Assembly (NCBI GenBank): GCA_003224085.1
Contig: QHYK01000061.1
Location: 1-64,000, forward strand
Source: Acidobacteriota bacterium
GTDB taxonomy: Bacteria > Acidobacteriota > Terriglobia > Acidiferrales > UBA7541
Direction: 5' to 3'
DNA: 64,000 nucleotides
The stretch's first letter is position 1; each line of letters starts with the position of its first letter. The position numbers were made by a program, and so were the translations under genes. The notes beneath the pieces were generated by a model. It saw only the letters and a program-made list of their open reading frames with translations, searched no databases and was not told the origin of the DNA. This document shows positions 1 to 64,000 of this stretch, one piece after another.

Positions 1-165
1 AGCGTCGGCGTCCCGGAGGAAGGTTCTTACGCGGCTGAATACCCGGCCCGCACGTTCCCCTGTCAACGCTTCGACGCTGCCCTTGCGAGCAGCTCCGCAT
101 GACTCGGGGCCGATGTGGGTCGCTAATCCACTACTACCGTATGACTTTTTCATTCACTACACCTC

Positions 166-180
166 GCCGGTTTAACCGGC
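166..180. repeat. Short palindrome upstream of the first gene
   Basis: Arms GCCGGTT and AACCGGC flank a single central base. The palindrome lies 17 bases before the start codon of the NTF2-like gene and just before its AAGGAG ribosome binding site. It could be an operator or a small hairpin. No T-tract follows, so a terminator is unlikely. Confidence 0.35.
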
Positions 181-197
181 GCACAAGGAGAGCCTAC

Positions 198-707
198 ATG
201 AAAAAGTTCCTTGCGTTTTCTGTGCTGGCCGTTGCGAGTGTCTGTCTTCTCTGGATTCCGAGGGCACGCACTGCCGCCAGCGATGAAGCCGAAATTCGTC
301 AACTCTTAGACCGCTGGGCCAAAGCTTTCCGCGCCAGAGACCTCAACGGGATCATGTCCATCTACGAACCGGGGCAAGCTCTCGTGGCATACGACATCGT
401 GCCTCCGCTGCAATACAGCGGGTTCGACGCCTATAAAAAAGACTATCAGGAATTTCTCGACCAGTTTCAGGGGCCCATCGAGGTCGAATATCCCGACGTG
501 AAAATCTTTGCCGGTGACACCATAGCCTTTAGTCGTGGCCTGGAGCGGATTAGTGGAACCATGAAGAACGGACAGAAGTCCGACATCTGGGTGCGCTTTA
601 CCGAGTGCTACCGCAAAACCAATGGCCACTGGCTGGCTATACACGACCACGTCTCGGTGCCCGCCGACCTCGACAGCGGCAAAGCGGTGTTGAACCTCAA
701 GCCGTGA
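198..707 (+). CDS. Secreted NTF2/SnoaL-like protein
   Basis: A 169-residue protein. I chose the ATG at 198 because AAGGAG lies 7 bases upstream and because the residues that follow form a clean signal peptide (MKKFLAFSVLAVASVCLLW, then ARTAAS). The mature part begins DEAEIRQLLDRWAKAFRARD, the typical first helix of the DUF4440/SnoaL ketosteroid-isomerase-like fold, and ends in the usual beta-rich segment (WLAIHDHVSVP). Members of this fold bind small molecules or act as enzymes of many kinds; nothing here shows a substrate. The product is expected in the periplasm. The stop codon overlaps the GTG of the following sigma-factor fragment. Confidence 0.75.
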   Translation: MKKFLAFSVLAVASVCLLWIPRARTAASDEAEIRQLLDRWAKAFRARDLNGIMSIYEPGQALVAYDIVPPLQYSGFDAYKKDYQEFLDQFQGPIEVEYPDVKIFAGDTIAFSRGLERISGTMKNGQKSDIWVRFTECYRKTNGHWLAIHDHVSVPADLDSGKAVLNLKP

Positions 708-910
708 GCCCACTGTTTCGCTTGTTGACGGCGTTGGTGGATGAGGCCTACCTTCGCCTGGTCGGGCTGAGCCGTCCCCAGTGGGAGAGCCGCACCATTG
801 CCGCCCAGCTTATGCGCCAGATTCTTGTCGACTATGCCCGCCGCCACTGTGCGGCCAAACGCGGCGCCAGCGTCCCCAAGCTCCCGCTAGAGGACGTCGC
901 TCAAAAATGA
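704..910 (+). pseudogene. Fragment of an ECF sigma factor (acidobacterial type)
   Basis: The translation contains LVDEAYLRLVG, then TIAAQLMRQILVDYARR and AAKRGASVPKLPLEDVA. These match the conserved region 2 segment of acidobacterial ECF sigma factors (ALVHEAYLRLV, FFAVAAQLMRRILVDHAR, KRGG). Around ten residues that normally separate the first two blocks are missing, and the region 4 DNA-binding half is absent because a stop codon follows immediately. The first codon, GTG, overlaps the stop codon of the preceding gene. I read it as a decayed remnant, not a working regulator. Confidence 0.6.
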
Positions 911-974
911 AGACTCTTCTCCTGAGACAGTCGCTTTATGTTTTGGCTTTTCATTCCGCAGTTGAAAGTGGGCC

Positions 975-1130
975 ACACGACGCCAAGCACTTGCAGTGTC
1001 CCATTTCAGCGGCCACGATCAGCGGGATCCCGCCGGTTAGACGGTTCTTTCGATTCACATCAGCTCCTTTGGAAACAAGGAAGCTGACCATTTCTTCATG
1101 CCCTCCAACCGAAGCACCCGAAAGCGGAGT
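975..1130 (-). pseudogene. Ankyrin-repeat remnant
   Basis: The minus-strand translation reads TPLSGASVGGHEEMVSFLVS, then KGADVNRKNRLTGG and IPLIVAAEMGH. That is one and a half ankyrin repeats (TPLH.AA..GH..VV..LL..GADVN). Sequence on both sides in the same frame is not ankyrin-like, and no start codon or full protein surrounds it. This is probably the residue of a longer ankyrin protein. Confidence 0.55.
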
Positions 1131-1310
1131 CGTTGGTCGGGCGCAGGTCGGATTTGCCGCAAACGGTTTCGCTTCTACGGCAAGAGGATTAGTGACTGCG
1201 ACGAATGAATGCCAACGGCCAACAACTACAGTAGGAACCACGCGCATGCAATTACGATTAAGCACCCAGAAGACGACGACGCTGAGGGGAAACAATATGG
1301 TGGGGAATTT

Positions 1311-1694
1311 TCAAGCGGCCCCGACACTCTTCCCGAATGCCTGAATCGCGTTCTCTTCATCATCCAGCACATCCAGCAGCGTATCGAGCTTCGTAATCTT
1401 CAGCAGTGTTTTCACCTGCAAAGTGGGCTTCAAGAGCTTCAATTCCGCGCCGTGATTGCGCGCCGAGGCAAACGCGCCCGCCAATTGCCCCGCACCCGAA
1501 CTGTCTACAAATCTTACGCTGGCGAGATTGAGAAGGATCTTTTTCTGCCCATTCTCAATCAATTCGTGAACCTTTTCCCCAAGCACTACGCCGCTCTCTG
1601 GCCCGAACGCGTAGGGGGCGCCCAGGCTCAGTAGCCCGTTCAAATCAAGGATGGTCACATCGCCTCTCTGCCGAACACCGCAATTGAGAGTCAT
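1311..1694 (-). CDS. STAS-domain protein, anti-sigma factor antagonist type
   Basis: A 127-residue single-domain protein. It has the STAS pattern of SpoIIAA-like antagonists: an N-terminal beta strand (GDVTILDLNG), then RFVDSSGAGQLAGAF, where the first serine of DSSG is the usual phosphorylation site, then alternating helices to the C-terminus. Such proteins relieve an anti-sigma kinase when unphosphorylated. No partner kinase or phosphatase is encoded next to it, so it probably acts in trans. The ATG at 1694 is preceded by AGGAGG-like sequence (rc of cgttcctcctgc). Length and fold are complete. Confidence 0.85.
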   Translation of the reverse strand: MTLNCGVRQRGDVTILDLNGLLSLGAPYAFGPESGVVLGEKVHELIENGQKKILLNLASVRFVDSSGAGQLAGAFASARNHGAELKLLKPTLQVKTLLKITKLDTLLDVLDDEENAIQAFGKSVGAA

Positions 1695-1790
1695 GGTCGT
1701 TCCTCCTGCACACTCACAGTCTTCAGGTAAACTGGAATTTGTGATTTAACGGAAAATTTCCGATTTCAACTTTATCCTTGCCAACACCCT

Positions 1791-2309
1791 ATGCTTGCCG
1801 CCCTCTGGTGTCAAGCTCAGTTTGCTATGGCCCTAGCCTTAGTGGGAATCCTGATTCTCATCGCCGGCATCGTCGAAAAACGGAACTCGAAAGGAGAAGC
1901 GAATGATCTGAACGTCAGACAGGCAGGGATCATCGGAGCCGTGCAGGGGCTCTGCTTGCCATTTCGCGGATTCTCACGGTCCGGGGCCACAATCTCTACA
2001 GGAATGCTTTTGGGAGCGGCCAAAGCGCGTGTTGAAATGTTCAGTTTTGCCCTGGCTGTAGTTCTGACGCCGATCGTCGTTGCACGCGAGGTAGGGCGAG
2101 TCGTTCATGCTGAACATACGAATGGCACAGCAGGTTTGGCTTCAGCAGTATTTCCTAGCCTGCTGGGTGCAGTTCTTGCGTTCCTTGCTGGCCTCTTTGC
2201 GTCGAAGTGGCTGAGCCGATGGCTTGAGAGTGGACGGTGGTATCTCTTCGGTATCTACTGCCTGATTGCTGCCACAGTCGTGGGCTATCTACGCCACCTG
2301 GGCTACTGA
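1791..2309 (+). pseudogene. uppP: 5'-truncated undecaprenyl-diphosphatase (UppP/BacA)
   Basis: A 172-residue hydrophobic protein carrying the second UppP signature (GIIGAVQGLCLPFRGFSRSG, then ATISTGMLLG) and the C-terminal membrane helices. Full-length UppP is about 260-290 residues and begins with a first catalytic motif (E..PVSSTGH) that is absent here; upstream sequence belongs to the promoter side of the STAS gene. Within the signature the usual P-G-x-S-R-S-G is FRGFSRSG, so the proline is displaced. UppP recycles the lipid carrier for cell-wall and polysaccharide synthesis, but this copy is probably not functional. Confidence 0.7.
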
Positions 2310-2810
2310 TCTTTCTAGTGCCCGACAAACAGCAGTCGATCAAGGCCAGTCTCTCCTCACTTTCCCGAAGTCCCGTTCGATGACATCGCCAGTGATCTCC
2401 TCGATCGCCGTTTGTGCACCGTGAGGGCGACTTGTCCGGCAATCTGCCTTACCAAGACCTGCCACCCGCTCCAAGAGTCAATCGATACCGGATACTGGTA
2501 CAACATTCGATTTTTCACGCTTTGTACCACTTCGCGAATGGGATACGTCCAAAAACTGGGTCCTGGTTGGAGCTAGTTGAACATCGTAATGTTAAGTTTT
2601 CCACGGAGGTAGCGGCATGAGAACAGTGTTCTTGGAGGCCGCGGCTTTGGGTCTACTGCGGTTTGTTTTCAATGACTTCCGTCCACCGCCCTTTAATTCG
2701 TTTCGAACTCATACTGCTCTCCACCCGAGTAAAGACGATTGTGCTTTGACTTGTCCAGTTACGCCACATTTACCAGGCGCATGTCAGTTCGTTACCGCGA
2801 ATTCTTACAT
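2310..2810. other. Intergenic stretch without recognisable gene
   Basis: Short open frames here have no family-like pattern, no convincing ribosome binding sites and no consistent codon use. I see no RNA gene or repeat. The region separates the truncated uppP from the convergent secreted protein. Confidence 0.4.
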
Positions 2811-4055
2811 TCAGGGAAGTTTCGGGCCTTCGAACGCCTGAAGGTCAAGGACCTCGACGATTCCGTCGAGTCGCCCCGAGCGCGCCCCATACATGGCAGC
2901 AAGTAGTGAGCCGTGAGGGGAAAGAGCAATCTCCCCAAGCGGATGTTTTCGGTCCCCAGCTAAGCGCGTCTCGCAGATGTGTCGGCCCTCCAATGTCTCG
3001 TAGATTATTGCGCGATCGGGCGCTGCGCCCAAAATTCTGTCGAATAAACACTCAAACCAAGATGCGTCGCAGAAACTCTTGTAGACAAGCGCACCAAACA
3101 GGTGGCCATCTCGCGAAGCGGTAATCGTAACTATGTCTGTGTGTGGTGCGAATGGCTGATCTTTGAAAAGCAGTTTGCCAGATGTGTCGACACCAACCAA
3201 TCGATTCTCACAATCCCTAAACGCCAACCTATCGTTACCGATAAACTCGGGCCCCATAAATTGGTTCGCGCACGACCTGGGTTCGGGAATCGAATAGATT
3301 GCGCGCCACGGTTCGTCGACCTTGGCAAGCAGAACTTGATTGTGTGTTTCAATGGCCACTGCATTCTCGGCAGCAGTAATGTTGATTACAGGGCCAGCCG
3401 TGGCCCAGGAGTGCATTGCTTGAAGTGAGTCAGCATCGAGCAATTCCAGCTGGATCTGTCGGTCCGCGTACGATTCTATGATAACCCTGTGACCGCTCCA
3501 CGACACAATCGCATGTGAAAAGGTGCTGCCTGGCCCGTTTGGTGGCAACCTTCGGCGCCCAAGCAATTCGAACGAACTGGAAAACAACCGGATTTCTCCA
3601 GATGCATCTACAAGGAAGCGTCCATCATGCGTTGGAACTATCTGGAAACTTGAAGTGGCGCTTGACCAATCTTGTGTGGCTCGTAGTTTTCCAGTCCTGG
3701 CGTCCAGCAAAAATGTTCGGAATGGAATTGGAGCGGAAGGGGAGGCGACTTTTCCAGCTTGCGCCCTCGAAGGACTGACTGACGTCGCCAATGTGAGTGC
3801 CAGGAGGTCGTCCTCGACAAAGCTAACGCTGACACACTTAACGCAGCGATTTAACTCGTGCTTCGAGTCTGCAAATTCACTTAGTGCTATCCGCAGGGCA
3901 GGACGTCTCTCGTCTCTGGAGGTCTGTTCCGAGTCAGTCTTCTGGACCGTGGAAAAAAGCGCAGGGAGGACGACGAACGCCGAGAAAAGAATTACCCCTA
4001 GCCATTGCTGAATCATCTGACCGCTCCTGGCGCGTGATTCATCAGAAATATTCAT
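2811..4055 (-). CDS. Secreted beta-propeller-like protein of unknown function
   Basis: A 414-residue protein with an N-terminal hydrophobic segment (WLGVILFSAFVVLPALF) that serves as signal or anchor. The rest consists of repeated beta-strand blades of the WD40/YVTN style: LLALTLATS, FRTFLLDARTGKLRAT, HDGRFLVDASGEIRLF, ASRDGHLFGALV and LSPHGSLLAAMYG, with 'S..G..LA' turns. Similar hypothetical proteins are common in Acidobacteriota genomes. No catalytic residues are evident. Two cysteine pairs (CVKC, and C..F near CDASWFECLF) may form disulfides or ligate something. The function is unknown. Confidence 0.65.
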   Translation of the reverse strand: MNISDESRARSGQMIQQWLGVILFSAFVVLPALFSTVQKTDSEQTSRDERRPALRIALSEFADSKHELNRCVKCVSVSFVEDDLLALTLATSVSPSRAQAGKVASPSAPIPFRTFLLDARTGKLRATQDWSSATSSFQIVPTHDGRFLVDASGEIRLFSSSFELLGRRRLPPNGPGSTFSHAIVSWSGHRVIIESYADRQIQLELLDADSLQAMHSWATAGPVINITAAENAVAIETHNQVLLAKVDEPWRAIYSIPEPRSCANQFMGPEFIGNDRLAFRDCENRLVGVDTSGKLLFKDQPFAPHTDIVTITASRDGHLFGALVYKSFCDASWFECLFDRILGAAPDRAIIYETLEGRHICETRLAGDRKHPLGEIALSPHGSLLAAMYGARSGRLDGIVEVLDLQAFEGPKLP

Positions 4056-4449
4056 TTCAAGCTTCTCGCACTCGATACGGTGCCACTTCCATCGCCATTA
4101 TTGCCTATCAGCAAAGTCTGGAAACCGCAACGTGGAGGTCAAGGTAGTTGGAGGGAAATTCTTTCAACCGCCACCGGAATATGGCACGGCGCGGTGAGTT
4201 GATGGCTGCCCGGCAGATCCACGTCCATCTGATTAGGATAACCGGTCTCACGAACAAGCTACAGGTTCAACCCAGACGGAAGCTCGATCTGTGGTAAGGC
4301 TGCCACGAAGTCGCCGAGAAAAGTTCGGAAATCGTCCCCTTGGGCGCGCCACTTATTTTTGCGGCTTCTTATCAACAACATCCAAGACAACCCTTGTTTT
4401 CCTTTCGAACTCCGGTTGGCATTCTGGCCGTTAGCTGACGAGGGCCGGC
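4056..4449. other. Intergenic stretch, nothing recognised
   Basis: No coding or RNA signal is seen on either strand. It ends at an IS3-type orfA stub. Confidence 0.4.
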
Positions 4450-4533
4450 TTACGGGGTGGTCTTCCCGTTCGCGATCTCCACTTCAATTTGCCGCAGCAG
4501 CGTGATGATCTGTTCCGGCTTGTAACGTTTCAT
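4450..4533 (-). pseudogene. N-terminal stub of an IS3-family transposase OrfA
   Basis: The minus strand encodes MKRYKPEQIITLLRQIEVEI and then ANGKTTP before a stop codon. This is the characteristic first helix of OrfA of IS3/IS407-type elements (K.YKPEQIV.LLRQIEV.IANGKT). The helix-turn-helix that normally follows, and OrfB, are absent, so only the 5' end of an element survives. Confidence 0.7.
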
Positions 4534-4605
4534 CAACACACCAGCGCTCCTCCTGAGTGAATTCTCTCTCACTCCCGCTGGTACAAAAATGCCCGGTCAG
4601 CTAAA

Positions 4606-6444
4606 CTAGTTGGTGATGCTGGCTGTCGTGCCGTCGAGTTTCGTGATCCTGATCGTGAACGGCTCGTTGTAAGACTTGGCCCGGTCCTGCAGGACGGTGA
4701 GAGCAACCTGCTCGCCCAGCAGAATCGAGTTCAGGGTTGAACTGCGGAAATGAATGCCGGCGTGGATCCCGTGACCAAACGAGATGTTGAAGGCCAGCTT
4801 GCTCAGTTCTCCGTTAATAGTCAGACTGTCGCGGTCCGCGCCCGTGTAGACGTCGAGCGAGCTGCCATCCTGTCTGGGCTCGCATACGTCCCGTCCCATG
4901 CGTGTGAGCAGCTGCCGGATGTTCTGGCTGCCGTCAAAGAAGAATTTCAGTGCCGTGATGCACGCGCCGCCGACCGATCCGTGGCCCGTGGGGTCGCACG
5001 GGTGCGTCGGCGAACCCTCGGGGAATGCCTGGGGTAGCAAGTAGCTGCCATAGGTCGAGAGGATGATGGGAAGCACGGCTGAAGACAGGACGTCTGAGTG
5101 CAGCGCCAATGACGCTAGGGGAGGTCCTGTAATGTTGGTAAGGCTCGCTAGGCGCGCTTGCACCAGGGCCCCATATTCCTCCGGCCGCATCCGCAGGTTA
5201 ACGATCCACTTGTAGAACCAGGCGGCTTTCAGCGCTCGTGTGGCCACTTCCGCGAGCAGGCTCGCGGCGTCCGGCCCGCCGAGGGTGGCGAAAGCTTTTT
5301 CCGTCCTCGAGCCAATATAGGGATTACCCGGGTTCAGCGGTGTGCCCATTTGCGCGAGCAAGAGAAAGGCGACGAAATACGCCTGGTAGAGCACGTCCGC
5401 GTGGGTATACGCGGCGAGGTCTCGACCGTCACGGATGTACCGAAATTGGTTATCAAAGGCCAATCGGCGACCCGAGTCGCCGCCGTTTTGGACCAGCTGG
5501 TACTCACTGACCGAGGTCATGAAGTCGCTCCCGCCGCCACCTACGGGAAGGAACGTCTGGTACTGCTGGCTGAGGGGCTGTACGCCGAGGAACGTGGGCT
5601 GGATCATGAACTGGGAGACGTACGGTCCTTGAACGTTGCCGTCGCCCACGAAGACCTGCCCGCGGAACAGATTCTGCGGTGTGACCGGTAACGGGTACTC
5701 GTTATTCGCCCCGCTTAGGAGGAATGACCGGCTGTTTATGTCCGCCACGGCCTCAAAAACTGTCGTGTTGTTCGGGTAGTCGCTGAAGGGCACGTCGCGC
5801 AGCAGAGCCGCCCAGTAGTGCTCGACCTGCTCGGCCGCTGTCTGCGCGCTGGCTACGCTCGGCGATGGTGGTTCGACAGTGGCATGTGAGTCGCGGCCTT
5901 CCAAGTCGAATGCAAGTGAAATCTGTGGGCCATTCTGCCTCGAGTTGGGCCCTCCGCCGGGGGTCCCAACAATGATGCTTTCGAAGTCTATGAACTTCCC
6001 GCTCGTAAGAGCATTTGTTAGGCTGAGCCAGGAGGTACGGTTCGGTACGCCGAGGGCGTCGTGTACCAGGGCTTTACTGTAGTTGCCACTGAAATCCGCG
6101 AACTTCATCGCATCGCCATTGTCCGGTCGAACCCCAACACTGATGTCCTCGGCTTGGGCCGTGCTCGTGCGGTAATTTAAGTTGGCAGCCTGGCGAGCCG
6201 TAGACTCATAGTTCACCACCGACGCCTCAGCGACCGAGTGCCTTCCGCCGACCAGGGGTTCAAGTGGAATGGAGCCGGCTGCTATAGCCACAGCGGCCAC
6301 GCCGCCGACTTTGCCCAGGAAGGAGCGTCGGCTGGGATCCTCGGGATGCCTTGGTTGATCAGCGTTAGCTGTTGGCCGACGGCCCTTCTTGCTCGTAATG
6401 GACAACTCTTCACGCTCCGTTTTGTCGGTTGGCTTTCTCTTCAT
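4606..6444 (-). CDS. Tat-exported vanadium-dependent haloperoxidase homologue
   Basis: A 612-residue protein. Near residue 40 it has a twin-arginine signal (SRRSFLGKVGG followed by AAVAIAAG), preceded by an unusually long, charged N-terminus. The C-terminal third has the vanadate pocket of bromoperoxidase-type enzymes: KWIVNLRMRPE (Lys and Arg seven residues apart), then FPEGSPTHPCDPTGH with the TGH/SGH loop, and AGIHFRSS containing the acid-base histidine. Such enzymes oxidise halides with hydrogen peroxide. Oddity: the usual arginine about six residues before that histidine is not visible (the segment reads FGHGIHAGIH), so vanadate binding may be altered. The protein is expected in the periplasm, cofactor loaded before or after export. 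No operon partner. Confidence 0.8.
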   Translation of the reverse strand: MKRKPTDKTEREELSITSKKGRRPTANADQPRHPEDPSRRSFLGKVGGVAAVAIAAGSIPLEPLVGGRHSVAEASVVNYESTARQAANLNYRTSTAQAEDISVGVRPDNGDAMKFADFSGNYSKALVHDALGVPNRTSWLSLTNALTSGKFIDFESIIVGTPGGGPNSRQNGPQISLAFDLEGRDSHATVEPPSPSVASAQTAAEQVEHYWAALLRDVPFSDYPNNTTVFEAVADINSRSFLLSGANNEYPLPVTPQNLFRGQVFVGDGNVQGPYVSQFMIQPTFLGVQPLSQQYQTFLPVGGGGSDFMTSVSEYQLVQNGGDSGRRLAFDNQFRYIRDGRDLAAYTHADVLYQAYFVAFLLLAQMGTPLNPGNPYIGSRTEKAFATLGGPDAASLLAEVATRALKAAWFYKWIVNLRMRPEEYGALVQARLASLTNITGPPLASLALHSDVLSSAVLPIILSTYGSYLLPQAFPEGSPTHPCDPTGHGSVGGACITALKFFFDGSQNIRQLLTRMGRDVCEPRQDGSSLDVYTGADRDSLTINGELSKLAFNISFGHGIHAGIHFRSSTLNSILLGEQVALTVLQDRAKSYNEPFTIRITKLDGTTASITN

Positions 6445-7029
6445 GGCAGTCTACCTCCAGGACACGGTTAGTAATATTCCTCCAGTTTGGATCGCAGCCG
6501 GTGTGCTTTTACGCGCGCAATCAGATCGGTTCGCTCAGCAAGCGCCAAAGGGTGACGCGACTATCCGCACGACGGTGCCCTCGGCCAACACTGCCCGGAA
6601 GGTCTACGCCAGGAAGAACCGCGACGGGAGGAGGCCTTGACGAGCTCACAGAGAAGACACACATAGACCCTCAGGTTTCATGAACACCTTCCTTCTACAG
6701 GCAGATTGACTGCCATTGACCTTCAGTGCTGAACTAACCTGGACTTAACGACGGGACAAATCGTTGATACTCCAACGTTTGACCGAGGGTGAGCCGCGCC
6801 GCCACGACCACTGACAAACTGCCACGTTCGGCCCATCTCAACTCCTAGAATGCCGGTCTCGGACCAACACCCCAATATGACTTTTGATTCTCCTGGGATT
6901 GGTTGCGGGGGACTTCGTAGCGAGAACCGGGGAGTTTGGCAATCAGGTCCTTACCGGGATTTCGAGTCGGGTGTAGACCTGGCCTTGATCGTAAGTAGCT
7001 GACAGAAAAGCGTTTACTGTTCCATTGTG
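6445..7029. other. Intergenic stretch between haloperoxidase and AbiE locus
   Basis: No gene is supported. The first part is the upstream region of the haloperoxidase gene. The last hundred bases lead into the AbiE operator. Confidence 0.4.
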
Positions 7030-7055
7030 TCAAGTTTTTCGATCGTAAAACTTGA
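7030..7055. promoter_or_regulatory. Inverted-repeat operator of the AbiE-type locus
   Basis: Perfect 9-base arms TCAAGTTTT and AAAACTTGA are separated by 8 bases with a CGATCG centre. The right arm overlaps the -35 box of the promoter of the downstream pair. AbiEi-type antitoxins are known to repress their own operon by binding inverted repeats, and this placement fits that role. Confidence 0.6.
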
Positions 7056-7080
7056 CATTTTTCGGGGTAACGCGTATTGT
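7052..7080 (+). promoter_or_regulatory. Sigma-70-like promoter of the AbiE-type operon
   Basis: TTGACA and TATTGT are separated by exactly 17 bases. The -10 box ends 7 bases before the ATG at 7088, so the transcript is likely to begin at or next to the start codon (leaderless). The -35 box overlaps the operator repeat. Confidence 0.65.
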
Positions 7081-7087
7081 ATGAGAC

Positions 7088-7816
7088 ATGAGGACGAGAT
7101 CAGAAAATTCTGTTGCTGGTATGGTTCGTAAAGGCATCGAAGAAGCCGGCCCAGGGGAGCTCTGGACTTACGCGGATTTCAAAACTTTGCCTCCGATGGC
7201 TGTGGCTGCTGCGCTAAGCCGAATGACGGCAGAAGGCGCAATTCGCCGCATGCGCAAGGGTGTGTACTATTCGCCCCGAAAGACTCGCTTCGGAGAGATT
7301 TCTCCCGATCCAACAAGTGTCGCTGCTACCCTTCTGAGGAACAAGGGCATCAAGTGGAAGCCGAGTGGGCTGCCCGCCTATAACGGTCTGGGTCTAACAA
7401 CTCAAGTTTCTCCGGTCCTCACACTCGACATGCCTGAAAAAATCTATTCCCTGAGGACTGGATCGGATGCGAAGCTGCGTTTGAGACCGGGTGTGAACGT
7501 GAGTGGGCTGTCGGATAATGAACGGGCTGTCTTGGACGCTATGCGTGATCTTCGGCGCATCCCAACTTCCCCCGTCGAAGCCGTAAGGAAGATTAGAGAT
7601 ATGTTTGCAGCTAAGCGATTTTCTTTCAGCCGACTTGCTCGACGTGCCCTCAATGAACCGCCAAGGGTGAGAGCGCTTTTAGGAGCGATCGGGTGCGAAC
7701 TGGGAGCAGATCGTAAGGCACTTACTGCCCTCAGGAAGTCACTGAATCCCATGACAACCTTCCGGCTCGGCGTGGCCGAGGCACTGCCGCATGCCAGCGA
7801 GTGGCAGATTCAATGA
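7088..7816 (+). CDS. AbiEi/DUF6088-type antitoxin and transcriptional regulator
   Basis: A 242-residue protein with an N-terminal winged-helix region. ELWTYADFKTLPPMAVAAAL, then SRMTAEGAIRRMRKGVYYSP, is the DUF6088/AbiEi signature of abortive-infection type IV antitoxins. The C-terminal half is helical. The family both represses its operon through inverted repeats and counteracts the nucleotidyltransferase toxin. The gene overlaps the next one by four bases (ATGA), which implies translational coupling. No Shine-Dalgarno sequence is needed if the mRNA is leaderless, as the promoter spacing suggests. Confidence 0.85.
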   Translation: MRTRSENSVAGMVRKGIEEAGPGELWTYADFKTLPPMAVAAALSRMTAEGAIRRMRKGVYYSPRKTRFGEISPDPTSVAATLLRNKGIKWKPSGLPAYNGLGLTTQVSPVLTLDMPEKIYSLRTGSDAKLRLRPGVNVSGLSDNERAVLDAMRDLRRIPTSPVEAVRKIRDMFAAKRFSFSRLARRALNEPPRVRALLGAIGCELGADRKALTALRKSLNPMTTFRLGVAEALPHASEWQIQ

Positions 7817-8742
7817 AAACATACGCGAGCGAGCTGCAGGATTTCTCTGACCTCCTGCAAGCAGCCGCACAATCGAGAGCAACACGCGCCGCAATCGTCG
7901 AAAAAGACTATTACTTGACTAGGGCATTGCGGGCGCTCGTCGGAAGTCATAGCGGCCAGTTTGTGCTCAAGGGTGGTACGAGTCTGTCCAAAGGATGGCA
8001 ATTGCTCCAACGTTTCTCTGAGGATATCGACTTACTACTGAGAGACGAAGCCAATTCGGGAAAAGCAGCAAAGCACACCCGACTCAAAAAATGTTCAGGA
8101 ACTATCGAGCAGACTGAGGGATTCAAGTCGTCGGAAGTTCGCGATTCTGAGACCGGGATACACAGGGCAGTTGCTTTCACCTATTCCAGCATAGCAACCG
8201 ATCTGCCGGGGTTGAGCAAAACCGTAATATTGGAAGCGGGGTACCGAGGGAACACAGCGCAGGCAGAGAGGCGTCCAATCCGATCTATGGTTGCTGAATA
8301 TGCTACAGCACACGGACAAACGGGTCTTGCAGCTGATCTCAATCCATTTGATATTGAGGTGCAAGACCTTCGTAGGACTTTCGTCGAGAAGTTATTTGCG
8401 GCACACGCGGCCTACACAAAGGACTTCGCGGCCGCTGGGAAAGCCCGTCACTATTACGATCTCAGCGAGCTGTGCAAGCGACCAGAAGTCAGCAAATTTG
8501 TTGGCACCGACCAGTATCGCGAACGCGTGACAGAAGTGCGCGAGTTTTCTCGGGAGACCTTTCGAGGGCAAGCACTGCCGGAAGCGAACTCATTTGCAGC
8601 GAGTCCAGCTTTCCAACCTAATGCTGAGGGCCTAAGAGCACTGGAACGGAACTACCGAGCTGACGCAGACTTCTTCTTCGCCGCACAGCCGCCGATAAGC
8701 AACGTATTGCAGATCATCGCTAAGCTGCTACCCAAACTCTGA
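7813..8742 (+). CDS. AbiEii-type nucleotidyltransferase toxin
   Basis: About 309 residues. I prefer the ATG at 7813, which overlaps the antitoxin stop codon (ATGA); an in-frame GTG at 7801 is the alternative. The core motifs are IVEKDYYLTRALRAL, then FVLKGGTSLSKGW and RFSEDIDLLL, the four-part nucleotidyltransferase signature of AbiEii/MenA-like toxins (G-G-T-S...SEDID). Known members transfer nucleotides to target RNAs, often tRNA, and block growth during phage attack. A later RHYYDLSEL segment also matches the family. The protein appears complete. Confidence 0.9.
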   Translation: MKTYASELQDFSDLLQAAAQSRATRAAIVEKDYYLTRALRALVGSHSGQFVLKGGTSLSKGWQLLQRFSEDIDLLLRDEANSGKAAKHTRLKKCSGTIEQTEGFKSSEVRDSETGIHRAVAFTYSSIATDLPGLSKTVILEAGYRGNTAQAERRPIRSMVAEYATAHGQTGLAADLNPFDIEVQDLRRTFVEKLFAAHAAYTKDFAAAGKARHYYDLSELCKRPEVSKFVGTDQYRERVTEVREFSRETFRGQALPEANSFAASPAFQPNAEGLRALERNYRADADFFFAAQPPISNVLQIIAKLLPKL

Positions 8743-8964
8743 AATAACCCCCGCACTGGACTAGGCAGCCTGTTGCGACCAACGGGATACAGCCGAACGG
8801 CAGTACTTTTACTACGCGGCAGATGGTTCCGAGAGCTTAAAATCGGGCATTTTCGTTGACCTCCAATCCTGGTTTTTCGAGCCGGGTTGTCCCTATCGAA
8901 AATGCTTTCTGGCGTGAACGTCTTTGAAATCAGCGACATTCAAGAAGATGAATCAGGCCGCTCC
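8743..8964. other. Intergenic region downstream of the toxin
   Basis: No gene is recognised. A terminator is not clear. Confidence 0.3.
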
Positions 8965-8985
8965 GAATGTAACGATGTTACATTC
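8965..8985. promoter_or_regulatory. Perfect inverted repeat, probable operator
   Basis: Arms GAATGTAAC and GTTACATTC are separated by GAT. A 9-base perfect dyad with a 3-base centre is typical of a dimeric repressor site (TetR- or GntR-sized). It is about 200 bases upstream of the outer-membrane receptor gene. No regulator gene is adjacent. Confidence 0.5.
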
Positions 8986-9074
8986 TGTAGAAAACAGCTG
9001 AATGGACTTTTTGCGTACCACTTTTGTCTCTCTCGCTTTGTCCCGCAATGCGGAATACCATTCCGAAAAATCTC

Positions 9075-9108
9075 TTGACAGCTTTTCGCTGGGAGTAGTA
9101 CCTACTCC
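9075..9108 (+). promoter_or_regulatory. Putative promoter with overlapping operator for the outer-membrane receptor
   Basis: TTGACA at 9075-9080 is followed 18 bases later by TACCTA. A second perfect dyad, GGAGTAG and CTACTCC around TAC (9092-9108), covers the -10 region. The palindrome resembles BlaI/MecI- or PadR-sized operators. The position suggests repression of the receptor gene. Confidence 0.45.
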
Positions 9109-9182
9109 ACCACAATTTCATTTGGTGGCCGTTCCGGTGCAAACGGGCCGTGAGGCGAAACTTTTACGTTGGAGGTCTGCAA

Positions 9183-12100
9183 ATGAACCCTCGAAGCAAG
9201 TGGATTGCTGCACTCGTCCTGCTCTTCGCTTTTCTTCTTGTTGCGCAAGCGTCTCCGGTGTGCGCGCAAACCGCCGCTACCGGGCAGATCGTTGGGACGG
9301 TCACCGATCCTTCTAAGGCTGCCATTCCTCAGGCCACCGTTGCCGCGACGAACATCGCTACCACCTTGGTTCGCACCGCGAAGACCAATGCCGACGGCGA
9401 CTTCGTCGTCGCCTTGCTGCCTCCGGGCGCTTACTCCCTTTCGGTTGCCGCTCCTGGTTTTAGGACGCAAACACTTACGGGCATCAGCGTTGATGTCGCC
9501 ACAACCGCCACGGTGAACGTTCGGCTGCAACTCGGCGAGGCCACCCAGCAGGTCACCGTCGAAGCCGCCGCCGACATTCTTCAGACCGACAGCGCCGCCA
9601 ACGGCGGTGTCGTCGATGACAAAACCGTCCCCGCCCTGCCCCTCAGCAGCCGCAATTACACGCAAATCCTCGACCTTTCGCCAGGAGTTTCGGGTTCTGT
9701 GCCCAATGCCGGAAATTTGGGCAAGAATTCCGTCGACGTTTTCGTGAATGGCGGCCGCATCATGGACAACAGCTACCAAATGGACGGCCAAGACGCCGGC
9801 AACATGGAAACGCAAGGAACCGGCGCAATTCTTTCCATTGGCGGCATTTCCATCCCCAACCCGGACGCCATCCAGGAATTCAAGGTGCAAACCAGCCTGT
9901 ACGACGCCTCCTACGGTCGCGGTGCGGGTGCCAACGTGAACGTCGTCACCAAATCAGGCAGCGACCAAATCCACGGCGCCCTTTTCGAGTTCGTTCGCAA
10001 TGACATCTTCAATGCCAACGACTTCTTCCTCAATCGCCAGGGCGTGAAGCGTCCCCCTTTGAAGCAGAACCAGTTCGGCGGCGTGATCGGCGGTCCCATC
10101 ATCAAGCGCAAGCTCTTTTATTTTGGGTCCTATCAGGGCACTCGTCAGATCAACGGAGTCAGCTCGAATTCCGTCGCCAATGCCATTCTTCCCGGTTTGA
10201 CCAACGACCGCTCCGCCGCCGGGCTCGGCGCCGTATTCGGCGGCCTCCAGGGCGCGGATGGCGGCACCATTGCCGCCAACGGCTCGAACATCAATCCGGT
10301 CGCGATGAGTCTCCTGAACCTCAAAGTCGCTGGTGGCGGTTTCCTCATTCCCACCCCTCAAAAAATTAACGGCACGGACTCACAGAATGGCCCCCAGGGC
10401 GCCTCCTCGTTCAGCATTCCGTCGAAATTCAATGAGGACCAGTACCTCGTCAGCGTCGACTTCCTCGCCAGCAGTAAGCACACTATCTCGGAAAAATTCT
10501 TTTATGCCAAGTCGCCGGAGTTTCTCGCCTTCACCTCCTCGAACGTCCCTGGCTCAGGTACCAACGATCTGTTCAAGAACTGGAATGGCATCGTCAAAGA
10601 CACCTTTGTCGTGACGCCGGCGCTCATCAATGAATTTAGCGTCGGCTACCACCGCGCCTTCGGCCACGTGGCCAGCCAGAATGCGGTCACCAATCAATCC
10701 ATTGGCCTGACGCCCGGCTGCACCAGCCCGTACATGCCCATCATGGTCATCGGCTCGCTCGAGCTCAGCGGCAACTTCAACGATGGACAATTCACCGCCC
10801 CCACGGAATGGACCGCGCAGGACCAAATCTCCTGGACCCGCGGAAAGCACAATTTCCGCGCGGGTTTTGGCTGGGAGAAAAACATCGCTGATTCCGCCGA
10901 CCAGGAAGTCACCCGCGGCGACCTCGTCTTCCCCACCTTTGAAGATTTCTTGCTCGGCATGAGCGCCGCGCAGCTCGGCAACGCCGGCGCAGGCGGCTCC
11001 AATCTCAGCAGCCTCCTCGTTTCCGACGATCTCTGCGGCGACACTACGCGCTCTTTCCGTGTCAGCGGTCTCTACAGCTTCGCGCAGGACGACATCAAGC
11101 TAACTCCTCACCTGACCGTCAACGCTGGCCTGCGTTGGGAAGGCATCGGCCAGACCTCCGACGGCGCCGGCAAGCTCGTGGATTTCTGGCCCTCCAAGGC
11201 TTCCAACGATCTTGCTAATGCCCCGTTCTCCGGCTTCGTGGCCGCTTCCAACTTCCAAGGCACTCTGCCCGATGGCGTATTCAAAAATTCCAATTCCACC
11301 TTTGCCAGCAACGCATGGGCCCTGAAAAACTTTGGCCCGCGCGTCGGATTCGCTTGGACGCCTCCGCGCTTCAACGACAAAATCGTGCTCCGTGGCGGCT
11401 ACGGCCTCTATTTCACGCACCCGCCGGTGAATGACGCGTTTCAGTTGATCGTCAACCCACCGTTCTTCTCCCGGCAGACGAACATCGGCGCCTTGAACCG
11501 GCTCGCCACTCTTCAGGTTCCGTTCAATCCTCCGTCCAACGAAGTCTTCCCCAATTTCGTTCAGCGGACCGCTACCTCGGCGCTCACCATCAACTCCATC
11601 AATCCGAATTGGCAGGCGCCAAGGACTCAGCAGTGGAACCTGAGCGTGCAGTATGCCCTTAATCATTCGACTGCCGTACAAATCGGCTATGTCGGCACGC
11701 ATTCGGACCGCATCGAAACTACCAACTACATCAATCAAGCGCTCCTCGCCAGTCCAAGTAACCCCGTGAACGGCATCACCACCAACACCGTCGCCAATGC
11801 GGTCGGCCGCGTCCCCGTTCTTGGCATCTCGCCCAGCGGTCTCAACCAAGCCAATTGGCTCGGCATTTCCAACTACAACGCCCTTCAAGTCAACGTTCAG
11901 CGCAAGCTGACTCACGGCCTTCAGTTCGGCGCCGCTTACACCTATGGCAAGACGCTCACCGACGTCACCGGCGTCGGCACCTTCCCCTTGGGTGGCGGCT
12001 CCTACAACGATCAGTTACATCAAGGGAACGGTTACGGCCCCGCGAATTACGACACGCGCCACCGCTTCGTCGCCAACTATCTCTGGAATCTGCCCAACTT

Positions 12101-12653
12101 CCAAAACAATCAGGGCGTGGCTGGCCGCATACTGAGTGGCTGGGGAGCTTCCGGCGTTGTCGTCGTGCAAACCGGCCCCGCGATCACTTTCACGGATCCG
12201 GGCGCTGGCACCATCTACGGCTTCGGCGGTCCCTTCAGCCCCGTCGGCGCCAGCCTTTGCTCCGGCAAAACCGTGCCGGACATTCAAACCTCTGGCTCTG
12301 TTACCAGCCGCATCGACAACTTCTTCAATGCCAGCGCCTTCTGCCCTGCTCCCACGATTGGCAACGGCACCGGCTTCGGTACGCTTGGCCGCGGCGTCGT
12401 TTACGGTCCTGGCCAGCACAATATGGACATGTCCATCTTCAAAGACACGCGGGTCGGCGGTTTGAGTGAATCCGGCTCAGTCCAGTTCCGCGCCGAATTC
12501 TTCAACACCTTCAACACGCCGCAGTTCGCGAGCCAAACCACAACGCAATTTTCGACGACGATCTCACAAATTGGCGCGCCGACGTTTGGTCACATCACCG
12601 CGACCACCGTGTCGCCGCGCATCATCCAGTTTGGCCTGAAGTACACGTTCTAG
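9183..12653 (+). CDS. TonB-dependent-receptor-like outer-membrane protein with carboxypeptidase-regulatory-like domain
   Basis: A 1156-residue protein. The ATG at 9183 follows GGAGG and opens a good signal peptide (WIAALVLLFAFLLVAQASP, then VCAQ). Residues about 32-115 form a CarboxypepD_reg-like beta sandwich (GQIVGTVTDPSKAAIPQATV). A plug-like domain follows (VPALPLSSRNYTQILDLSPG, IQEFKVQTSLYDASYGRGAG), then a long beta barrel ending in the aromatic residue typical of outer-membrane proteins (FGLKYTF). This 'Oar/CarboxypepD-plug-barrel' architecture is greatly expanded in Acidobacteriota and is thought to import glycans or peptides. The ligand is unknown. No TonB box was identified with confidence. 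Confidence 0.9.
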   Translation: MNPRSKWIAALVLLFAFLLVAQASPVCAQTAATGQIVGTVTDPSKAAIPQATVAATNIATTLVRTAKTNADGDFVVALLPPGAYSLSVAAPGFRTQTLTGISVDVATTATVNVRLQLGEATQQVTVEAAADILQTDSAANGGVVDDKTVPALPLSSRNYTQILDLSPGVSGSVPNAGNLGKNSVDVFVNGGRIMDNSYQMDGQDAGNMETQGTGAILSIGGISIPNPDAIQEFKVQTSLYDASYGRGAGANVNVVTKSGSDQIHGALFEFVRNDIFNANDFFLNRQGVKRPPLKQNQFGGVIGGPIIKRKLFYFGSYQGTRQINGVSSNSVANAILPGLTNDRSAAGLGAVFGGLQGADGGTIAANGSNINPVAMSLLNLKVAGGGFLIPTPQKINGTDSQNGPQGASSFSIPSKFNEDQYLVSVDFLASSKHTISEKFFYAKSPEFLAFTSSNVPGSGTNDLFKNWNGIVKDTFVVTPALINEFSVGYHRAFGHVASQNAVTNQSIGLTPGCTSPYMPIMVIGSLELSGNFNDGQFTAPTEWTAQDQISWTRGKHNFRAGFGWEKNIADSADQEVTRGDLVFPTFEDFLLGMSAAQLGNAGAGGSNLSSLLVSDDLCGDTTRSFRVSGLYSFAQDDIKLTPHLTVNAGLRWEGIGQTSDGAGKLVDFWPSKASNDLANAPFSGFVAASNFQGTLPDGVFKNSNSTFASNAWALKNFGPRVGFAWTPPRFNDKIVLRGGYGLYFTHPPVNDAFQLIVNPPFFSRQTNIGALNRLATLQVPFNPPSNEVFPNFVQRTATSALTINSINPNWQAPRTQQWNLSVQYALNHSTAVQIGYVGTHSDRIETTNYINQALLASPSNPVNGITTNTVANAVGRVPVLGISPSGLNQANWLGISNYNALQVNVQRKLTHGLQFGAAYTYGKTLTDVTGVGTFPLGGGSYNDQLHQGNGYGPANYDTRHRFVANYLWNLPNFQNNQGVAGRILSGWGASGVVVVQTGPAITFTDPGAGTIYGFGGPFSPVGASLCSGKTVPDIQTSGSVTSRIDNFFNASAFCPAPTIGNGTGFGTLGRGVVYGPGQHNMDMSIFKDTRVGGLSESGSVQFRAEFFNTFNTPQFASQTTTQFSTTISQIGAPTFGHITATTVSPRIIQFGLKYTF

Positions 12654-12675
12654 TGCCCGCAGAAGGTATGCACTC

Positions 12676-12710
12676 GTCATTCCGAGCGGGGTCTGCGGAG
12701 CGAGGAATCT
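12676..12710 (+). repeat. Candidate dispersed intergenic repeat (tcattccgagcgg type)
   Basis: The segment running from TCATTCCGAGCGG to CGAGGAATCT resembles a widespread short interspersed repeat, found between genes in several soil bacteria. Only one copy is seen in this window, so its repeat nature rests on recollection. Confidence 0.35.
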
Positions 12711-12851
12711 TTCTGCAGACTCCGTTGCTTTTGGGGGTCGGACCATTTAGCTCCGACATAAAGTTGCACCTTCTTTACGGCTTTAGCCGCTGAGGAATTG
12801 ATTTTTTGCGACTTCTCGCGCAAATTTCTTAGCCGCGTCCAAGGAGATGAC

Positions 12852-14300
12852 ATGCGCAAAATCCTCTTCGGCGTTCTCCTCTTTCTCGTTTTCTACATCG
12901 CCCTTCCCGCCCAGGAACACTTCTCCTTTTCTCCCACCACCAAATCTTTCATTACCATCGACGCCCCCGTCATCGCGCTCCAGCACGTCCGCGTCATCGA
13001 CGGCACCGGCGCCGCCCCGCTCCTCGACCAAACCGTGCTCATCGAGAACGGCGCCATCCGCGAAATTGGCAAAGCCGTCTCCGTCCCCGCAGGCGCGCAC
13101 ACCGTGGATCTAACCGGGCGCACCGTCATCCCCGGCCTGGTCGGCATGCACGACCATATGTTTTATCCCGCGCCCTCCGGACAAGGCCCTGTCCCTGGCG
13201 CTCCCGCGCTGTACGGCGAGATGGGCTTCAGCTTCCCGCGCCTCTATCTCGCCGGCGGAGTCACTTCGCTGCGCACCACTGGCAGCCTCGAGCCCTACAC
13301 CGACCTTTCCCTCAAAAAGCTCATCGACTCCGGCCGCATCCCCGGCCCCAAGCTGCACATCACGGGTCCGTATCTCGAAGGAGCAGGCTCCTTCACGCCG
13401 CAGCTCTTTGAGCTGAAAGACGCCGACGATACCACCCGCACGGTCAATTACTGGATGGATGAGGGTGCCACTTCCTTCAAAGCCTACATGCACATCACCC
13501 GCGCTGAGCTAGGCGCCGCCGTCAAGGCCGCGCACGCCCGCGGCATTAAGGTCACCGGTCACCTGTGCTCAGTGGGTTTCACCGAAGCCGCCGACCTCGG
13601 CATCGACGATCTCGAGCACGGCATCGTCGTCGACCAGGAATTCAATCCCGCCAAGCAGCCTGACGTCTGCCCGCCCTCCGCCAACGAACACCCCAGCATC
13701 GAGAAAGTCGAAGTCTCCAGCGAACCTGTTCAGGCCATGATCCGACACTTGGTGCAGAAGCATGTCGCGGTCACCTCCACGCTGGTCATCTTTGAGACTT
13801 TCGCCCCCAATCGTCCGCCGCTACAACAACGCGTCCTGCAGGCGTTGTCGTTGCCCTCCCGCACGGACTATCTCTACGCACGCGGCCGTGTCGCCGAAGG
13901 CGATCGCGCCGGCGCCGTCCTGCTCAAGAAAGAAATGGAGTTCGAGCGCGACTTCGTCCAAGCCGGAGGTTTGCTCCTTTCCGGCGAAGATCCCACTGGT
14001 TACGGCGGCGTACTCGCCGGCTTCGGCGACCAGCGGCAAACCGAATTGCTCGTCGAAGCGGGTTTCACGCCGCTGGAGGCTATCCACATCGCCACGCAAA
14101 ATGGAGCTGAATTCCTCGGCGAAGCCGACCGCATCGGCACCCTCAAACCGGGCAAAGCCGCAGACCTCGTAGTCATCAACGGCGACCCCAGCCAAAAAAT
14201 CGAAGACCTGGAAAACGTCGAGCTAGTCTTCAAGGACGGCATCGCCTACGACTCCCACAAACTAATCGACTCCGTCCAAGGCGCCGTCGGCCTCCACTGA
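12852..14300 (+). CDS. Secreted amidohydrolase-superfamily enzyme
   Basis: A 482-residue protein starting at the ATG at 12852, seven bases after AAGGAG. It has a signal peptide (KILFGVLLFLVFYIALPAQ). The amidohydrolase fold is marked by VIPGLVGMHDHMF (HxH metal motif; here H-D-H), then GIKVTGHLCSVGFTEAADLG, DDLEHGIVVD, LLSGEDPTGYGG (the metal-binding Asp) and the C-terminal GTLKPGKAADLVVINGDPS. These are periplasmic imidazolonepropionase/prolidase-like hydrolases. A lysine in TSFKAYMH may be the bridging carbamate. The substrate is unknown, though cyclic amides and peptides are common in this branch. It sits 200 bases behind the receptor and may process its imported substrate. Confidence 0.85.
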   Translation: MRKILFGVLLFLVFYIALPAQEHFSFSPTTKSFITIDAPVIALQHVRVIDGTGAAPLLDQTVLIENGAIREIGKAVSVPAGAHTVDLTGRTVIPGLVGMHDHMFYPAPSGQGPVPGAPALYGEMGFSFPRLYLAGGVTSLRTTGSLEPYTDLSLKKLIDSGRIPGPKLHITGPYLEGAGSFTPQLFELKDADDTTRTVNYWMDEGATSFKAYMHITRAELGAAVKAAHARGIKVTGHLCSVGFTEAADLGIDDLEHGIVVDQEFNPAKQPDVCPPSANEHPSIEKVEVSSEPVQAMIRHLVQKHVAVTSTLVIFETFAPNRPPLQQRVLQALSLPSRTDYLYARGRVAEGDRAGAVLLKKEMEFERDFVQAGGLLLSGEDPTGYGGVLAGFGDQRQTELLVEAGFTPLEAIHIATQNGAEFLGEADRIGTLKPGKAADLVVINGDPSQKIEDLENVELVFKDGIAYDSHKLIDSVQGAVGLH

Positions 14301-14471
14301 GAGTCTGGCTACAGATGCGGCCACCGCACCATTGGTGATGGGAGCCGTGGAGCGATGGTGCGGAAGAACAGATACCGATCCGAAGTTTGGGGACGGTCCT
14401 TCTTGAGATACTTACCCAGATTGCCCAGCTACTTCCGTCGTTCCCTGGCCACGAATTCCGGAAAACGGACA

Positions 14472-16316
14472 TCAAACTGATTTGTGATCGGCCATTTTTC
14501 GAGCCATGCGGAGCGCCCCGGTAGGTAAAATCTTCGCGATAGGCTGTGGCTCCCCAATGAAATAGCCCTGCACACAGTCGAGGCCAATCGTGCGGAGCAA
14601 ACTCGCTGATTCCTCGTCCGCAACGAACTCCGCCACGGTCTTTTTGCCAAGTCCCTGCGCGATCGTGACGATGGCCTGAACAACCATCTGATTCACGCGG
14701 TCTGAGGCTATGCCGCGAATGAACCCGCCGTCGATCTTGATGTAGTCAAATGGGAAGTTCTTGAGGTAGTAGAAGGAGGCGAACCCCACGCCGAAGTCAT
14801 CCAGCGCAAGCTGGCAACCACAACTGTGCAGTCGCGCAGCGAAGTCCTTGGCCTGCTCGATATTGCCGATCGCCACGGTCTCGGTGAGTTCGAAGATGAG
14901 ACATGCCGGATCGACTTTTGCTTCATCCAACCGTTCCACGAGCAACGCCAACAACTTGGGATCACCGATCGAGGCACCCGAGAGGTTGACGCTCAGGACG
15001 AGCCGCTGTCCAGCCCGTGCGTGCTCTGCGATCAACCGAATTGCTTCGCGCGCGACCCAGGCGTCTATTGCCTGGATTAGACCGAAACGCTCGGCCACGT
15101 ACAGAAAAGCATTGGGCAGGAGTGGATCGCCGCCCCGCTCCCCAGGGAGCCGCACCAGGAGTTCGTAGTTGTGGAGGGTGTTGGCCCGGAGGTCCATGAC
15201 CGGCTGAGCGTAGAGAAGGAGGCGATCCTCCTCCAGCGCGCGGCGGATCCTCTCGGCTTCGGCCAGCCGAGCTGAAACATGTTGCCGACCGCCCTTGACA
15301 GGCCGGTAGACCGCGAAGCGATTCCGGCCGTTCTGCTTGGCTTCGTACATCGCGAGATCGGCATACGCCAACAATTCTGTGTCCGTCAGACCATCCGAGA
15401 TGCCAACACCGACACTCGCCGTGATGACAATCGACCGATCCATGTCCACAGCCATCCGTTGGTTCAGGCTCTTCACGATTTCATCCGCCACGATCTCTGC
15501 GTGATCCGCGGTGGTCTGCGGAAGGAGCAGCGCAAACTCGTCACCACCCAGCCGCGAAAGGACATCCACCTGACGGGCGCGCTGCTTGAGCACCCCCGCC
15601 ACGTTTTTCAGCAGATTGTCGCCCGCTTTGTGGCCCAGACTGTCATTGATGTCTTTGAAGTGATCGAGATCGACGACGAGCAGTGCTCCCGGCGTCCCGT
15701 ACCGCTTGGCCCGTTCGACTTCGCGCGCCAATTCCCGCTCGAAGTACCGCCGGTTGTACAGACCTGTCAAGAAATCGTGATCGACGAAAAACTCAAGACG
15801 TCGTGTCAACTCCTTGCTCTCGGAGATATCTTGAACCTGCTCGATGAGATGGAGCGCGCGGCCCTCCCCATCGCGGACCAACGAAACCGTGAGTAACACC
15901 CAGACGTAGTGGCCCCATGCGTGGTGGTACCGCTTTTCAACTTGGTAACTGCGAATCTGGCCCGCGAGGAGCTGTTGTAGGTCGTCCGCAGCTAGATTGA
16001 CATCATCAGGGTGTGTGATTGCGTCCAGCGTCGTCGCCTTCAGCTCGTCCTCAGGATAGCCGATGATTCGGCACAGCGCCGCATTGACTTGCAGCCACCG
16101 GCCGTTCATGTCCACGAGCGCCATGCCAATCGGAGCATTGTCGAACGCGCTCTCGAAGCGCCCGAGTACGTCCCTGTGACCCTGCTCCACCTCCATTCGC
16201 GTCTTCTCGGCACGATCGCGCGCGGCTATCTCTTGCTGGAGTTGGGCGTTGAGCGCAGCGAGCTTCTTTGTTCCTTCCCGGTGCGGGCGATTCGTTGATC
16301 GCTTGGAGCCAGCCAT
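14472..16316 (-). CDS. PAS-GGDEF-EAL cyclic-di-GMP turnover protein
   Basis: 614 residues. A short coiled coil (LAALNAQLQQEIAARDRAEK) precedes a PAS domain at about 50-170 (FDNAPIGMALVDMNGRWLQV; PAC end VQDISESKEL). A GGDEF domain follows at about 175-335 with an intact active site, SRLGGDEFALLLP, then an EAL domain at about 355-600 (YELLVRL in place of EALLR, DDFGVGFASFYYL, YIKIDGGFIR, GYFIGEPQPI). Both catalytic motifs look usable, so it could make or break c-di-GMP depending on the PAS signal. No membrane segment; cytoplasmic. It lies 19 kb from a large exopolysaccharide operon, a common c-di-GMP output. Confidence 0.92.
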   Translation of the reverse strand: MAGSKRSTNRPHREGTKKLAALNAQLQQEIAARDRAEKTRMEVEQGHRDVLGRFESAFDNAPIGMALVDMNGRWLQVNAALCRIIGYPEDELKATTLDAITHPDDVNLAADDLQQLLAGQIRSYQVEKRYHHAWGHYVWVLLTVSLVRDGEGRALHLIEQVQDISESKELTRRLEFFVDHDFLTGLYNRRYFERELAREVERAKRYGTPGALLVVDLDHFKDINDSLGHKAGDNLLKNVAGVLKQRARQVDVLSRLGGDEFALLLPQTTADHAEIVADEIVKSLNQRMAVDMDRSIVITASVGVGISDGLTDTELLAYADLAMYEAKQNGRNRFAVYRPVKGGRQHVSARLAEAERIRRALEEDRLLLYAQPVMDLRANTLHNYELLVRLPGERGGDPLLPNAFLYVAERFGLIQAIDAWVAREAIRLIAEHARAGQRLVLSVNLSGASIGDPKLLALLVERLDEAKVDPACLIFELTETVAIGNIEQAKDFAARLHSCGCQLALDDFGVGFASFYYLKNFPFDYIKIDGGFIRGIASDRVNQMVVQAIVTIAQGLGKKTVAEFVADEESASLLRTIGLDCVQGYFIGEPQPIAKILPTGALRMARKMADHKSV

Positions 16317-16439
16317 AGCAAACTCCGGACACTGTCTGCGCTGGGCGGCGACCCAGAGGTATTCTAGCGATGCAGCGCGGCTCCGACAAGCCTGTCGTTT
16401 GCCAAAACTTCAGCCGGGACAAAAAAACGGGGCGGTTCT

Positions 16440-16857
16440 TGGTGAAGTAAGCTTGAATACGATGATTGCCTCGATAAGATGAATGATTCCCAACGCGCAT
16501 TGGGTAGTGGGTAGTGGCACAAGACGATTCGCAGACCATTGATTGAGACCTCGGCGAAATTGTCAAGCCAAGAAAACTCCTGAGTTATTGCAGCTTCCGC
16601 GTGTCCTTGTCGTGGTTACCGGGCACAGCGAATATCTTCTTGCATCGAATTTCGCGGCGCAGCTGCACTGCCCTTGCTTTTGGACCGATGCAGAAGTCTC
16701 CGAGAAAGTACAAGATGTCGTTCGCTTTGCCCAAGGTGTTCAACCGTTCGACGATTGTTCGATTCATCTCTTCGACTGTGTCGAAAGGACGATTACAATA
16801 CCGGATGATGTTCTTATGCCCGAGGTGAAAATCGGCAGTGAACCAGACGCTAGGCAT
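16440..16857 (-). pseudogene. Frameshifted calcineurin-like phosphoesterase
   Basis: From the ATG at 16857 the protein reads MPSVWFTADFHLGHKNIIRY and continues to LYFLGDFCIG and FAVPGNHDKDTRKL. These are the D-x-H, GD and GNHD metal motifs of small metallophosphoesterases. A stop codon is reached at 16585, but the family continuation is found in another frame (FAEVSINGLRIVLCHYPMRV). After that the sequence loses similarity before the final G-H-x-H motif. One frameshift and a damaged 3' end therefore inactivate it. Confidence 0.6.
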
Positions 16858-16910
16858 GGCCCTTCTCCCAGTCAGGGGCGAACAACGAGTATCGCATGAG
16901 AGGAGGTGCA

Positions 16911-17164
16911 ATGGGCAAACTATTCGGATGGAGTCGCAAGGTTCGGCGGTGTTGCCCGGCGACGAACGGCCATGGACGGTGCGGGAGGCGGCGACGTTCG
17001 TAGGAGTGAGTCAGCAAACGGTGTACCTCTGGGTAGAGCAAAAGAAGATTCTTCATCTCCGCGTGACCGTTGGCATCAAAACGGACCTCAATCCTCGCAG
17101 CTTGCGCCCGAATAGCCCGCTGTCCACCCGTTGGTTTTACACGGAGGAGATCGGTTTCAGTTGA
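16911..17164 (+). pseudogene. Excisionase-type (MerR-like) helix-turn-helix protein, apparently frameshifted
   Basis: The ATG at 16911 has a perfect AGGAGG and begins MGKLFG, but that frame ends soon. The DNA-binding motif, PWTVREAATFVGVSQQTVYL and WVEQKKI, is in the frame starting at the ATG at 16928, which begins MESQG. Joining the two by one base gives the expected N-terminus of helix_turn_helix_17 excisionase-family proteins. After HLRV the sequence no longer follows the family (normally R-F-x-x-x-D-L), suggesting a second disruption. A translation start at 16928 remains possible. Such proteins accompany mobile elements and toxin-antitoxin loci. Confidence 0.5.
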
Positions 17165-18288
17165 GCTGGTTCTTCGAGAATGTCTAGCAATGCTTGCGCG
17201 CAGTAAACACGGTTGCGGCGAGCGTCAGTTGTCCTCCTTACTACCCGCTTCTGTTCAAGCCGCTGGATCGCCCGTTGTGCCGTCGTAAACGCGATGCTCA
17301 ATCGGCGCGCAGCGCCTGTAGCAGTGATAAACGGGTTGGCTGATAGCAGCTCAATGATTCGCAAGGCGTTCGGTTCACCGGCCGACTTCTTACGCCATTG
17401 GACAACAACGTCATTGATCCGAGTCGCGCGGCTGAGAGCGTCTTCTGACATCCGCGCAACGCCCAGCAGAAAATATTCGATCCATTCGTGCCAAGCCGCT
17501 CTCTCGCTCACTGCGCGCAGACTGTCGTAATAATCTCGACGGGACGCCTCGAAGAACGCCGACAGATACAGCAGAGGAGTCGGCAGGATCTTTCGCTCGA
17601 TCAGGAACAACGTGATCGGCAATCGCCCAACTCGGCCGTTGCCATCTCGAAACGGATGGATGGCCTCGAATTGATAGTGCGCGAGCCCAATTGTCACCAA
17701 CGGCGGCAAGTTAGATTCGTGCAGAAACCGCTCCCATGCGGCAAGACACGGCTCGACTTCGCCGGGCGGCGGAGGGATAAACGACGCGGTTTGGATCGTG
17801 CTTCCGGGTTTTCCAATCCAGTTCTGCGTTTTTCGGAACTGCCCTGGTGCTGCTTGCTGGCCGCGAACGCCGGTCATGAGCTTTGCATGCAGCTCCCGAA
17901 CGAGGCGCACACAGATCGGAATCTTGCCGAGCCGTGCGATGCCGTGTTCAAGGGCGACTACATAGTTGCCGACTTCGCGCAGGTCTTCTGGACTGCGAGC
18001 CACTACCGCTCCGGCTTCAGCCGCGAGAAGCTCACCCAAGGTGGCCTGCGTGCCTTCAATCTTGCTGGACAACACAGCCTCGCGCCGCACAAAAGGACGC
18101 ATGAGCACATGAGGGTTGAGGAGTCTCCCGCCCTCGCCAGCCAGCCTGCCAATGAGCCGGTCTGCGTCAGAAAGCACTCGGATGAGTCGCGGCGTCCAAT
18201 CGAGTGCCGGCGGTAGGGGTGCCGGTACGAAGGCGGAATACCCGCCTTGTGGCACCAGTTTGCCAGGTATGTTCGCAGTTTTGGCCAT
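17137..18288 (-). CDS. Fic-family AMP-transferase-like protein
   Basis: 383 residues. The inhibitory helix motif is present N-terminally (REAVLSSKIEGT; SxxxEG), followed by the canonical Fic active site HPFRDGNGRVGR and the flap segment GKPGSTIQTASFIPPPP. A C-terminal winged-helix (FITATGAARRLSIAFTTAQR) suggests DNA binding. The family transfers AMP or other nucleotide parts to protein hydroxyls; in this class the N-terminal helix keeps the enzyme in check. The ORF is complete. It overlaps the 3' end of the convergent helix-turn-helix remnant by 28 bases. Confidence 0.9.
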   Translation of the reverse strand: MAKTANIPGKLVPQGGYSAFVPAPLPPALDWTPRLIRVLSDADRLIGRLAGEGGRLLNPHVLMRPFVRREAVLSSKIEGTQATLGELLAAEAGAVVARSPEDLREVGNYVVALEHGIARLGKIPICVRLVRELHAKLMTGVRGQQAAPGQFRKTQNWIGKPGSTIQTASFIPPPPGEVEPCLAAWERFLHESNLPPLVTIGLAHYQFEAIHPFRDGNGRVGRLPITLFLIERKILPTPLLYLSAFFEASRRDYYDSLRAVSERAAWHEWIEYFLLGVARMSEDALSRATRINDVVVQWRKKSAGEPNALRIIELLSANPFITATGAARRLSIAFTTAQRAIQRLEQKRVVRRTTDARRNRVYCAQALLDILEEPAQLKPISSV

Positions 18289-18768
18289 CTCACCTTCTTG
18301 CGTCGCGAAAAAGAGGCAAAACTGTATTTTCGATATTCATGATAATCGAAAATAAGGCTATTGGCTATTAGCGATCCCGAAAACACATGGAGGCGCTATT
18401 TGCGCGACTCATTACGTTCTGTTGCTTGGAACCTTAGTTTCAGAGTGAGCGTTTCGATTCGGCAGACTATGGCCGGGAACGGCAGCGATCCCGGTGTCGT
18501 CAGCTGGATGGCAGCGACCCCTGGATCACCTGGACGGTGTCGCTCGACCTTCACGTCCGAACTCTCCTCGCAACCTGTGCCGCACATTTTCCTGGGCCCT
18601 GCTTGGACCGCGCGGGCGCGTTCGTGAAGCGCTCAACGCGCGGTGCCTGCGCCCGGCAGCTTTCTTGGCTCGCGGAAGCCGACGGTTCACAGCGGGAGGT
18701 TGATGACAGCCCGGCTTGAAGGTTGTATGTGACGCCAAAGCAACGAGTTAGTGATTCTTACCTGTGGC
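18289..18768. other. Intergenic stretch ahead of a tRNA fragment
   Basis: The first part is the upstream region of the Fic gene. I see no gene in the remainder; small open frames on both strands look random. Confidence 0.4.
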
Positions 18769-18811
18769 GTTAACCGAAGGATTGTTAGTTCGAATCTAGC
18801 CCGGGGAGCCA
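18769..18811 (+). other. 3' half of tRNA-Asn(GTT), probable attachment-site scar
   Basis: From the anticodon GTT to CCA there are 43 bases, the same count as in Escherichia coli tRNA-Asn. A T-stem pairs GTTAG with CTAGC around the loop TTCGAAT, then come the acceptor strand CCGGGGA, discriminator G and CCA. The bases before the anticodon do not form the matching anticodon or D arms, so the 5' half is missing. Anticodon-to-3'-end fragments are the usual product of integrase attachment at tRNA genes. TCCCCGG follows immediately and can pair with CCGGGGA. Confidence 0.65.
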
Positions 18812-18891
18812 TCCCCGGAGCCACCCCTTTCCGCTCCACAACTCGCCGATGTAGCGTTCTTCGACGCTCGACACTCGGGTGAAAGGTTTGG

Positions 18892-19302
18892 TCATTCGGG
18901 CGTCACACAAGGAACTACCTGACGATTATGGCGGCGGTAAACTCGGAAATCCTCATCGGTCGTCAGGACGATGGGATCAGCAAGCGTTTCCGTCATGCGA
19001 ACGAGGCAAGCATCGGCCAGACTCATCGGAACGTCTGGATACTTTTCGATCAGCTTCACAACCGGCTCGACGTTTCTGGCAAGTTCGAAGGTAACCAGCA
19101 GGGCCTGGCGGCGAAGTAGTGCGGCGAGACTGGCTGTGCCACGCCCTCCGAGGAGGTGGAAGGACTCGGACAGAACGGATTCGCACGTGGACCAAGGTGG
19201 AGGCAATTGAGAGGCTTGGGTCACAGCCCATTCGTGGTGATTGTCGCGCCTGCTCAGCAGTGCAATCACAAATCCAGCATCAACGAGAACGTTTCTGGCC
19301 AT
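18892..19302 (-). CDS. PIN-domain toxin (VapC type)
   Basis: 136 residues. The PIN-domain acidic residues are in place: NVLVDAGFVIALL (first Asp), CESVLSESFHLL (Glu), SLADACLVRMTE (Asp) and IVLTTDEDFRVYRR (last Asp). VapC toxins are Mg-dependent ribonucleases that cut tRNA or rRNA. Its start codon at 19302 overlaps the end of the upstream antitoxin gene by 23 bases, giving the usual antitoxin-first operon. The protein looks complete. Confidence 0.88.
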   Translation of the reverse strand: MARNVLVDAGFVIALLSRRDNHHEWAVTQASQLPPPWSTCESVLSESFHLLGGRGTASLAALLRRQALLVTFELARNVEPVVKLIEKYPDVPMSLADACLVRMTETLADPIVLTTDEDFRVYRRHNRQVVPCVTPE

Positions 19303-19534
19303 AACCCGTGTCTTGCAAATACTGCTTCTTGCGGGCAGTTAGGTCGATCGGTAAGTTATCTACGGATCCGATGAGATCAGCGATGGCATTGAGGGATGCA
19401 GTGCGCCGCCGCTTGCGGGGACCGATCTCGAGTCTCTCGCGAACCACATCTGACTTCGAGATCTTGCGTCCGCGCGATTCTGCTTCAATGTCCGCCACCA
19501 ATGGCTCGGGCAAGCGTACGGTAAGAGTCTTCAT
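19280..19534 (-). CDS. Ribbon-helix-helix antitoxin partner of the PIN toxin
   Basis: About 84 residues from the ATG that opens MKTLTVRLPEPLVADIEAES; a GTG-like earlier start is less likely. This N-terminus is a ribbon-helix-helix strand and helix (TVRLPEPLVADIEAESRGRK followed by ISKSDVVRERL), the DNA-binding part that should autoregulate the operon. The C-terminal tail is the toxin-binding region. A plausible promoter lies directly upstream on the minus strand, with a TACACT or TGTAAT -10 box close to the ATG. Confidence 0.8.
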   Translation of the reverse strand: MKTLTVRLPEPLVADIEAESRGRKISKSDVVRERLEIGPRKRRRTASLNAIADLIGSVDNLPIDLTARKKQYLQDTGYGQKRSR

Positions 19535-19689
19535 GGTCAAAGTGTATTACATAGCCGGCAGTTCTGCAAGACAACAGCCGAGACGGCCGAGACGTACAGC
19601 TAGGGCAGTAGCTTGCGGGACAGCGGCACCAGGTTCCAGTGATCCATCCCGATGGCCGGAGACTTGTACGGTTGACTGGACTCCATCCG

Positions 19690-19710
19690 ATGTGACACAA
19701 TGAGTCACAT
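19690..19710. promoter_or_regulatory. Operator dyad at the start of the second toxin-antitoxin operon
   Basis: Arms ATGTGAC and GTCACAT, 7 bases apart, cover both candidate start codons of the antitoxin (19700 and 19709). A bound antitoxin-toxin complex here would block transcription or translation. Phd/YefM antitoxins bind short dyads of this kind. Confidence 0.5.
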
Positions 19711-19963
19711 GAAGACCATTACTATCCGCGAGCTTCACCAGGAAACAGGGCGGTGGGTCCGGCAGGCGTCAGCGGGAGAGGTGTATGTCACCGAACGGGG
19801 GCGCCTGGTTGCCAAGATTGTGCCGGCGTCCCCCCTGCCCACCAAGCCGTTCTTCGCCAATCCTCGCTTTACGCGGGACTATCTGGCTCACCGCAAGTCC
19901 CTTCGCGGAGGAACGGATTCGACGGAAATCATCAGCCAAGACCGCGACCGTGAGGTGCTTTGA
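19700..19963 (+). CDS. Phd/YefM-type antitoxin
   Basis: 87 residues, or 84 if the ATG at 19709 is used. The core ITIRELHQETGRWVRQASAG and EVYVTERGRLVAKIVP is the standard Phd/YefM fold, which forms dimers on DNA. The C-terminal tail (RGGTDSTEIISQDRDREVL) matches the toxin-blocking extension seen in VapB proteins of this class. Its stop codon overlaps the toxin start in TTGA, so the two are co-translated. Confidence 0.85.
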   Translation: MSHMKTITIRELHQETGRWVRQASAGEVYVTERGRLVAKIVPASPLPTKPFFANPRFTRDYLAHRKSLRGGTDSTEIISQDRDREVL

Positions 19964-20391
19964 TCTATTTCGATACCAGCTATCTGGTCCGCCTCTATTA
20001 TCAAGAACCCGGTGCAGATGCGGTTCGCGGCCTTGCGGCAACGGACCATGTGGCCTGTGCGGCCCACGGGCAGGCGGAAATGATGGCCGCCTTACATCGG
20101 AAGCTGCGCGAAGGGGCCATCCGGCCAACGGCGTATGCCGCCTTAGTGAACCAAGTTGCGGTGCATATCAAGGCGGGAGCTTTCCAGTGGCTGGCGCAGG
20201 ATGGGGAGATCCTCTCCCGCGTCAGGCGCGTCTATCAGAATCTGCCAGCCTCGGTGTTTCTGCGCGCGGCCGATGCCATTCACTTGGCTACGGCCGCCGA
20301 GGCGGGCTTCCGCATGATCTATTCCAATGACCCGCATCTGCTGGCGGCGGCAAAACATTTCGGCATCGCGGGAAAGAACGTGATGCCCTAG
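19960..20391 (+). CDS. PIN-domain toxin (VapC type)
   Basis: 143 residues starting at a TTG codon overlapping the antitoxin stop. The PIN residues are MIYFDTSYLVRLYY (Asp), HGQAEMMAALHR (Glu), RAADAIHLATAAEAG (Asp) and MIYSNDPHLLAAAKHFG (Asn-Asp). It is a probable Mg-dependent RNase. It is a different subgroup from the minus-strand VapC 0.7 kb away, so the two modules were probably acquired separately. Confidence 0.87.
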   Translation: MIYFDTSYLVRLYYQEPGADAVRGLAATDHVACAAHGQAEMMAALHRKLREGAIRPTAYAALVNQVAVHIKAGAFQWLAQDGEILSRVRRVYQNLPASVFLRAADAIHLATAAEAGFRMIYSNDPHLLAAAKHFGIAGKNVMP

Positions 20392-20710
20392 AACCTCTCC
20401 CTTGGGTCGCCCGGTACAAACGGATTTTTATCCCGTGCCGGTGAAGCCCACGCGGGAAACCGCGCCGGGTCACTGATGGCTTTCTCAGCAAGGCAGATTT
20501 TGAGTCGCTGTACGACGGCAGTGCATTTCATCCACATTGCTGACGTGCAAGGCTTATGGGTGAATCAGGTGCATGTGCGAAGAGCGCCAGACGTGTCGCT
20601 CCTCATAAGGCCACGCGTAGATCGGACTGCGGTCGCGAACGAGCTCGAGGAGCGTGGTTCGCCGAGCTCCTGGACGGACCACTCATACAGGCGCTGCAGC
20701 CGCGGCATGA
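20392..20710. other. Intergenic stretch, possible 3' end of a decayed gene
   Basis: Minus-strand translation shows YIADEQRLGRMLDYAMIM and RLQRLYEWSVQELG in one frame, which appears to continue the pseudogene to the right. Otherwise nothing is recognised. Confidence 0.35.
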
Positions 20711-21290
20711 TCATCGCGTAGTCGAGCATCCGGCCAAGACGCTGCTCATCGGCGATATATAGCTCGCGACGTCGAGCGCGAGCGGAGCACGCGGTGGGGG
20801 GACAGGAACGCTCCCGCCATCCCGAGCCGCGGGTCGGCGAGCAGGCGGGCGAGCGGAGCGAACCGTCCCAGCGCGAGGCGCGGCACGGCGATGAGTGCGT
20901 GCGCGTAGAGCACGCGCGCCAGCGCGACGTTCATGAAAAAGCGCTCCGGCGCAGTTTTCTCCTTCGGCGAGTCGCTGGTGCTTCAAGTAGGCGCCCACGA
21001 TGCTCGCGTTGTGGGTACCCGTTGGCGCCGTCGGTCTTGCGATGAACTCCAGCCAGAGCCGCACCGCCTGCGAGGTGCGGCGGACCAAGTCACATGCCCT
21101 AATGCCATTCAGACTATCGTGTATATTGCGGGCCTTTTCCGTCAAATCCTTCGGCCCGCCGACGGGTCCGCCGGCTACGCCGTCCCGCGCGAGAACGATG
21201 CTCCCGCCGTCCTGGAGCTTCGCCACGCGCTCGCCAAGGCTCCCCCATTTCGATGTGCGTTTAAGGGCCATTTTCTCGGTGCCGGGACCT
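20711..21290 (-). pseudogene. Decayed conserved hypothetical gene with frameshifts
   Basis: Protein-like stretches occur in different minus-strand frames: KARNIHDSLNGIRACDLVRR and NASIVGAYLKHQRLAEGE in one, then NVALARVLYAHALIAVPRLA and RLLADPRLGMAGAFLSPHRV in the next. They appear to belong to one protein broken by at least two frameshifts. I do not recognise the family. Confidence 0.45.
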
Positions 21291-21383
21291 TTCCTGCATG
21301 AAAGCCACGAGAAGCTTGCTCGCGAGCAAATCCAGCGTCGTGGCCCGGAGGGCGTCCACAAAGCGCTGCCGCACGCGCGTCAA

Positions 21384-23483
21384 TCACTGACGGTTTTTCG
21401 CGATACCGGTTCTGAGTAGCTTGGCGCATTCTTCGGCAGCCATGGGGTGGCTGAAATAGTAGCCTTGTCCCTCGCCACAGCCGTGGACCTGAAGGAAGTT
21501 GCGTTGTTCGCGCGTTTCCACACCCTCCGCAATGACTCGTTGCTTGAGCTTCTTGCCCATGTCGATCACCGCACTGATGATTGCGGCTTCGTTTGGATCA
21601 GCTGTGATGTGGTGTATGAAAAATTGGTCAAGTTTCAGCGCGTCGATGGGAAACCTCCTTAGGTAGCTTAAGCTGGAATAGCCGGTGCCGAAGTCATCCA
21701 CCGCAAGCTGCACTCCCAAGGCTTTGAGAGCTTGAAGCCTGGAGACGCTGCCCTCGACGTGATTCATGAGGACGCTTTCCGTCAGTTCGAATTCAAGAAA
21801 GCGTGGTTCGAGGCGAGTCTCCTCCAAGATCGTGCGAACGCCTTCGAGGAAGTGCTTGGCACGGAACTCTACCCCGGAGAGGTTGACCGCCACCGAGATC
21901 CGCCGTAGACCCACGTCCAACCAGGCCCGGAGCTGTGTGCACGCTTCGCGCAGTACCCACCGGCCGATGGGCACGATCAGGCCGGACTCTTCGGCGATGG
22001 GCACGAATTGTGGGGGAGGAATAAGCCCCCGATCCGGCTGCAGCCAGCGTAGGAGCGCCTCAATTCCGGTAATCTCTCCGGTCTGAAGATCGACCTTTGG
22101 CTGGTAATGCAACACAAACTCGTGTCGCTCCAGCGCGCGGCCCAAGAGTCCTTCGAGGGATTGCCGCGCGACAGCCCGCGTAGTCATGTCCGCCTTGAAG
22201 AACTGGAAATTGTTGCGTCCCTTTTCCTTCGCGTAGTACATCGCGGTGTCCGCACTCTTGAGCAAGTTCTCTGCATCCTGACCGTCGTTGGGGTACCTGC
22301 TGATGCCAATGCTCGCGTTGATGCGCAGCTCGTTCCCGGCGATAAAGTGAGGCGCCGCCAATGCGGTCATCATCTTCTGCGCCAAGACGGCCGCGTCTGC
22401 GACGTGCGCGATTTGTGGAAGCAGTACTACGAATTCATCCCCGCCCTGGCGGCTCACGGTGTCCGAATGGCGCGCGCAAGCTACTAGGCGTTGTGCGACC
22501 GATTGAAGCAGTTTGTCGCCAATCGCATGCCCCAGGGAGTCGTTTATGTTTTTGAAGTGATCCAGGTCCAAGAACAGCACCACGAGTTGCTCGCTGGTCC
22601 GCCGCGCTAGCGAGATCACCTGGGTCAGCCGGTCGGTCAACAGCACGCGATTCGGCAAATCTGTGAGAGAGTCATGCTGCGCCAGATGGGACATCTTTAT
22701 TGTCATCGCCCGCGATGCGCTCACGTCGCGGAAAACAATTACCGCGCCTGTCACCTTCCCGAATCGGTCGTGGATAGGGGCGGTGGAATCTTCGATGGCA
22801 AGCTCCAACCCGTCACGCCGGATCAGAACGCAGGTAGGGGTCAGGCTCATGGTTTTGTTTTCCGCAATCGCCATATCCACGGGATTTCGGGAGGGTTTAT
22901 GTGTGCTACCCTCAACGATTTGAAACACCTCGGCAAACGGCCGGCCCACCGCTTCCTGTCGAGACCAGCCCGTCATACTCTCGGCGACCGGATTGACATA
23001 GGTCACGTTACCGGAGATGTCCGTACTGAGTACGGCATCCCCGATGGAGTTGAGAGTGACTTGGGCGCGTTCCTTTTCGTTGAACAAAACATCCTCGACC
23101 CTCTTGCGCTCGATCACATGACGCAGCGCCCGCGTCAGTGTGTATCTGTCGAGGTGGTCTTTTAAGAGATAGTCATACGCTCCGCGCTTGAGTGATTCAT
23201 TAGCAGTACTTTCATCGTTTAGCCGGCTGAGGACCAGGATCGGAATATGGGGCGCGGCCGCGAATACCTTTTCGAACGTCGCGATACCTTCGCTGTCCGG
23301 CAAGCACAGGTCCAGCAAGACCAGCCCGGTTTTTCGCTCGCCCAGCCGTTTGAGTCCATCAGAAAGGAGCCTAACCCAGTCCACATCGAATGAGCTGGCT
23401 CTCGGGTCAACGAGCGCCTCCAGAATCAGCTTGCCCTCAGTAGAGTCGCCCTCAATGAGGAGTAGTTTGTTGCGGTTCACCAT
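21384..23483 (-). CDS. Receiver-PAS-GGDEF-EAL response regulator
   Basis: 699 residues. A receiver domain (1-125; phosphoacceptor in LVLLDLCLPDSEG, conserved Lys in YDYLLKDH) is followed by a PAS domain (about 135-255, GDAVLSTDISGNVTYVNP), a GGDEF domain (260-425, SRQGGDEFVVLLP intact) and an EAL domain (440-690, GIEALLRW, NLSG, DDFGTGYSSLSYL, AEGVET). The acidic pair of the receiver is reduced: IEGD replaces the usual EDD. Both output domains look catalytically sound, so net activity must be set by phosphorylation or PAS input. No cognate histidine kinase is adjacent. Confidence 0.93.
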   Translation of the reverse strand: MVNRNKLLLIEGDSTEGKLILEALVDPRASSFDVDWVRLLSDGLKRLGERKTGLVLLDLCLPDSEGIATFEKVFAAAPHIPILVLSRLNDESTANESLKRGAYDYLLKDHLDRYTLTRALRHVIERKRVEDVLFNEKERAQVTLNSIGDAVLSTDISGNVTYVNPVAESMTGWSRQEAVGRPFAEVFQIVEGSTHKPSRNPVDMAIAENKTMSLTPTCVLIRRDGLELAIEDSTAPIHDRFGKVTGAVIVFRDVSASRAMTIKMSHLAQHDSLTDLPNRVLLTDRLTQVISLARRTSEQLVVLFLDLDHFKNINDSLGHAIGDKLLQSVAQRLVACARHSDTVSRQGGDEFVVLLPQIAHVADAAVLAQKMMTALAAPHFIAGNELRINASIGISRYPNDGQDAENLLKSADTAMYYAKEKGRNNFQFFKADMTTRAVARQSLEGLLGRALERHEFVLHYQPKVDLQTGEITGIEALLRWLQPDRGLIPPPQFVPIAEESGLIVPIGRWVLREACTQLRAWLDVGLRRISVAVNLSGVEFRAKHFLEGVRTILEETRLEPRFLEFELTESVLMNHVEGSVSRLQALKALGVQLAVDDFGTGYSSLSYLRRFPIDALKLDQFFIHHITADPNEAAIISAVIDMGKKLKQRVIAEGVETREQRNFLQVHGCGEGQGYYFSHPMAAEECAKLLRTGIAKNRQ

Positions 23484-23590
23484 CCCAGGTTCTTCTCAAG
23501 CCAGTTCTCCTGTCTGTGAAACCTTTCACACATTGATCTGCCGTGGAGTTTCGTTGGTGTTGCAGGAGGAACTTTCAGCCGCAGTCTGAC

Positions 23591-24265
23591 CTATTCGTGG
23601 AGGACAACATTTAGGAGGGAACTGTGAATTTGCAGTTCGCCGTTGTAGTCAATGAAGCCTAGCTTCCTGAACTTATTCATAAAGAAATTAACTCGTTCGC
23701 GCGTCGCTCCTATCATTTCCGCTAGGGTTTCCTGATTTATCTCTGGAACGATCCTTTCGGGGTTGCCTTCCTTACCGTAGCGGGCCAGCAATAAAAGAGT
23801 GCGGGCTAACCGTTTCTCAGTGGAGTTGAAAAGCTGATCGACCAAGTCCTCCTCGATGCGCACATTGCGTGAGAGTAGATACGCTATGAAAAAGCCGGAA
23901 AGCGCGCGTTCCTTTTGCAGCACGCGTAGCATCTCGCCCTTCTCAATTCTAAGTACAGCACTAGGCACAATCGCCGTAGCCGAAGCCACCCGTACCATTT
24001 GACCCATTAGGCACGCCTCACCAAGAAAGTCACGCGCGCCTAGGATTGCGAGGACCGCTTCCTTGCCCTGATTGGAGACGATGGTGAGCTTCACACGGCC
24101 CTTCTCAATGTAGAAAACAGCATCGCTCGGATCGCCTTGCGAGAAGATCTTGTGGCCGGGTGGGCACTCCGTAATCGATCTTTTCAGGCCGACTGTCGAA
24201 AGAAACACCTGGGGATCGAAAATGCTCCCCTTTTTAGGTTTCTTAGCCGCCTTCGGTGAGCCCAT
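23591..24265 (-). CDS. Crp/Fnr-family transcriptional regulator
   Basis: 224 residues. The cyclic-nucleotide-binding-like beta roll spans about 30-145 (FSQGDPSDAVFYIEKGRVKL; KEAVLAILGARDFLGEACL). A C-terminal winged helix (INQETLAEMIGATRERVNFF) provides DNA binding. The Fnr-type cysteines are absent, so it is not an Fe-S oxygen sensor. The R-S-E phosphate-binding pattern of true CRP is not evident either, so the ligand is unknown. Such proteins are numerous in Acidobacteriota. It is divergently spaced from nothing obvious and lies upstream of the dual c-di-GMP protein on the same strand. Confidence 0.9.
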   Translation of the reverse strand: MGSPKAAKKPKKGSIFDPQVFLSTVGLKRSITECPPGHKIFSQGDPSDAVFYIEKGRVKLTIVSNQGKEAVLAILGARDFLGEACLMGQMVRVASATAIVPSAVLRIEKGEMLRVLQKERALSGFFIAYLLSRNVRIEEDLVDQLFNSTEKRLARTLLLLARYGKEGNPERIVPEINQETLAEMIGATRERVNFFMNKFRKLGFIDYNGELQIHSSLLNVVLHE

Positions 24266-24503
24266 AGACTGCCTCGCGGAGCTACCTGTTGTTCCCGGAA
24301 GCTCCAGTCAGAGCCAACTAAGTAGTGGCGAATTGACCGGAATTCCCGATTTAGACCCCTAGCTAAAGGCTGTTGCACCACAAGTTTTCGATGCAGTAGC
24401 AAGCGCGGACAGGCTCTGCCAACAGGATCGTCCAGGCCCTCGACAATCCCGTCCGCGGTGTTGGTCTCAATCATAACGCACGTAATGGTCTAAGCCAAGA
24501 AGG

Positions 24504-25424
24504 TCAGTCGTCGCTGTTCACGAAAATACCGTTGCCCTCTCGTCCTACCTCGGCGAAAACACCCGCGGAACTCGCGTCCGTCGAACTGAATGAGAAGCCG
24601 CTTTGAAAACCAGACAAAGTTGCGACAGCATTTGCGAAGCGGAAACGACCCGCGAAATTTGTGGGATCCGTGGGAACCGACGAGCCGGGACGGAAGTGCT
24701 GCTCTTCTCCGAAAGGCGACCAGGTGACGTCAATGTTGACCAAGCTGAAAGTTTGGCCGGGGCCGCCCAAAAAAGTGTTATCCACCACTCCGACGTTTTC
24801 CAAATGAAGCCTAACCGCCCCCTCCTCAATGGTCAGGGCGCTATCCGGTACTTGCGTGGTCCAGAAGAGACCCGAGGGAAGGATGGTGCCGTTGAAATCG
24901 TGAACTTGGGAGCCCGAACTGGGCTCGAACAAGTCAATTCATATCTCGACAAAGGTGCCGCGGTGGTGTCTCCCATCCGCGGACACGTATTCGCCTTGAG
25001 AGACCCTGATATCGCTTCCAAGGGTGAAACTGTTGCCCTTACCGTCTGTGGCCGTGCCTGCAAGCATGGCTACACCTGTGAAGCCTTGGAAGTTCGTGAT
25101 GGTGCTCGGCTCGATGTCAAACCCGTCATCGCCGATGGACGTTGGACCGGGGAAGAATAGGTGAACGGCGCCGCCCAAGGGTGGAACCACGTCGCCGCCG
25201 GGGATAGGAACCGGCGCGATACTCGCTGGCGGATCTGCGTTCGGAGAACTCGCGGGGACGAACGCGTGGACGTGGCGTACGTGGAAATTTACGACTGGTT
25301 GAGGCGCGCTAACGCGAGGCTTGGCATGAACTGGCGGTGCAAATAACACCGGCATAGGAATGGCCAAGCACAGAGCCAAGACCGCGCAAACTCCAGCCCT
25401 TAGAAGAGCCCGTGTAATGCTCAT
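24504..25424 (-). pseudogene. Secreted protein gene interrupted by an in-frame TGA
   Basis: Two minus-strand reading frames, 24939-25424 and 24504-24932, lie in the same frame and are separated only by TGA ATT GAC. Read through, they give one protein of about 306 residues: a signal peptide (LLRAGVCAVLALCLAIPMP), a proline-rich linker, then a beta-sandwich that continues across the stop (SADGRHHRGTFVEI into LFEPSSGSQVHDFNG). A single TGG-to-TGA change would explain it, as would a sequencing error. The family is unknown; proteins of this style are common secreted hypotheticals. Confidence 0.6.
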
Positions 25425-26034
25425 TTTTTCTCCTTTCTAGGTTCTAGGGTTCTAGATTTAGATTAGGTTTTTGGGAAAAAGGAATCAGGGGAACCAACCC
25501 GACTTTGCACTCTTCGCCAGAGCGTGTCAAGAATAAAATCCGGTAATGGAACTACATCTGTCGCGACAGTTGGCGTCGATCCCTCGGGCCGATTCCGGAA
25601 CGACAGTAACGGCAAGGTGTTTGTCAAGTTTTGCCGAGGCAAAGCGTGAGATCTCATCGATCAGTTCATCCAGAGTCTTCCCGGTGAAATGTGCATCAGC
25701 CATGGCACTCGAGCCGCGAATCAAGGGCACTCACCTAGTATCCATCTCTTGAACGGTCCACATTCGGATATCGGAGGACGGTAGACGGAAAAAGAAACCA
25801 GAGGCTGAAGAAATGAAACGGTGCAAGCTGCAGGATGGATTGGGATGAAATTCTCTTGGCGCCGGTGGGCGTAGCACGAGCACATTGAACGTGTGCGCGC
25901 TAGCCGAGATGCCACTTCCGAGATAGGCCGCTTGTGGAAATTGAGTCGGCTTCCCGGGAAAGCAAATCTTTCCGAGTTACGGTTGGCCAAGTTGGCCAAT
26001 TCTACGGTGTCCGAATTTTGTAAATGACCCAAAG
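25425..26034. other. Intergenic stretch left of the IS element
   Basis: A 67-codon minus-strand frame (25527-25730) containing ADAHFTGKTLDELIDEISRF has coding-like composition but no recognised family. I list it only as possible. The rest shows nothing clear. Confidence 0.3.
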
Positions 26035-26203
26035 CGACTTAGGGCTGACGCAATAATAACTTTACTATTGCAGTCGTTTCTTGATCATTAAAAAACTTAT
26101 GGGCAAACGGCTGATCCGCGCAGTTTGGCGGCCTTCTAACCAATGAAGAAGCGGCCTTTACGCCCCCTAATCGCGGTGGACGTTCATCCGCTTGTTTTGT
26201 TAT

Positions 26204-26236
26204 AGTACCGACAGGGAGATGCTTATAGTCGGTACT
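26204..26236. promoter_or_regulatory. Inverted repeat just upstream of the transposase gene
   Basis: Arms AGTACCGAC and GTCGGTACT, 15 bases apart, end 9 bases before the ATG at 26245. This may be a transposase or host-factor site limiting expression, or a hairpin in the mRNA leader. Confidence 0.45.
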
Positions 26237-26244
26237 CTAACATT

Positions 26245-27006
26245 ATGAGACCAACCTTCTTCTACTCCGACGTCTTGCGTCAGCACTTGCTCCGAAGCAA
26301 AATGGCCACCCTCGAGGAACTCAAGCGTGCTCTCGGTACTTCCGTGGACCTGACGGTCTTCCGAAAACTGAAGCAACTCGACTCTCTCACCAGCTATTCC
26401 CATCGCGCTCGTTACTACACGCTGCGTCAAATCGCCCGCTTCGACGCTGATGGACTGTGGTCTCATGAGGGAGTTTGGTTCTCTCGTCACGGCACGCTGC
26501 TCACCACCGCCGAAGCCTGGGTGCAACATTCCCCACAAGGCTATTTCGCCGAAGAACTGGCCGAGTGCCTGCATGTCGAAGTGCAGGACGCGCTCTATCA
26601 CCTTGTCGAGCAGCGCCGCATCGCGCGCCAACTCGTCTCCAACCTCTATCTCTATACTTCCAGCGATCCGGTCCGCCGCCGCCGGCAACTCCTGGCACGC
26701 CGCGGCATCCAGACCGTCCCCACCCTGGTGGATACCTCGCGACTGGAGATTTCTCCAGACGAGCTGAAAGCCGCGATCCTCCTGTTCTATAGCCTGCTCG
26801 ACGAACAGCAGCGCCGGCTCTACGCCGGACTGGAATCTTTCAAATTGGGACATGGCGGGGATCGTCAACTGGCCGAGTTTCTTAACCTGGACACGCATAC
26901 GGTAGCTCGCGGACGACAGCAGTTGTTAGACCAGGACGTAGCCTTCGCTCGGGTGCGCAAACTGGGCGGCGGACGGCAACGGACCGAAAAAAAAACGTCG
27001 CAATAG
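26245..27006 (+). CDS. ISAzo13-like transposase, N-terminal frame
   Basis: 253 residues. The first part (MRPTFFYSDVLRQHLLRSKM, ATLEELKRALGTSVDLTVFR) looks like an additional winged-helix DNA-binding module. The second part (YAGLESFKLGHGGDRQLAEF, LDTHTVARGRQQLL) is the typical N-terminus of ISAzo13-family transposases. The frame ends at a stop codon shortly after nine A residues (26987-26995). The remainder of the transposase continues in the -1 frame, so a fusion product is expected by slippage at A AAA AAC. Confidence 0.75.
   Translation: MRPTFFYSDVLRQHLLRSKMATLEELKRALGTSVDLTVFRKLKQLDSLTSYSHRARYYTLRQIARFDADGLWSHEGVWFSRHGTLLTTAEAWVQHSPQGYFAEELAECLHVEVQDALYHLVEQRRIARQLVSNLYLYTSSDPVRRRRQLLARRGIQTVPTLVDTSRLEISPDELKAAILLFYSLLDEQQRRLYAGLESFKLGHGGDRQLAEFLNLDTHTVARGRQQLLDQDVAFARVRKLGGGRQRTEKKTSQ
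26987..26996 (+). promoter_or_regulatory. A9C slippery sequence for -1 frameshifting
   Basis: The run of nine A followed by C contains the heptamer A AAA AAC in the correct phase. Upstream codons read GAA AAA AAA ACG; the -1 frame reads AAA AAC GTC and leads directly into the second transposase part (VAIVDAIEILLEHDTAGDP). Frameshifting or transcriptional slippage at such runs is common in insertion sequences. Confidence 0.6.
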
Positions 27007-27684
27007 TCGACGCCATCGAAATTCTATTGGAACACGATACCGCGGGTGATCCTATCACCGGTTTGAAGTGGACCCGCAAGACGCCTCAGAAGATCGCCGA
27101 ACTACTCGAGCAAGTCGATATCCCCGTCTCCGCCAACACCGTGGCTCGCCTACTCCACAACATGAATTTCTCTCTGCGGGCCAATCGCAAGAATCTCGCC
27201 TCCAACGCCAGCCCCTTCCGCGACCAACAATTCCAATACATCTCCTCGCTACGCCATCGCTTCCAGCGTCACGGTCTTCCGATGATCAGTGTGGATACCA
27301 AGAAGCGCGAACTGGTGGGCAACTTCAAGAACCCCGGCGCCAAGTGGGATCGCTCCCCGGTACCGGTCAACGACCACGACTTCCGCTCCGACTCCACCGG
27401 CGTGGCCATTCCTTACGGCATCTACGACCTGCTGGCCAATCGTGGCTCCGTTTTTCTCGGAGTCTCTCACGATACCTCCGCATTCGCCGCTCATTCCATC
27501 GCCAACTGGTGGAAACGGGAAGGTTCACTCCGCTACCGTCGCGCTCGCAAACTCCTCATTCTCGCTGACACCGGTGGCAGCAATAGTTGTCGGCGCCATG
27601 CCTGGAAGACCGAACTCCAAGCGCAACTCTCCAACCCTTTCGATCTCGCCGTGACCGTGGCTCACTATCCGACGGGCACTTCTA
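26997..27684 (+). pseudogene. ISAzo13-like transposase, catalytic part interrupted by an insertion
   Basis: The -1 frame encodes the RNase H-like DDE core: HDTAGDPITGLKWTRKTPQK, LPMISVDTKKRELVGNFKNP (first Asp), HDFRSDSTGVAIPYGIYDLL, and LLILADTGGSN (second Asp). At HYPTGTSN, about 27680, it leaves the family sequence. The expected continuation, SKWNPIEHRLFSEISKNWA with the catalytic Glu, is found 1.1 kb downstream beyond the tyrosine recombinase. The transposase is therefore split and inactive as it stands. Confidence 0.8.
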
Positions 27685-28796
27685 ATGTGGAGTGTATTGT
27701 TATGCGGAGTTTGCCTCTGACAGGCCGCTCCAGTGGCTCATTTCGAAGACTTTTTACTCCCCATAAAAGTGCCGCCCTGTAGCGAGGCGATCAACTTGTC
27801 GGTGACCTTGAAACGTCCGGAACGCAGTTTCGGGGGCACAACCGATTCCAGCGTTTCTAGTTTCACCGACGGATCCACTCGCGTGTAGATTTCCGTTGTT
27901 TGCAAGTTTGCATGGCCGAGCCACAGCGAGACCTTTCGCAGATCTTTGGTCGCTTGCAGTACGGTCAACGCGCAAGTGTGCCTCATAATGTGCGGGAATA
28001 CCCGCTTTGTTGTCAGCGAGGGGCAATGCTGCCTTGCCGTTTGGACATGTTTGCGCAGGATGTATTTGAAGCCCGAACGAGTCAAGGATTCGCAGCGCGT
28101 ACTGATGAACAGTTCCGGCACCGGCATGGTTCCCCTTACCGCCAACCAAGCTCGGAGCGCCGCTGCAGTTGTTTTCCACAGCGGGAGACACCGTTCTCTG
28201 CGGCCCTTGCCATGGACGAGCACGCTCGGTTGCGGCTGGAATTTCAGATCGTCCAGACGGAGACCGATCAGTTCGGAGACGCGTAAGCCACCTGCGTAGC
28301 ATAGGTGCAGCATGGCGCGGTCGCGGAGACCTTTCCATCCTGTGGGATCGGGCGCGTCCAGGAGGGCCTGGATTTCCTCCGCCGTCAGATGCGGGACCAG
28401 ACGTGACTCGGTTTTCTTGGTGGGAATTGCCAGGACGCGTCGGATCTGTTCGATCGCCGATGGGACGCGATATTCCAAGAAGTGCATAAAGGATTTGATC
28501 GCAGCCAGTCGGATGTTTCGGGAGCTGGGCCCATTGCCGCGAGTGGTTTCCAGATCGTTCAGGAAGTCGAGCACCAGCGGCGCATCGATTTGCTCCACAG
28601 CCAGCTCGGAAGGCGCCATCCGAAGGCGCTTGCTGGCGAAGGTTAAGAGCAGTTGGAAGGCATACGCATAGGAGTCACGCGTGTTCTGGCTCGCGCCGCG
28701 TTCGATGGGCAGGCGTTGCTCAAAGAAAGCAGTGAGGTGTGGTGCGATCGGTGTGTTTGCTTGGAAGTGCTACGGTCTCGGGCCCGTAACACTTCC
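27685..28796 (-). mobile_element. Tyrosine-recombinase insertion inside the transposase gene
   Basis: The segment exactly separates the two halves of the transposase. The left junction reads GGGCACTTCTAATG and the right junction CACTTCCAAATGG, so both ends retain an ACTTC core. The right edge carries a 13-base inverted repeat with one mismatch (28763-28775 and 28784-28796; GGAAGTGCTACGG and CCGTAACACTTCC), which looks like a recombinase core site. The left edge has related repeats TAATGTGGAGT and TTATGCGGAGT. The cargo is only the recombinase. Confidence 0.6.
27738..28775 (-). CDS. Tyrosine recombinase/integrase, missing an obvious start codon
   Basis: The ATG-initiated part (27738-28619) has 293 residues. 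Upstream in the same frame is the rest of the N-terminal SAM-like domain (APHLTAFFEQRLPIERGASQ, DSYAYAFQLLLTFASKRLR) with no ATG, GTG or TTG before a stop codon near 28770. Catalytic residues are all present: Arg in GGLRVSELIGL, Lys in VHGKGRRER, HIMRHT, LGHANLQTTEIYTR with the nucleophilic Tyr. The family resembles the integrases of recombinase-in-trio elements, here found alone. Loss of the start at the right junction may silence it unless a non-standard start or fusion is used. Confidence 0.8.
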
Positions 28797-29054
28797 AAAT
28801 GGAATCCTATCGAACATCGCTTGTTTTCTGAAATCTCCAAGAATTGGGCCGCCGAGCCGTTGAACAGCTATCAAAAAATTCTCAACTTCCTTCGTACCAC
28901 CACAACCAAGACCGGTCTAGCAGTGTCTGCCTACCTCGACCGCGCTCACTATCCAACCGGTCTCGAGCCGGATCCCCTGCTCTTTCGTTCCCTGCGCCTT
29001 CGCCCTCATAAGACACTACCAGCATGGAACTATACGATCACGCCCAATCTGTGA
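28797..29054 (+). pseudogene. C-terminal part of the split ISAzo13-like transposase
   Basis: The plus strand encodes KWNPIEHRLFSEISKNWAAE, LNSYQKILNFLRTTTTKTGL and ending LPAWNYTITPNL, the C-terminal third of ISAzo13-family transposases with the catalytic glutamate in NPIEH. It is the direct continuation of the part ending at 27684, now separated by the recombinase insertion. Confidence 0.8.
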
Positions 29055-29092
29055 AGTTAATTTTGCGTGGGCCCTTAGTGAATTTGTCTTAC

Positions 29093-29136
29093 GGTTCGGG
29101 ACCAGGAAGTCGGTGGTTCAAATCCACTCGCCCCGG
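29093..29136 (+). other. 3' half of tRNA-Pro(CGG), probable attachment-site scar
   Basis: Starting at GGTTCGGGACCAGG (anticodon loop TTCGGGA with anticodon CGG), the sequence continues with a variable loop, the T-stem GGTGG/CCACT around TTCAAAT, and the acceptor strand CGCCCCG plus G. CCA is not encoded. Upstream bases do not supply the 5' half. It lies a few bases beyond the right end of the IS element and about 0.3 kb from the recombinase, which fits an integrase attachment remnant. Confidence 0.6.
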
Positions 29137-29176
29137 TCATTTCTTTTCGACAACTTGCGAAATCGCCGGGTCATGC

Positions 29177-31657
29177 TCAACCACCGTAGCCGTGTCTAAC
29201 CACCAGCGTCACTTTCGTCGAGTGAACCAAGCTGCCGCTGGTCGCACCGATGGTCAGTGTGTAGGTTCCAACCGGTGTTGCCGAACCAGCTCTCACGCTC
29301 AAGGTCGATGAGCCCGAACCGGTCAGTGAGGTAGGACTGAAGCTCGCGGTCGCATAGGCCGGCAAGCCGCTGACGTTGAAAGTGACCGTTCCGGCAAAGG
29401 CACTCAATGCGCTTACGGCTACTGTGTACGAGGTTCGGTATCCCTGATACACAGACCGACTGCTGGGCGATGCTGAGACGCTAAAATCAGCAGCCTGCGG
29501 AGTAGCAGTGGCCTGATTGGAGTTTCCACTTTCGCCGGCGGAGTTAAGGGCAGATATGACGTAGTAGTAGGTCGTCCCGTTGACCACTCCGGAATCCGTA
29601 TACGAGGTGCCTGCCAGACCAGGCGCAATTATGTTGTAGGGACCGCCGGTCGTGGTAGAGCTCTTAAGGTTATAGCTAGTCGCGCCACTCGATCCCGCCC
29701 AGCTCAATGCCACCTGCGCATTGCCGGCATTCGCCGTGAGATTGGTGGGGGCACCAGGAACCACGACCTGCGGTGTGGCGCTTGCTTCGGTAGAATTCGG
29801 ACTCGATCCAACCGAATCCACTGCTTCGACGACGTAATAGTACGTCGTGCCGTTTGTTACGCTGGTGTCCGTATACGACGTCGCTGCCAGACCGCTGATG
29901 ACCCTCATGTAAGGTCCTCCGGATGTGGTGGCGCGGTATACGGTATAGCTGCTCGCACCGCTGGATGCATTCCAACTCAACGCCACCTTGGTATCGCCTG
30001 CTACTGCCGTCAGGTTAGTCGGGGCGGCCGGGGCAGTGGTCACGCCGCAGGCGCTGAACTTGAAATTCGCGATCCGCGTGCTCCAGTTGAAGGTGCCGTT
30101 CTGTTTCAGGTATTCGGTCGTGTACCACATCGTGCAATCATCGTCCGGATCAACGCTCAGGCTACTGTAATCGCCCCAGCGGCTAAGCCTCGCCTGTTGC
30201 GATCCGGTGCCGTCCATAACCGTCACTTCCGATCCCAGCGTTCCAGGCGGGTCGGTGGAAGCGCGGCCGGTGAAGCGAATACCCGGATACATGCTGCTGC
30301 TGGAGATGCTGTAACCGATGGCCAAGTCTCCGGCGCTGTCCATTGCCGCGCTTCCCATCCAGCGGTAGTTGGAATCCGGCGCGAACGTGCCCTGCTGATA
30401 GAGCACAGGGTTTTTCGGGGTGCGAATCTCGTACCAGCGGATCCCCACACTTGTGCCGGCGGTGACGGAGTGGTTCACAACCAAGGATTCGTGATCGCCA
30501 AAGTTGCGATAGGCGAGCCGATACATGAGGCGATCTGCCAGCGAATCGAGCTGTTGGCCGCTCCCAAGCTGAGGAATGCAGGTACCACCTCCACCGCAGG
30601 CGGCCGAGAAGGACGCCACCGGCACGTTGATTGGGCCCATGAGAGTAGCGGTAGCGGCGGCGAAGTTGATATTGCTCATTTGCCAGATATTGAGCGAGTT
30701 GGTGTCGAAGTTGACGAAGTATTCAGGCGAGCCGGCTGGAGGCGCTGTGGTACCGTCAAGATCGGCTGGCAGTACCCCGCCGAAACTGGAACTTAGCTGA
30801 AAACAAACTTCATTAGCAGGATTTCCCGCAAGCATGGCATTACGATCATAAGCGCACAGCTTAGAGCCGGCGAAGAAGTAGCCACCATTGAACATGTTAA
30901 ATGTGATGTAGTAATTGTCGGACCAAACCGCTAGCTTCGGATAATCATTGAGGTAGCTCGTGCCGTAGTTGAACGCGTAAACGTTGTATTGGCCAGTGGC
31001 ATCCGATGTTGTCGAGACGGCCACGCACTGGTAATACCCCTGACCGGAATTGATAGAAAGCTGAGTGAGGACCCAGCGATTGTTCAGCTTGTCGTATTGC
31101 ACGATGGGATCGCCGTCGTTGGTCACATAACACGGATGGTTCGCTCCAAGCGCCTGAAATAATGTATTTCCGGCGGCGGGTCCATAGAGCCTCAACCCCG
31201 CTTTCGAATAAACCGCAAACGATTCGTTCACCCATTGCACGATCTGGGTGTCGCCCACCGCCAGGTTCGCGTCAGGTGGAGCTGCGTTCGGCGTATACCC
31301 ACCGCCGATGCCTAGACCGTCGAAGCTGGAGATGCTGCTGAGGTTGGGAGCTGCCGACGCTGTGGTCTGCACCGCGGCGGACGGCGTGCCAGCTGCCGAG
31401 CCTTTGGGCGGCACCAATCGTAAGGGTTTTTCCCGGCGTCCCTCTTTCTCGGGTAATGGTTTAATGTCCCGAAGGTTCGGCGTCTGGGCGTGATCAGATT
31501 CCTTTCGCTCGCCCTGCATGTTGCCTTGTTTTGGGGTCGTGGTAACATTCGAAGAGTTGGTGTTCTGCGCGAAGGCTGTTCCACAAAACAGCAAGCTGAG
31601 GAGCACGGCGCTACTGACTGGGGAATAGCAATTGCGCTTTTTTGCGTTCGGCCGCAT
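29177..31657 (-). CDS. Large secreted protein with two fibronectin type III domains
   Basis: 826 residues. The signal peptide (AVLLSLLFCGTAFAQ) is followed by a low-complexity linker and a large beta-propeller-like region up to about residue 540 (DANLAVGDTQIVQWVNESFA, YPKLAVWSDNYYITFNMF). Two tandem FN3 domains follow (APTNLTAVAGDTKVALSWNA and APTNLTANAGNAQVALSWAG, each ending in TYYYV). The C-terminal Ig-like sandwich (PSSRSVYQGYRTSYTVAVSA) ends HGYGG. The FN3 pair is nearly repeated in sequence. It is probably extracellular or cell-surface; the function is unknown. No sorting signal is visible at the C-terminus. Confidence 0.8.
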   Translation of the reverse strand: MRPNAKKRNCYSPVSSAVLLSLLFCGTAFAQNTNSSNVTTTPKQGNMQGERKESDHAQTPNLRDIKPLPEKEGRREKPLRLVPPKGSAAGTPSAAVQTTASAAPNLSSISSFDGLGIGGGYTPNAAPPDANLAVGDTQIVQWVNESFAVYSKAGLRLYGPAAGNTLFQALGANHPCYVTNDGDPIVQYDKLNNRWVLTQLSINSGQGYYQCVAVSTTSDATGQYNVYAFNYGTSYLNDYPKLAVWSDNYYITFNMFNGGYFFAGSKLCAYDRNAMLAGNPANEVCFQLSSSFGGVLPADLDGTTAPPAGSPEYFVNFDTNSLNIWQMSNINFAAATATLMGPINVPVASFSAACGGGGTCIPQLGSGQQLDSLADRLMYRLAYRNFGDHESLVVNHSVTAGTSVGIRWYEIRTPKNPVLYQQGTFAPDSNYRWMGSAAMDSAGDLAIGYSISSSSMYPGIRFTGRASTDPPGTLGSEVTVMDGTGSQQARLSRWGDYSSLSVDPDDDCTMWYTTEYLKQNGTFNWSTRIANFKFSACGVTTAPAAPTNLTAVAGDTKVALSWNASSGASSYTVYRATTSGGPYMRVISGLAATSYTDTSVTNGTTYYYVVEAVDSVGSSPNSTEASATPQVVVPGAPTNLTANAGNAQVALSWAGSSGATSYNLKSSTTTGGPYNIIAPGLAGTSYTDSGVVNGTTYYYVISALNSAGESGNSNQATATPQAADFSVSASPSSRSVYQGYRTSYTVAVSALSAFAGTVTFNVSGLPAYATASFSPTSLTGSGSSTLSVRAGSATPVGTYTLTIGATSGSLVHSTKVTLVVRHGYGG

Positions 31658-32209
31658 TGGGGCCCTCCCGAGGAAAACAATCCTGATGCACTGCCCAGAT
31701 ACTATTGCCTAACCCTAGAGCAGGCAGGTTTGCCCCGCATCTCCCATTCGGGAGATATTCACGGCGCCAAGCCATTTTCTTCCAGCGGACAAGGCCTGTA
31801 CTCGAACAAACCCTGGAGATATGCCGATTAGGCGAGTCCGTGCGGGTACTAGTATCGGGAAAAGTGACCAACTGGAAATGCTGCCTTCGCCTGATTGCCA
31901 GCCTATCAAGTCACGACTAACTTCGCGCGCGGGGTCCTTCGTCTGCTGCACGCATCCACTCATTTTTCTCGTCCGAAGAAGTGTCATCGGACAGCTGGCT
32001 AAGCGCGCTCACGTGTTCCGCCGGATGGCGCAGAGGGGTGGAGTTCGGAGAATCTCACCAATGGCGGCTCTTGCCGGATTGCTCCAATGTGGGAGACGCA
32101 GCCGGAAAGGCTTCCGGATTGCGAGACTTCGGGCTTCAACCTCTTCAAGGATAACTACCATTACCAACGAACTAAAATCACGCCGGATCGAAGGGAGTAC
32201 CCATATTCG
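31658..32209. other. Intergenic region between divergent genes
   Basis: It presumably contains promoters for the FN3 protein and the LuxR-type regulator. I could not place them convincingly, and no gene is recognised. Confidence 0.35.
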
Positions 32210-33352
32210 ATGCTTCCTGGCGACAAGCTTTTATTTGAACTGATCGGCTCGCTCTACGAGGCGGCTGCCTGCCCCGAACGTTGGGAGGACTTTTTGCGGC
32301 TAGCTCTGGAACGATTTGCAGCTGAACGCGCGGGACTGACTCTTCATAACGACCAAAAGCGCAACGCAGTCACAATATGGAGCATGGGGTTTCCCATGGA
32401 AGCCAAACGGGAATACGACGCTTACTACGGTGCAAGGAACCCACTTGTCAAGCCATACGCCGAATTTCTCCGAAGCAGGGAGGAATGGCACGGCCTTGCC
32501 AGGGCGGTGATAGGGGAGCAGGAATACAGGGCTTCCGAGTTTTATAACGACTTCGGCCGCAAGTACAGATCTTACTGGGTAGCGAACGGGTTAATCAGGA
32601 ACTCTCTTCATGAAGTAACGACCTTATCCGTGATGCGGGCAGAAACAGCGCCAGCGCTGGACCAGCAAGCAGTCGACCTTATGGGCTTGCTGATCCCTCA
32701 TTTGAAACGTGTTTTCAAGATTCATCGCACGATGGAATCCCTTCGTTCCACGGCGGATGCCGCGGTGTCCACGGTGGATGCATTGGAGGGCGCGGTTCTC
32801 GGTGTGAATGGAACGGGAGAGGTGGTTCTCACGAACCAAAAAGCTGAGGAGATTATCCGGCAGGAGGACGGGGTGATGCTGTGCGGAAAGCGGCTCACGG
32901 CGACCACTCCAACCGAGGCGAAGGAACTCGATGACCTGGTTCAATTAGCGGCGGCGACCGGTGCTGGAAGAGGAGTGCATCCAGGCGGAGCCATGCTTGT
33001 TCAAAGACGAGAACGCCAAGCTCTGCGGATTTTCGCTGTTCCGTTTTGCTCGAGCCACATGCTCACGGAAGTCTCTCCATGTGCTTTGATCTTTATCAAC
33101 GACCCAGAAGCGCAGCCTGCCTCACGTGCGGCAGTTCTTTCCGGTCTGTATCAGCTGACACCAGCAGAATGCCGCTTGTCCGATCTTTTATTGGAAGGTT
33201 TGGACCTGGCGACTGCTGCCGAGCGCATGCGGGTCACCACGGAAACGGCTCGGTTCATGCTGAAGAGGGCCTTTCATAAGACAGGCACTCATCGTCAGTC
33301 GGAGTTGATTCGCTTCCTGCTTGGTCTTCCGAATGTGGCTGCAGTCCGCTGA
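32210..33352 (+). CDS. LuxR-type helix-turn-helix transcriptional regulator
   Basis: 380 residues from the ATG at 32210 (MLPGDKLLFELIGSLYEAAA). Upstream in-frame codons exist but have poor composition. The N-terminal two thirds is a sensor-like region of the type found in many alphaproteobacterial and acidobacterial LuxR proteins (ERWEDFLRLALERFAAERAG; EFYNDFGRKY). The C-terminal helix-turn-helix is LTPAECRLSDLLLEGLDLAT, then AERMRVTTETARFMLKRAFH and KTGTHRQSELIRFL. No autoinducer synthase or kinase is nearby; the signal is unknown. Confidence 0.85.
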   Translation: MLPGDKLLFELIGSLYEAAACPERWEDFLRLALERFAAERAGLTLHNDQKRNAVTIWSMGFPMEAKREYDAYYGARNPLVKPYAEFLRSREEWHGLARAVIGEQEYRASEFYNDFGRKYRSYWVANGLIRNSLHEVTTLSVMRAETAPALDQQAVDLMGLLIPHLKRVFKIHRTMESLRSTADAAVSTVDALEGAVLGVNGTGEVVLTNQKAEEIIRQEDGVMLCGKRLTATTPTEAKELDDLVQLAAATGAGRGVHPGGAMLVQRRERQALRIFAVPFCSSHMLTEVSPCALIFINDPEAQPASRAAVLSGLYQLTPAECRLSDLLLEGLDLATAAERMRVTTETARFMLKRAFHKTGTHRQSELIRFLLGLPNVAAVR

Positions 33353-33988
33353 AAACGGCGCGCCATTCCTGCCGACGAGGTCGAGTCAGCCCGGTTGTCA
33401 CTCGTGCCGCTGAAAAACCCACTCGAAAAACCGGACTTTTCTCCGTAATGTCGCCTCTTGGCGCCTCGTTTACTCGCAGTTCCTCGCGGCCACTTCCACG
33501 ACCTCGTCTACGTTGCTACGTTCCGTCCATCCGGGCGACATCTTGTCATGATTCCAAGCATCGAAGCGCGGAACCACGCCGCTTCCACATTAGCGCCGGG
33601 ACTGCAGACATGCTCGAATAGCCTACAATCAATCAAGGTTTGCGCGCCGCCGAGCTTGTTGCTTGTATCTCGCATCACCTTCAAGACAGCGCGCAAGTCG
33701 TCGGGATCAACGTTGGCCACTTCCTCGCTACCATCGCGCCAAAAATCCTCGGCGGTTTGCGGAGTCAACCTTCGGGCCACGCGAGCATCGGAACGGCGGC
33801 ACATATACACACCAAAGCACCGCCCAATTGGAAAATGAATGGAAAATAGGAACGCCGTGCCAGAGGAACGCTACTAAGAAAAGGAAGAAGTTCCTGTACG
33901 TGGTCGAGCCGACACACCGGAACAAATATTTCAAGTTTGGCCCCGCCTCCTCGAGAAGCGTTCTGAGCCGCAATGTCAAGGTGCGGAA
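33353..33988. other. Intergenic, gene-remnant region
   Basis: Open frames here (for example 33508-33810 on the minus strand with AEDFWRDGSEEVANVDPDDL) look protein-like but match no family I know. It lies between a regulator and truncated TIR and antitoxin genes, so it is probably decayed accessory DNA. Confidence 0.3.
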
Positions 33989-34249
33989 TCAGTTTCTCGA
34001 ACGGCTCTTCCCCTTCTTTTTGCGGCGGGAGTCCTTTGTTGCGTTCTTATACTCCAGTCCCCAAACGCGTAGAAGTTGGCGACAGCCAACGTCGAAGTTT
34101 CCCGTGAGGTCAACTATTTGAAATTCAGGCAACGTCCACGACAAACGAGAGTATTCGCAAGGCTTACGCAGAACAGGGATAATCCTCTCGCTGTAGCGAT
34201 ACTCATTGAGCGCGAACAATAGTTCTCGCTTAACCCACGGGGGCCGCAC
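33989..34249 (-). pseudogene. C-terminal fragment of a TIR-domain protein
   Basis: The minus-strand product contains PWVKRELLFALNEYRYSERI, IPVLRKPCEYSRLSWTLPEF and QIVDLTGNFDVGCRQLLRVW. This is the last half of bacterial TIR domains (S.WV..EL..AL.....RIIPVL...P..L..LQ.VD). The N-terminal strand and catalytic glutamate are absent because the sequence changes at about 34245 into an antitoxin-gene fragment. TIR proteins are NAD-consuming defence effectors. Confidence 0.6.
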
Positions 34250-34473
34250 CGAATCGGGCTGATAAGCTCGCCAGAGAAAGCAAGCTAAGCAAATCCTGGC
34301 TGGCCACAGATGCCGTCGAGCAATACGTTGCTGAACAAGAGCGCCAGGCCGCTTTAGTCCGGACAGCCGAATACGAAATCGACAGCGGAAAGTTTCTGCG
34401 TCACGAGAAGGTGCGGCGTTGGCTCCTCTCCTGGGGCACTGAGAAAGAACTTCCTCCGCCTACATGCAAGTAA
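34243..34473 (+). pseudogene. 5'-truncated ribbon-helix-helix antitoxin
   Basis: The reading frame ADKLARESKLSKSWLATDAV followed by EQYVAEQERQAALVRTAEYE and WLLSWGTEKELPPP is typical of CopG/ParD-like antitoxins paired with RelE/ParE toxins. The N-terminal DNA-binding strand and a start codon are missing, at the junction with the TIR fragment. The 3' end overlaps the toxin gene by 10 bases, as in intact operons. Confidence 0.6.
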
Positions 34474-34754
34474 TTTGGTCTGCTACAGCCGTTGCCCAGC
34501 TGGCGGAAATCCGCAGCTTCATCGAGCAGGACAAACCTCAGGCCGCTCGTGGTGTCGCTGCGCGTATCGTCGCTGCCGCCGATCAGCTCGCCAGGAGTCC
34601 CCATATTGGGCGCCAGGGAAGAGCCCCGCAAACTCGAGAGCCGGTGATCGCCGGCACTCCCTACATTCTTCCCTATCGAATACAAGGAGATCGAATCAGA
34701 ATTCTCGCTGTTTTCCATGCCTCCCGACAGCGGCCACGTGCTTCTGAAGCCTAG
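34464..34754 (+). CDS. RelE/ParE-family toxin
   Basis: 96 residues: MQVIWSATAVAQLAEIRSFI, EQDKPQAARGVAARIV, SPHIGRQGRAPQTREPVIAG, TPYILPYRIQGDRIRILAVF and HASRQRP. This is the complete ParE/RelE fold with its C-terminal H-x-x-R-x-x-P motif. Such toxins inhibit gyrase or cleave mRNA. Its antitoxin gene is truncated just upstream, so the toxin may be neutralised by another antitoxin, poorly expressed or inactive. Confidence 0.8.
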   Translation: MQVIWSATAVAQLAEIRSFIEQDKPQAARGVAARIVAAADQLARSPHIGRQGRAPQTREPVIAGTPYILPYRIQGDRIRILAVFHASRQRPRASEA

Positions 34755-34873
34755 GACTACTGGCGTCAACCGTGACGAAGCTGGAACTTCAGATCATGGA
34801 AGCTGTGGTTCGCTAAAACTTCAGCCAACCAAAACGAGACCGTTTTTGATGGCGAAGGCCCGAATACGATCCT

Positions 34874-34984
34874 CGCTTCGAAAACCGCGCGAAAACTTTG
34901 GATCCCTGCGGCCTTAACCGCTGCGACCACCTCGAGCCCGAACTTCCGATCGCGGTCAAAGATCAAGCAGTTGAGAGAGGTTTC
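34874..34984 (-). pseudogene. Integrase-core (rve) transposase fragment
   Basis: The minus-strand stretch LNCLIFDRDRKFGLEVVAAV, KAAGIQSFRAVFEA resembles the segment around the second catalytic aspartate of DDE integrase-core transposases (LI.DRD.KFG..V...)K..GI...R). It is only about 37 codons long, bounded by unrelated sequence. Confidence 0.5.
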
Positions 34985-35163
34985 AAAAGCGAAACGCCTC
35001 CCGCAACTGCTGCGTGGTCCAAGTTTGACGAGGCCATCCAAACTCCCCCCTTGGCGCAAGAAACCTTTGTTCCGCGTAATAAAGCTGAAGAATCAAAGTG
35101 CTGGGCTGCGATCGGTCTACTGAGGGCCATCAACCCGGCTGACCAGGCTTCCAGTCCGGCGTG

Positions 35164-37083
35164 TCAAGCAAAGCGCACTTGGAGCTCGCTGGCCCACGTT
35201 ATGAAGCTCAACCATCGCCACAACCAGCGTTCTGACTCTGTATCGGACGCTTGATTGTCCAGGGTCCGGTTCACACGTCTCTCGAGTTCGGCAACATCCA
35301 GTGCAGGAATGGCGGCGGCGCCCCTCAGGATACCGTGGAGCCACGACTCCGTTTGGCGATTCAATTTCGAGATGGGCATGGCAAACCCGATCCTGTCGCG
35401 GCGGTCGAGGACCTCCGTGGGGACGAGCCCGCGCATGGCACGAAGCAGAACCGCCTTGCAACGACCCTCCGCGGAAATAATTTCTTCCTCGGGCAGGGAA
35501 AATACAAAATTGAGAAGATCAGCAGTCAGGAAGGGAACGCGGTTCTCTACCGAAAAGGCCATTGCATTTCTGTCTTCAAAGCGAAGCAAGGCGGGAAGAG
35601 CCTCCAAAAGGTTCTGTTTCAACAGACCGTGCAAACTGCGCCCAGGACCCTCGCTGTAACGGGTTCTTGAAGAGCCGATCCCGCGCTCGCGAAACCAATC
35701 GGCATTGGCCCCGGGCGGCGGCCTGGTTCGCACGCGCCTCACGGTTTCTACAAGGCTCGCCGGAAGAGTCTCGCGTGCCACCCCCCGGAGGCTTAGTGCC
35801 GCCGACCCAGGCAGCGCCTTCGCATGCCGCAGGAACTGCATGGCCGCTAACCAATGGCCTGTCCGCACGAGGGTGGCAAGACGCACGGGGAGATGCCGGA
35901 TGTACCCGAGATATTGATCTGCGCCCTGGCCGGTCAGCACCACTTTCACGCCCGCCTCGTGAGCGGATCGAAAAATGCGGTACTGGGCGTAGATGGTTGG
36001 CGATCCAAATGGCTGTTCTTGCACGCGCACTAGCTCGCGAAAGTCCTCGACGAGCTCGTTTGGATGAATGTGGACTAGGTGCTGTTTGGCCGCCGTCGCC
36101 CGCGCGACCATCCCAGACCAGCGTTCTTCCGAGAGCTCCGGATCTTCTGCGACATAACTGAACGCGTGCAATGGGATTTCTGGGCCCTGGACAGCTCGGA
36201 CCATGGCCGTGATCGAAGACGAATCCATGCCTCCGGAAAGAGACACGCCCACAGGAACGTCGCTCCGCAGATGCAGTCGGATGCTTTGCTCGAACAGATC
36301 GCGGAAGCCTGAGCTGGCCTCTTGGGGCGAGATGCACGGGGCCCGTTTCCGCTCGAGTTCCCAGTAACACACGGGCTCTGAGGTCCCGGGAGATGCGCAG
36401 GAAATTGCCAAATAGTGCCCCGCTCGAAGCTGGCGGACGTCTTGAAAAAAGGTCCTGTCGGCAAGTTCCCCCATTGCGCCGGAAAGGAAGTCATAGACCG
36501 TCTGCGGGTGTGCCCTGCGGCTCACCCCTGGGACCTCGAGCAGCGGAGCAATTTCCGAGGCAAATACGATTCTGTGCCTGTCCTGGACGTAATAAAGCGG
36601 CTTGATGCCAAAGGGGTCTCGCGCGAGCAGGACAGAAGCTTGCTCGGAATCGAAAACGGCAAACGCAAACATACCGATCAGGCGCGGCAGCAGGGCCTTT
36701 CCCCATCTTCGCCATCCCTCGAGCAGCACTTCCGCATCGGAGCTGGTCCTGAAACTGTGGCCGAGATTCTTGAGTTCGGCGCGAATTTCCCGATAGTTGT
36801 AAATCTCGCCATTGAAACTAAGGTGGTATCGGCCGTCGGGAGTCGACATGGGCTGGCGCGCGGCTTCCGATAGATCGATGATGGCTAATCTGCGGTGACC
36901 GAACAAGACCGTGGCAATCGGAGGTGCGCCCAAAGTGGACGAAGCGGTGCCGTTTCTGACGATAAACTCCTCTAGGCCTTGGCCGTCCGGCCCGCGATGG
37001 ACCATATGATCCATGGCCCGTCGAACCGCGTCTCGAAGCGGCACGTGCTCACCGGTTTGTATGCAGCCGACGATTCCGCACAT
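35164..37083 (-). CDS. asnB: Asparagine synthetase (glutamine-hydrolysing) type protein of the exopolysaccharide operon
   Basis: 639 residues. MCGIVGCIQTGEHV supplies the N-terminal cysteine nucleophile of the class II glutamine amidotransferase domain; RRLAIIDLSEAARQPMSTPD and FNGEIYNYREIRAELKNLGH complete it. The C-terminal ATP-pyrophosphatase domain has VSLSGGMDSSSITAMVRAV (SGGxDS loop) and ENRVPFLTADLLNF. It therefore can make an amide from an acyl-adenylate. AsnB-like proteins of this kind recur in exopolysaccharide clusters, probably amidating a sugar acid. It could in principle be a lasso cyclase homologue, but position and an intact amidotransferase favour the sugar role. It is the last gene of the operon. 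Confidence 0.88.
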   Translation of the reverse strand: MCGIVGCIQTGEHVPLRDAVRRAMDHMVHRGPDGQGLEEFIVRNGTASSTLGAPPIATVLFGHRRLAIIDLSEAARQPMSTPDGRYHLSFNGEIYNYREIRAELKNLGHSFRTSSDAEVLLEGWRRWGKALLPRLIGMFAFAVFDSEQASVLLARDPFGIKPLYYVQDRHRIVFASEIAPLLEVPGVSRRAHPQTVYDFLSGAMGELADRTFFQDVRQLRAGHYLAISCASPGTSEPVCYWELERKRAPCISPQEASSGFRDLFEQSIRLHLRSDVPVGVSLSGGMDSSSITAMVRAVQGPEIPLHAFSYVAEDPELSEERWSGMVARATAAKQHLVHIHPNELVEDFRELVRVQEQPFGSPTIYAQYRIFRSAHEAGVKVVLTGQGADQYLGYIRHLPVRLATLVRTGHWLAAMQFLRHAKALPGSAALSLRGVARETLPASLVETVRRVRTRPPPGANADWFRERGIGSSRTRYSEGPGRSLHGLLKQNLLEALPALLRFEDRNAMAFSVENRVPFLTADLLNFVFSLPEEEIISAEGRCKAVLLRAMRGLVPTEVLDRRDRIGFAMPISKLNRQTESWLHGILRGAAAIPALDVAELERRVNRTLDNQASDTESERWLWRWLSFITWASELQVRFA

Positions 37084-37211
37084 GACAACAGGTGTTTTTC
37101 CTTCCGCCCTATTAGGACGATGCGTTGCTCGCTAAGCTTTGGTGAACAGAAATCAAACGCTCGGTACAGCGAGCGAAAATCAACCCGCTTCTGGGCAAGG
37201 TTTCAACCGGA

Positions 37212-39200
37212 CTATTCGAATCTTCTGAGCTTGAGCGATTCGAGCGCAACAGAAAAGAGAAATTGCGGTCCATAGACGAGGTAGCGCCGCCAGAGTCTCC
37301 GGGGTTCCTGAACCAATCGGAAAAGCCATTCTCCTCCGTTCTCGCGCATCCAGCGGGGCGCCTGTCTTCGCCTTCCCGAATGGATATCAAAAGCCGCTCC
37401 CACGCCCAGCAGCACCGCAGCCTGCAGACGGCCCCGGTGCCGGTGCATCCATTGCTCCTGTTTGGGCGTGCCAAGACCAACCCAAACGACGTCCGGCGCG
37501 GCCCGATTGATAGTGGCCACGAGTTCTTCTTCTTGCGCTTCGGCCCAGGGTTCGAACGGAGGCGAGCATGTGCCCGCAATCACGAGCCCGGGAAACCTGC
37601 GCTTGAGGATGGTCGCGAGTCCATCGGCCACGCCGGGTGCCCCGCCCATCAGGAAATGACGACAGCCCCCCGAAGCCGTTTGCCGACACACCTCGAGCAT
37701 GAGCTCAGGCCCGTAGACCCGGCGCGTGAGCGGCCGTCCCCGAAATCGGCTGAGCCAAACCAGAGGCGTGCCATCGGGCACCACCAGGTCGGCGGCGTTA
37801 AGGATGCACTTGAAGGCAGGATCGTGTTGCGCCTCCATGATCCCGTGCATGCCGGTCAGTGCGACATAGCGGCAACCGTGCCGGTGCTCGATCCACTCGC
37901 TGACGGTTCGACATGCTTCCGGAAGCTCCAGCGCGTCCACATGCACACCCAGGACTTCGAAGGAGGGCCTCCGCACTCCCACCCCGTTCTTCCATGTCAC
38001 TCGCCAAGGGAGGTCTTCCTTCCGCGATTCGATGGCGCGTTTATAAATGCCCATGAGCATCTCATAGTTTCTGTCGGCGGTGTACTTGGCCACGAACTCA
38101 GCGCGGCCGGCCTGTCCGATCTCTTCCATATCTCGGGGATGAGTCCAAACCCATTCCACCTTGCAGGCCAGGTCCTCGGCATTACCCGGGACAAAATGTA
38201 TCCCGGTGCGTTCGTCCGCTACCATCTCTTGGAGGGCTCCGAGTCCCGCTACGATGGTTGGGGTGCCGCAGGCGTAAGCCTCCGTGACCGTCATGGGGAG
38301 ATTCTCGTAGCACTCGCTCGGCACGACCAAGAATCGAGCACTCTTCATTGCCGCAAAAACCGCTTGGCGGTCGAGGTGGCCGAGAAACCGCACGCGAGCA
38401 AGCCCCAGCCTCTCGACCAGAGCTTCGAGCTCACCGCGCAGGGGGCCATCCCCCACGATCCGCAGAGGAATCTTGCTCCCGAGTTGCTTCCAGGCGGCGA
38501 GCAAGGTTCCCAATCCTTTTTCCGGGGAGAGACGACCGACGAACAAGGCGTAGTCGGAAACATCGCGCTCGGCGCCTGGATCAGGATGAACAAAATTGGG
38601 TTTGACGACAATTTTTGCTGCGGGCAGTCCACCAGCGATGAACTTATCTCTGGCAAAATTCGACAGCGCGACATACAAGTCTACCTTCTTGGTCCAGGTG
38701 CCGAGAGCCTGGTGGATCGCGAGCATGGCGGCAACGGTTCCGCTCGCCGTTCTATTTCCGCGATAGCAGGCATAGCGCACCGCCGGCCAGGCAATCCCTT
38801 TCCCGAGGCAGCACTCGCAGGGCTTCCCGCCGCGCGAGAGCGTCGTCCCGGGACACACGAGGCGATAGTTGTGAAGCGTCTGCACCACGGGAATCCCCGC
38901 CGACCGGCAAGCGGAATAAGCAGACGGGGAGATCAAAGGAAAGGTGTTGTGGAAGTGCGCCACGTCCGGCTCGTGGTTCAAGGCAAAGCGCCGGACCTCG
39001 GCAAGGGTTTTGTTCGACCACACGGTCGTCAGGGGCAAGGCCGCCTTTTGAACGATCGTGAACGGCTCGATTTCCGCATTGTTCCGACGGTAAGGGAAAA
39101 CGGAATGGCCGCGGGTCGAGAGCAGTTGTTCTTCGGATTCAACCGCCAGGTCTTCCCCTCCTCGCTTTGTATATCGGCAGTGCAGCATGAGCACTTTCAT
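37212..39200 (-). CDS. Fused GT4 glycosyltransferase and WecG/TagA/CpsF (GT26) glycosyltransferase
   Basis: 662 residues with two catalytic modules. Residues about 1-390 are a GT4/GT-B enzyme (KVLMLHCRYTKRGGEDLAVE, FVGRLSPEKGLGTLLAAWKQ, ENLPMTVTEAYACGTPTIVA). Residues about 415-640 are a GT26 enzyme (YVALTGMHGIMEAQHDPAFK, ADLVVPDGTPLVWLSR, HFLMGGAPGVADGLATILKR, DVVWVGLGTPKQEQWMHRHR). These are usually separate proteins. GT26 enzymes add the second sugar to undecaprenyl-diphosphate-linked sugar. Fusion would couple successive additions of the repeat unit. Cytoplasmic, membrane-associated. Confidence 0.9.
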   Translation of the reverse strand: MKVLMLHCRYTKRGGEDLAVESEEQLLSTRGHSVFPYRRNNAEIEPFTIVQKAALPLTTVWSNKTLAEVRRFALNHEPDVAHFHNTFPLISPSAYSACRSAGIPVVQTLHNYRLVCPGTTLSRGGKPCECCLGKGIAWPAVRYACYRGNRTASGTVAAMLAIHQALGTWTKKVDLYVALSNFARDKFIAGGLPAAKIVVKPNFVHPDPGAERDVSDYALFVGRLSPEKGLGTLLAAWKQLGSKIPLRIVGDGPLRGELEALVERLGLARVRFLGHLDRQAVFAAMKSARFLVVPSECYENLPMTVTEAYACGTPTIVAGLGALQEMVADERTGIHFVPGNAEDLACKVEWVWTHPRDMEEIGQAGRAEFVAKYTADRNYEMLMGIYKRAIESRKEDLPWRVTWKNGVGVRRPSFEVLGVHVDALELPEACRTVSEWIEHRHGCRYVALTGMHGIMEAQHDPAFKCILNAADLVVPDGTPLVWLSRFRGRPLTRRVYGPELMLEVCRQTASGGCRHFLMGGAPGVADGLATILKRRFPGLVIAGTCSPPFEPWAEAQEEELVATINRAAPDVVWVGLGTPKQEQWMHRHRGRLQAAVLLGVGAAFDIHSGRRRQAPRWMRENGGEWLFRLVQEPRRLWRRYLVYGPQFLFSVALESLKLRRFE

Positions 39201-39231
39201 CGGTTGTCCTTGTTCCTTCCCCTATGCCGTA

Positions 39232-40533
39232 TCAGCCCCCCTGGCGTTCTCGAGATGGTCGTTCACGGGACAGCAAAACGGGGGCTGGTCCGATGAAAAC
39301 GGTGCAAGCGGGACTTAAGGAAAGCTGTTTCCCGGACAAATCTCTCTCCTCGTTAACCGTCCACGCCTCGGGAATCTTGAATTTCGCGGTTCGGGCCGGA
39401 TTCCACACGACCCACGCCCGATGATCCGGACGGCTCAGTTCACAAATCCAGGCGCCACTCCGATCGGGAAGGCAGGAAACCATGCGCGCGCCAACCAGCC
39501 ACTTCTCGGTTTCCGCAAAAGCGGTTGCCGGAGGTTTCAAGGTCTGTCCATCCGCTTCGGTCAATCCGCCGACCTCGCTGTCCCAGGAATAAAAGTAAAA
39601 TCGTCGGACGCCCATGGCCCAGTTCAGCAGATAGGAACGCGCCACATAGGCGGAGGCTTCCTCGAGCGTCAGCACCCTGCTAAAGGAGGAGTTTTGCGGC
39701 GTGACCTTGCTCAACCGATTCTCGATGAGCCAGCCCGTTTCGGTGTTCCACAGGGGCTTGGTCGCCAAATGGTTTTCCTCTAGCACGGCGCGCAAGCGCT
39801 CGCCGAGCTCCAGCATGGCTTCCGGTGCGCCCGGTGTGACATAAAAGTGAAACCCGATCACGTCGGCGTACGCGCCACCCCCCATATGCAGATAGTGTTC
39901 AAGCCATGCCACTCCCGTCTGCCCGGTGGCGGACGGCGAAACGACGAGAACCGTCTGGTCCACTTGCTTCAAAACGCCATAGGCTTCGCGGGCCAGTTCG
40001 AGCATCGTGTCCGGCCGGCCAGAAAAAAAATCGCTCAGGTTCGGTTCATTCCAGATCTCGTAGGCGTGGATGCGGCCTTTGTAACGCGTGGCGACCTCGC
40101 GAACATACTCGCTCCAATCGGAAATATTCCGAGGTTCAGCAGCGTTGCCGTGTTCATAACCTGACTTTTCTTTTGGCCGGCTAGAAGCCCACGCCGGTGT
40201 TAGCCCGAGGGGCAACAAGATCTCGACACCATGACTCTCCGCCAGAGAGATATAACGATCGAGGTGCGAGAAATCCCACTGCCCTTTTTGCGGCTCCACG
40301 TTGGGCCAGACTACATAGGCGTCCCAAAGGCGCCAGGAACCGAACGAGACGCGAGGCCAGGGTGTCGGCTGCGGGAGATGGTGTATGTGCAGACCGAAGA
40401 AGGAAAGTGGAACGGGCTCGCTCGGAGGCACGAGCTTTGTCGCGCGCGCCCTACTCTTCCACAATTCAACGGAGATCGCGGCCAGGACCAGCAACGCGAA
40501 AAGGCGCAAAGCGGACCTCGGCGTCGTGGACAT
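39232..40533 (-). CDS. PslG-like glycoside hydrolase (GH39-type TIM barrel)
   Basis: 433 residues with a signal/anchor (LRLFALLVLAAISVEL). The TIM barrel has FFGLHIHHL, TPWPRVSFGSWRLWDAYVVW, the acid/base motif HAYEIWNEPNLSDFF and the nucleophile region KPLWNTETGWL. This is the GH39-like pattern of PslG, the endoglycosidase of the Pseudomonas Psl exopolysaccharide operon. It probably trims or releases polymer in the periplasm. A paralogue is encoded at 54874-56157, sharing the opening residues (PW, VSFGS, WDAY) and the same catalytic pair. Confidence 0.82.
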   Translation of the reverse strand: MSTTPRSALRLFALLVLAAISVELWKSRARATKLVPPSEPVPLSFFGLHIHHLPQPTPWPRVSFGSWRLWDAYVVWPNVEPQKGQWDFSHLDRYISLAESHGVEILLPLGLTPAWASSRPKEKSGYEHGNAAEPRNISDWSEYVREVATRYKGRIHAYEIWNEPNLSDFFSGRPDTMLELAREAYGVLKQVDQTVLVVSPSATGQTGVAWLEHYLHMGGGAYADVIGFHFYVTPGAPEAMLELGERLRAVLEENHLATKPLWNTETGWLIENRLSKVTPQNSSFSRVLTLEEASAYVARSYLLNWAMGVRRFYFYSWDSEVGGLTEADGQTLKPPATAFAETEKWLVGARMVSCLPDRSGAWICELSRPDHRAWVVWNPARTAKFKIPEAWTVNEERDLSGKQLSLSPACTVFIGPAPVLLSRERPSRERQGG

Positions 40534-40603
40534 GCTGCGCGTCCTCCTTTCGAATGGTGGCGTCAGCTTCGGCTCCCTTGCTCCCTCAGAGGTCTCTCAG
40601 GGG

Positions 40604-41593
40604 TCAGGGGTAGCAGCTCTTTGCCGCTCCGCGAGCGGCATCCGACGGATTGGGCTGGGAGGTGGTTGAAAAGCCGGTTTCGGCGCTAGCTCGCGAGGTG
40701 TGTCCGGAAGCGGCCGACCCGAACTCGTATAATAAGCGTGTCGCAGGCAGCAGCCAAGAAAGCCTTTTTAAAGACCTGCTCTCTGGCGCAAACTCCTGGT
40801 AGAAGCGGACGAGCCTCCAGCCTTCCACTCCGCACTCCCGCAGCAGGCCTTCGGCGCCAGTTCGCGTATAACTGCGATTATTCCCGAAGTTTTGCGGCAG
40901 CAGGCCGAGCCGCCGCAGCGGGTTGTGCCACCAATGATGAAAGTCGACGATGGCCCGGCCCTCGCTCGCAATGGCTCTCTCGATCTGGTTTAACAGAGCC
41001 TTCTCATGGTCTTGCCCGCGAATCAAGGTATCCAGACACAGCAGTCGATCGATCGAGCAACGAAAGGGCAGGGCAAAATAGTCCACGCGCAAAAAGAAGA
41101 TATTCCGAAGACCCATCCGGCGGGACCTTGCGAGGGCGTACCGCAGGGCGTCGACCGACAGGTCACAATGGAGCACCCACCTGAAGTGCCGCGCACAAGA
41201 GAGCGTGTAGTCTCCGACACCCGCGGAAACGTCGCAAAGGATTCCATCCTGCAATGGGACTCCGTCTCTTCTGAGCATGGAAAGGACGGTTCGCACCTGG
41301 CGCTCGCGATGAAGTCTCCAGGCCGAGGACTGGGCCTCACGGACGCCCCAGGGAATCGCGTCCTCCCGAGCTTCGAAGGTCCGATGAAACTCGAGATGGT
41401 AATCCGCCGTGTATTTCGGATTCGACAGGGATCCCACGGGCTTGCTCGGGAGAAGTTCCAGGATCTCTCCTTCCCAGGCTCGATAGATTCTGCCGCAATG
41501 GCGGCATTCGAAACTCGCGTCCTTCGAGCGCAGGGATCTCTGGTCGTCGGGACAGCAAAGCCGCGAAGCGATTTCTTCCGTGCTAAAGCGCAT
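40604..41593 (-). CDS. SAM-dependent methyltransferase with N-terminal zinc-ribbon-like motif
   Basis: 329 residues. The N-terminus (LCCPDDQRSLRSKD, FECRHCGRIYRAWEGE) is a Trm112-like zinc motif. The following Rossmann domain has ILCDVSAGVGDYTLSCARHF (motif I), VLHCDLSVDALRYALARSRR and RAIVDFHHWWHN. The start codon lies inside the end of the upstream deacetylase gene (11-base overlap). It probably methylates a sugar or lipid-linked intermediate of the polysaccharide. The substrate is not deducible. Confidence 0.8.
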   Translation of the reverse strand: MRFSTEEIASRLCCPDDQRSLRSKDASFECRHCGRIYRAWEGEILELLPSKPVGSLSNPKYTADYHLEFHRTFEAREDAIPWGVREAQSSAWRLHRERQVRTVLSMLRRDGVPLQDGILCDVSAGVGDYTLSCARHFRWVLHCDLSVDALRYALARSRRMGLRNIFFLRVDYFALPFRCSIDRLLCLDTLIRGQDHEKALLNQIERAIASEGRAIVDFHHWWHNPLRRLGLLPQNFGNNRSYTRTGAEGLLRECGVEGWRLVRFYQEFAPESRSLKRLSWLLPATRLLYEFGSAASGHTSRASAETGFSTTSQPNPSDAARGAAKSCYP

Positions 41594-42326
41594 AAGATCC
41601 GAGCTCTGAGTTGGTCACAAGAGTCACTCTGTCTTTGTTTGCGGCAATAAGTGCGAGCAATTCCTCGAGCCGACCCCATTGGTGTTCCTGCTCAATTTCG
41701 AACGAGTGCCCCCAGAGGTGGAAAGCGCCCCCCTCCCTGAGAGTTCGCTCGAGCAACTTCGCTCCTAGTTCCCACCAGTCGCACCTGCCAAACAAAGCGC
41801 GCGCGCGAAACAGGTTTACCAACGACCACCGCTTGAGGGCATTCTTGGCATAGGCGACGGGCGAGTGAGGGAAGGCTTGCACGGTGGTGGGAATCAGCGC
41901 GAGCCCCTCGACGCGGCGCGGCCAGTCGGTTGAGAGGAATTCAACGGTTCGCGCCGATAGATATCCGGCTCGTTTCAGCAGGGACAACTGTTCTCGCCTG
42001 TACTTGCCCCCGGGGAAACAGAAGACGCGGCAGGGCTTGCCCGTAAGATCTTCGATCCATTGGCGTGAACCCGATAACTGACCGAGCGTTTCATCCTGCG
42101 GAGCTCGGTCGAGCGGGTTGTGATCGAGCGCATGGGAGCCCACTTCAAACCGCGAACTGAGCTCCCGGATATCCTCTGCCGCCATCGCTGGCCAGCTCGT
42201 GTTGCGCGCTATGTAGAAGGTGCCGGTCAACCCGTATTTCGCGAGCAGGTCGGCAATATGCAGGTCGAGGGGGTACCCATCGTCCCAACTGGTCGTAACC
42301 AAGCATGCGGAGTGCTTTCCCGTCAC
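41583..42326 (-). CDS. NodB-type polysaccharide deacetylase
   Basis: 247 residues with the NodB homology pattern: LVTTSWDDGYPLDLHIADLL (the catalytic Asp pair in WDDG), GSHALDHNPLDR (metal histidines, H-x4-H), VFCFPGGKYRREQLSLLKRA (motif 3) and HLWGHSFEIE (motif 5). No signal peptide is evident, so it may act on a cytoplasmic lipid-linked sugar or be exported otherwise. It overlaps the upstream fused glycosyltransferase gene by four bases. Confidence 0.88.
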   Translation of the reverse strand: MTGKHSACLVTTSWDDGYPLDLHIADLLAKYGLTGTFYIARNTSWPAMAAEDIRELSSRFEVGSHALDHNPLDRAPQDETLGQLSGSRQWIEDLTGKPCRVFCFPGGKYRREQLSLLKRAGYLSARTVEFLSTDWPRRVEGLALIPTTVQAFPHSPVAYAKNALKRWSLVNLFRARALFGRCDWWELGAKLLERTLREGGAFHLWGHSFEIEQEHQWGRLEELLALIAANKDRVTLVTNSELGSYAL

Positions 42327-44770
42327 GGCGACACCCTGGTTCCAAGGGCAAACTCGAGAGCGTGTGCGAAGCCGGCGGCTTGGGCGTCATGGTTCCACCG
42401 GGCGACCATGCGTTTGGCGGTGGCCCCCATGCGCTCGCGCGCGCCCGGATCGTTCACGACTTTTTCGAGCGCCCTCGCAAGCGCGGCCGAGTTCCCTTCC
42501 CTCACGACGACGCCGTTGAGTCCGTCCTGCAGCAAGCCTCCGGCAACGGCTCCGACCGCATCGGTTGCGATCACCGGCACGCCCTGGTTGAACGCTTCAT
42601 TCACAACCAGTCCCCAAGGTTCCCTGCTCTCTCGTGTCGTCACCGAGGGAAGCACGACGACGGTCGCGAGAGCGTAGTAGCCCACCGTTTCTTGGATCGG
42701 CACATAGCCCGCAAAGCGCACTCGCTCCCCGATTCGAAGGCGAGCAGCCAGCTGTTCGAGCGCCGGGCGCTCTCCCCCCGCCCCGGCAATAACCAGAACC
42801 GAGTCCTCGAGACGAGCTGCGGCGAAGGCCTCGAGAAGATGGGGAAGTCCCTTGACCGCTTCGAGGCGCCCAAGATACAAGACCACATTTTGCCCCGCAC
42901 GAACGGCTAGTTTTCTCCTGAGAGCTTCCTTCTCGGAATCCGAAACCAAGCGGGAGTAAAACGAATTGTCCACCGCCTGCGGGGCCACGAAAATCCGCTC
43001 CGAGCGCACTCCCTCGGAGACGAGATAGCCTTTGACATGTTCGCCGTAGACAACGATGGCGTCGGCATCCCGGTAAAGAAAGCGGGTAAGCGGGAAGATC
43101 GCTCGGTGCAGCGGAGTCTCGATTCTAAACCAAATGCCCGTCCAAAGCAGGAAAGGCACGCGCTTCCACCGCGCCACGAAGTAGGCCATCGCGAGCGCAA
43201 ATTTGCCGTCGATTGCGCTCAGAATGGCTCGCGCCCGAGAGCGCAAAAGCTTCCAGGGAAGCGCGGGCACAATTCGCGTCCCTCCCACTCGAAAACCGCC
43301 CAGGTACGCATGGGGAAAATCTCCGGAACTGACTCCATGCTCGGCTTGCCAATACCATTCCCTGCCGTCGGAGTGGAAAAAGTATTGCGCGCCGAGACGG
43401 GCGGCAAGACGAGTGAAGAGCCCAAGCGTATAGTGCGTACAGATGGGCTGAACAAACGCAAAGCTTCGGCGCCGAGCGGCGGGGAGTTGCTCCGGACCGA
43501 AGGGGAACGCGGAAGGCGTTCCGGGTGACGGCGTCCGAGGAACGGGGGATTTGGCCCTTCGCTCTCTAGCGGCCTCTTCGAGGACCCGCTCGTAGATTTG
43601 CTCGAGTTTGGCGGTTTGCGTTCGGAGATCGAACGACGCCCGAACCCGTCTCCGGCCCGCCTCGCTCATGGCCCTCCAGCGATTCCGATCTTCGAGAAGC
43701 GTGAGGATATGCCCCGCAAGCGCGCTCCAATCCTCCTCCTCTGCCAGCAACCCGGTCTCTCCATCGTCGACCGCCTCCGGCACTCCCCCCGAGCGAAAGC
43801 CGGCCACCGGAAGTCCCATGGCCTGCGATTCCAGGAAAACCATTCCCAATCCTTCTCGGTCGCCCGATCGAGCACACACGCTCGGCACCGAGAAAACGCT
43901 CGATCGATTCATCCACTCGCGGACAACGGTGGGAGACTGCACTCCCAGGAAGGAGTAATTCCGCAGGTTCTCGCCGGCCAAGTGCTCGAGGTCCTTGCGA
44001 AGCTCTCCGTCGCCGATCACCACGAGTTTGGCTTCAGGTAGGGCAGCCTCGACCTCGCACATGGCCCTGATAAGATGCGCGCATCCTTTTTTCTCCGTGA
44101 GCCTTCCGGTAAACAGAACCACCGGCTCTCGCCGAGTGTGCTCATGGGGCTTAAAAAAATCGGTATCCACTCCGATGTAGTGCACCAGGATTCGCTCTTC
44201 GGGGAATCCCCGGTCGATCATCTGTTTTCTCAGAAATTCCGAGGCCGCGATGTACAGCGCGGTTTCCCTGTGCAGGACGTGCCGGTTGCGGACATACATT
44301 CGGGCGCGATAATGAGAGCGGAGAAAATCGGCATCGGCGACCGTGGCATCGTAGCCGTGAACGGTGACGACGAGCGGCACCCCAAGCCAGCGCGCCAGGG
44401 GAAGAGCGGTAAGCCCGGCCGGGGCGCAGTGAGCATGAACCAGGACGGGCTCGTGCTCCCCGACGCGCCGGAAAAAAAACGGCGCATATCCTAACACCTT
44501 GAAGGGAATCTGCTTCAGCCGATTCCAGAGCTGCGGGGCCCGGGGATTGTCGCACAGCACGACGGTTCGGTCCGAGGGAAGCGGAAGGCCCGGAGAGGCC
44601 CGCTGGGGGCTCACGTACAAGGCCGTGAACTCCCTGAGCGCGGAACCCTGTGCGCGGACAAAGGTCATGCTTGGCGCGAGCAGCGGCTCAGCAAAGATGG
44701 CGACGACGGGCTTAGGCTCGAGCGAAGGCCTTTGCCGGTCAATGGCGTTGGGCAACATCAGGGGACTCAT
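42323..44770 (-). CDS. Tandem GT4-GT4 glycosyltransferase fusion
   Basis: 815 residues from the ATG at 44770 (MSPLMLPNAIDR); an open frame extends further upstream but overlaps the preceding gene. Module 1 (about 20-400) has VVTVHGYDATVADADFL, VVLFTGRLTEKKGCAHLIRA and GLGMVFLESQAMGLPVAGF. Module 2 (about 440-815) has RRSFAFVQPICTHYTLGLFT, VVLYLGRLEAVKGLPHLLEA and EPWGLVVNEAFNQGVPVIAT. Both keep the E-x7-E donor motif, so two consecutive linkages may be made by one polypeptide. It starts two bases after the upstream methyltransferase gene. Confidence 0.88.
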   Translation of the reverse strand: MSPLMLPNAIDRQRPSLEPKPVVAIFAEPLLAPSMTFVRAQGSALREFTALYVSPQRASPGLPLPSDRTVVLCDNPRAPQLWNRLKQIPFKVLGYAPFFFRRVGEHEPVLVHAHCAPAGLTALPLARWLGVPLVVTVHGYDATVADADFLRSHYRARMYVRNRHVLHRETALYIAASEFLRKQMIDRGFPEERILVHYIGVDTDFFKPHEHTRREPVVLFTGRLTEKKGCAHLIRAMCEVEAALPEAKLVVIGDGELRKDLEHLAGENLRNYSFLGVQSPTVVREWMNRSSVFSVPSVCARSGDREGLGMVFLESQAMGLPVAGFRSGGVPEAVDDGETGLLAEEEDWSALAGHILTLLEDRNRWRAMSEAGRRRVRASFDLRTQTAKLEQIYERVLEEAARERRAKSPVPRTPSPGTPSAFPFGPEQLPAARRRSFAFVQPICTHYTLGLFTRLAARLGAQYFFHSDGREWYWQAEHGVSSGDFPHAYLGGFRVGGTRIVPALPWKLLRSRARAILSAIDGKFALAMAYFVARWKRVPFLLWTGIWFRIETPLHRAIFPLTRFLYRDADAIVVYGEHVKGYLVSEGVRSERIFVAPQAVDNSFYSRLVSDSEKEALRRKLAVRAGQNVVLYLGRLEAVKGLPHLLEAFAAARLEDSVLVIAGAGGERPALEQLAARLRIGERVRFAGYVPIQETVGYYALATVVVLPSVTTRESREPWGLVVNEAFNQGVPVIATDAVGAVAGGLLQDGLNGVVVREGNSAALARALEKVVNDPGARERMGATAKRMVARWNHDAQAAGFAHALEFALGTRVSP

Positions 44771-44772
44771 GG

Positions 44773-45648
44773 TTATAGGGTCTCCTCCGGCCGTTCCGCA
44801 GCGAGTCCCAGGGGAGGCTTCTCGCAAGCAATGATCTCGGTTGTGGGGCTTTCCTCGAGCATCTTGGTCAACAGGAGTTCGAGCGGGTAGAGCACGGAGC
44901 CGAGGAGGAATCCCGCAGCCTCGCTCCGCCGGGCTGAGTAAGTCACGAGTTTCCAGAGGAAACGGTAGACCGGGCTCTGGGAGTCCAGGGGTTCTTCCAT
45001 AAGCACAAACATGGGGACACGGCGAAGCACGCGAAACCCGGTATTCCTCAGCAACGCCTCCACCCGGCTGAGGCTGCGGCAAGCCACATGCTCGCCCGAG
45101 AGAGGGATACTGTGCACCAGCAAGTCCGAGAACAGAAACAGACCCCCGGGACGGAGCAGCGCATGCACGTTTCGAATCGCTCGTTCGTAACGCCCTTCCT
45201 CCACGATGTGAAACAGCACGTCGAAGGCGGACACCACGTCGTACTGTCCGTCGAGAGACGCTCGGAGAGCGTCACTGATGTCCATTTCGAGAATCCTCGT
45301 TGAGGGGAAGGCGCTCCGCAGGCGGGACACGGCGATTTCCGCCAAATCGCATGCCGTTATCGAAGAAACTCCGAGTTCCTTCCATAACCCCAGATAGAAG
45401 CCCGTTCCCGATCCAACGTCGAAGACCCGCGCTCGGCTGAGGTCCGTACCTAAAGACCTGAGGAGTCGCAAGAATGCGGCGCGCCGGACTCGGTACAGCC
45501 ACTTGATATAGTGTTTCCCCATGCGGGTGTTCCCCACGCCGCATAGACCCGGGTGCTGCCGCAGGCGTGTTTCCCAATAGGACTTGGCGTCAAATGGTCG
45601 GCTCGACCGAGGGGTCGGAGAAAGCGTGGTGCGGCCGGGCGCGCTCAC
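44773..45648 (-). CDS. SAM-dependent methyltransferase
   Basis: 291 residues from a GTG at 45648 that overlaps the stop of the O-antigen ligase-like gene in GTGA. A longer frame exists upstream but lies inside that gene. Motif I is RVFDVGSGTGFYLGLWKELG, followed by ITACDLAEIAVSRLR, ILEMDISDAL and DVVSAFDVLFHIVEEGRYER, typical class I methyltransferase. The C-terminal part is hydrophobic (AAGFLLGSVLYPLELLLTKM). It probably decorates the exopolysaccharide repeat unit or a lipid-linked precursor. Confidence 0.82.
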   Translation of the reverse strand: MSAPGRTTLSPTPRSSRPFDAKSYWETRLRQHPGLCGVGNTRMGKHYIKWLYRVRRAAFLRLLRSLGTDLSRARVFDVGSGTGFYLGLWKELGVSSITACDLAEIAVSRLRSAFPSTRILEMDISDALRASLDGQYDVVSAFDVLFHIVEEGRYERAIRNVHALLRPGGLFLFSDLLVHSIPLSGEHVACRSLSRVEALLRNTGFRVLRRVPMFVLMEEPLDSQSPVYRFLWKLVTYSARRSEAAGFLLGSVLYPLELLLTKMLEESPTTEIIACEKPPLGLAAERPEETL

Positions 45649-46973
45649 GTTCGAACTCCTTCCGATCGCCTTCCAGTCAGAAGACAGACGCGACAGGAGA
45701 TGGCCACATAGAGGATCCAAAGCACGTAGTTCGGCGAAAGAAGAGAGCTCTGCGCCAGATTTACAAAGAAGAGAAAGATCAGAAACAAGAGCGGCCAGGC
45801 GCCCTCCCACAGGCCTTCCCGGCGAAAACATTCGGCCGCCTTCCAGAAATGGCGGGCAAATCCCAGAAAAAATGCGGCTAACCCGCATATGCCGAGATCG
45901 AGCCAGATTTCAAGATACCCGTTGTGGGCGCTCGGCACGTCCCACCCGGCGAGCTTGCGAACCTCGCCTGAGCTACCCTCGTCACCGAGCCAAAAGGCAT
46001 TGAATCCATGACCGATCCAGGGGTGATCCATCCCGAGGATCAGCGAGGCTCCCCAGATGGTCGTGCGGCCGGTGAGCGTGACATCCCGGTCGAGGAAGGC
46101 GGCCACGGCTGCAAAGTGGGAGGCAATGAAATAAAGTCCGATCGCGGCGGCCACGACGCTAGCCACCAGTATCCGACGCGTGCTGTGTCGATTGGTCCGC
46201 ATATACCGCAACAGCCAACCCACCGCGAGGACCGCGAAAAGGCTCAGAAAGCCCGTCAGAGAACCGGACAGGAAAAGGAGAAGAAAGCTGAGGCCGGCCC
46301 AAGGATAAGCACTCCATTTGTGCTCCGGTTCAAGGCGGCTCCACAGGAGGAGAACCACGGTGCTGAGCGCCATCATCATCCCCAGGGAGTTTCGTTGGGT
46401 GAAGATCCCATACCACGGCGCGCTCCATTGCTCGAAAAGCTGTTGCACAGGCAAGACGTCAAACATGAAGCTGAGCAAGCCATTTGGCTCGAGGAAAAGG
46501 CCGTACATGCGCCCGGTCTGGCTGTCGACCGCCGTCCCCAGATGAAACGCCCCGAAAACAAGGCTCAAAACCGCGCAGATCTTGGCGAGAGTCACGAGAA
46601 GCCGTAGTTGCTCTTTGAAGGAGTAACGGACGGCGAAATAAAAGCCGGTAAGCGTCGTGGCAGCCAGCGCCACGCTCCGTCGGGCGGTCAGTCCCTTGTC
46701 GTCAGACCAGCCGATCGAAAGCAGGCAGATGGCCAGGAGCAACAAAAACGGCCACCCTCGAAGGAGAAGACGCCAAAACCCGCGGGCTTCTTTGATCAAG
46801 AAAAACAGTACGAACAAATATAAGCCGGACCAGATGACCTGCATGAAGGGCAGCCCGGCGTTCTGCCGGAAAGCGAATTTGCCGTGTTTTAAAAAGAGAT
46901 TCAGGAATGCTCCCGTGGAGAGAAGCAGGAGAACGATGGCCAGGCCCTTTTCGAGTTTGCCCGGTGGGTTCAT
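45645..46973 (-). CDS. O-antigen ligase/Wzy-like polymerase
   Basis: 442 residues, polytopic with about 11-12 hydrophobic segments. The long periplasmic loop contains GHGFNAFWLGDEGSSGEVRK and SAHNGYLEIWLDLGICGLAA, the H-N-x-x-L-E motif of the WaaL/Wzy (PF04932) family. It polymerises or ligates undecaprenyl-linked repeats at the periplasmic face. It is nine bases downstream of the flippase gene. Confidence 0.88.
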   Translation of the reverse strand: MNPPGKLEKGLAIVLLLLSTGAFLNLFLKHGKFAFRQNAGLPFMQVIWSGLYLFVLFFLIKEARGFWRLLLRGWPFLLLLAICLLSIGWSDDKGLTARRSVALAATTLTGFYFAVRYSFKEQLRLLVTLAKICAVLSLVFGAFHLGTAVDSQTGRMYGLFLEPNGLLSFMFDVLPVQQLFEQWSAPWYGIFTQRNSLGMMMALSTVVLLLWSRLEPEHKWSAYPWAGLSFLLLFLSGSLTGFLSLFAVLAVGWLLRYMRTNRHSTRRILVASVVAAAIGLYFIASHFAAVAAFLDRDVTLTGRTTIWGASLILGMDHPWIGHGFNAFWLGDEGSSGEVRKLAGWDVPSAHNGYLEIWLDLGICGLAAFFLGFARHFWKAAECFRREGLWEGAWPLLFLIFLFFVNLAQSSLLSPNYVLWILYVAISCRVCLLTGRRSEGVRT

Positions 46974-46982
46974 GGCCTTCCT

Positions 46983-48593
46983 CTACACCTTGGCCCGCGA
47001 GGCCATGCCGACATCCAGGGTTCGCAGATCGTTCCAGATATAACCCCCTGCGCCAGCCAGGATCACGGTGCTCAACAGGGCGGGCGCAAGAATTTCGTCC
47101 ATTCGGCCGACTAGCCCCAAGCGGTATGCGGCGAGAAGGAGGACCGAAGGAGCGAAGGCCACCAGGAAGGGTTTCGTTTCATAGCGCAGGGGATAGTGGC
47201 GCTGGCCGACCAGAGCCATAAGAAACGTGATCACCACCCAGGCGCCGAGCCACGCCCAGGCCGCCCCCAAGACTCCAAAACGGGGTATCAGAAGCCGGTT
47301 CAGCAGGAAGCTTACACCGATGCCGCAAGAGAAAATGGGTGGTAACCACCGCGTGGCCGAACCGAGATACAGGCCCACCGAAGAGGGATACTGCAGGACG
47401 GCAGCCGCCTGGACCAGAAGCAACCAGGGAACCGAGGAAAGGCTTTGAGCGTACTCCGGGGTGGCCAAGATACGCAGAACAAGAGGCGAGAAGAGAGAAA
47501 ACACGAGCGCCATAGAGACCGAAGCCACCACGAGATAACTCATCAGCTTCGAGTAAATCAAGGGCGCTCCTGGCCTGTTCGCGATCTGGAAAAGCAATCC
47601 GCCCCAGGCGGCTCCGAAAGGAACCACAACGAGCAAGCGCATGATGCCGGAAATTTTGACGGCCACAAAGTAAAGCCCTACCTGTTCGAGGCTCCCGTAG
47701 TGGCCGAGAAAAAAACGCCCCGCGCCATCTAGAATCATCATGATCAGAGCGCTGCCCATTACCGGCAGGCCGTATTTGGCCATGGACACGGCCGACGACA
47801 AGGAGGCCGAGAGAGAAAGGTCGGAAACGGTCATTGCCCACAGGACAAGACATGCGAGAACATCCCCGAGCACGCGGCCTTTGAATACACCTACCAATCC
47901 TTCGCCGCGTCCAACCACCAGCCAGATGCTGAGACCGGCAATCCCCAAAAGCCGGATAGCGGAGGCCCAAGAGAAACTCCCGGCCCTCCGTTTGGCCCGC
48001 AGGTGCGTCAAAAGAGACCCTTGCAAAGATTCGAGCAGGACGAGGGGTAGCAGCCACCAGGCGATCCGTCGCGCATCTCCACGCAGCAAGCTTGCAGACC
48101 AGGGAATCGAGAGGAAGATCGAGAGCCCTGTTCCCGTGATGGCCGCCGCGAGACCATTGGCCCAAAGCATGGTGCCCAGGAGTTTCCGCGCCTCGCCCGG
48201 ACCAGAAGCCGCGAAGCCTTTTAGATAGGAAACGGGGAACCCCAAGCCGGAAATCGAGAGGAGACTCAAAGCCAGCAGTTCGACGAGCGCGTAGAGTCCG
48301 AAGTCGGACGGGCTCAAGAAACGTGTGTAGAGAGGCAAAAGAAACACGTTGGCCAGGCCCATCACGGCCACGCCTACCAGGTACTGCGAGGAATCACCGA
48401 GCAAGGAGAGCAGCACCGCTGCCAGGCTGCTTCGCTCTTCGCGACGCCAGGTCGGAGCGTTCGGCAACGCTTCGATTCGGTTCCTAATCCAGTCGATGGA
48501 GCTCAACACGGATTTTCCTATTCCCTGTTTTGGAGAGCCAGGATTAGCGGCAATCAGAATTCTCCGCGAGCCTGTTCTTTCGCACCGGAGCAC
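46983..48593 (-). CDS. Wzx-type polysaccharide flippase
   Basis: 536 residues; the first 50 may be over-long, and a start nearer residue 30 is possible. At least 12 membrane segments follow (YLVGVAVMGLANVFLLPLYT, FGLYALVELLALSLLSISGL). This is the polysaccharide-biosynthesis flippase pattern of the MOP superfamily. It should move the lipid-linked repeat unit from the cytoplasm to the periplasm for the neighbouring polymerase. Confidence 0.87.
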   Translation of the reverse strand: MLRCERTGSRRILIAANPGSPKQGIGKSVLSSIDWIRNRIEALPNAPTWRREERSSLAAVLLSLLGDSSQYLVGVAVMGLANVFLLPLYTRFLSPSDFGLYALVELLALSLLSISGLGFPVSYLKGFAASGPGEARKLLGTMLWANGLAAAITGTGLSIFLSIPWSASLLRGDARRIAWWLLPLVLLESLQGSLLTHLRAKRRAGSFSWASAIRLLGIAGLSIWLVVGRGEGLVGVFKGRVLGDVLACLVLWAMTVSDLSLSASLSSAVSMAKYGLPVMGSALIMMILDGAGRFFLGHYGSLEQVGLYFVAVKISGIMRLLVVVPFGAAWGGLLFQIANRPGAPLIYSKLMSYLVVASVSMALVFSLFSPLVLRILATPEYAQSLSSVPWLLLVQAAAVLQYPSSVGLYLGSATRWLPPIFSCGIGVSFLLNRLLIPRFGVLGAAWAWLGAWVVITFLMALVGQRHYPLRYETKPFLVAFAPSVLLLAAYRLGLVGRMDEILAPALLSTVILAGAGGYIWNDLRTLDVGMASRAKV

Positions 48594-48656
48594 ACGGCTC
48601 GACCCGACAAACGCGGTTCAAGTGAGGCTCGACAGGAAACCGCGAGGTTTCCCGTG

Positions 48657-50162
48657 TCATTCACCGCTGCCTTTCCATAGCTCCGCGACGCTCCGAAACA
48701 AAATCTCGAGGTCCAGCCGCAGGCTCCATTTCTCGATGTATTCGAGGTCGAGCGCCAGATTGGTTTCAAACGAGGGGTCTCGTCTCGCCGTCACTTGCCA
48801 CAAACCGGTAAGCCCGGGTTTTACGTCCAGACGCCGGAGGTGCTCGGGCTGGTAGCGGTTGAAATCGTCCAAGGGATGCGGGCGCGGCCCGACCAGACTC
48901 ATCTCGCCGCGGAGCACGTTCCATAACTGCGGCAGTTCGTCCAGGCTGAATTTTCTGAGCCATCTCCCGACGCGTGTGACGCGGGGATCATTTTTCATCT
49001 TGAAGCACGGCCCGGCTCGTTCGTTGGTCTCGCGAAGGGTGTCCCTCCAGCCGTCCGCGCCGACAAACATGGTGCGCAGCTTCCAACAGCGGAACTGGCG
49101 CCCCTTGTATCCAACTCTGGTGGCGGGATAGAAGGCGCCGCCGCGCGAATCGAGCTCGACGACCGCCGCAAGCAAGGCCAGCAACGGGGCCGTTACGACC
49201 AGAGCGGCGCCTGCAATCACCACGTCCAGGATTCGCTTGATCGCTACTCCCAGCCCGGGAATTGGGTTTTCGTTCAGCGCGATGAGCGGGAATCCGCTGA
49301 TGGCGTGCACCGGCCGACGCCAGCCGACGCCGTCATAGAGCTCCGGAACCACTTTCAGTCCGAGCCGCAGTTGACGCGCCACGAGCACGAACTGCTTGAC
49401 GACTTCTCGATCGATGGGCGGGGTGAGAAACACCTCGTCGATGAACTGCTCGGCCAGAACCCGCTCGAGCTCATCGAGTCTGCCTAGAGTCCGAGGATCG
49501 AAAGAAGGCTGGGCATCCAGGAAACCGCATACCTTATAACCGAGCGCTGGATTCGCTCCGAGGGACGCGGCGAGCACCCGGCCGGTCTTTCCCGCTCCTA
49601 CGATCAGGACCCGAGAGACTCCCATTCCCCGAACAGTCCGGCTGAGGACGAGCCTGCGCTTCAGATACCGCCATCCGGAAAGAGTCGCTCCCGTCAGGAT
49701 CCCCAGGGCCAGCACGGAGATGCGCGGGATCCCCTGCGCTCCAAAGGCAAATACGAACAGCACCAGAACCGCCGTTGCCAAACTCACGGCCTGCAAAACC
49801 ATGAGGCCTTCTTCTAAGGCTCCGCGGTCGCGCGGGGTCCGGTAAAGATCCTGACTTGTGCAGCTCAACACCACGAGCGCGGCGTAAGCGAAAATGACCC
49901 CGATGTACGTGCTTGCCCTACCCCATGGACCAGCGACGACCGGCTGCAGAGAAAAGACCAGCGCGCCAACTAAAGCCACCATGGCACAGTCGATCGCCGC
50001 ATAAGCAATCTGTACCGGCAGCCCGTGCACTCCGCTCGCTTGCAGTCGTGAGGGCCGCGGAGTCTCGCACGCGAGGAGGCCATGGAAACCCGCCACCTGC
50101 CCGGGCGGAGGCTCAACGACCTCGGCGGAAACCGCTCTAGTTTGAGGCGCGACGTCCATCAC
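48657..50162 (-). CDS. Undecaprenyl-phosphate sugar phosphotransferase (initiating transferase)
   Basis: 501 residues. Four or five N-terminal membrane helices are followed by a CoA-binding-like Rossmann domain (VLIVGAGKTGRVLAASLG) and the C-terminal bacterial sugar-transferase domain: KRILDVVIAGAALVVTAPLL, FRCWKLRTMFVGADGW, LRKFSLDELPQLWNVLRGEM, SLVGPRPHPLDDFNRY and KPGLTGLWQVTARRD. The architecture matches WbaP/WcaJ-type enzymes, which transfer hexose-1-phosphate to undecaprenyl phosphate. It starts assembly of the repeat unit. Confidence 0.92.
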   Translation of the reverse strand: MMDVAPQTRAVSAEVVEPPPGQVAGFHGLLACETPRPSRLQASGVHGLPVQIAYAAIDCAMVALVGALVFSLQPVVAGPWGRASTYIGVIFAYAALVVLSCTSQDLYRTPRDRGALEEGLMVLQAVSLATAVLVLFVFAFGAQGIPRISVLALGILTGATLSGWRYLKRRLVLSRTVRGMGVSRVLIVGAGKTGRVLAASLGANPALGYKVCGFLDAQPSFDPRTLGRLDELERVLAEQFIDEVFLTPPIDREVVKQFVLVARQLRLGLKVVPELYDGVGWRRPVHAISGFPLIALNENPIPGLGVAIKRILDVVIAGAALVVTAPLLALLAAVVELDSRGGAFYPATRVGYKGRQFRCWKLRTMFVGADGWRDTLRETNERAGPCFKMKNDPRVTRVGRWLRKFSLDELPQLWNVLRGEMSLVGPRPHPLDDFNRYQPEHLRRLDVKPGLTGLWQVTARRDPSFETNLALDLEYIEKWSLRLDLEILFRSVAELWKGSGE

Positions 50163-50257
50163 TGTTCGAGGTTCCCTCTCCGAGAACGTTCCACTGCCGC
50201 TCCTTCTGAAATCGATGATCGCTTCCGAGCTTGAGTGACTTTCGCGAGGGTGCTTGG

Positions 50258-51709
50258 TCAGGAGCCTGCCCGCATGGCGATACTTCGGCTCCTCTCCTGT
50301 TCTTTGCTGGCCTCGTCCTCCGGCGGTGTTTCCTCTCTCACGGGCTCGTTTTGGTGCTGACGTTTCAAGCGCGCCCGCGCCCAGCCGAGTGCCGAGCTGA
50401 GTGGCCGAAGATGACGCGCGCTGGCTCTAAGCGACTCGCTGATCTCCACGGCCAGTTCGCGTCCAGGATCATCGGGAACGATTCCCGACCACCACTCGCG
50501 CAGGAAAACCCATAGTGCAGTCACCGCCAAAGACAGGAGTGTGCCTGAGATAACAATCAGCGTCCGCGGGGGATAGGACTTTTTAGTGGGAACCACAGCG
50601 GCGTCCAGCACTTTGACACTGGGAATCGACTTGGCTTCTTCGACCTTGGCGAGTTCATACTGCTGGGTCAACAGCTGATACAAGGTCTCTTGAATCTTGG
50701 TCTCGCGATACAGATCGAAATACTTTGCGCCGAGTAAGGGCAGTTTTCGCATCGAGGGGTAAAGCGAGTGGTCGTTTGTGGAATCGGAAGCAGAATCGCT
50801 CCCTCCGAGTTTTTCGAGCTGCTTCTTCAACTCGGCCACGCGTGCCCGTTGGGCTTGCACGCGCACATTTCCGGGCGCGTAAATCCTTTCGAGTCCCTGC
50901 AGTTGCGATCCCGCGAAGATGAGTTGCCCCTGAAGCCAGGCGGCGGCCTCGACCATGGCTTTTCCTTGTGCCGGGACATCAATGGCGGTGTTGCTGCTGG
51001 CAAATTGGCTGAATCGTCCGCTGGCCTTGTCAAGATCGGCTTTTACGGTCTTTAAGCGTTCTTCGAGAAAGAGCCGTTCGCGCCGCGCTGCGGAGGTGCT
51101 TACTTCGGCCACGAGACGGTTCAGTTCGCTAACGTAGGCCTGGGCCATCGCCGCCACGCGCTGCGGGTCGCGGTCCGTGACGGTAACCCCGATGACGCCG
51201 CTCTTCCGCTCTGCGGAAATGTCCACGTGTTCCCAAAGCCGCATGCGTGCGTCCTCAATCAGCTTTGCGCGGTATACCTGTTGCAATTGAAATTGCTCGA
51301 TCAACCGGTCGGTCACCGTGCGGCTGTAGAGGATGGTGACAAAAAGCGCGCTGGTATTCTTCATTCCCAGAAGGTCGCTGGCGATCCCTCCGAGCGTGGC
51401 TCCTCCGATGGTCTCGGCGATTCCTGGGGAATCGGAGCCACGGGCCCCAACGGTTCCGAGCATAGCCATGGCCTCGCTCGACACGTTCTCGGGAGGCATC
51501 AACTGTGCTGTTGCCTCGTATCGCTTCGGGATCACCAAGGCCAGCACGATGGTTGCGGCTAGGGCAAAGATCGCGTTACGGCGGAAAACCCTGCGGTTGT
51601 TCCACAGGAGACGAACGGTCGCGACGAGTTCAGGGGAAATTCGCGAAGGGGACCGGGTTCCTGGCGTGCGAGGGATCTCCTGGTCCACCAGGGAGTCAGC
51701 TGCTCCCAT
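50258..51709 (-). CDS. Wzz-type chain-length/tyrosine-kinase-like exopolysaccharide protein
   Basis: 483 residues from the ATG at 51709, which has CGGGAGG upstream; an ATG ten codons earlier is less well placed. A first membrane segment (NAIFALAATIVLALVIP) precedes a long periplasmic coiled-coil region (RERLFLEERLKTVKADLDKA) and the GNVR-type end SLYPSMRKLPLLGAKYFDLY. A second membrane segment (RTLIVISGTLLSLAVTALWV) follows. No ATP-binding kinase domain is present. It controls chain length or export. It is the first gene of the operon, 130 bases behind a good promoter. Confidence 0.88.
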   Translation of the reverse strand: MGAADSLVDQEIPRTPGTRSPSRISPELVATVRLLWNNRRVFRRNAIFALAATIVLALVIPKRYEATAQLMPPENVSSEAMAMLGTVGARGSDSPGIAETIGGATLGGIASDLLGMKNTSALFVTILYSRTVTDRLIEQFQLQQVYRAKLIEDARMRLWEHVDISAERKSGVIGVTVTDRDPQRVAAMAQAYVSELNRLVAEVSTSAARRERLFLEERLKTVKADLDKASGRFSQFASSNTAIDVPAQGKAMVEAAAWLQGQLIFAGSQLQGLERIYAPGNVRVQAQRARVAELKKQLEKLGGSDSASDSTNDHSLYPSMRKLPLLGAKYFDLYRETKIQETLYQLLTQQYELAKVEEAKSIPSVKVLDAAVVPTKKSYPPRTLIVISGTLLSLAVTALWVFLREWWSGIVPDDPGRELAVEISESLRASARHLRPLSSALGWARARLKRQHQNEPVREETPPEDEASKEQERSRSIAMRAGS

Positions 51710-51838
51710 CGCCGTCCTCCCGTCCTGAATGGCACCCAAACGCTAACATGCGTCTCTTTACGCCCCTGCCTTAGGCATATGGGGTTGGGTCGTACAACGG
51801 GCCGGGAGCCGTCCTAACTCCTTCTTCTTGAAGGGGCT
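51710..51838 (-). promoter_or_regulatory. Long mRNA leader of the exopolysaccharide operon
   Basis: About 125 bases lie between the promoter and the wzz-like start codon. Near its beginning CCTTC AAGAA GAAGG can form a small stem-loop. I do not recognise a riboswitch family, but a leader of this length ahead of an 11-gene operon could be regulatory. Confidence 0.35.
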
Positions 51839-51866
51839 ATTATAGCAACATTTCTCGGTCGCGCAA
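51839..51866 (-). promoter_or_regulatory. Promoter of the exopolysaccharide operon
   Basis: On the minus strand TTGCGC and a perfect TATAAT are 16 bases apart. This separates expression of the exopolysaccharide genes from the peptide genes upstream on the same strand, although read-through from the latter is possible. Confidence 0.6.
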
Positions 51867-51998
51867 CGTCGTTTATTCGCGGCGGTTCAAGGTTGTTGCG
51901 GCCTTGGCCTGCAAAGTGCGGATTAGAGATCTTCGCTTCGAGAGAACTTTTTCAGGAAAATCCTAATCTATCCATTTCCTTCTCGCTGCCTCTCCGGC

Positions 51999-53294
51999 TC
52001 ATTGCCGATTCAGCAGGATGTTTCTGATCTCACCCCGTCCTCGCACCAAACGGGCGGCTTGCTGAAGGCTCGACCAGGCCAGGCTGCCGTTGCGCCAGGC
52101 CCGCACGTAGACCGGCGCTTTGACCTTCAAATCGCGAAGGACGCGACGAAAACTTCCGAGCCAGGGAGCCTTCAAGGGTGGAATCGTTCGACCGTCAAAC
52201 GACACGCCCGGCGCCATTCTCCTGAACAGGGACGAAACGGCCTGCCCGAGCGATGGTTGCGAAAACGTCATGGCCAGCTGCGGAGGAACCCGGGAATGCA
52301 GGTGGTTCATCCAAACCTGCTCGTAGGCGAGGCTTTCTACCTCGTCGAGCCTCGGCGGTGCCTTGAGCTGGCGGAAGAATTCCGCTGGGATTCCGGTGCC
52401 GAACGAGTCCTTCACCATTTTGAGGGTCAAGTACATCCAGTCGCTGTAGCCCCTGCGGACGGTCTCCCGTCCAATCCACTCCCAATCCAAGCGCTTCTCC
52501 TGAAGCTCGATCCAAAGGTGGACGTCGAGCAGCGGCCGCAATCCCAGGGAGAAGAAGTGCCCCCGAGAGAGATGCTGCACCAAATGAAAGAGGAATTCAT
52601 GCGCATCAAGGATGGGAATACGCAGATCGTTCCAGTCTACTTGCTCAACGCGCTTCCAGACCTTAGCCGTCGGCAGGGCAAACCATGGCTCGGCAGATTC
52701 CAGCTGGGTGTGAAGCTCGATGAGCGCCTGCGTGCCGGTCTTTTCAAGCGGCAGGGAGATTTCTTCTCCGGGAACCACAAAATCTTTGACAATCAGAGGG
52801 TTGGCGAACTCGAATCGCTTCGGGCACTTGAAACCAGCCTCCTCGATGAGCTTTAGGGCCTTCGCGAGTCCTTCCGGGCGCACTAGCAGATCGATGTCAG
52901 AAACCGACCGCAGCGAAGAATCCGGATAGGCCAGAAACGCCAGCACGGCACCTTTCAAAATCACGAACTCGACCTCATGCCGCGTAAACTCGCTCACAAG
53001 GTTCTGAAGTTCGAATCGCAAGCGCAGCCATCGAGCCGCAGTGGCTAGGCGGGCGTGCCCGGCTTCCCGCAAGAGCTCGACCGGGCACTGACCGGCAAAG
53101 CCATGCTCGCTCGTCTTGTATGCGAGATAGGCGGTTAGATCCGGAGGTGTGATTCGAAACAAGCGCCGCCAGTCGACTTGCTGCGCCGCCGCTTGCAGCG
53201 CCAGGGATCGTTCCGGGCGCTGCCGACCCAGCAATTGAAGCAAAAACTCGCGCTCGCGCGAAGACTCTTGATAACACGGAGAGGAAGGAAGCAA
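51999..53294 (-). CDS. Nucleotidyltransferase-family protein (PF14907 type)
   Basis: 431 residues. The core VEFVILKGAVLAFLAYPDSS, LRSVSDIDLLVRPEGLAKAL is the nucleotidyltransferase signature (LKG...D-x-D) of the uncharacterised NTP_transf_5 family. The rest is helical with many Trp and Arg (GRPLLDVHLWIELQE-like segment at 240-260). Relatives occur with PqqD-like and HprK-like proteins near exopolysaccharide and some lasso-peptide loci, where they are believed to modify a peptide or be modified. It is third or fourth in the copy-A operon, 41 bases after the S26-type gene. Confidence 0.8.
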   Translation of the reverse strand: MLPSSPCYQESSREREFLLQLLGRQRPERSLALQAAAQQVDWRRLFRITPPDLTAYLAYKTSEHGFAGQCPVELLREAGHARLATAARWLRLRFELQNLVSEFTRHEVEFVILKGAVLAFLAYPDSSLRSVSDIDLLVRPEGLAKALKLIEEAGFKCPKRFEFANPLIVKDFVVPGEEISLPLEKTGTQALIELHTQLESAEPWFALPTAKVWKRVEQVDWNDLRIPILDAHEFLFHLVQHLSRGHFFSLGLRPLLDVHLWIELQEKRLDWEWIGRETVRRGYSDWMYLTLKMVKDSFGTGIPAEFFRQLKAPPRLDEVESLAYEQVWMNHLHSRVPPQLAMTFSQPSLGQAVSSLFRRMAPGVSFDGRTIPPLKAPWLGSFRRVLRDLKVKAPVYVRAWRNGSLAWSSLQQAARLVRGRGEIRNILLNRQ

Positions 53295-53335
53295 GCTTTT
53301 CGATTCCGAAGGGCCCGGCGGAGTCCGATCTTGCC

Positions 53336-53923
53336 TCAGAGAGCCACTCCTCGACCCGAACCAAGAGCCACCCGACGCTTTAGATAACCCCTTGCTTTCT
53401 CGACCATCCCATGAATGCGAATGATGCGTTTTGCGGTCGAGACAGCGATGCGAGGGCTCACTCTCAGGAGATTGCCAACCAGATTCGAGATCAGAAATGC
53501 CATCGAGCGAAAGACCAATCCTCTCTCAGGAGGCGGGCCGACCGGTTGCCAGAGCCCGCCAGTCGAAAACGCAATCACCGTGCCCAAAACGGACGTTGCG
53601 GGCACTGGCCAATCGCAACAGACGGTCGCATCCCCGCGCGTGATCAGATACTCCGTGCTCCCCGACTTCATCGATCGCACCAAACGATGCGCCATGACGC
53701 GGTCTTTAGAAGCATAGGTCAGTACTTGGCCGACCGTGAACCGGCCTTTCTCGGCCGGCAAGACGCGGATCCACGAGCTGTCGGGCAGTGTGGGCGCCAT
53801 GCTCTTGCCGTGAAGCAGAAAGTCGAACTCCCGAGATCCTTTCCTCAGGAGATTCGAGATTGCCAACAAGCGCTGGCTCCCCAACACCAGCTGGCCCGCG
53901 ACCCTCGATGGATTCAGTTTCAC
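53336..53923 (-). CDS. S26-type signal-peptidase-like protein with Ser/His (ER-like) signature
   Basis: About 195 residues from the GTG at 53923; the open frame runs to 54103 and TTG starts at about 53950-54050 are alternatives. The catalytic serine region is FDFLLHGKSMAPTLPDSSWI and the second motif is DRVMAHRLVRSMKSG, where a histidine sits at the place of the bacterial Lys, as in SipW/Sec11 enzymes. The box RGDATVCCDWPVP corresponds to box E (G-D). The membrane anchor is not obvious. Its location, right after precursor A, suggests it removes the leader peptide, a role usually played by other proteases in RiPP loci. Confidence 0.7.
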   Translation of the reverse strand: MKLNPSRVAGQLVLGSQRLLAISNLLRKGSREFDFLLHGKSMAPTLPDSSWIRVLPAEKGRFTVGQVLTYASKDRVMAHRLVRSMKSGSTEYLITRGDATVCCDWPVPATSVLGTVIAFSTGGLWQPVGPPPERGLVFRSMAFLISNLVGNLLRVSPRIAVSTAKRIIRIHGMVEKARGYLKRRVALGSGRGVAL

Positions 53924-54059
53924 GCTACTGCCACACCCGATGAGGGCTTCCAATAAGGAGCAACGGAGCTGCGAACAAAACACCGGCAGCAGGAGGAACA
54001 AACGGAGTGCGGATCGGCGGATCGAGCCCTCAAGGTTCGATGGAACCAAACACCGTCGA

Positions 54060-54221
54060 CTAGCCCCACCATGAGCCGGCGACGACGGGAACCTGGAACA
54101 CACTCATGACCTGGTTCTCGTCCATAACCGTTAGGCGAGGCGCCTCATAGGCCGGCAGCGGGGAAGCCTGCCGGTCGTTTTTCTCGGGCGGGGCGCCGCT
54201 TTTCTTGTTCTGTTCCTTCAC
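54060..54221 (-). CDS. RiPP-like precursor peptide, copy A
   Basis: 53 residues, GTG start overlapping the pqqD-like stop as GTGA, with AGGAGA seven bases upstream. A polar N-terminal half (KEQNKKSGAPPEKNDRQ) leads to AYEAPRL, that is a YxxPxL leader motif at residues 25-30, then a hydrophobic C-terminus ending QVMSVFQVPVVAGSWWG. Residues 28-53 are identical to copy B (62274-62435). YxxPxL is the motif that PqqD-like RiPP recognition elements bind in lasso and related precursors. Which residues form the product, and which are modified, is unknown; Ser50, the two Trp and the Gly terminus are candidates. There is no signal peptide. Confidence 0.85.
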   Translation of the reverse strand: MKEQNKKSGAPPEKNDRQASPLPAYEAPRLTVMDENQVMSVFQVPVVAGSWWG

Positions 54222-54508
54222 GGTTTGTCTCCTGAAAGCGATTCTTCGATCACAAAGTTCAGCGATCGCATCTCTTCGAGCGCGCTCCTGGTATCGCGAA
54301 CGGCGTTTTCAGGGGCAACCCCGGAAAAACTTTCGCAGATCTTGGCGCAGAGCGCTTCCGAAGATGCCGGTGTGGCCAGCTGGTTCCAGAGGAATGCTGC
54401 GGTGCGATTGAGCAAACAGAACTTATTGTTTTGCGGATCGAAAAGGATGGTCTCTTCCTGCAGCGGTGCCATCTCTATGGCAGGACTTCGACGGTAGATT
54501 GTGCTCAC
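54218..54508 (-). CDS. PqqD-like RiPP recognition element (peptide chaperone)
   Basis: 96 residues starting at GTG. The winged-helix-like PqqD fold shows as ETILFDPQNNKFCLLNRTAA, FLWNQLATPASSEALCAKIC, and GVAPENAVRDTRSALEEMRS with a C-terminal LNFVIEE. PqqD-type proteins bind the leader of a ribosomal precursor and present it to modifying enzymes. The four-base overlap with precursor A ensures stoichiometric translation. A decayed copy of this gene lies upstream of precursor B. Confidence 0.85.
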   Translation of the reverse strand: MSTIYRRSPAIEMAPLQEETILFDPQNNKFCLLNRTAAFLWNQLATPASSEALCAKICESFSGVAPENAVRDTRSALEEMRSLNFVIEESLSGDKP

Positions 54509-54540
54509 TTTGGGAGGCCTCGAATCTGGCTGGCGGCCTT

Positions 54541-54570
54541 AGCCTAGCAAACGGCGAAAGCCACCGTCAA
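54541..54570 (-). promoter_or_regulatory. Promoter of the pqqD-precursor A operon
   Basis: On the minus strand TTGACG and TAGGCT are 18 bases apart, ending about 33 bases before the pqqD start. The promoter of precursor B has the same arrangement (TTGACA, 17 bases, TAGAGT), with similar flanks, so the two are duplicates. Confidence 0.55.
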
Positions 54571-54873
54571 GGCTGGTCGTGTGCTCATGATGGTGACAGT
54601 TATCACGGCTACGCTCGTCGTGATCACGGCTGCTCCTTTACCTCGTGGGAGAAGCCGATCCCAGCAGCCGCACCGTCCTTCCTGTCTTTACTTGATTTCC
54701 CTTCTCGGCGCGAAGCACCAAGCAACTTTGCGGGTGTGTAACGGGCAGCCGAGCAATGGCTGACCCTTGCTGCCCGTCAAGGACAAAGCGGTTGTCGGGA
54801 TCGTATAAGGTGGCCATTCCCGAACGGCGCAGCCTTCGAGGCTTGTGCCGACAAAGACAAATAGGAGGGGATC
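54571..54873. other. Intergenic region between divergent operons
   Basis: No gene is recognised. It should contain the promoter of the plus-strand glycoside hydrolase. Confidence 0.35.
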
Positions 54874-56157
54874 ATGTCAGCCCTTCTCTTTCCAGGGCGC
54901 CTCGCTGCTTGGGGCCCGGTCTTCGCCCTCTTGCTCGGGGCAACCGGCTGCACCGACACGACGCGCCAATCCGCAAGCGCGAGAACCGTGGCCGCTTCCG
55001 TCATCCCTGCCACGTACTTCGGCATGCATGAGAACAACGCCGCAGACAGTAACCCGTGGCCGCTTGTGTCATTTGGCAGTTTCCGCAGCTGGGATGCATA
55101 CCAGATCGGTTGGGCCGATCTTGAACCGTCGCGCGGCATCTACAACTGGGCGCCGCTCGATGCGTACATCCAGGCCCTCAATTCGCAAGGCGTCACCGAC
55201 ATCCTTTACACTTTTGGGCACACGCCTTCTTGGGCCGCCGTCGATGGCTGCCTGCCGCCTGCGAACAACCAGGACATGATCGATTTTGTTACCGCTATCG
55301 CTACCCATGCGAAGGGCAAGCTCAGGCACTGGGAGACCTGGAACGAGCCTTATTTCACCGATTTCTGGTGCGGCACGATGAGCCAATTGGTTGGGCTGCA
55401 GAATGACGTATACAATGCGGTCAAAGCGGTCGATGGGACGGCTACCGTGCACACTCCGGTGGTCGGAATTTCGGATACGCCCAACGATTGCCACAACACC
55501 GCAGCCGGTTCTTACAATGTCCACGACTTTTTGGCGGCCGACGGAACGTCCAATTTTGACGTTGTGGATGTGCATATGTATCCCCATACCGCAGGATCCG
55601 CGCCGGAAACCTCTGGTATCCGTCTCGCTAATCTCACGTGCGCGCTGAACAGCCATGGTATCGGGACGGCACCCATATGGAACACGGAATTCAGCTGGGG
55701 CCTAAACACCGCCTTGCCTAACGCCGATGACCAAGCTGCCTACGTGGCCCGCGCCTACCTTTATCACTGGTCGCAGGGAGTAGCACGGTCCTATTGGTAC
55801 GCATACAACAACGACACCTGGGGCACAATATTCAACGGCACGAGCCTCAATTCGGCAGGTCTCGCCTACCAACAGGTTCACGACTGGATGGTGGGAGCCA
55901 CGATGACCAACCCCTGCACCGCGGCCGGCGGGGTCTGGACCTGCGGACTTATTCTGGCTGATGGCCATCTCGGGCAAGCGGTGTGGTTGGATGCTTTCCA
56001 ATCCGCATCTACCGAGAGCTACACACCGGGAGGAACTCTGAACCAGTATCACGACCTCGCCGGCGGAACGACAACCTTCTCCGCTTCGGTGACCATCAGC
56101 GAAAAACCACTCCTGCTTGAGGGTGCGCCGGCTACTCTTCCCAGTCCCTCCCCTTAA
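54874..56157 (+). CDS. PslG-like glycoside hydrolase, probable lipoprotein
   Basis: 427 residues starting after GGAGGGG. The N-terminus (FALLLGATGCTDTT) resembles a lipoprotein signal with the cysteine at residue 29. The TIM barrel parallels the protein at 39232-40533: YFGMHENNAADSNPWPLVSF, GSFRSWDAYQIGWADLEPSR, the acid/base HWETWNEPYFTDFW and the nucleophile APIWNTEFSWG. It is GH39-like and could act on the same exopolysaccharide outside the inner membrane. It is transcribed against both peptide operons and separates them. Confidence 0.8.
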   Translation: MSALLFPGRLAAWGPVFALLLGATGCTDTTRQSASARTVAASVIPATYFGMHENNAADSNPWPLVSFGSFRSWDAYQIGWADLEPSRGIYNWAPLDAYIQALNSQGVTDILYTFGHTPSWAAVDGCLPPANNQDMIDFVTAIATHAKGKLRHWETWNEPYFTDFWCGTMSQLVGLQNDVYNAVKAVDGTATVHTPVVGISDTPNDCHNTAAGSYNVHDFLAADGTSNFDVVDVHMYPHTAGSAPETSGIRLANLTCALNSHGIGTAPIWNTEFSWGLNTALPNADDQAAYVARAYLYHWSQGVARSYWYAYNNDTWGTIFNGTSLNSAGLAYQQVHDWMVGATMTNPCTAAGGVWTCGLILADGHLGQAVWLDAFQSASTESYTPGGTLNQYHDLAGGTTTFSASVTISEKPLLLEGAPATLPSPSP

Positions 56158-56281
56158 GCGAGAGCGGGATTCGGCCTCTCGGGGGAGCGACGACAAACAT
56201 TTGCTCGCGTATGCGGCTTTTCCTGCCGCACGATGAGGGCTCTCTCCGGAACGGATTGGGCCATGGCGCGCACCAGAGTTT

Positions 56282-57628
56282 TCAGCGCACTATAAGAGGA
56301 CCACCTGTCTGCCGGACACGATCGCAAACGCCCTCTTGGTCCTGCACCAAAGCGGCGTCCTCGTCGATCCAGTGCAATCCCCGGGCGAGGACCGCAAATT
56401 GTTTTTCGTCGACTCGGCGGAGTTTCACCCGAATCTCGTTTGTCGCGTCGCCCCCTTCCAAGGTCAGCGACCACGAATCGGGGTTTGAAAAGGCAAATTC
56501 GAACTCTTTCTTGGAATCATTGGCTTTGCCCATAGCAAAGGTGTGCTTGGCCGTGTTCGCACGCAGCCAGTATCCCATCCACGAGCCGTTCATGGACTGA
56601 ATGCCAACCTCTTTGGGAAACTGAAAGACCACCCGCTGCCAGCGGGTCCCCTCCGTTGCCAGCGGAGGCAGCTTCTTCCCACTGAGCACGAATTCCTCGA
56701 CGTTCCAGATGCCGTAGAACGGCGGCCTGGAAGACATGCCGAAGTGTCGTTTTTCGAAATCGTGCGCTCGGTGAAGGTTAGAGAAGACCAGGACCGCGCC
56801 CAGCGTCAATTGCGCGACCAAGGCGGCCGTGTTTAGACGCCGGCGATGGAAGAGCGCGGTCTCGGGCGAAGATGGCACGGTTTGATTGAGCAAGAAGAAG
56901 CGAACCAACCGCCGCCCGTCCGGCAGAAAAAGAAAGAAGCAGACCAGAAGAATGTGCAAGGAATAGAGCTTAACCGGCAAGTCATAGCCCAAGTTCAGAG
57001 CGAAGATGTTCGTAAAGACGGCAATGGCGACCAGAGCTCCCAGAGTTGTCAGCCGCGGTATGAATAGCAGGATGCCGGCAAGCATCTGCAAACAGCCGGC
57101 AAATACGCTGTAACCCCGAGAAGCACCCATAAAGGTCCACAGCAAGCTCATCTGTGAGTAATTGCCGAGGGGCTCAAGCAGTTTATACAGATTTGGCGAG
57201 GGGAAATGCTGCAGGAAGATCTTGGCGGCTCCGTACATGAGCATCGCAGCCCCAACCGAAAGCCGGACATACGACCGGAGCCACTCGTGCATCCGTTGGT
57301 GGTTTGAGCTCGATCGGTCGAGGAGGGACCAAAGAAGAGAGGCAGCGAAGGCCACGCCGAAAAAACAAAGGACTCGCGCATATTCGTACGTGGTATCACC
57401 GCTGCAGTTTGTGTTCGTCAAAATCTCGTAGTTCAAGTGAAGGACATGCCTGCCAAACCAAGGCACCAGCTTCTGCCAGAGTGACTCGTATTCTTGCGCG
57501 ACTCGGCCAGTGCGAGGAAAGGCCCCGAAGGGGAACGGCAGGTAGTACAAAATAAGGTAAACAAAGACGAAGCGAAACGCCAAAAGCTCGGCCCGCGACC
57601 AATGCGCTGGCTGTTCCTGATTTTCCAT
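56282..57628 (-). CDS. Polytopic HTTM/DoxX-like membrane protein with C-terminal soluble domain
   Basis: 448 residues from the ATG at 57628 (MENQEQPAHWSRAELLAFRF); an upstream in-frame start adds 13 residues. The first 270 residues contain about seven to eight membrane helices (FVFVYLILYYLPFPFGAF, LSVGAAMLMYGAAKIFLQHF, LQMLAGILLFIPRLTTLGAL, LHILLVCFFLFLPDGRRLVR), as in the DoxX/HTTM group. The last 150 residues form a periplasmic beta-rich domain (YGIWNVEEFVLSGKKLPPLA, LTLEGGDATNEIRVKLRRVD). The role is unknown; relatives are redox-associated or carboxylase-like. It is last in the copy-B operon. Confidence 0.65.
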   Translation of the reverse strand: MENQEQPAHWSRAELLAFRFVFVYLILYYLPFPFGAFPRTGRVAQEYESLWQKLVPWFGRHVLHLNYEILTNTNCSGDTTYEYARVLCFFGVAFAASLLWSLLDRSSSNHQRMHEWLRSYVRLSVGAAMLMYGAAKIFLQHFPSPNLYKLLEPLGNYSQMSLLWTFMGASRGYSVFAGCLQMLAGILLFIPRLTTLGALVAIAVFTNIFALNLGYDLPVKLYSLHILLVCFFLFLPDGRRLVRFFLLNQTVPSSPETALFHRRRLNTAALVAQLTLGAVLVFSNLHRAHDFEKRHFGMSSRPPFYGIWNVEEFVLSGKKLPPLATEGTRWQRVVFQFPKEVGIQSMNGSWMGYWLRANTAKHTFAMGKANDSKKEFEFAFSNPDSWSLTLEGGDATNEIRVKLRRVDEKQFAVLARGLHWIDEDAALVQDQEGVCDRVRQTGGPLIVR

Positions 57629-57901
57629 ATTGAGCCTCCCGGCTGCGGGCCTTCCATTCGCTAACAAACTGCAAGTTCTGCCTGCCGCAATTGAAATCCG
57701 GCCGCACGGGTCTTAACGGGCCCTGGACGCTCCCAAGGGACAGAGACTCCCATCGAACACAAAAACTCGACGGGCGGCTATGGGGAGGTGCGAGGAAAGA
57801 CAAGTGGATTTCACGCGAATTGTTGCTGGAGCAAGCTCTAAAAAGTCAGTAACCACTTCCCCGCGAACACTCGACTCGGGTACCTCGATTGTTTCCTTCC
57901 A
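57629..57901. other. Gap of 270 bases within the copy-B operon
   Basis: No coding frame is convincing. It is the only sizable gap in this minus-strand operon and may hold an internal promoter. Confidence 0.3.
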
Positions 57902-59029
57902 CTACACGACCATGTGCGATTGCGGAGTGAGGTACGGTCCAATGGACTTGCGGACGAACGGATTCTTGAACGCCCAGACGAGCCCGTCCAGGTAGAAGTG
58001 AACCAGTGCCAGCGAGTTCCAAAGGATGACGTAAGAAATAGGAACGCCCAGCCAGGCACTGCTCTTTTGCGCAAGATAAAACACTGCTCCGACAGAAACC
58101 AAGGTGAACAGGAGAAGCGGAGTCTTCGTGCTGATCGAGGAGAGCAGCCTCTGGTGTTCCGAGCCTTCCCGGGTCGCGTACTTCCTGCGATTGAGCAACC
58201 AGACGATGCCCAAATACTGCAGAAAATGGCCGATGAGCATGCCAAAGGTCGCAAGATCCAGATCGCGGACCCACAGGTAGGGGTGGAAAAGCAGCAAGCT
58301 GGATACAAGAAAGGCAAGCTCGGGGGCCCGCATCGGCTTCGCGCGGCGCCGAAGAGTGTCCAGGTAGAAGACCAGCCCGAAGACAGCAACAGCCAGAAAG
58401 CCGGCTTCCATGGCCCACACCGGGAAATGGATCCTGAGCAGGTTCTGATAAATCGGAGGGAAGCGGTCAATATGCAGGAATGCCAGGCTCCCGTTCACGC
58501 CGAGAAGGGAAGCACGTGCAAAGCGGCTCTCGGAGAGCGAACCCGCATGGAGGCGCCGATAGATGGAAAGGATGCCGGCGCTTTGCATGGACACATGAAA
58601 GACATTCCACACATAGAGCCCAGACTGCACGGCGGCGTCCATCTTCGTGAGTCGCAGCGCCATCACCCCGATGAAGATCAGGACCGGACCGACAAAAAAA
58701 GCCAAGCGCCGCGTACGGTAGTACGCCAGGTTCTCATCACCCAGGTAAAAGCTGAAGCTCGAGACATAGTGTGGAATGGCAATCAGATAGGTGGCGGCAA
58801 TGAAGACGCGCATGCCCCTGGGCCACGCGAGCACCGGCACTATCACGAGTAGACCCGCGAGCGGCGACAAGGTGAACAGGCTCAGATCGAACAGCGGGGA
58901 TTCGACCCAGCCGCGCTTGTTTTGGCCCGGAGCGAGAGCCTGATCGGTGGTGAGATTGCGGTCCTGTCGGAGGAAAGACGCGCCTGCCGACAAAGGATTT
59001 TCGATTCCCATGAGATCAGTGGCTTTCAT
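57902..59029 (-). CDS. Polytopic membrane protein with intramembrane histidines
   Basis: 375 residues from the ATG at 59029 (MKATDLMG), overlapping the ferritin-like gene by 14 bases. Eight or nine membrane helices carry recurrent histidines near their ends: YLIAIPHYVSSFSFYLGDEN, VWNVFHVSMQSAGILSIYRR, LIGHFLQYLGIVWLLNRRK and LALVHFYLDGLVWAFKNPFV. The pattern is reminiscent of membrane-embedded metal or haem enzymes (for example Brp/Blh-like dioxygenases), but I do not recognise the family. Its tight coupling to the di-iron proteins suggests a joint oxidative step or export. Confidence 0.6.
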   Translation of the reverse strand: MKATDLMGIENPLSAGASFLRQDRNLTTDQALAPGQNKRGWVESPLFDLSLFTLSPLAGLLVIVPVLAWPRGMRVFIAATYLIAIPHYVSSFSFYLGDENLAYYRTRRLAFFVGPVLIFIGVMALRLTKMDAAVQSGLYVWNVFHVSMQSAGILSIYRRLHAGSLSESRFARASLLGVNGSLAFLHIDRFPPIYQNLLRIHFPVWAMEAGFLAVAVFGLVFYLDTLRRRAKPMRAPELAFLVSSLLLFHPYLWVRDLDLATFGMLIGHFLQYLGIVWLLNRRKYATREGSEHQRLLSSISTKTPLLLFTLVSVGAVFYLAQKSSAWLGVPISYVILWNSLALVHFYLDGLVWAFKNPFVRKSIGPYLTPQSHMVV

Positions 59030-59795
59030 ACGACGCACGCCGTTTTACTGCCTGCGCGGTAGCGGCCTTTACTTCCTCGAGTCCAAAACCGGCTTCCAGC
59101 CGGCCCTTTTCGTCCGTGAGATATTCGACCTTTTCGATGGCCTCCCTGCCCATGACCTGTATGAAGGCGGTCGAAGCAAGGGTGAGCGCCTTGGCCACCC
59201 GCAATGCGGCACGAGGATCCTTGCGGATGCTCTCTGAAATAAACTCATTGGCGAAGCGCACGTGGGTGATTTCGTCGGCTTGTTGCATCTCGAATAGATC
59301 CACCAGTTCCTGATCGCCTCTCTTGCGGGCTTCCTCGATGGCAAAACTCACCGCATCGATTCCGCCCGCTTCAAAGCTGCGGTTCTGCACCACCAGGCGG
59401 CTCAAGAGGTCGCCGAGTTTGGCGATGATGCGGAACTGGAAATTCAGGATCGGGTATTCCCCGAGTTTGCCGCCCCGGCTCTCGAAGATACGCCGGAACA
59501 TTTGCACATGGCGGGCTTCGTCGGCGCACTGGCGAGCGATCGACATGCGCACGTTCCAGTCCGCGTCCGGAAAATCGGCAAGAGACTGCGCGGCATTCTC
59601 TACCCCGTTCAATTCCTCGTTCATTTGGCGATGAAAGAATTCGATGATCCGGAGGGCGTGATCATTGGGAAAATTGGTACAGTCGATCCACCGGCGCTTT
59701 TCGGTAAAGCGTTCATCGCGGGCCGGAGCGGGTCCAAACAGCGCCGGATCAAAATTGTCGGTAGCGCTCACGGAATGTCGATCATCCTTCGGCAT
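59016..59795 (-). CDS. Ferritin-like DUF455-type di-iron protein 2
   Basis: 259 residues. Helices carry the di-iron ligand pattern: HRQMNEELNGVENAAQSLAD (first Glu), IARQCADEARHVQMFRRIFE (E-x-x-H), NRSFEAGGIDAVSFAIEEAR (third Glu) and QQADEITHVRFANEFISESI (E-x-x-H). This resembles DUF455 and MiaE-like oxidases of the ferritin superfamily. Such enzymes activate O2 to hydroxylate or desaturate. Its start codon lies inside the end of the paralogue at 59782-60591. It is about 35-40 percent alike by eye, so one may be regulatory or act on a different residue. Confidence 0.75.
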   Translation of the reverse strand: MPKDDRHSVSATDNFDPALFGPAPARDERFTEKRRWIDCTNFPNDHALRIIEFFHRQMNEELNGVENAAQSLADFPDADWNVRMSIARQCADEARHVQMFRRIFESRGGKLGEYPILNFQFRIIAKLGDLLSRLVVQNRSFEAGGIDAVSFAIEEARKRGDQELVDLFEMQQADEITHVRFANEFISESIRKDPRAALRVAKALTLASTAFIQVMGREAIEKVEYLTDEKGRLEAGFGLEEVKAATAQAVKRRASYESH

Positions 59796-60591
59796 TGCTG
59801 GTCATGATCGGTTGAAACCCCGACTGCCGCAGGTACTCGTCGATTTCACTGTCCGTGAAGTCGGCTTGTCGGCGATCGGCAACGTTGACCTGGGTAATTC
59901 TATTTTGGGGCTCTTCGTAGGCCAGCCCGACGGGGCTTAATTGCCCTTCTTGCGGCGCCAGTGCGGCGGTGACGGAGGAGAGGAAGCGAACGGCCATGGC
60001 AATCTTGAGCGCAAGCCGGCGATCCTCCCGCACCAAGAGTCTCAGCCATTGATTGGCAAAGCGAACATGGGTGATTTCATCGGCAAGGATGGACTCGAGG
60101 ACCTCGGCCGTCCTCTCATCGCCCGCTTCCCGCCACTTGGCCGGGAGCTGGCCGAGCAGGTCCAGCTCGCCCGCTTCGAAGGTGCGGTTTTGCAGCGCCA
60201 GCCGCGCCGCCAGCGTGTCGAGCGAACAGGTCACACACCACTCAAAATTGGAAATCGGAAACTCTCCCTTATGGCCGCCGATCTCGCGCAAGCGTCGATA
60301 GAGCCCTGCCACGTGCCGGCTTTCGTCCCAGCACTGGCGCGCTAAGTGCATGCGCAGTTCCCAGGGCGCCTCGGGGAAATCCACAAGACATTGTGCGGCG
60401 ATCTCAACCGCTCCTGTTTCGTTGTTCATGTGGCGGTGGATGCGTTGACGCCGGGAGATCTCCGTCATCCCCGGCCACTCTTCGAGCTCCGCGTCGCTCC
60501 CGACGACCTTAAAGCAGGCCTCCCGGGCTGGATCGCGTCGCAAGGTCATCCCTTTTATTTGCTTGGTTTCTTCAGGCTTCAGTCCGGCCAT
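59782..60591 (-). CDS. Ferritin-like DUF455-type di-iron protein 1
   Basis: 269 residues from the ATG at 60591, eight bases after GGAGGG; the open frame to 60666 overlaps the upstream gene. Ligand motifs: RHMNNETGAVEIAAQCLVDF, LARQCWDESRHVAGLYRRLR, NRTFEAGELDLLGQLPAKWR and SILADEITHVRFANQWLRLL. Four glutamates and two histidines fit a di-iron site. It is likely soluble and cytoplasmic. Placed between the kinase and the membrane proteins in the precursor-B operon, it is a candidate for oxidising the peptide. Confidence 0.75.
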   Translation of the reverse strand: MAGLKPEETKQIKGMTLRRDPAREACFKVVGSDAELEEWPGMTEISRRQRIHRHMNNETGAVEIAAQCLVDFPEAPWELRMHLARQCWDESRHVAGLYRRLREIGGHKGEFPISNFEWCVTCSLDTLAARLALQNRTFEAGELDLLGQLPAKWREAGDERTAEVLESILADEITHVRFANQWLRLLVREDRRLALKIAMAVRFLSSVTAALAPQEGQLSPVGLAYEEPQNRITQVNVADRRQADFTDSEIDEYLRQSGFQPIMTSNAEG

Positions 60592-60601
60592 AGGCCCTCC
60601 T

Positions 60602-61153
60602 TCATGCGACTGCCGCAGAAGACCGGCGCACGACGATATTGGGTTCACTCGCTTCGCGCTTTGCAAGCTTGGCCGGCCAGTTCTTATCGGCGAGCCGCAG
60701 CTCGGGGAGTTCCTTCCTCAGCGCTTCACTCTCCCCGATCATCCTCTTAAATTCGCCGAGAATTCTTTCCACCACTCGCACGCTAGGTTCATCCAGCAAA
60801 CGGTCCGTACGCTCCAGGTAATTCTGGTATCGTGCCGCGAGGCCCGGCAGCATCACATCATAAAAGCCGTGAATCTTTTGAGGGGTAGTCTCGGTCCGGG
60901 CAAACTCCTCGAGGAGTTCGACGTAGCTGTCGACGGGTCGAAGGCTGAACTGGGACGGCGAGCGCAGCTCGTAGCCCCGCTTTCCAAGCCCATCCGCCTG
61001 CTGGGCAAGGTCCCAGATGTGGCGCCCGAACAGGACCTTGACCTCCGACTCCGGAGTCTGGGGCACCCAGCGGGCAAGTGCTTCCATGAGAAAAACCTGG
61101 ATGAACCGAAACGTAGCGATGTACTCCGCTCTGTCCTGCACCGAAAGGCTCAT
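60602..61153 (-). CDS. 183-residue helical protein, possible degenerate ferritin-like partner
   Basis: All-alpha by sequence. YIATFRFIQVFLMEALARWV, PESEVKVLFGRHIWDLAQQA and DRLLDEPSVRVVERILGEFK resemble the ferritin-fold helix spacing of the two neighbours, but the complete E-x-x-H pairs are not present (only HIWDLAQ). It may be a non-catalytic subunit or a separate family. It overlaps the kinase stop in ATGA and is 10 bases upstream of the next gene, so it is part of the coupled operon. Function unknown. Confidence 0.65.
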   Translation of the reverse strand: MSLSVQDRAEYIATFRFIQVFLMEALARWVPQTPESEVKVLFGRHIWDLAQQADGLGKRGYELRSPSQFSLRPVDSYVELLEEFARTETTPQKIHGFYDVMLPGLAARYQNYLERTDRLLDEPSVRVVERILGEFKRMIGESEALRKELPELRLADKNWPAKLAKREASEPNIVVRRSSAAVA

Positions 61154-62286
61154 TCTGACCTCACAATTCTCTCGACCAGCTCAGCCGTATCTTCCGGCAT
61201 CCCCGGGTAGAGGAAAAGGCAATTTACATTCGACAGCAATCTGGCAACCTGGGCGATTCGCGTCGCTGGGGATCTCCCCCAAAAACTGCAAGCGAGAGGC
61301 ATCAGCAAACGCAGGTCCTGGGAACGTGGCCGGAACGGTTCCGCGCGCGGTCGCCCTTCGAATCCACGCAGAAAAAAAACCCACCGAAGCGGTTGCGGGC
61401 GCGGTTCGGCGGCGGGGAAAAGTTCACTGGCTCGTGCGCGAGAGCGCAACGTGCCGTCGGGAAACGTCTCCATGAAGCAGCATTTGTCGGCGAGCCTCTC
61501 GTCGACAAGGGGCGCTTGCGGCCCCGCTCGAAGCGATACGGCCCGGCGAAAGGGCGCCAATTCGAACGTTTCCGTGCGCACGGCGGCGATCTCATCTCCG
61601 AAAAAGTCGTGGCCCCGTGAGGCGAGCGCCATCGACAGCGTCGATTTGCCGGCCGCCTTTTCGCCGGCAATCAGCACGCCTTCCCCTCCGATGGCCACCG
61701 TGGCCGCGTGGAAGAACAGCAGCTCAGGCTGCATTTGCATGACCCAATTGACCGCGCAATTCGCGACCAGCGGCTGCCAGGGCTCCCCTCGGTCCACGAG
61801 CACCTGCGCGCCTTTGGCCGTCAGCAGCGGCGAACTCCGGCCCGCGAAGGCGATGGACCGCCAACCGCCACGAGCGCGGTCCATTTCGACATAACCTCGC
61901 CCGGGAAACAGCGCAAGCAGGAAATCGATGATCGGAACCTCGTAAGGAGCCGAGAATGTGACCAGGTTGGCGGGCAACCCAGCTTGTACCTCGATGTGGC
62001 ACAGGAGCCCCGGGGTTGCCTCGGCACGCGAAGGGGGCTCCGAGCGAAGTTCCGCATAGAGCGTTCTAAACCTCTGCCGCAAGGGCAGATCTTCCGAGTC
62101 GACTCCCAAAAGACCATCCGCGATGCGATACCAATCGCAGGCACGGAAATTTTCCGCTGCGTCCGGAAACTGGGCCAGCAGTTTGAATGGCTCTAGCCAC
62201 CAAGAGGAGGAACAAGCGGGCGGCACGTCGACCGAAGGAGAGCCGGGGTCTAGATCGGATCGGGCACCGTGCACTAGCCCCACCAT
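61150..62286 (-). CDS. HprK-like serine kinase
   Basis: Up to 378 residues. The ATG at 62286 lies within the codons for the SWWG end of precursor B; a GTG at 62274, overlapping its stop, is the alternative. The C-terminal half has a Walker A motif, GGEGVLIAGEKAAGKSTLSM, and the HPr-kinase-type follow-up HDFFGDEIAAVRTE; the N-terminal half (CHIEVQAGLPANLVTFSAPY) is variable. Relatives phosphorylate serines of peptides, for example in the lasso peptide paeninodin. Ser50 of the precursor, next to the WW pair, is an evident candidate, though this is inferred. No HPr or PTS genes are nearby. Confidence 0.8.
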   Translation of the reverse strand: MVGLVHGARSDLDPGSPSVDVPPACSSSWWLEPFKLLAQFPDAAENFRACDWYRIADGLLGVDSEDLPLRQRFRTLYAELRSEPPSRAEATPGLLCHIEVQAGLPANLVTFSAPYEVPIIDFLLALFPGRGYVEMDRARGGWRSIAFAGRSSPLLTAKGAQVLVDRGEPWQPLVANCAVNWVMQMQPELLFFHAATVAIGGEGVLIAGEKAAGKSTLSMALASRGHDFFGDEIAAVRTETFELAPFRRAVSLRAGPQAPLVDERLADKCCFMETFPDGTLRSRARASELFPAAEPRPQPLRWVFFLRGFEGRPRAEPFRPRSQDLRLLMPLACSFWGRSPATRIAQVARLLSNVNCLFLYPGMPEDTAELVERIVRSE

Positions 62287-62435
62287 GAGCCGGCGACGAC
62301 GGGAACCTGGAACACGCTCATGACCTGGTTCTCGTCCATGACGGTTAGGCGAGGCGGCTCATAGGCCGGCAGTGCGGAAACCTGCCGGTCGTTTTTCTCG
62401 GGCGGGACGCCGGTTTTGTTGTCCTTCTCGGTCAC
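62274..62435 (-). CDS. RiPP-like precursor peptide, copy B
   Basis: 53 residues, GTG start with GAGGAGA upstream. The leader is TEKDNKTGVPPEKNDRQ, the YxxPxL motif is YEPPRL at 25-30, and the C-terminus QVMSVFQVPVVAGSWWG is identical to copy A. Over the last 27 codons, stop included, the two genes differ at three synonymous positions only; the nine amino-acid differences all lie in residues 2-27. A longer open frame upstream runs through a pqqD remnant and the promoter and is an artefact. It is the first gene of a seven-gene operon whose second gene, the kinase, begins inside it. Confidence 0.85.
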   Translation of the reverse strand: MTEKDNKTGVPPEKNDRQVSALPAYEPPRLTVMDENQVMSVFQVPVVAGSWWG

Positions 62436-62600
62436 ACTTGTCTCCTCGAAGTGGTTCTGCGACCTTGGCGCCGGTCGCTCAAGTGCAATTGAGCGGGCAG
62501 AGCTTATTGTTTTTTCCCGATCAAACTGGAGCGTCTGTTGCGGCGCAGGTGCTGTTTCGATCGCCGGGCCTCGAGGAGTAGGCTGGAGTCGCTTCGAAGA
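62436..62600 (-). pseudogene. Decayed pqqD-like gene upstream of precursor B
   Basis: Aligned with the intact gene at 54218-54508: TTTGATCGGGAAAAAACAAT and AAGCTCTGCCCGCTCAATTG match the codons for FDPQNNKFCLLN. The 3' end (GAACCACTTCGAGGAGACAA) matches the end plus ribosome binding site of copy A. About 120 bases of the middle are missing, and an A-run has two extra bases, so the frame is lost. The promoter-proximal part (CCCGAATCTTGGCTGG against CTCGAATCTGGCTGG) also aligns. Confidence 0.7.
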
Positions 62601-62625
62601 CCCCGAATCTTGGCTGGACTGGTGT

Positions 62626-62654
62626 ACTCTAACAACGGAAAAAGTCTTTGTCAA
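62626..62654 (-). promoter_or_regulatory. Promoter of the precursor B operon
   Basis: Minus-strand TTGACA and TAGAGT are 17 bases apart. The resulting mRNA would have a leader of about 185 bases that includes the pqqD remnant. It is homologous to the promoter in front of the intact pqqD gene. A divergent gene begins at 62740. Confidence 0.6.
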
Positions 62655-62739
62655 GGTTGCCGATCGTATGGTTGCCGGTCGCAATCGATCGTAATTCAAA
62701 TTGTAATTCCATCGTTCCGCTTGGCGGGGAAGTTCGATC

Positions 62740-63645
62740 GTGCTGAGGATGGTCTTTTTCGGCAGCGGCGGCGAAGGCAGCATGGTTCCGCTCGAGACGG
62801 TCTCCCGTGCGCATCGGGTCATCGCCCTGGTGAAGCCTTCACGATCGCAATCCTGGTTGCGTCGAACGGCTCGCTCGATCCTGTGGCGCACCGGGGTCGG
62901 GACGTCGGCGGCTATGGCCCGGTGGGCCAGAACTCACGATGTGCCCCTGCTTGAGGCGACCTCCGGATGCGATGCCAAACTCGCCAACCAACTGAAACGG
63001 CTTCGGCCGGACATCATCTGTGTCTCGGCATTCCCTTGGCTCCTCGATCGCGAAATTCTCCATACAGCCGGCCGGGCCGCATTGAACGTCCACTCGTCGT
63101 TGCTTCCGCGTCATCGCGGCCCGAACCCCTTGTTGTGGATCTACTACCATGACGATCGACGGACAGGCGTGACCGTGCACGGCATGAACGAGCGGGCCGA
63201 CGCCGGCGCCATTTTCGCGCAGGAAGAGTTCGATTTGCCCCGCGGATTCCCGGTGGATGGTTTGTACGCCAGAAAGGCCCTTCTCGGCGGAGAGCTGTTG
63301 CTGCGGGTTTTAAACCAGCTTGAATCCGGAGAGGCTAGATCCACGCCACAAGAAGAAACACTGGCAACCTATGCCCCCGGCGTCCCGCAGGGGAGTAAAC
63401 TTGTTAATTTCTCGGCGTGGGGCGCCGAGCGGGTATGGCATTTCCTTCGAGGGCTATGCCCCCGGCGGCGGGAACCTCTTTGGGATGGTTCCGAGCGGCA
63501 AGTTCGCTACAAATCGGTTCTCGGCTACACGGAGCACGATAGTGCCAAAGCACCCGGCCTGGTGGAGCGGACTTCGTTTGGTTGGAACGTGTATTGCCGA
63601 GGCGGGTCTGTACAATTGGGAAAATCGCGCCAACCCAATCGGTGA
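62740..63645 (+). CDS. Formyltransferase-domain protein (methionyl-tRNA formyltransferase-like)
   Basis: 301 residues. The formyltransferase fold shows in LRMVFFGSGGEGSMVPLETV, RPDIICVSAFPWLLDREIL, the catalytic LNVHSSLLPRHRGPNPLLWI (Asn and His of N-x-H, loop SLLPxxRG) and GVTVHGMNERADAGAIFAQE, with the third catalytic Asp. The C-terminal half is diverged from tRNA formyltransferases, so the acceptor may be an amino sugar or an amine on the peptide. 10-formyl-tetrahydrofolate would be the donor. It is transcribed away from precursor B, with a shared 5' region. Confidence 0.82.
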   Translation: MLRMVFFGSGGEGSMVPLETVSRAHRVIALVKPSRSQSWLRRTARSILWRTGVGTSAAMARWARTHDVPLLEATSGCDAKLANQLKRLRPDIICVSAFPWLLDREILHTAGRAALNVHSSLLPRHRGPNPLLWIYYHDDRRTGVTVHGMNERADAGAIFAQEEFDLPRGFPVDGLYARKALLGGELLLRVLNQLESGEARSTPQEETLATYAPGVPQGSKLVNFSAWGAERVWHFLRGLCPRRREPLWDGSERQVRYKSVLGYTEHDSAKAPGLVERTSFGWNVYCRGGSVQLGKSRQPNR

Positions 63646-63654
63646 TCAAAAACT

Positions 63655-64000
63655 GTGAAAACAAACATCTCGAGCACCTTTTGCTTCTTAATGTTCCTGA
63701 CACTTGGTCTGCGGGTTGCCCTTTCCGGAGGGCTTCGTTCCTCGACGGCGCGGCGCCGGCGGACAAACGTCTTTCTTTGTGCCGTCCTGTTGATCAGTTT
63801 CGGAGCGGGTTTAACGCAACACAACCTATGGCCGTTCTCCTCGTGGCCTGTGCTGGCATACGCGGTGCCTACGGGCTCGAACTATCCCCCCTTGCCCCGA
63901 TTCGTGGGGGTAGATACTGGGAGCAGAGAATACGATATCGATTACCGGGCATGGCGGCCGCTGGGGCTTGAGGAACTGGAGTCCTGGGTAAGGTTGCACC
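63655..64000 (+). CDS. Membrane-anchored protein, cut by the window edge
   Basis: At least 115 residues from a GTG at 63655, nine bases after the formyltransferase stop. The N-terminus has two hydrophobic segments (STFCFLMFLTLGLRVAL; VFLCAVLLISFGAGL). It continues as QHNLWPFSSWPVLAYAVPTG and REYDIDYRAWRPLGLEELES. I do not recognise the family, though WPFSSWPVLAY-type motifs recall partners of HTTM-like proteins. It is probably co-transcribed with the formyltransferase. The 3' end is outside the window. Confidence 0.65.
   Translation, partial: MKTNISSTFCFLMFLTLGLRVALSGGLRSSTARRRRTNVFLCAVLLISFGAGLTQHNLWPFSSWPVLAYAVPTGSNYPPLPRFVGVDTGSREYDIDYRAWRPLGLEELESWVRLH

Follow-up and report, generated by a model that had tools for sequence, protein, structure and literature searches.

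Linear polyphosphorylated peptides (LPPs) of the Bacillota, described in May 2026, and the phosphorylated lasso peptides paeninodin, pseudomycoidin and Bsf (available text of PMC8498205 and PMC10368454) are the described systems closest to the locus analysed here. In the available text of the LPP article (Popov et al., PMC13381572) the roles of the kinase, peptidase and RRE are shown experimentally, LPPs are reported as restricted to Bacillota and as frequently sitting in capsule loci, and the precursor motif is given as YxxPxVLxHQxIxFETxxS, with LppS cleaving after F-E-T and Ser3 of the core becoming polyphosphorylated. From the genes and peptides compared below, a conserved gene set of soil acidobacteria appears to produce a short peptide that is modified and carries an invariable pair of tryptophans. 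In the window (the whole stretch of 64,000 nucleotides analysed) its genes and neighbours are:

51999-53294, minus strand: nucleotidyltransferase (NTP_transf_5, PF14907, 7e-42), in 7 of 11 loci
53336-53923, minus strand: S26 peptidase of SipW/archaeal type with Ser-His-Asp motifs, likely the leader peptidase (start set by homology; TIGR02228 8.5e-8, below cut-off)
54060-54221, minus strand: pepA1, precursor peptide of 53 residues with a GTG start that overlaps the PqqD stop by 4 nt
54218-54508, minus strand: PqqD-type RRE, the recognition protein (PF05402 2.1e-12), in 11 of 11 loci
54874-56157, plus strand: GH39-like gene inside the locus, not a member of the system and absent from that spot in genome G006
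56282-57667, minus strand: memA, accessory membrane protein, in 5 of 11 loci
57902-59029, minus strand: memB, membrane protein of no known family in which five histidines are invariant (ATG start read)
59016-59795, minus strand: ferB, second DUF455 ferritin-like protein, full di-iron ligand set (PF04305 3.3e-20)
59782-60591, minus strand: ferA, DUF455 ferritin-like protein, full di-iron ligand set (PF04305 4.9e-29; ATG at 60591)
60602-61153, minus strand: helC, predicted ferritin-like protein, apparently without metal-binding ExxH
61150-62286, minus strand: HprK-like kinase with a P-loop and invariant His193 and Asp231
62274-62435, minus strand: pepA2, precursor peptide of 53 residues, second copy
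62480-62620 (approximate bounds), minus strand: what is left of a second, decayed PqqD gene before pepA2 (blastn, 69% identity with the intact PqqD across 136 nt)
62740-63645, plus strand: formyltransferase, divergent non-core neighbour (PF00551 1.4e-21), in 6 of 11 loci

All the genes named in the initial annotation (PqqD-like protein, S26 peptidase, nucleotidyltransferase, HprK-like kinase, two di-iron proteins, a helical protein, two membrane proteins and a formyltransferase) lie where it had placed them. Its view that overlapping starts and stops tie most of them together is correct for PqqD/pepA1 (4 nt), pepA2/HprK (13 nt), HprK/helC (4 nt), ferA/ferB and ferB/memB (14 nt each), but not for the locus as a whole, which is cut in two by the plus-strand GH39-like gene and has a 10-nt gap between helC and ferA and gaps of at least 41 nt at every remaining junction. 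In G006 memA directly joins PqqD with nothing GH39-like between them. The formyltransferase is divergent and therefore stands outside the transcription unit of the operon.

The PqqD-type RRE, the precursor, the HprK-like kinase, helC, ferA, ferB and a Ser-His S26 peptidase occur together in 11 of 11 loci from 11 acidobacterial genomes (in G114 with altered gene order), in agreement with the RiPP-like system first proposed; loci were recruited through the peptide or helC, so that those two are present by construction and the other five genes are not. The proposed co-occurrence of peptide and enzymes also held: a single-peptide search was positive in 4 of 89 family genomes, each of which carries the operon, a 13-row peptide profile returned the same 4, and in a phylum-wide sample of 396 genomes strong scores for helC and for the peptide fell in the same 4, where the peptide model contained the G114, G130 and G155 peptides and strong scores there are thus partly by construction. 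A peptide model built from four relatives located the peptide beside PqqD in G114, G155 and G130, known earlier by helC alone. Peptides lacking the enzymes, the result that the initial annotation had set against its own claim, were sought, and none was found at convincing scores in the acidobacterial genomes searched. Weak peptide matches in the 396-genome search came from 14 further genomes (E 2.5e-4 to 0.08), the best of them (G150, locus L086) being a 4-kb contig that encodes PqqD and a peptide with Y..P but no Trp-Trp. Weak helC matches came from 11 further genomes in one search and 5 in another, mostly proteins of 430-540 aa, and were set aside because profiles gave no PqqD, peptide or HprK at the seven loci L044-L050 (L072, L073 and L075 fell outside this check). 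A pattern scan of genome_contigs returned 5 loci, all Acidobacteria; its two patterns were derived from four close relatives and missed G114, G130 and G155, making it a weak gauge of spread beyond Acidobacteriota.

The precursors combine a constant frame with a variable end. All 13 are short and retain the leader Y..P noted initially, one Gln and an adjacent Trp-Trp, while the tails that follow Trp-Trp are unrelated (G, VM, VTASMR, SPPAGL, MAGC, TMGVTCPCT). The pattern Y..P-[FI]Q-WW matched 33 of the 14,468 open frames of at least 30 codons in the retrieved loci, all 33 being operon peptides, although the pattern was devised after the peptides were known and many of the 33 are the same peptide in overlapping loci. 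In the window pepA1 and pepA2 are 81% identical, with the last 26 residues identical. Codons 23-53 show 3.0 synonymous versus 1.0 non-synonymous differences between the two copies, and 3.0 versus 0 between pepA2 of the window and pepA2 of G006, so that purifying selection acts on the latter half of the peptide; on the first half it is not visible (codons 1-22, pepA1 against pepA2 of the window, 2.5 synonymous versus 8.5 non-synonymous). The region upstream of pepA2 holds the decayed PqqD copy and aligns with the PqqD/pepA1 region at 87% over 199 nt and 69% over 136 nt (blastn). On this nucleotide evidence the twin precursors arose by local duplication, and the PqqD copy in front of pepA2 has since degenerated. 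G006 has two copies laid out as in the window and G003 has one; the duplication is present in 2 of the 11 genomes only, and twin precursors are not supported as the defining trait for which they had been taken.

Every core contains at least one Ser or Thr, in the window a single Ser immediately before Trp-Trp. No Ser occupies one conserved position across the 13 cores, and since their Ser/Thr residues do not align between lineages, they do not point to one shared phosphosite. Cores delimited by the lasso spacing rule contain no acidic residue in any of the 13 precursors, and hence no ring acceptor. This bears on the reading of the operon as a lasso peptide cluster with its cyclase and B2 peptidase acting from elsewhere in the genome: a Y..P leader, PqqD, HprK-like kinase and nucleotidyltransferase do occur in phosphorylated lasso clusters (available text of PMC8498205 and PMC10368454), and B2-type genes lie on other contigs in 5 of the 7 operon genomes searched out of the 11, but B2 (PF13471) is not on the operon contig in any of the 7 and is found nowhere in G130 and G155. 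The absent ring acid, the absent B2 on the contig and the non-orthologous asparagine synthases (below) led us to reject a lasso peptide, a reading that we rate as very improbable.

The RRE, HprK-like kinase and SipW-like peptidase, with the nucleotidyltransferase as a probable fourth member, form a chassis that is already described, matching that of the LPPs in the available text of PMC13381572, and to this extent the combination is not as new as had been thought. The kinase matches the HPr kinase C-terminal domain (1.8e-7; 31.3 bits, slightly below the Pfam cut-off of 33.3) and solved HprK sequences (3.7e-8). The S26 peptidase scores 32.2 bits against archaeal-type signal peptidase I (cut-off 51.85) and 6.3e-4 against SipW, likewise below cut-off, with the Ser, His and Asp motifs present in 5 of 5 sequences read; no PF14907 protein was seen in the retrieved stretch of the other four loci. 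The HPr-rel-A grouping (TIGR04352/TIGR04353) initially suggested was not upheld, HprK_rel_A reaching 53.9 of 200 bits and PqqD_rel_X 21.4 of 35, both under the curated NCBIfam cut-offs. A crude motif scan for an MsbA-like exporter (P-loop plus LSGG[QEHMRK]) found no frame of at least 180 codons in 14 stretches from the 11 loci.

What is added to the chassis is a ferritin-like triad; within the proposed combination, it is this triad together with the Trp-Trp core that we could match to no described system. Di-iron carboxylate ferritin-like proteins use the ligand set E, ExxH, E, ExxH, and this set is invariant in 22 of 22 ferA and ferB sequences. The pair scores 73.1 and 102.1 bits against PF04305 (Pfam cut-off 34.3). 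Each operon has one ferA type and one ferB type, and these and canonical DUF455 form separate groups (ferB 100/97, canonical 100/100, ferA only 71/93). For HelC a ferritin-like fold is predicted, though the metal-binding ExxH appears to be missing: its model (pLDDT 85.4) best matched, on a second look, chain B of the toluene 4-monooxygenase hydroxylase (Z 15.3, rmsd 3.2, 170 aligned), on a scale where helical bundles attain Z 13 through common arrangement alone. Foldseek gave no helC match at E<=0.001, and hhalign linked helC to neither ferA (probability 1.2%) nor ferB (0.2%). No redox partner, reductase or ferredoxin is present in the operon. Among plasmids helC had no match and ferA only distant DUF455 proteins (11 records, none covering 80% of ferA); ferA had no relative in viral_contigs, and helC, ferA, ferB and pepA1 had no PHROGs match. 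DUF455 is mentioned in the literature (for example in the available text of PMC4520260), but among the matches listed by a search of titles and abstract starts, with most subscription journals outside it, none tied a DUF455 or ferritin-like protein to a RiPP cluster, and a word search of the available text of PMC7470986 and PMC12710340 gave 0 occurrences of 'ferritin' and 'DUF455'.

Ferritin-like folds are often storage proteins. The kinase and nucleotidyltransferase might then make a phosphorylated LPP-like linear peptide while the ferritin-like proteins merely bind or scavenge iron or O2, in keeping with the LPP core genes (PMC13381572, available text) and with the Ser/Thr in 13 of 13 cores. 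We consider this unlikely: the FerA and FerB pair is present in 11 of 11 loci versus 7 for the nucleotidyltransferase, the ligand sets of both are complete, both are nearly confined to the operon (20 of the 21 DUF455 matches in ten operon genomes are the operon pair), and published LPP clusters, as far as the available text extends, have no ferritin-like gene.

Only certain lineages have the formyltransferase, memA and exopolysaccharide genes beside the operon. The formyltransferase, in two of its loci 2-4 kb from PqqD, is not supported as the defining trait it had been taken for. No memB was seen at two of the 11 loci, and no family was assigned to it; its sole recurring weak match was OFeT_1 (best 0.0036, 4 of 8 members), and its AlphaFold model (mean pLDDT 48.4) was of too low a quality for a fold search. 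The proposed tie to exopolysaccharide synthesis is clear in the window, G006 and G003, where the operon adjoins Wzz and WcaJ genes, looser in L023 and L015 (glycosyltransferase or polysaccharide-export gene 6-8 kb away), and unsupported as a general rule. That the product is a phospho-glycosylated peptide attached to, or regulating, a surface glycan, and not a free product, would accord with these neighbours, with the frequent asparagine synthases and formyltransferases nearby and with the capsule loci of LPPs (PMC13381572, available text). We judge it rather improbable: G114 has no glycan gene among 10 neighbours scanned, and the asparagine synthases, in the stretch of 7 of 11 loci and mostly on the other strand or kilobases distant, are mostly 23-46% identical (two pairs 67%), thus not one orthologous partner and rejected as a core member.

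We therefore favour, as the probable reading of these sequence comparisons, a RiPP gene cluster in which an oxidative module has been added to a chassis of the LPP/phospho-lasso-like type. The RRE would bind the Y..P motif and present the precursor to the remaining enzymes; the kinase would phosphorylate a core Ser or Thr (in the window the Ser before Trp-Trp), and the nucleotidyltransferase, where present, may decorate that phosphate. FerA, FerB and HelC could form a heteromeric O2-activating di-iron complex of two metal-bearing subunits and one structural subunit; the complex would oxidise the core, with Trp-Trp as the most likely site, a target suggested by its invariance. The SipW-like peptidase would then cut the leader, probably after FQ[VLIM] (compare F-E-T for LppS; PMC13381572, available text), and memB might handle or export the product.

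PqqA is a carrier peptide for PQQ. By analogy the precursor here may be merely a carrier, with the di-iron pair oxidising and joining Trp-Trp and the remainder cut off, leaving a small bis-tryptophan compound of ribosomal origin that would belong to a hitherto unknown class, perhaps a redox cofactor, pigment or metal ligand; a fixed Trp-Trp with unrelated tails is what this would lead one to expect, but we hold it to be a long shot.

If the favoured oxidative-module reading is true, a pair of ferritin-like di-iron enzymes joins the known tools of ribosomal-peptide pathways, DUF455 proteins gain a testable substrate, and a second phylum has, with different chemistry, its own version of a phospho-peptide chassis reported (PMC13381572, available text) from Bacillota only. 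The fate of Trp-Trp is the main question, and is approachable by co-expression since the enzymes look soluble and the precursor is a 53-residue peptide.

Compared with known systems, the new part is the module of two di-iron proteins in tandem that is joined to an LPP-like chassis and probably oxidises the Trp-Trp core, its putative substrate. Shared with LPPs (PMC13381572, available text) are a discrete RRE, HprK-like kinase, SipW-like leader peptidase and YxxP leader, frequent placement in glycan loci, the apparent lack of a lasso cyclase and, probably, an NTP transferase (here PF14907, in 7 of 11 loci, likened to LppN by role). In contrast, the acidobacterial loci have no detected MsbA-like exporter, their leader diverges after YxxP (only Y..P and F/I-Q near the expected place are common), and LPPs have cores of up to 45 aa with no Trp-Trp described and no ferritin-like genes (0 occurrences by word search of that text). 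Phosphorylated lasso clusters (PMC8498205 and PMC10368454, available text) share a PqqD-type B1, HprK-like K, nucleotidyltransferase N and Y/WxxPxL leader, whereas the operon here is without B2 and core ring acid, apparently has no lasso cyclase, and has an S26 peptidase and di-iron proteins. Toluene 4-monooxygenase-type di-iron monooxygenases, a likeness by fold match only, also place metal-bearing and apparently metal-free ferritin-like subunits side by side, but the metal-bearing subunits here are DUF455 proteins of about 260-270 aa with no reductase or ferredoxin and, presumably, a peptide substrate. The PQQ and mycofactocin pathways have a PqqD-type protein and a short precursor with a fixed residue pair amid variable sequence; in this operon no radical SAM enzyme was found and the fixed pair is Trp-Trp. 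The general RiPP trait of a short encoded precursor beside a recognition element and tailoring enzymes is found in all 11 loci.

The operon lies within a 6.8 Mb genome of 159 contigs, and the named records sharing it are soil Acidobacteria MAGs. Its genes form two minus-strand blocks separated by a GH39-like gene:

From 62435 downward, minus strand: upper block, in order precursor A2, HprK-like kinase, helC, ferA, ferB, memB, memA
54874-56157, plus strand: GH39-like gene inside the operon, between memA and PqqD
Down to 51999, minus strand: lower block, in order PqqD, precursor A1, S26 peptidase, PF14907 nucleotidyltransferase

The formyltransferase is divergent from the operon. The window has another GH39-like gene at 39232-40533. 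The next 20 kb downstream are occupied by exopolysaccharide-type genes, including glycosyltransferases and asparagine synthase (assigned by Pfam) together with Wzz, WcaJ, Wzx/Wzy and a deacetylase (named by eye from the translations).

Related loci were compared in 11 genomes: the window's own (G000), G006 (L012), G003 (L014), G017 (L015), a gp1 MAG (L023), G114 (L041), G155 (L042), G130 (L043), G675 (L083), G666 (L084, assumed to be the L024 contig of a gp7 MAG) and G667 (L085). PqqD, peptide, HprK, helC, ferA, ferB and S26 are found in 11 of 11 loci, the peptide and helC being present by construction, since loci were located via one or the other. The accessory genes are more variable, and their absences may be artefacts in the several stretches that stop at contig ends: memB is in line in 7 of the 11 loci and at most about 6 kb away in 2 more, PF14907 is present in 7, the formyltransferase in 6 and memA in 5, while asparagine synthase falls within the stretch in 7 (the window's copy is 15 kb off). 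Gene order is altered in G114, where ferA stands ahead of HprK. Several lineages also have fatty-acid-hydroxylase-type membrane genes (L015:9537-10469, L042:5568-7549, L043:14750-15724, L084:4016-4912) and HTTM-domain genes close to the operon. At the level of sequence, the anatomy of the operon, its conservation and the invariance of its motifs are established.

The initial annotation had grouped the peptide with its neighbours as a candidate system, and co-occurrence across acidobacterial genomes supports the tie between peptide and enzymes. With the single window peptide as query, 4 of the family's 89 genomes give a match, every one inside the operon, and a 13-row peptide profile gives the identical 4 of 89. 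The operon is absent from most genomes of the window's genus, making its distribution patchy. Among 396 genomes of the phylum, four match helC at E<1e-50 and 11 others match it weakly. These four also match the peptide at E<1e-10, and a further 14 genomes match it weakly; the peptide model included peptides of three of the four strong genomes. In a fairer test, a model built from the peptides of four close relatives located the peptide beside PqqD in G114, G155 and G130, whose loci had been located by helC. Just 4 kb long, contig L086 (G150:C245) may hold a sister system that is tailored differently: at 625-1222 on the minus strand, a short peptide with the Y..P motif and an unlike core devoid of Trp comes after a PqqD-type gene.

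The ferritin-like pair follows the operon closely. DUF455 (PF04305) is matched at E<=1e-5 in 22 of the 396 phylum genomes, 12 of them above the cut-off. These 12 comprise the four operon genomes, which have two copies apiece (G114 has a third), five genomes with a single canonical copy and no PqqD, peptide, HprK, helC or S26 over the 2.6-3.7 kb examined, and three that score marginally. Of the 21 DUF455 matches in ten operon genomes, 20 are the pair, establishing it as near-exclusive to the operon among the genomes searched. In a tree of 27 DUF455 sequences the canonical group (100/100) and ferB (100/97) are each set off by a well supported branch and ferA by a weakly supported one (71/93), with long branches flagged; taken at face value, the tree points to one old duplication, with each operon retaining one copy per kind. 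FerA and FerB retain Glu, ExxH, Glu, ExxH, the usual carboxylate di-iron ligand set, in 22 of 22 sequences.

The third member, helC, gave a structure model with pLDDT 85.4 and pTM 0.84. A Foldseek search with this model returned nothing at or under 0.001, the best match (E 0.032) being to YciF-type ferritin-like proteins. VIA-align superposes it on chain B of the toluene 4-monooxygenase hydroxylase (Z 15.3, rmsd 3.2, 170 aligned), the metal-free subunit. Profile comparison alone gave no link of helC with ferA or ferB. A weak profile alignment shows Leu, Ala, Thr or Phe in place of the first ExxH Glu in all 9 helC rows; helC apparently lacks a metal site, a tentative reading because it depends on that alignment. 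Proteins of ~480-540 residues in L044-L050 (e.g. L045:9314-10831), with PqqD, peptide and HprK absent nearby, weakly resemble helC in one part and ferA/ferB in another, and are possibly fused two-domain ferritin-like proteins.

The HprK-like kinase has a P-loop and invariant His193 and Asp231, and matches solved HprK sequences at 3.7e-8. All 5 S26 peptidase sequences read carry the Ser, His and Asp motifs; by hydropathy, 3 of them have no segment flagged and 2 have one close to the C-terminus. Five memB histidines (H90, H148, H252, H271, H347) are invariant in 8 of 8 sequences, while memB matched no known family and its structure model was unusable.

The peptide is present in two copies in the window and in G006. 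This doubling is a local event, and each copy retains the look of a working gene, because the genes of G003 follow a plain order (PqqD, peptide, HprK, helC, ferA, ferB, memB, memA, S26, NTP transferase), the copy ahead of HprK in the window and G006 retains the peptide with PqqD reduced to a remnant, and codons 23-53 of both copies are under purifying selection, with drift in the first 22. In G003 the remnant of a second memB-like gene lies between memA and S26 (L014:6093-6510, minus strand). Across 13 precursors from the 11 genomes only Y25, P28, Q43, W51 and W52 are invariant, and the residues after Trp-Trp vary among lineages.

The lasso spacing rule, which places Y..P.. at -17 to -12 (PMC10368454), starts the core at FQ or IQ. 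All 13 cores delimited in this way lack acidic residues, and every one contains Ser or Thr. The rule for linear polyphosphorylated peptides (LPP), cleavage after F-E-T (PMC13381572), predicts a cut after FQ[VLIM]. Until the leader is removed, we take the operon to operate as LPP and phospho-lasso systems do. In the inferred scheme the PqqD-type recognition protein (RRE) would act on the precursor, the core would carry a phosphosite, Trp-Trp would be oxidized, the leader would be cut and memB would have a role. Elsewhere in this genome (L017, G000:C117, about 93.5-98.2 kb) two PqqD-type frames have a B2-type transglutaminase-like gene (PF13471) at a distance of 4 kb; this is probably a lasso cluster in its own right, comparable to the coexisting LPP and lasso clusters of Bacilli.

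As described in 2026, LPP clusters comprise an RRE, HprK-like kinase, SipW-like peptidase, NTP transferase and MsbA-like exporter and frequently lie within capsule loci of Bacillota; the kinase and peptidase roles are demonstrated experimentally and the end product is not identified (PMC13381572). The operon is not classed as LPP because two defining features of that class were tested and neither was found. The two share the chassis of RRE, HprK-like kinase and SipW-like peptidase, with PF14907 a possible counterpart of the LPP NTP transferase where it is present; the operon differs in having no exporter in view, another leader motif and another phylum, and the chief difference is its ferritin-like triad and Trp-Trp core.
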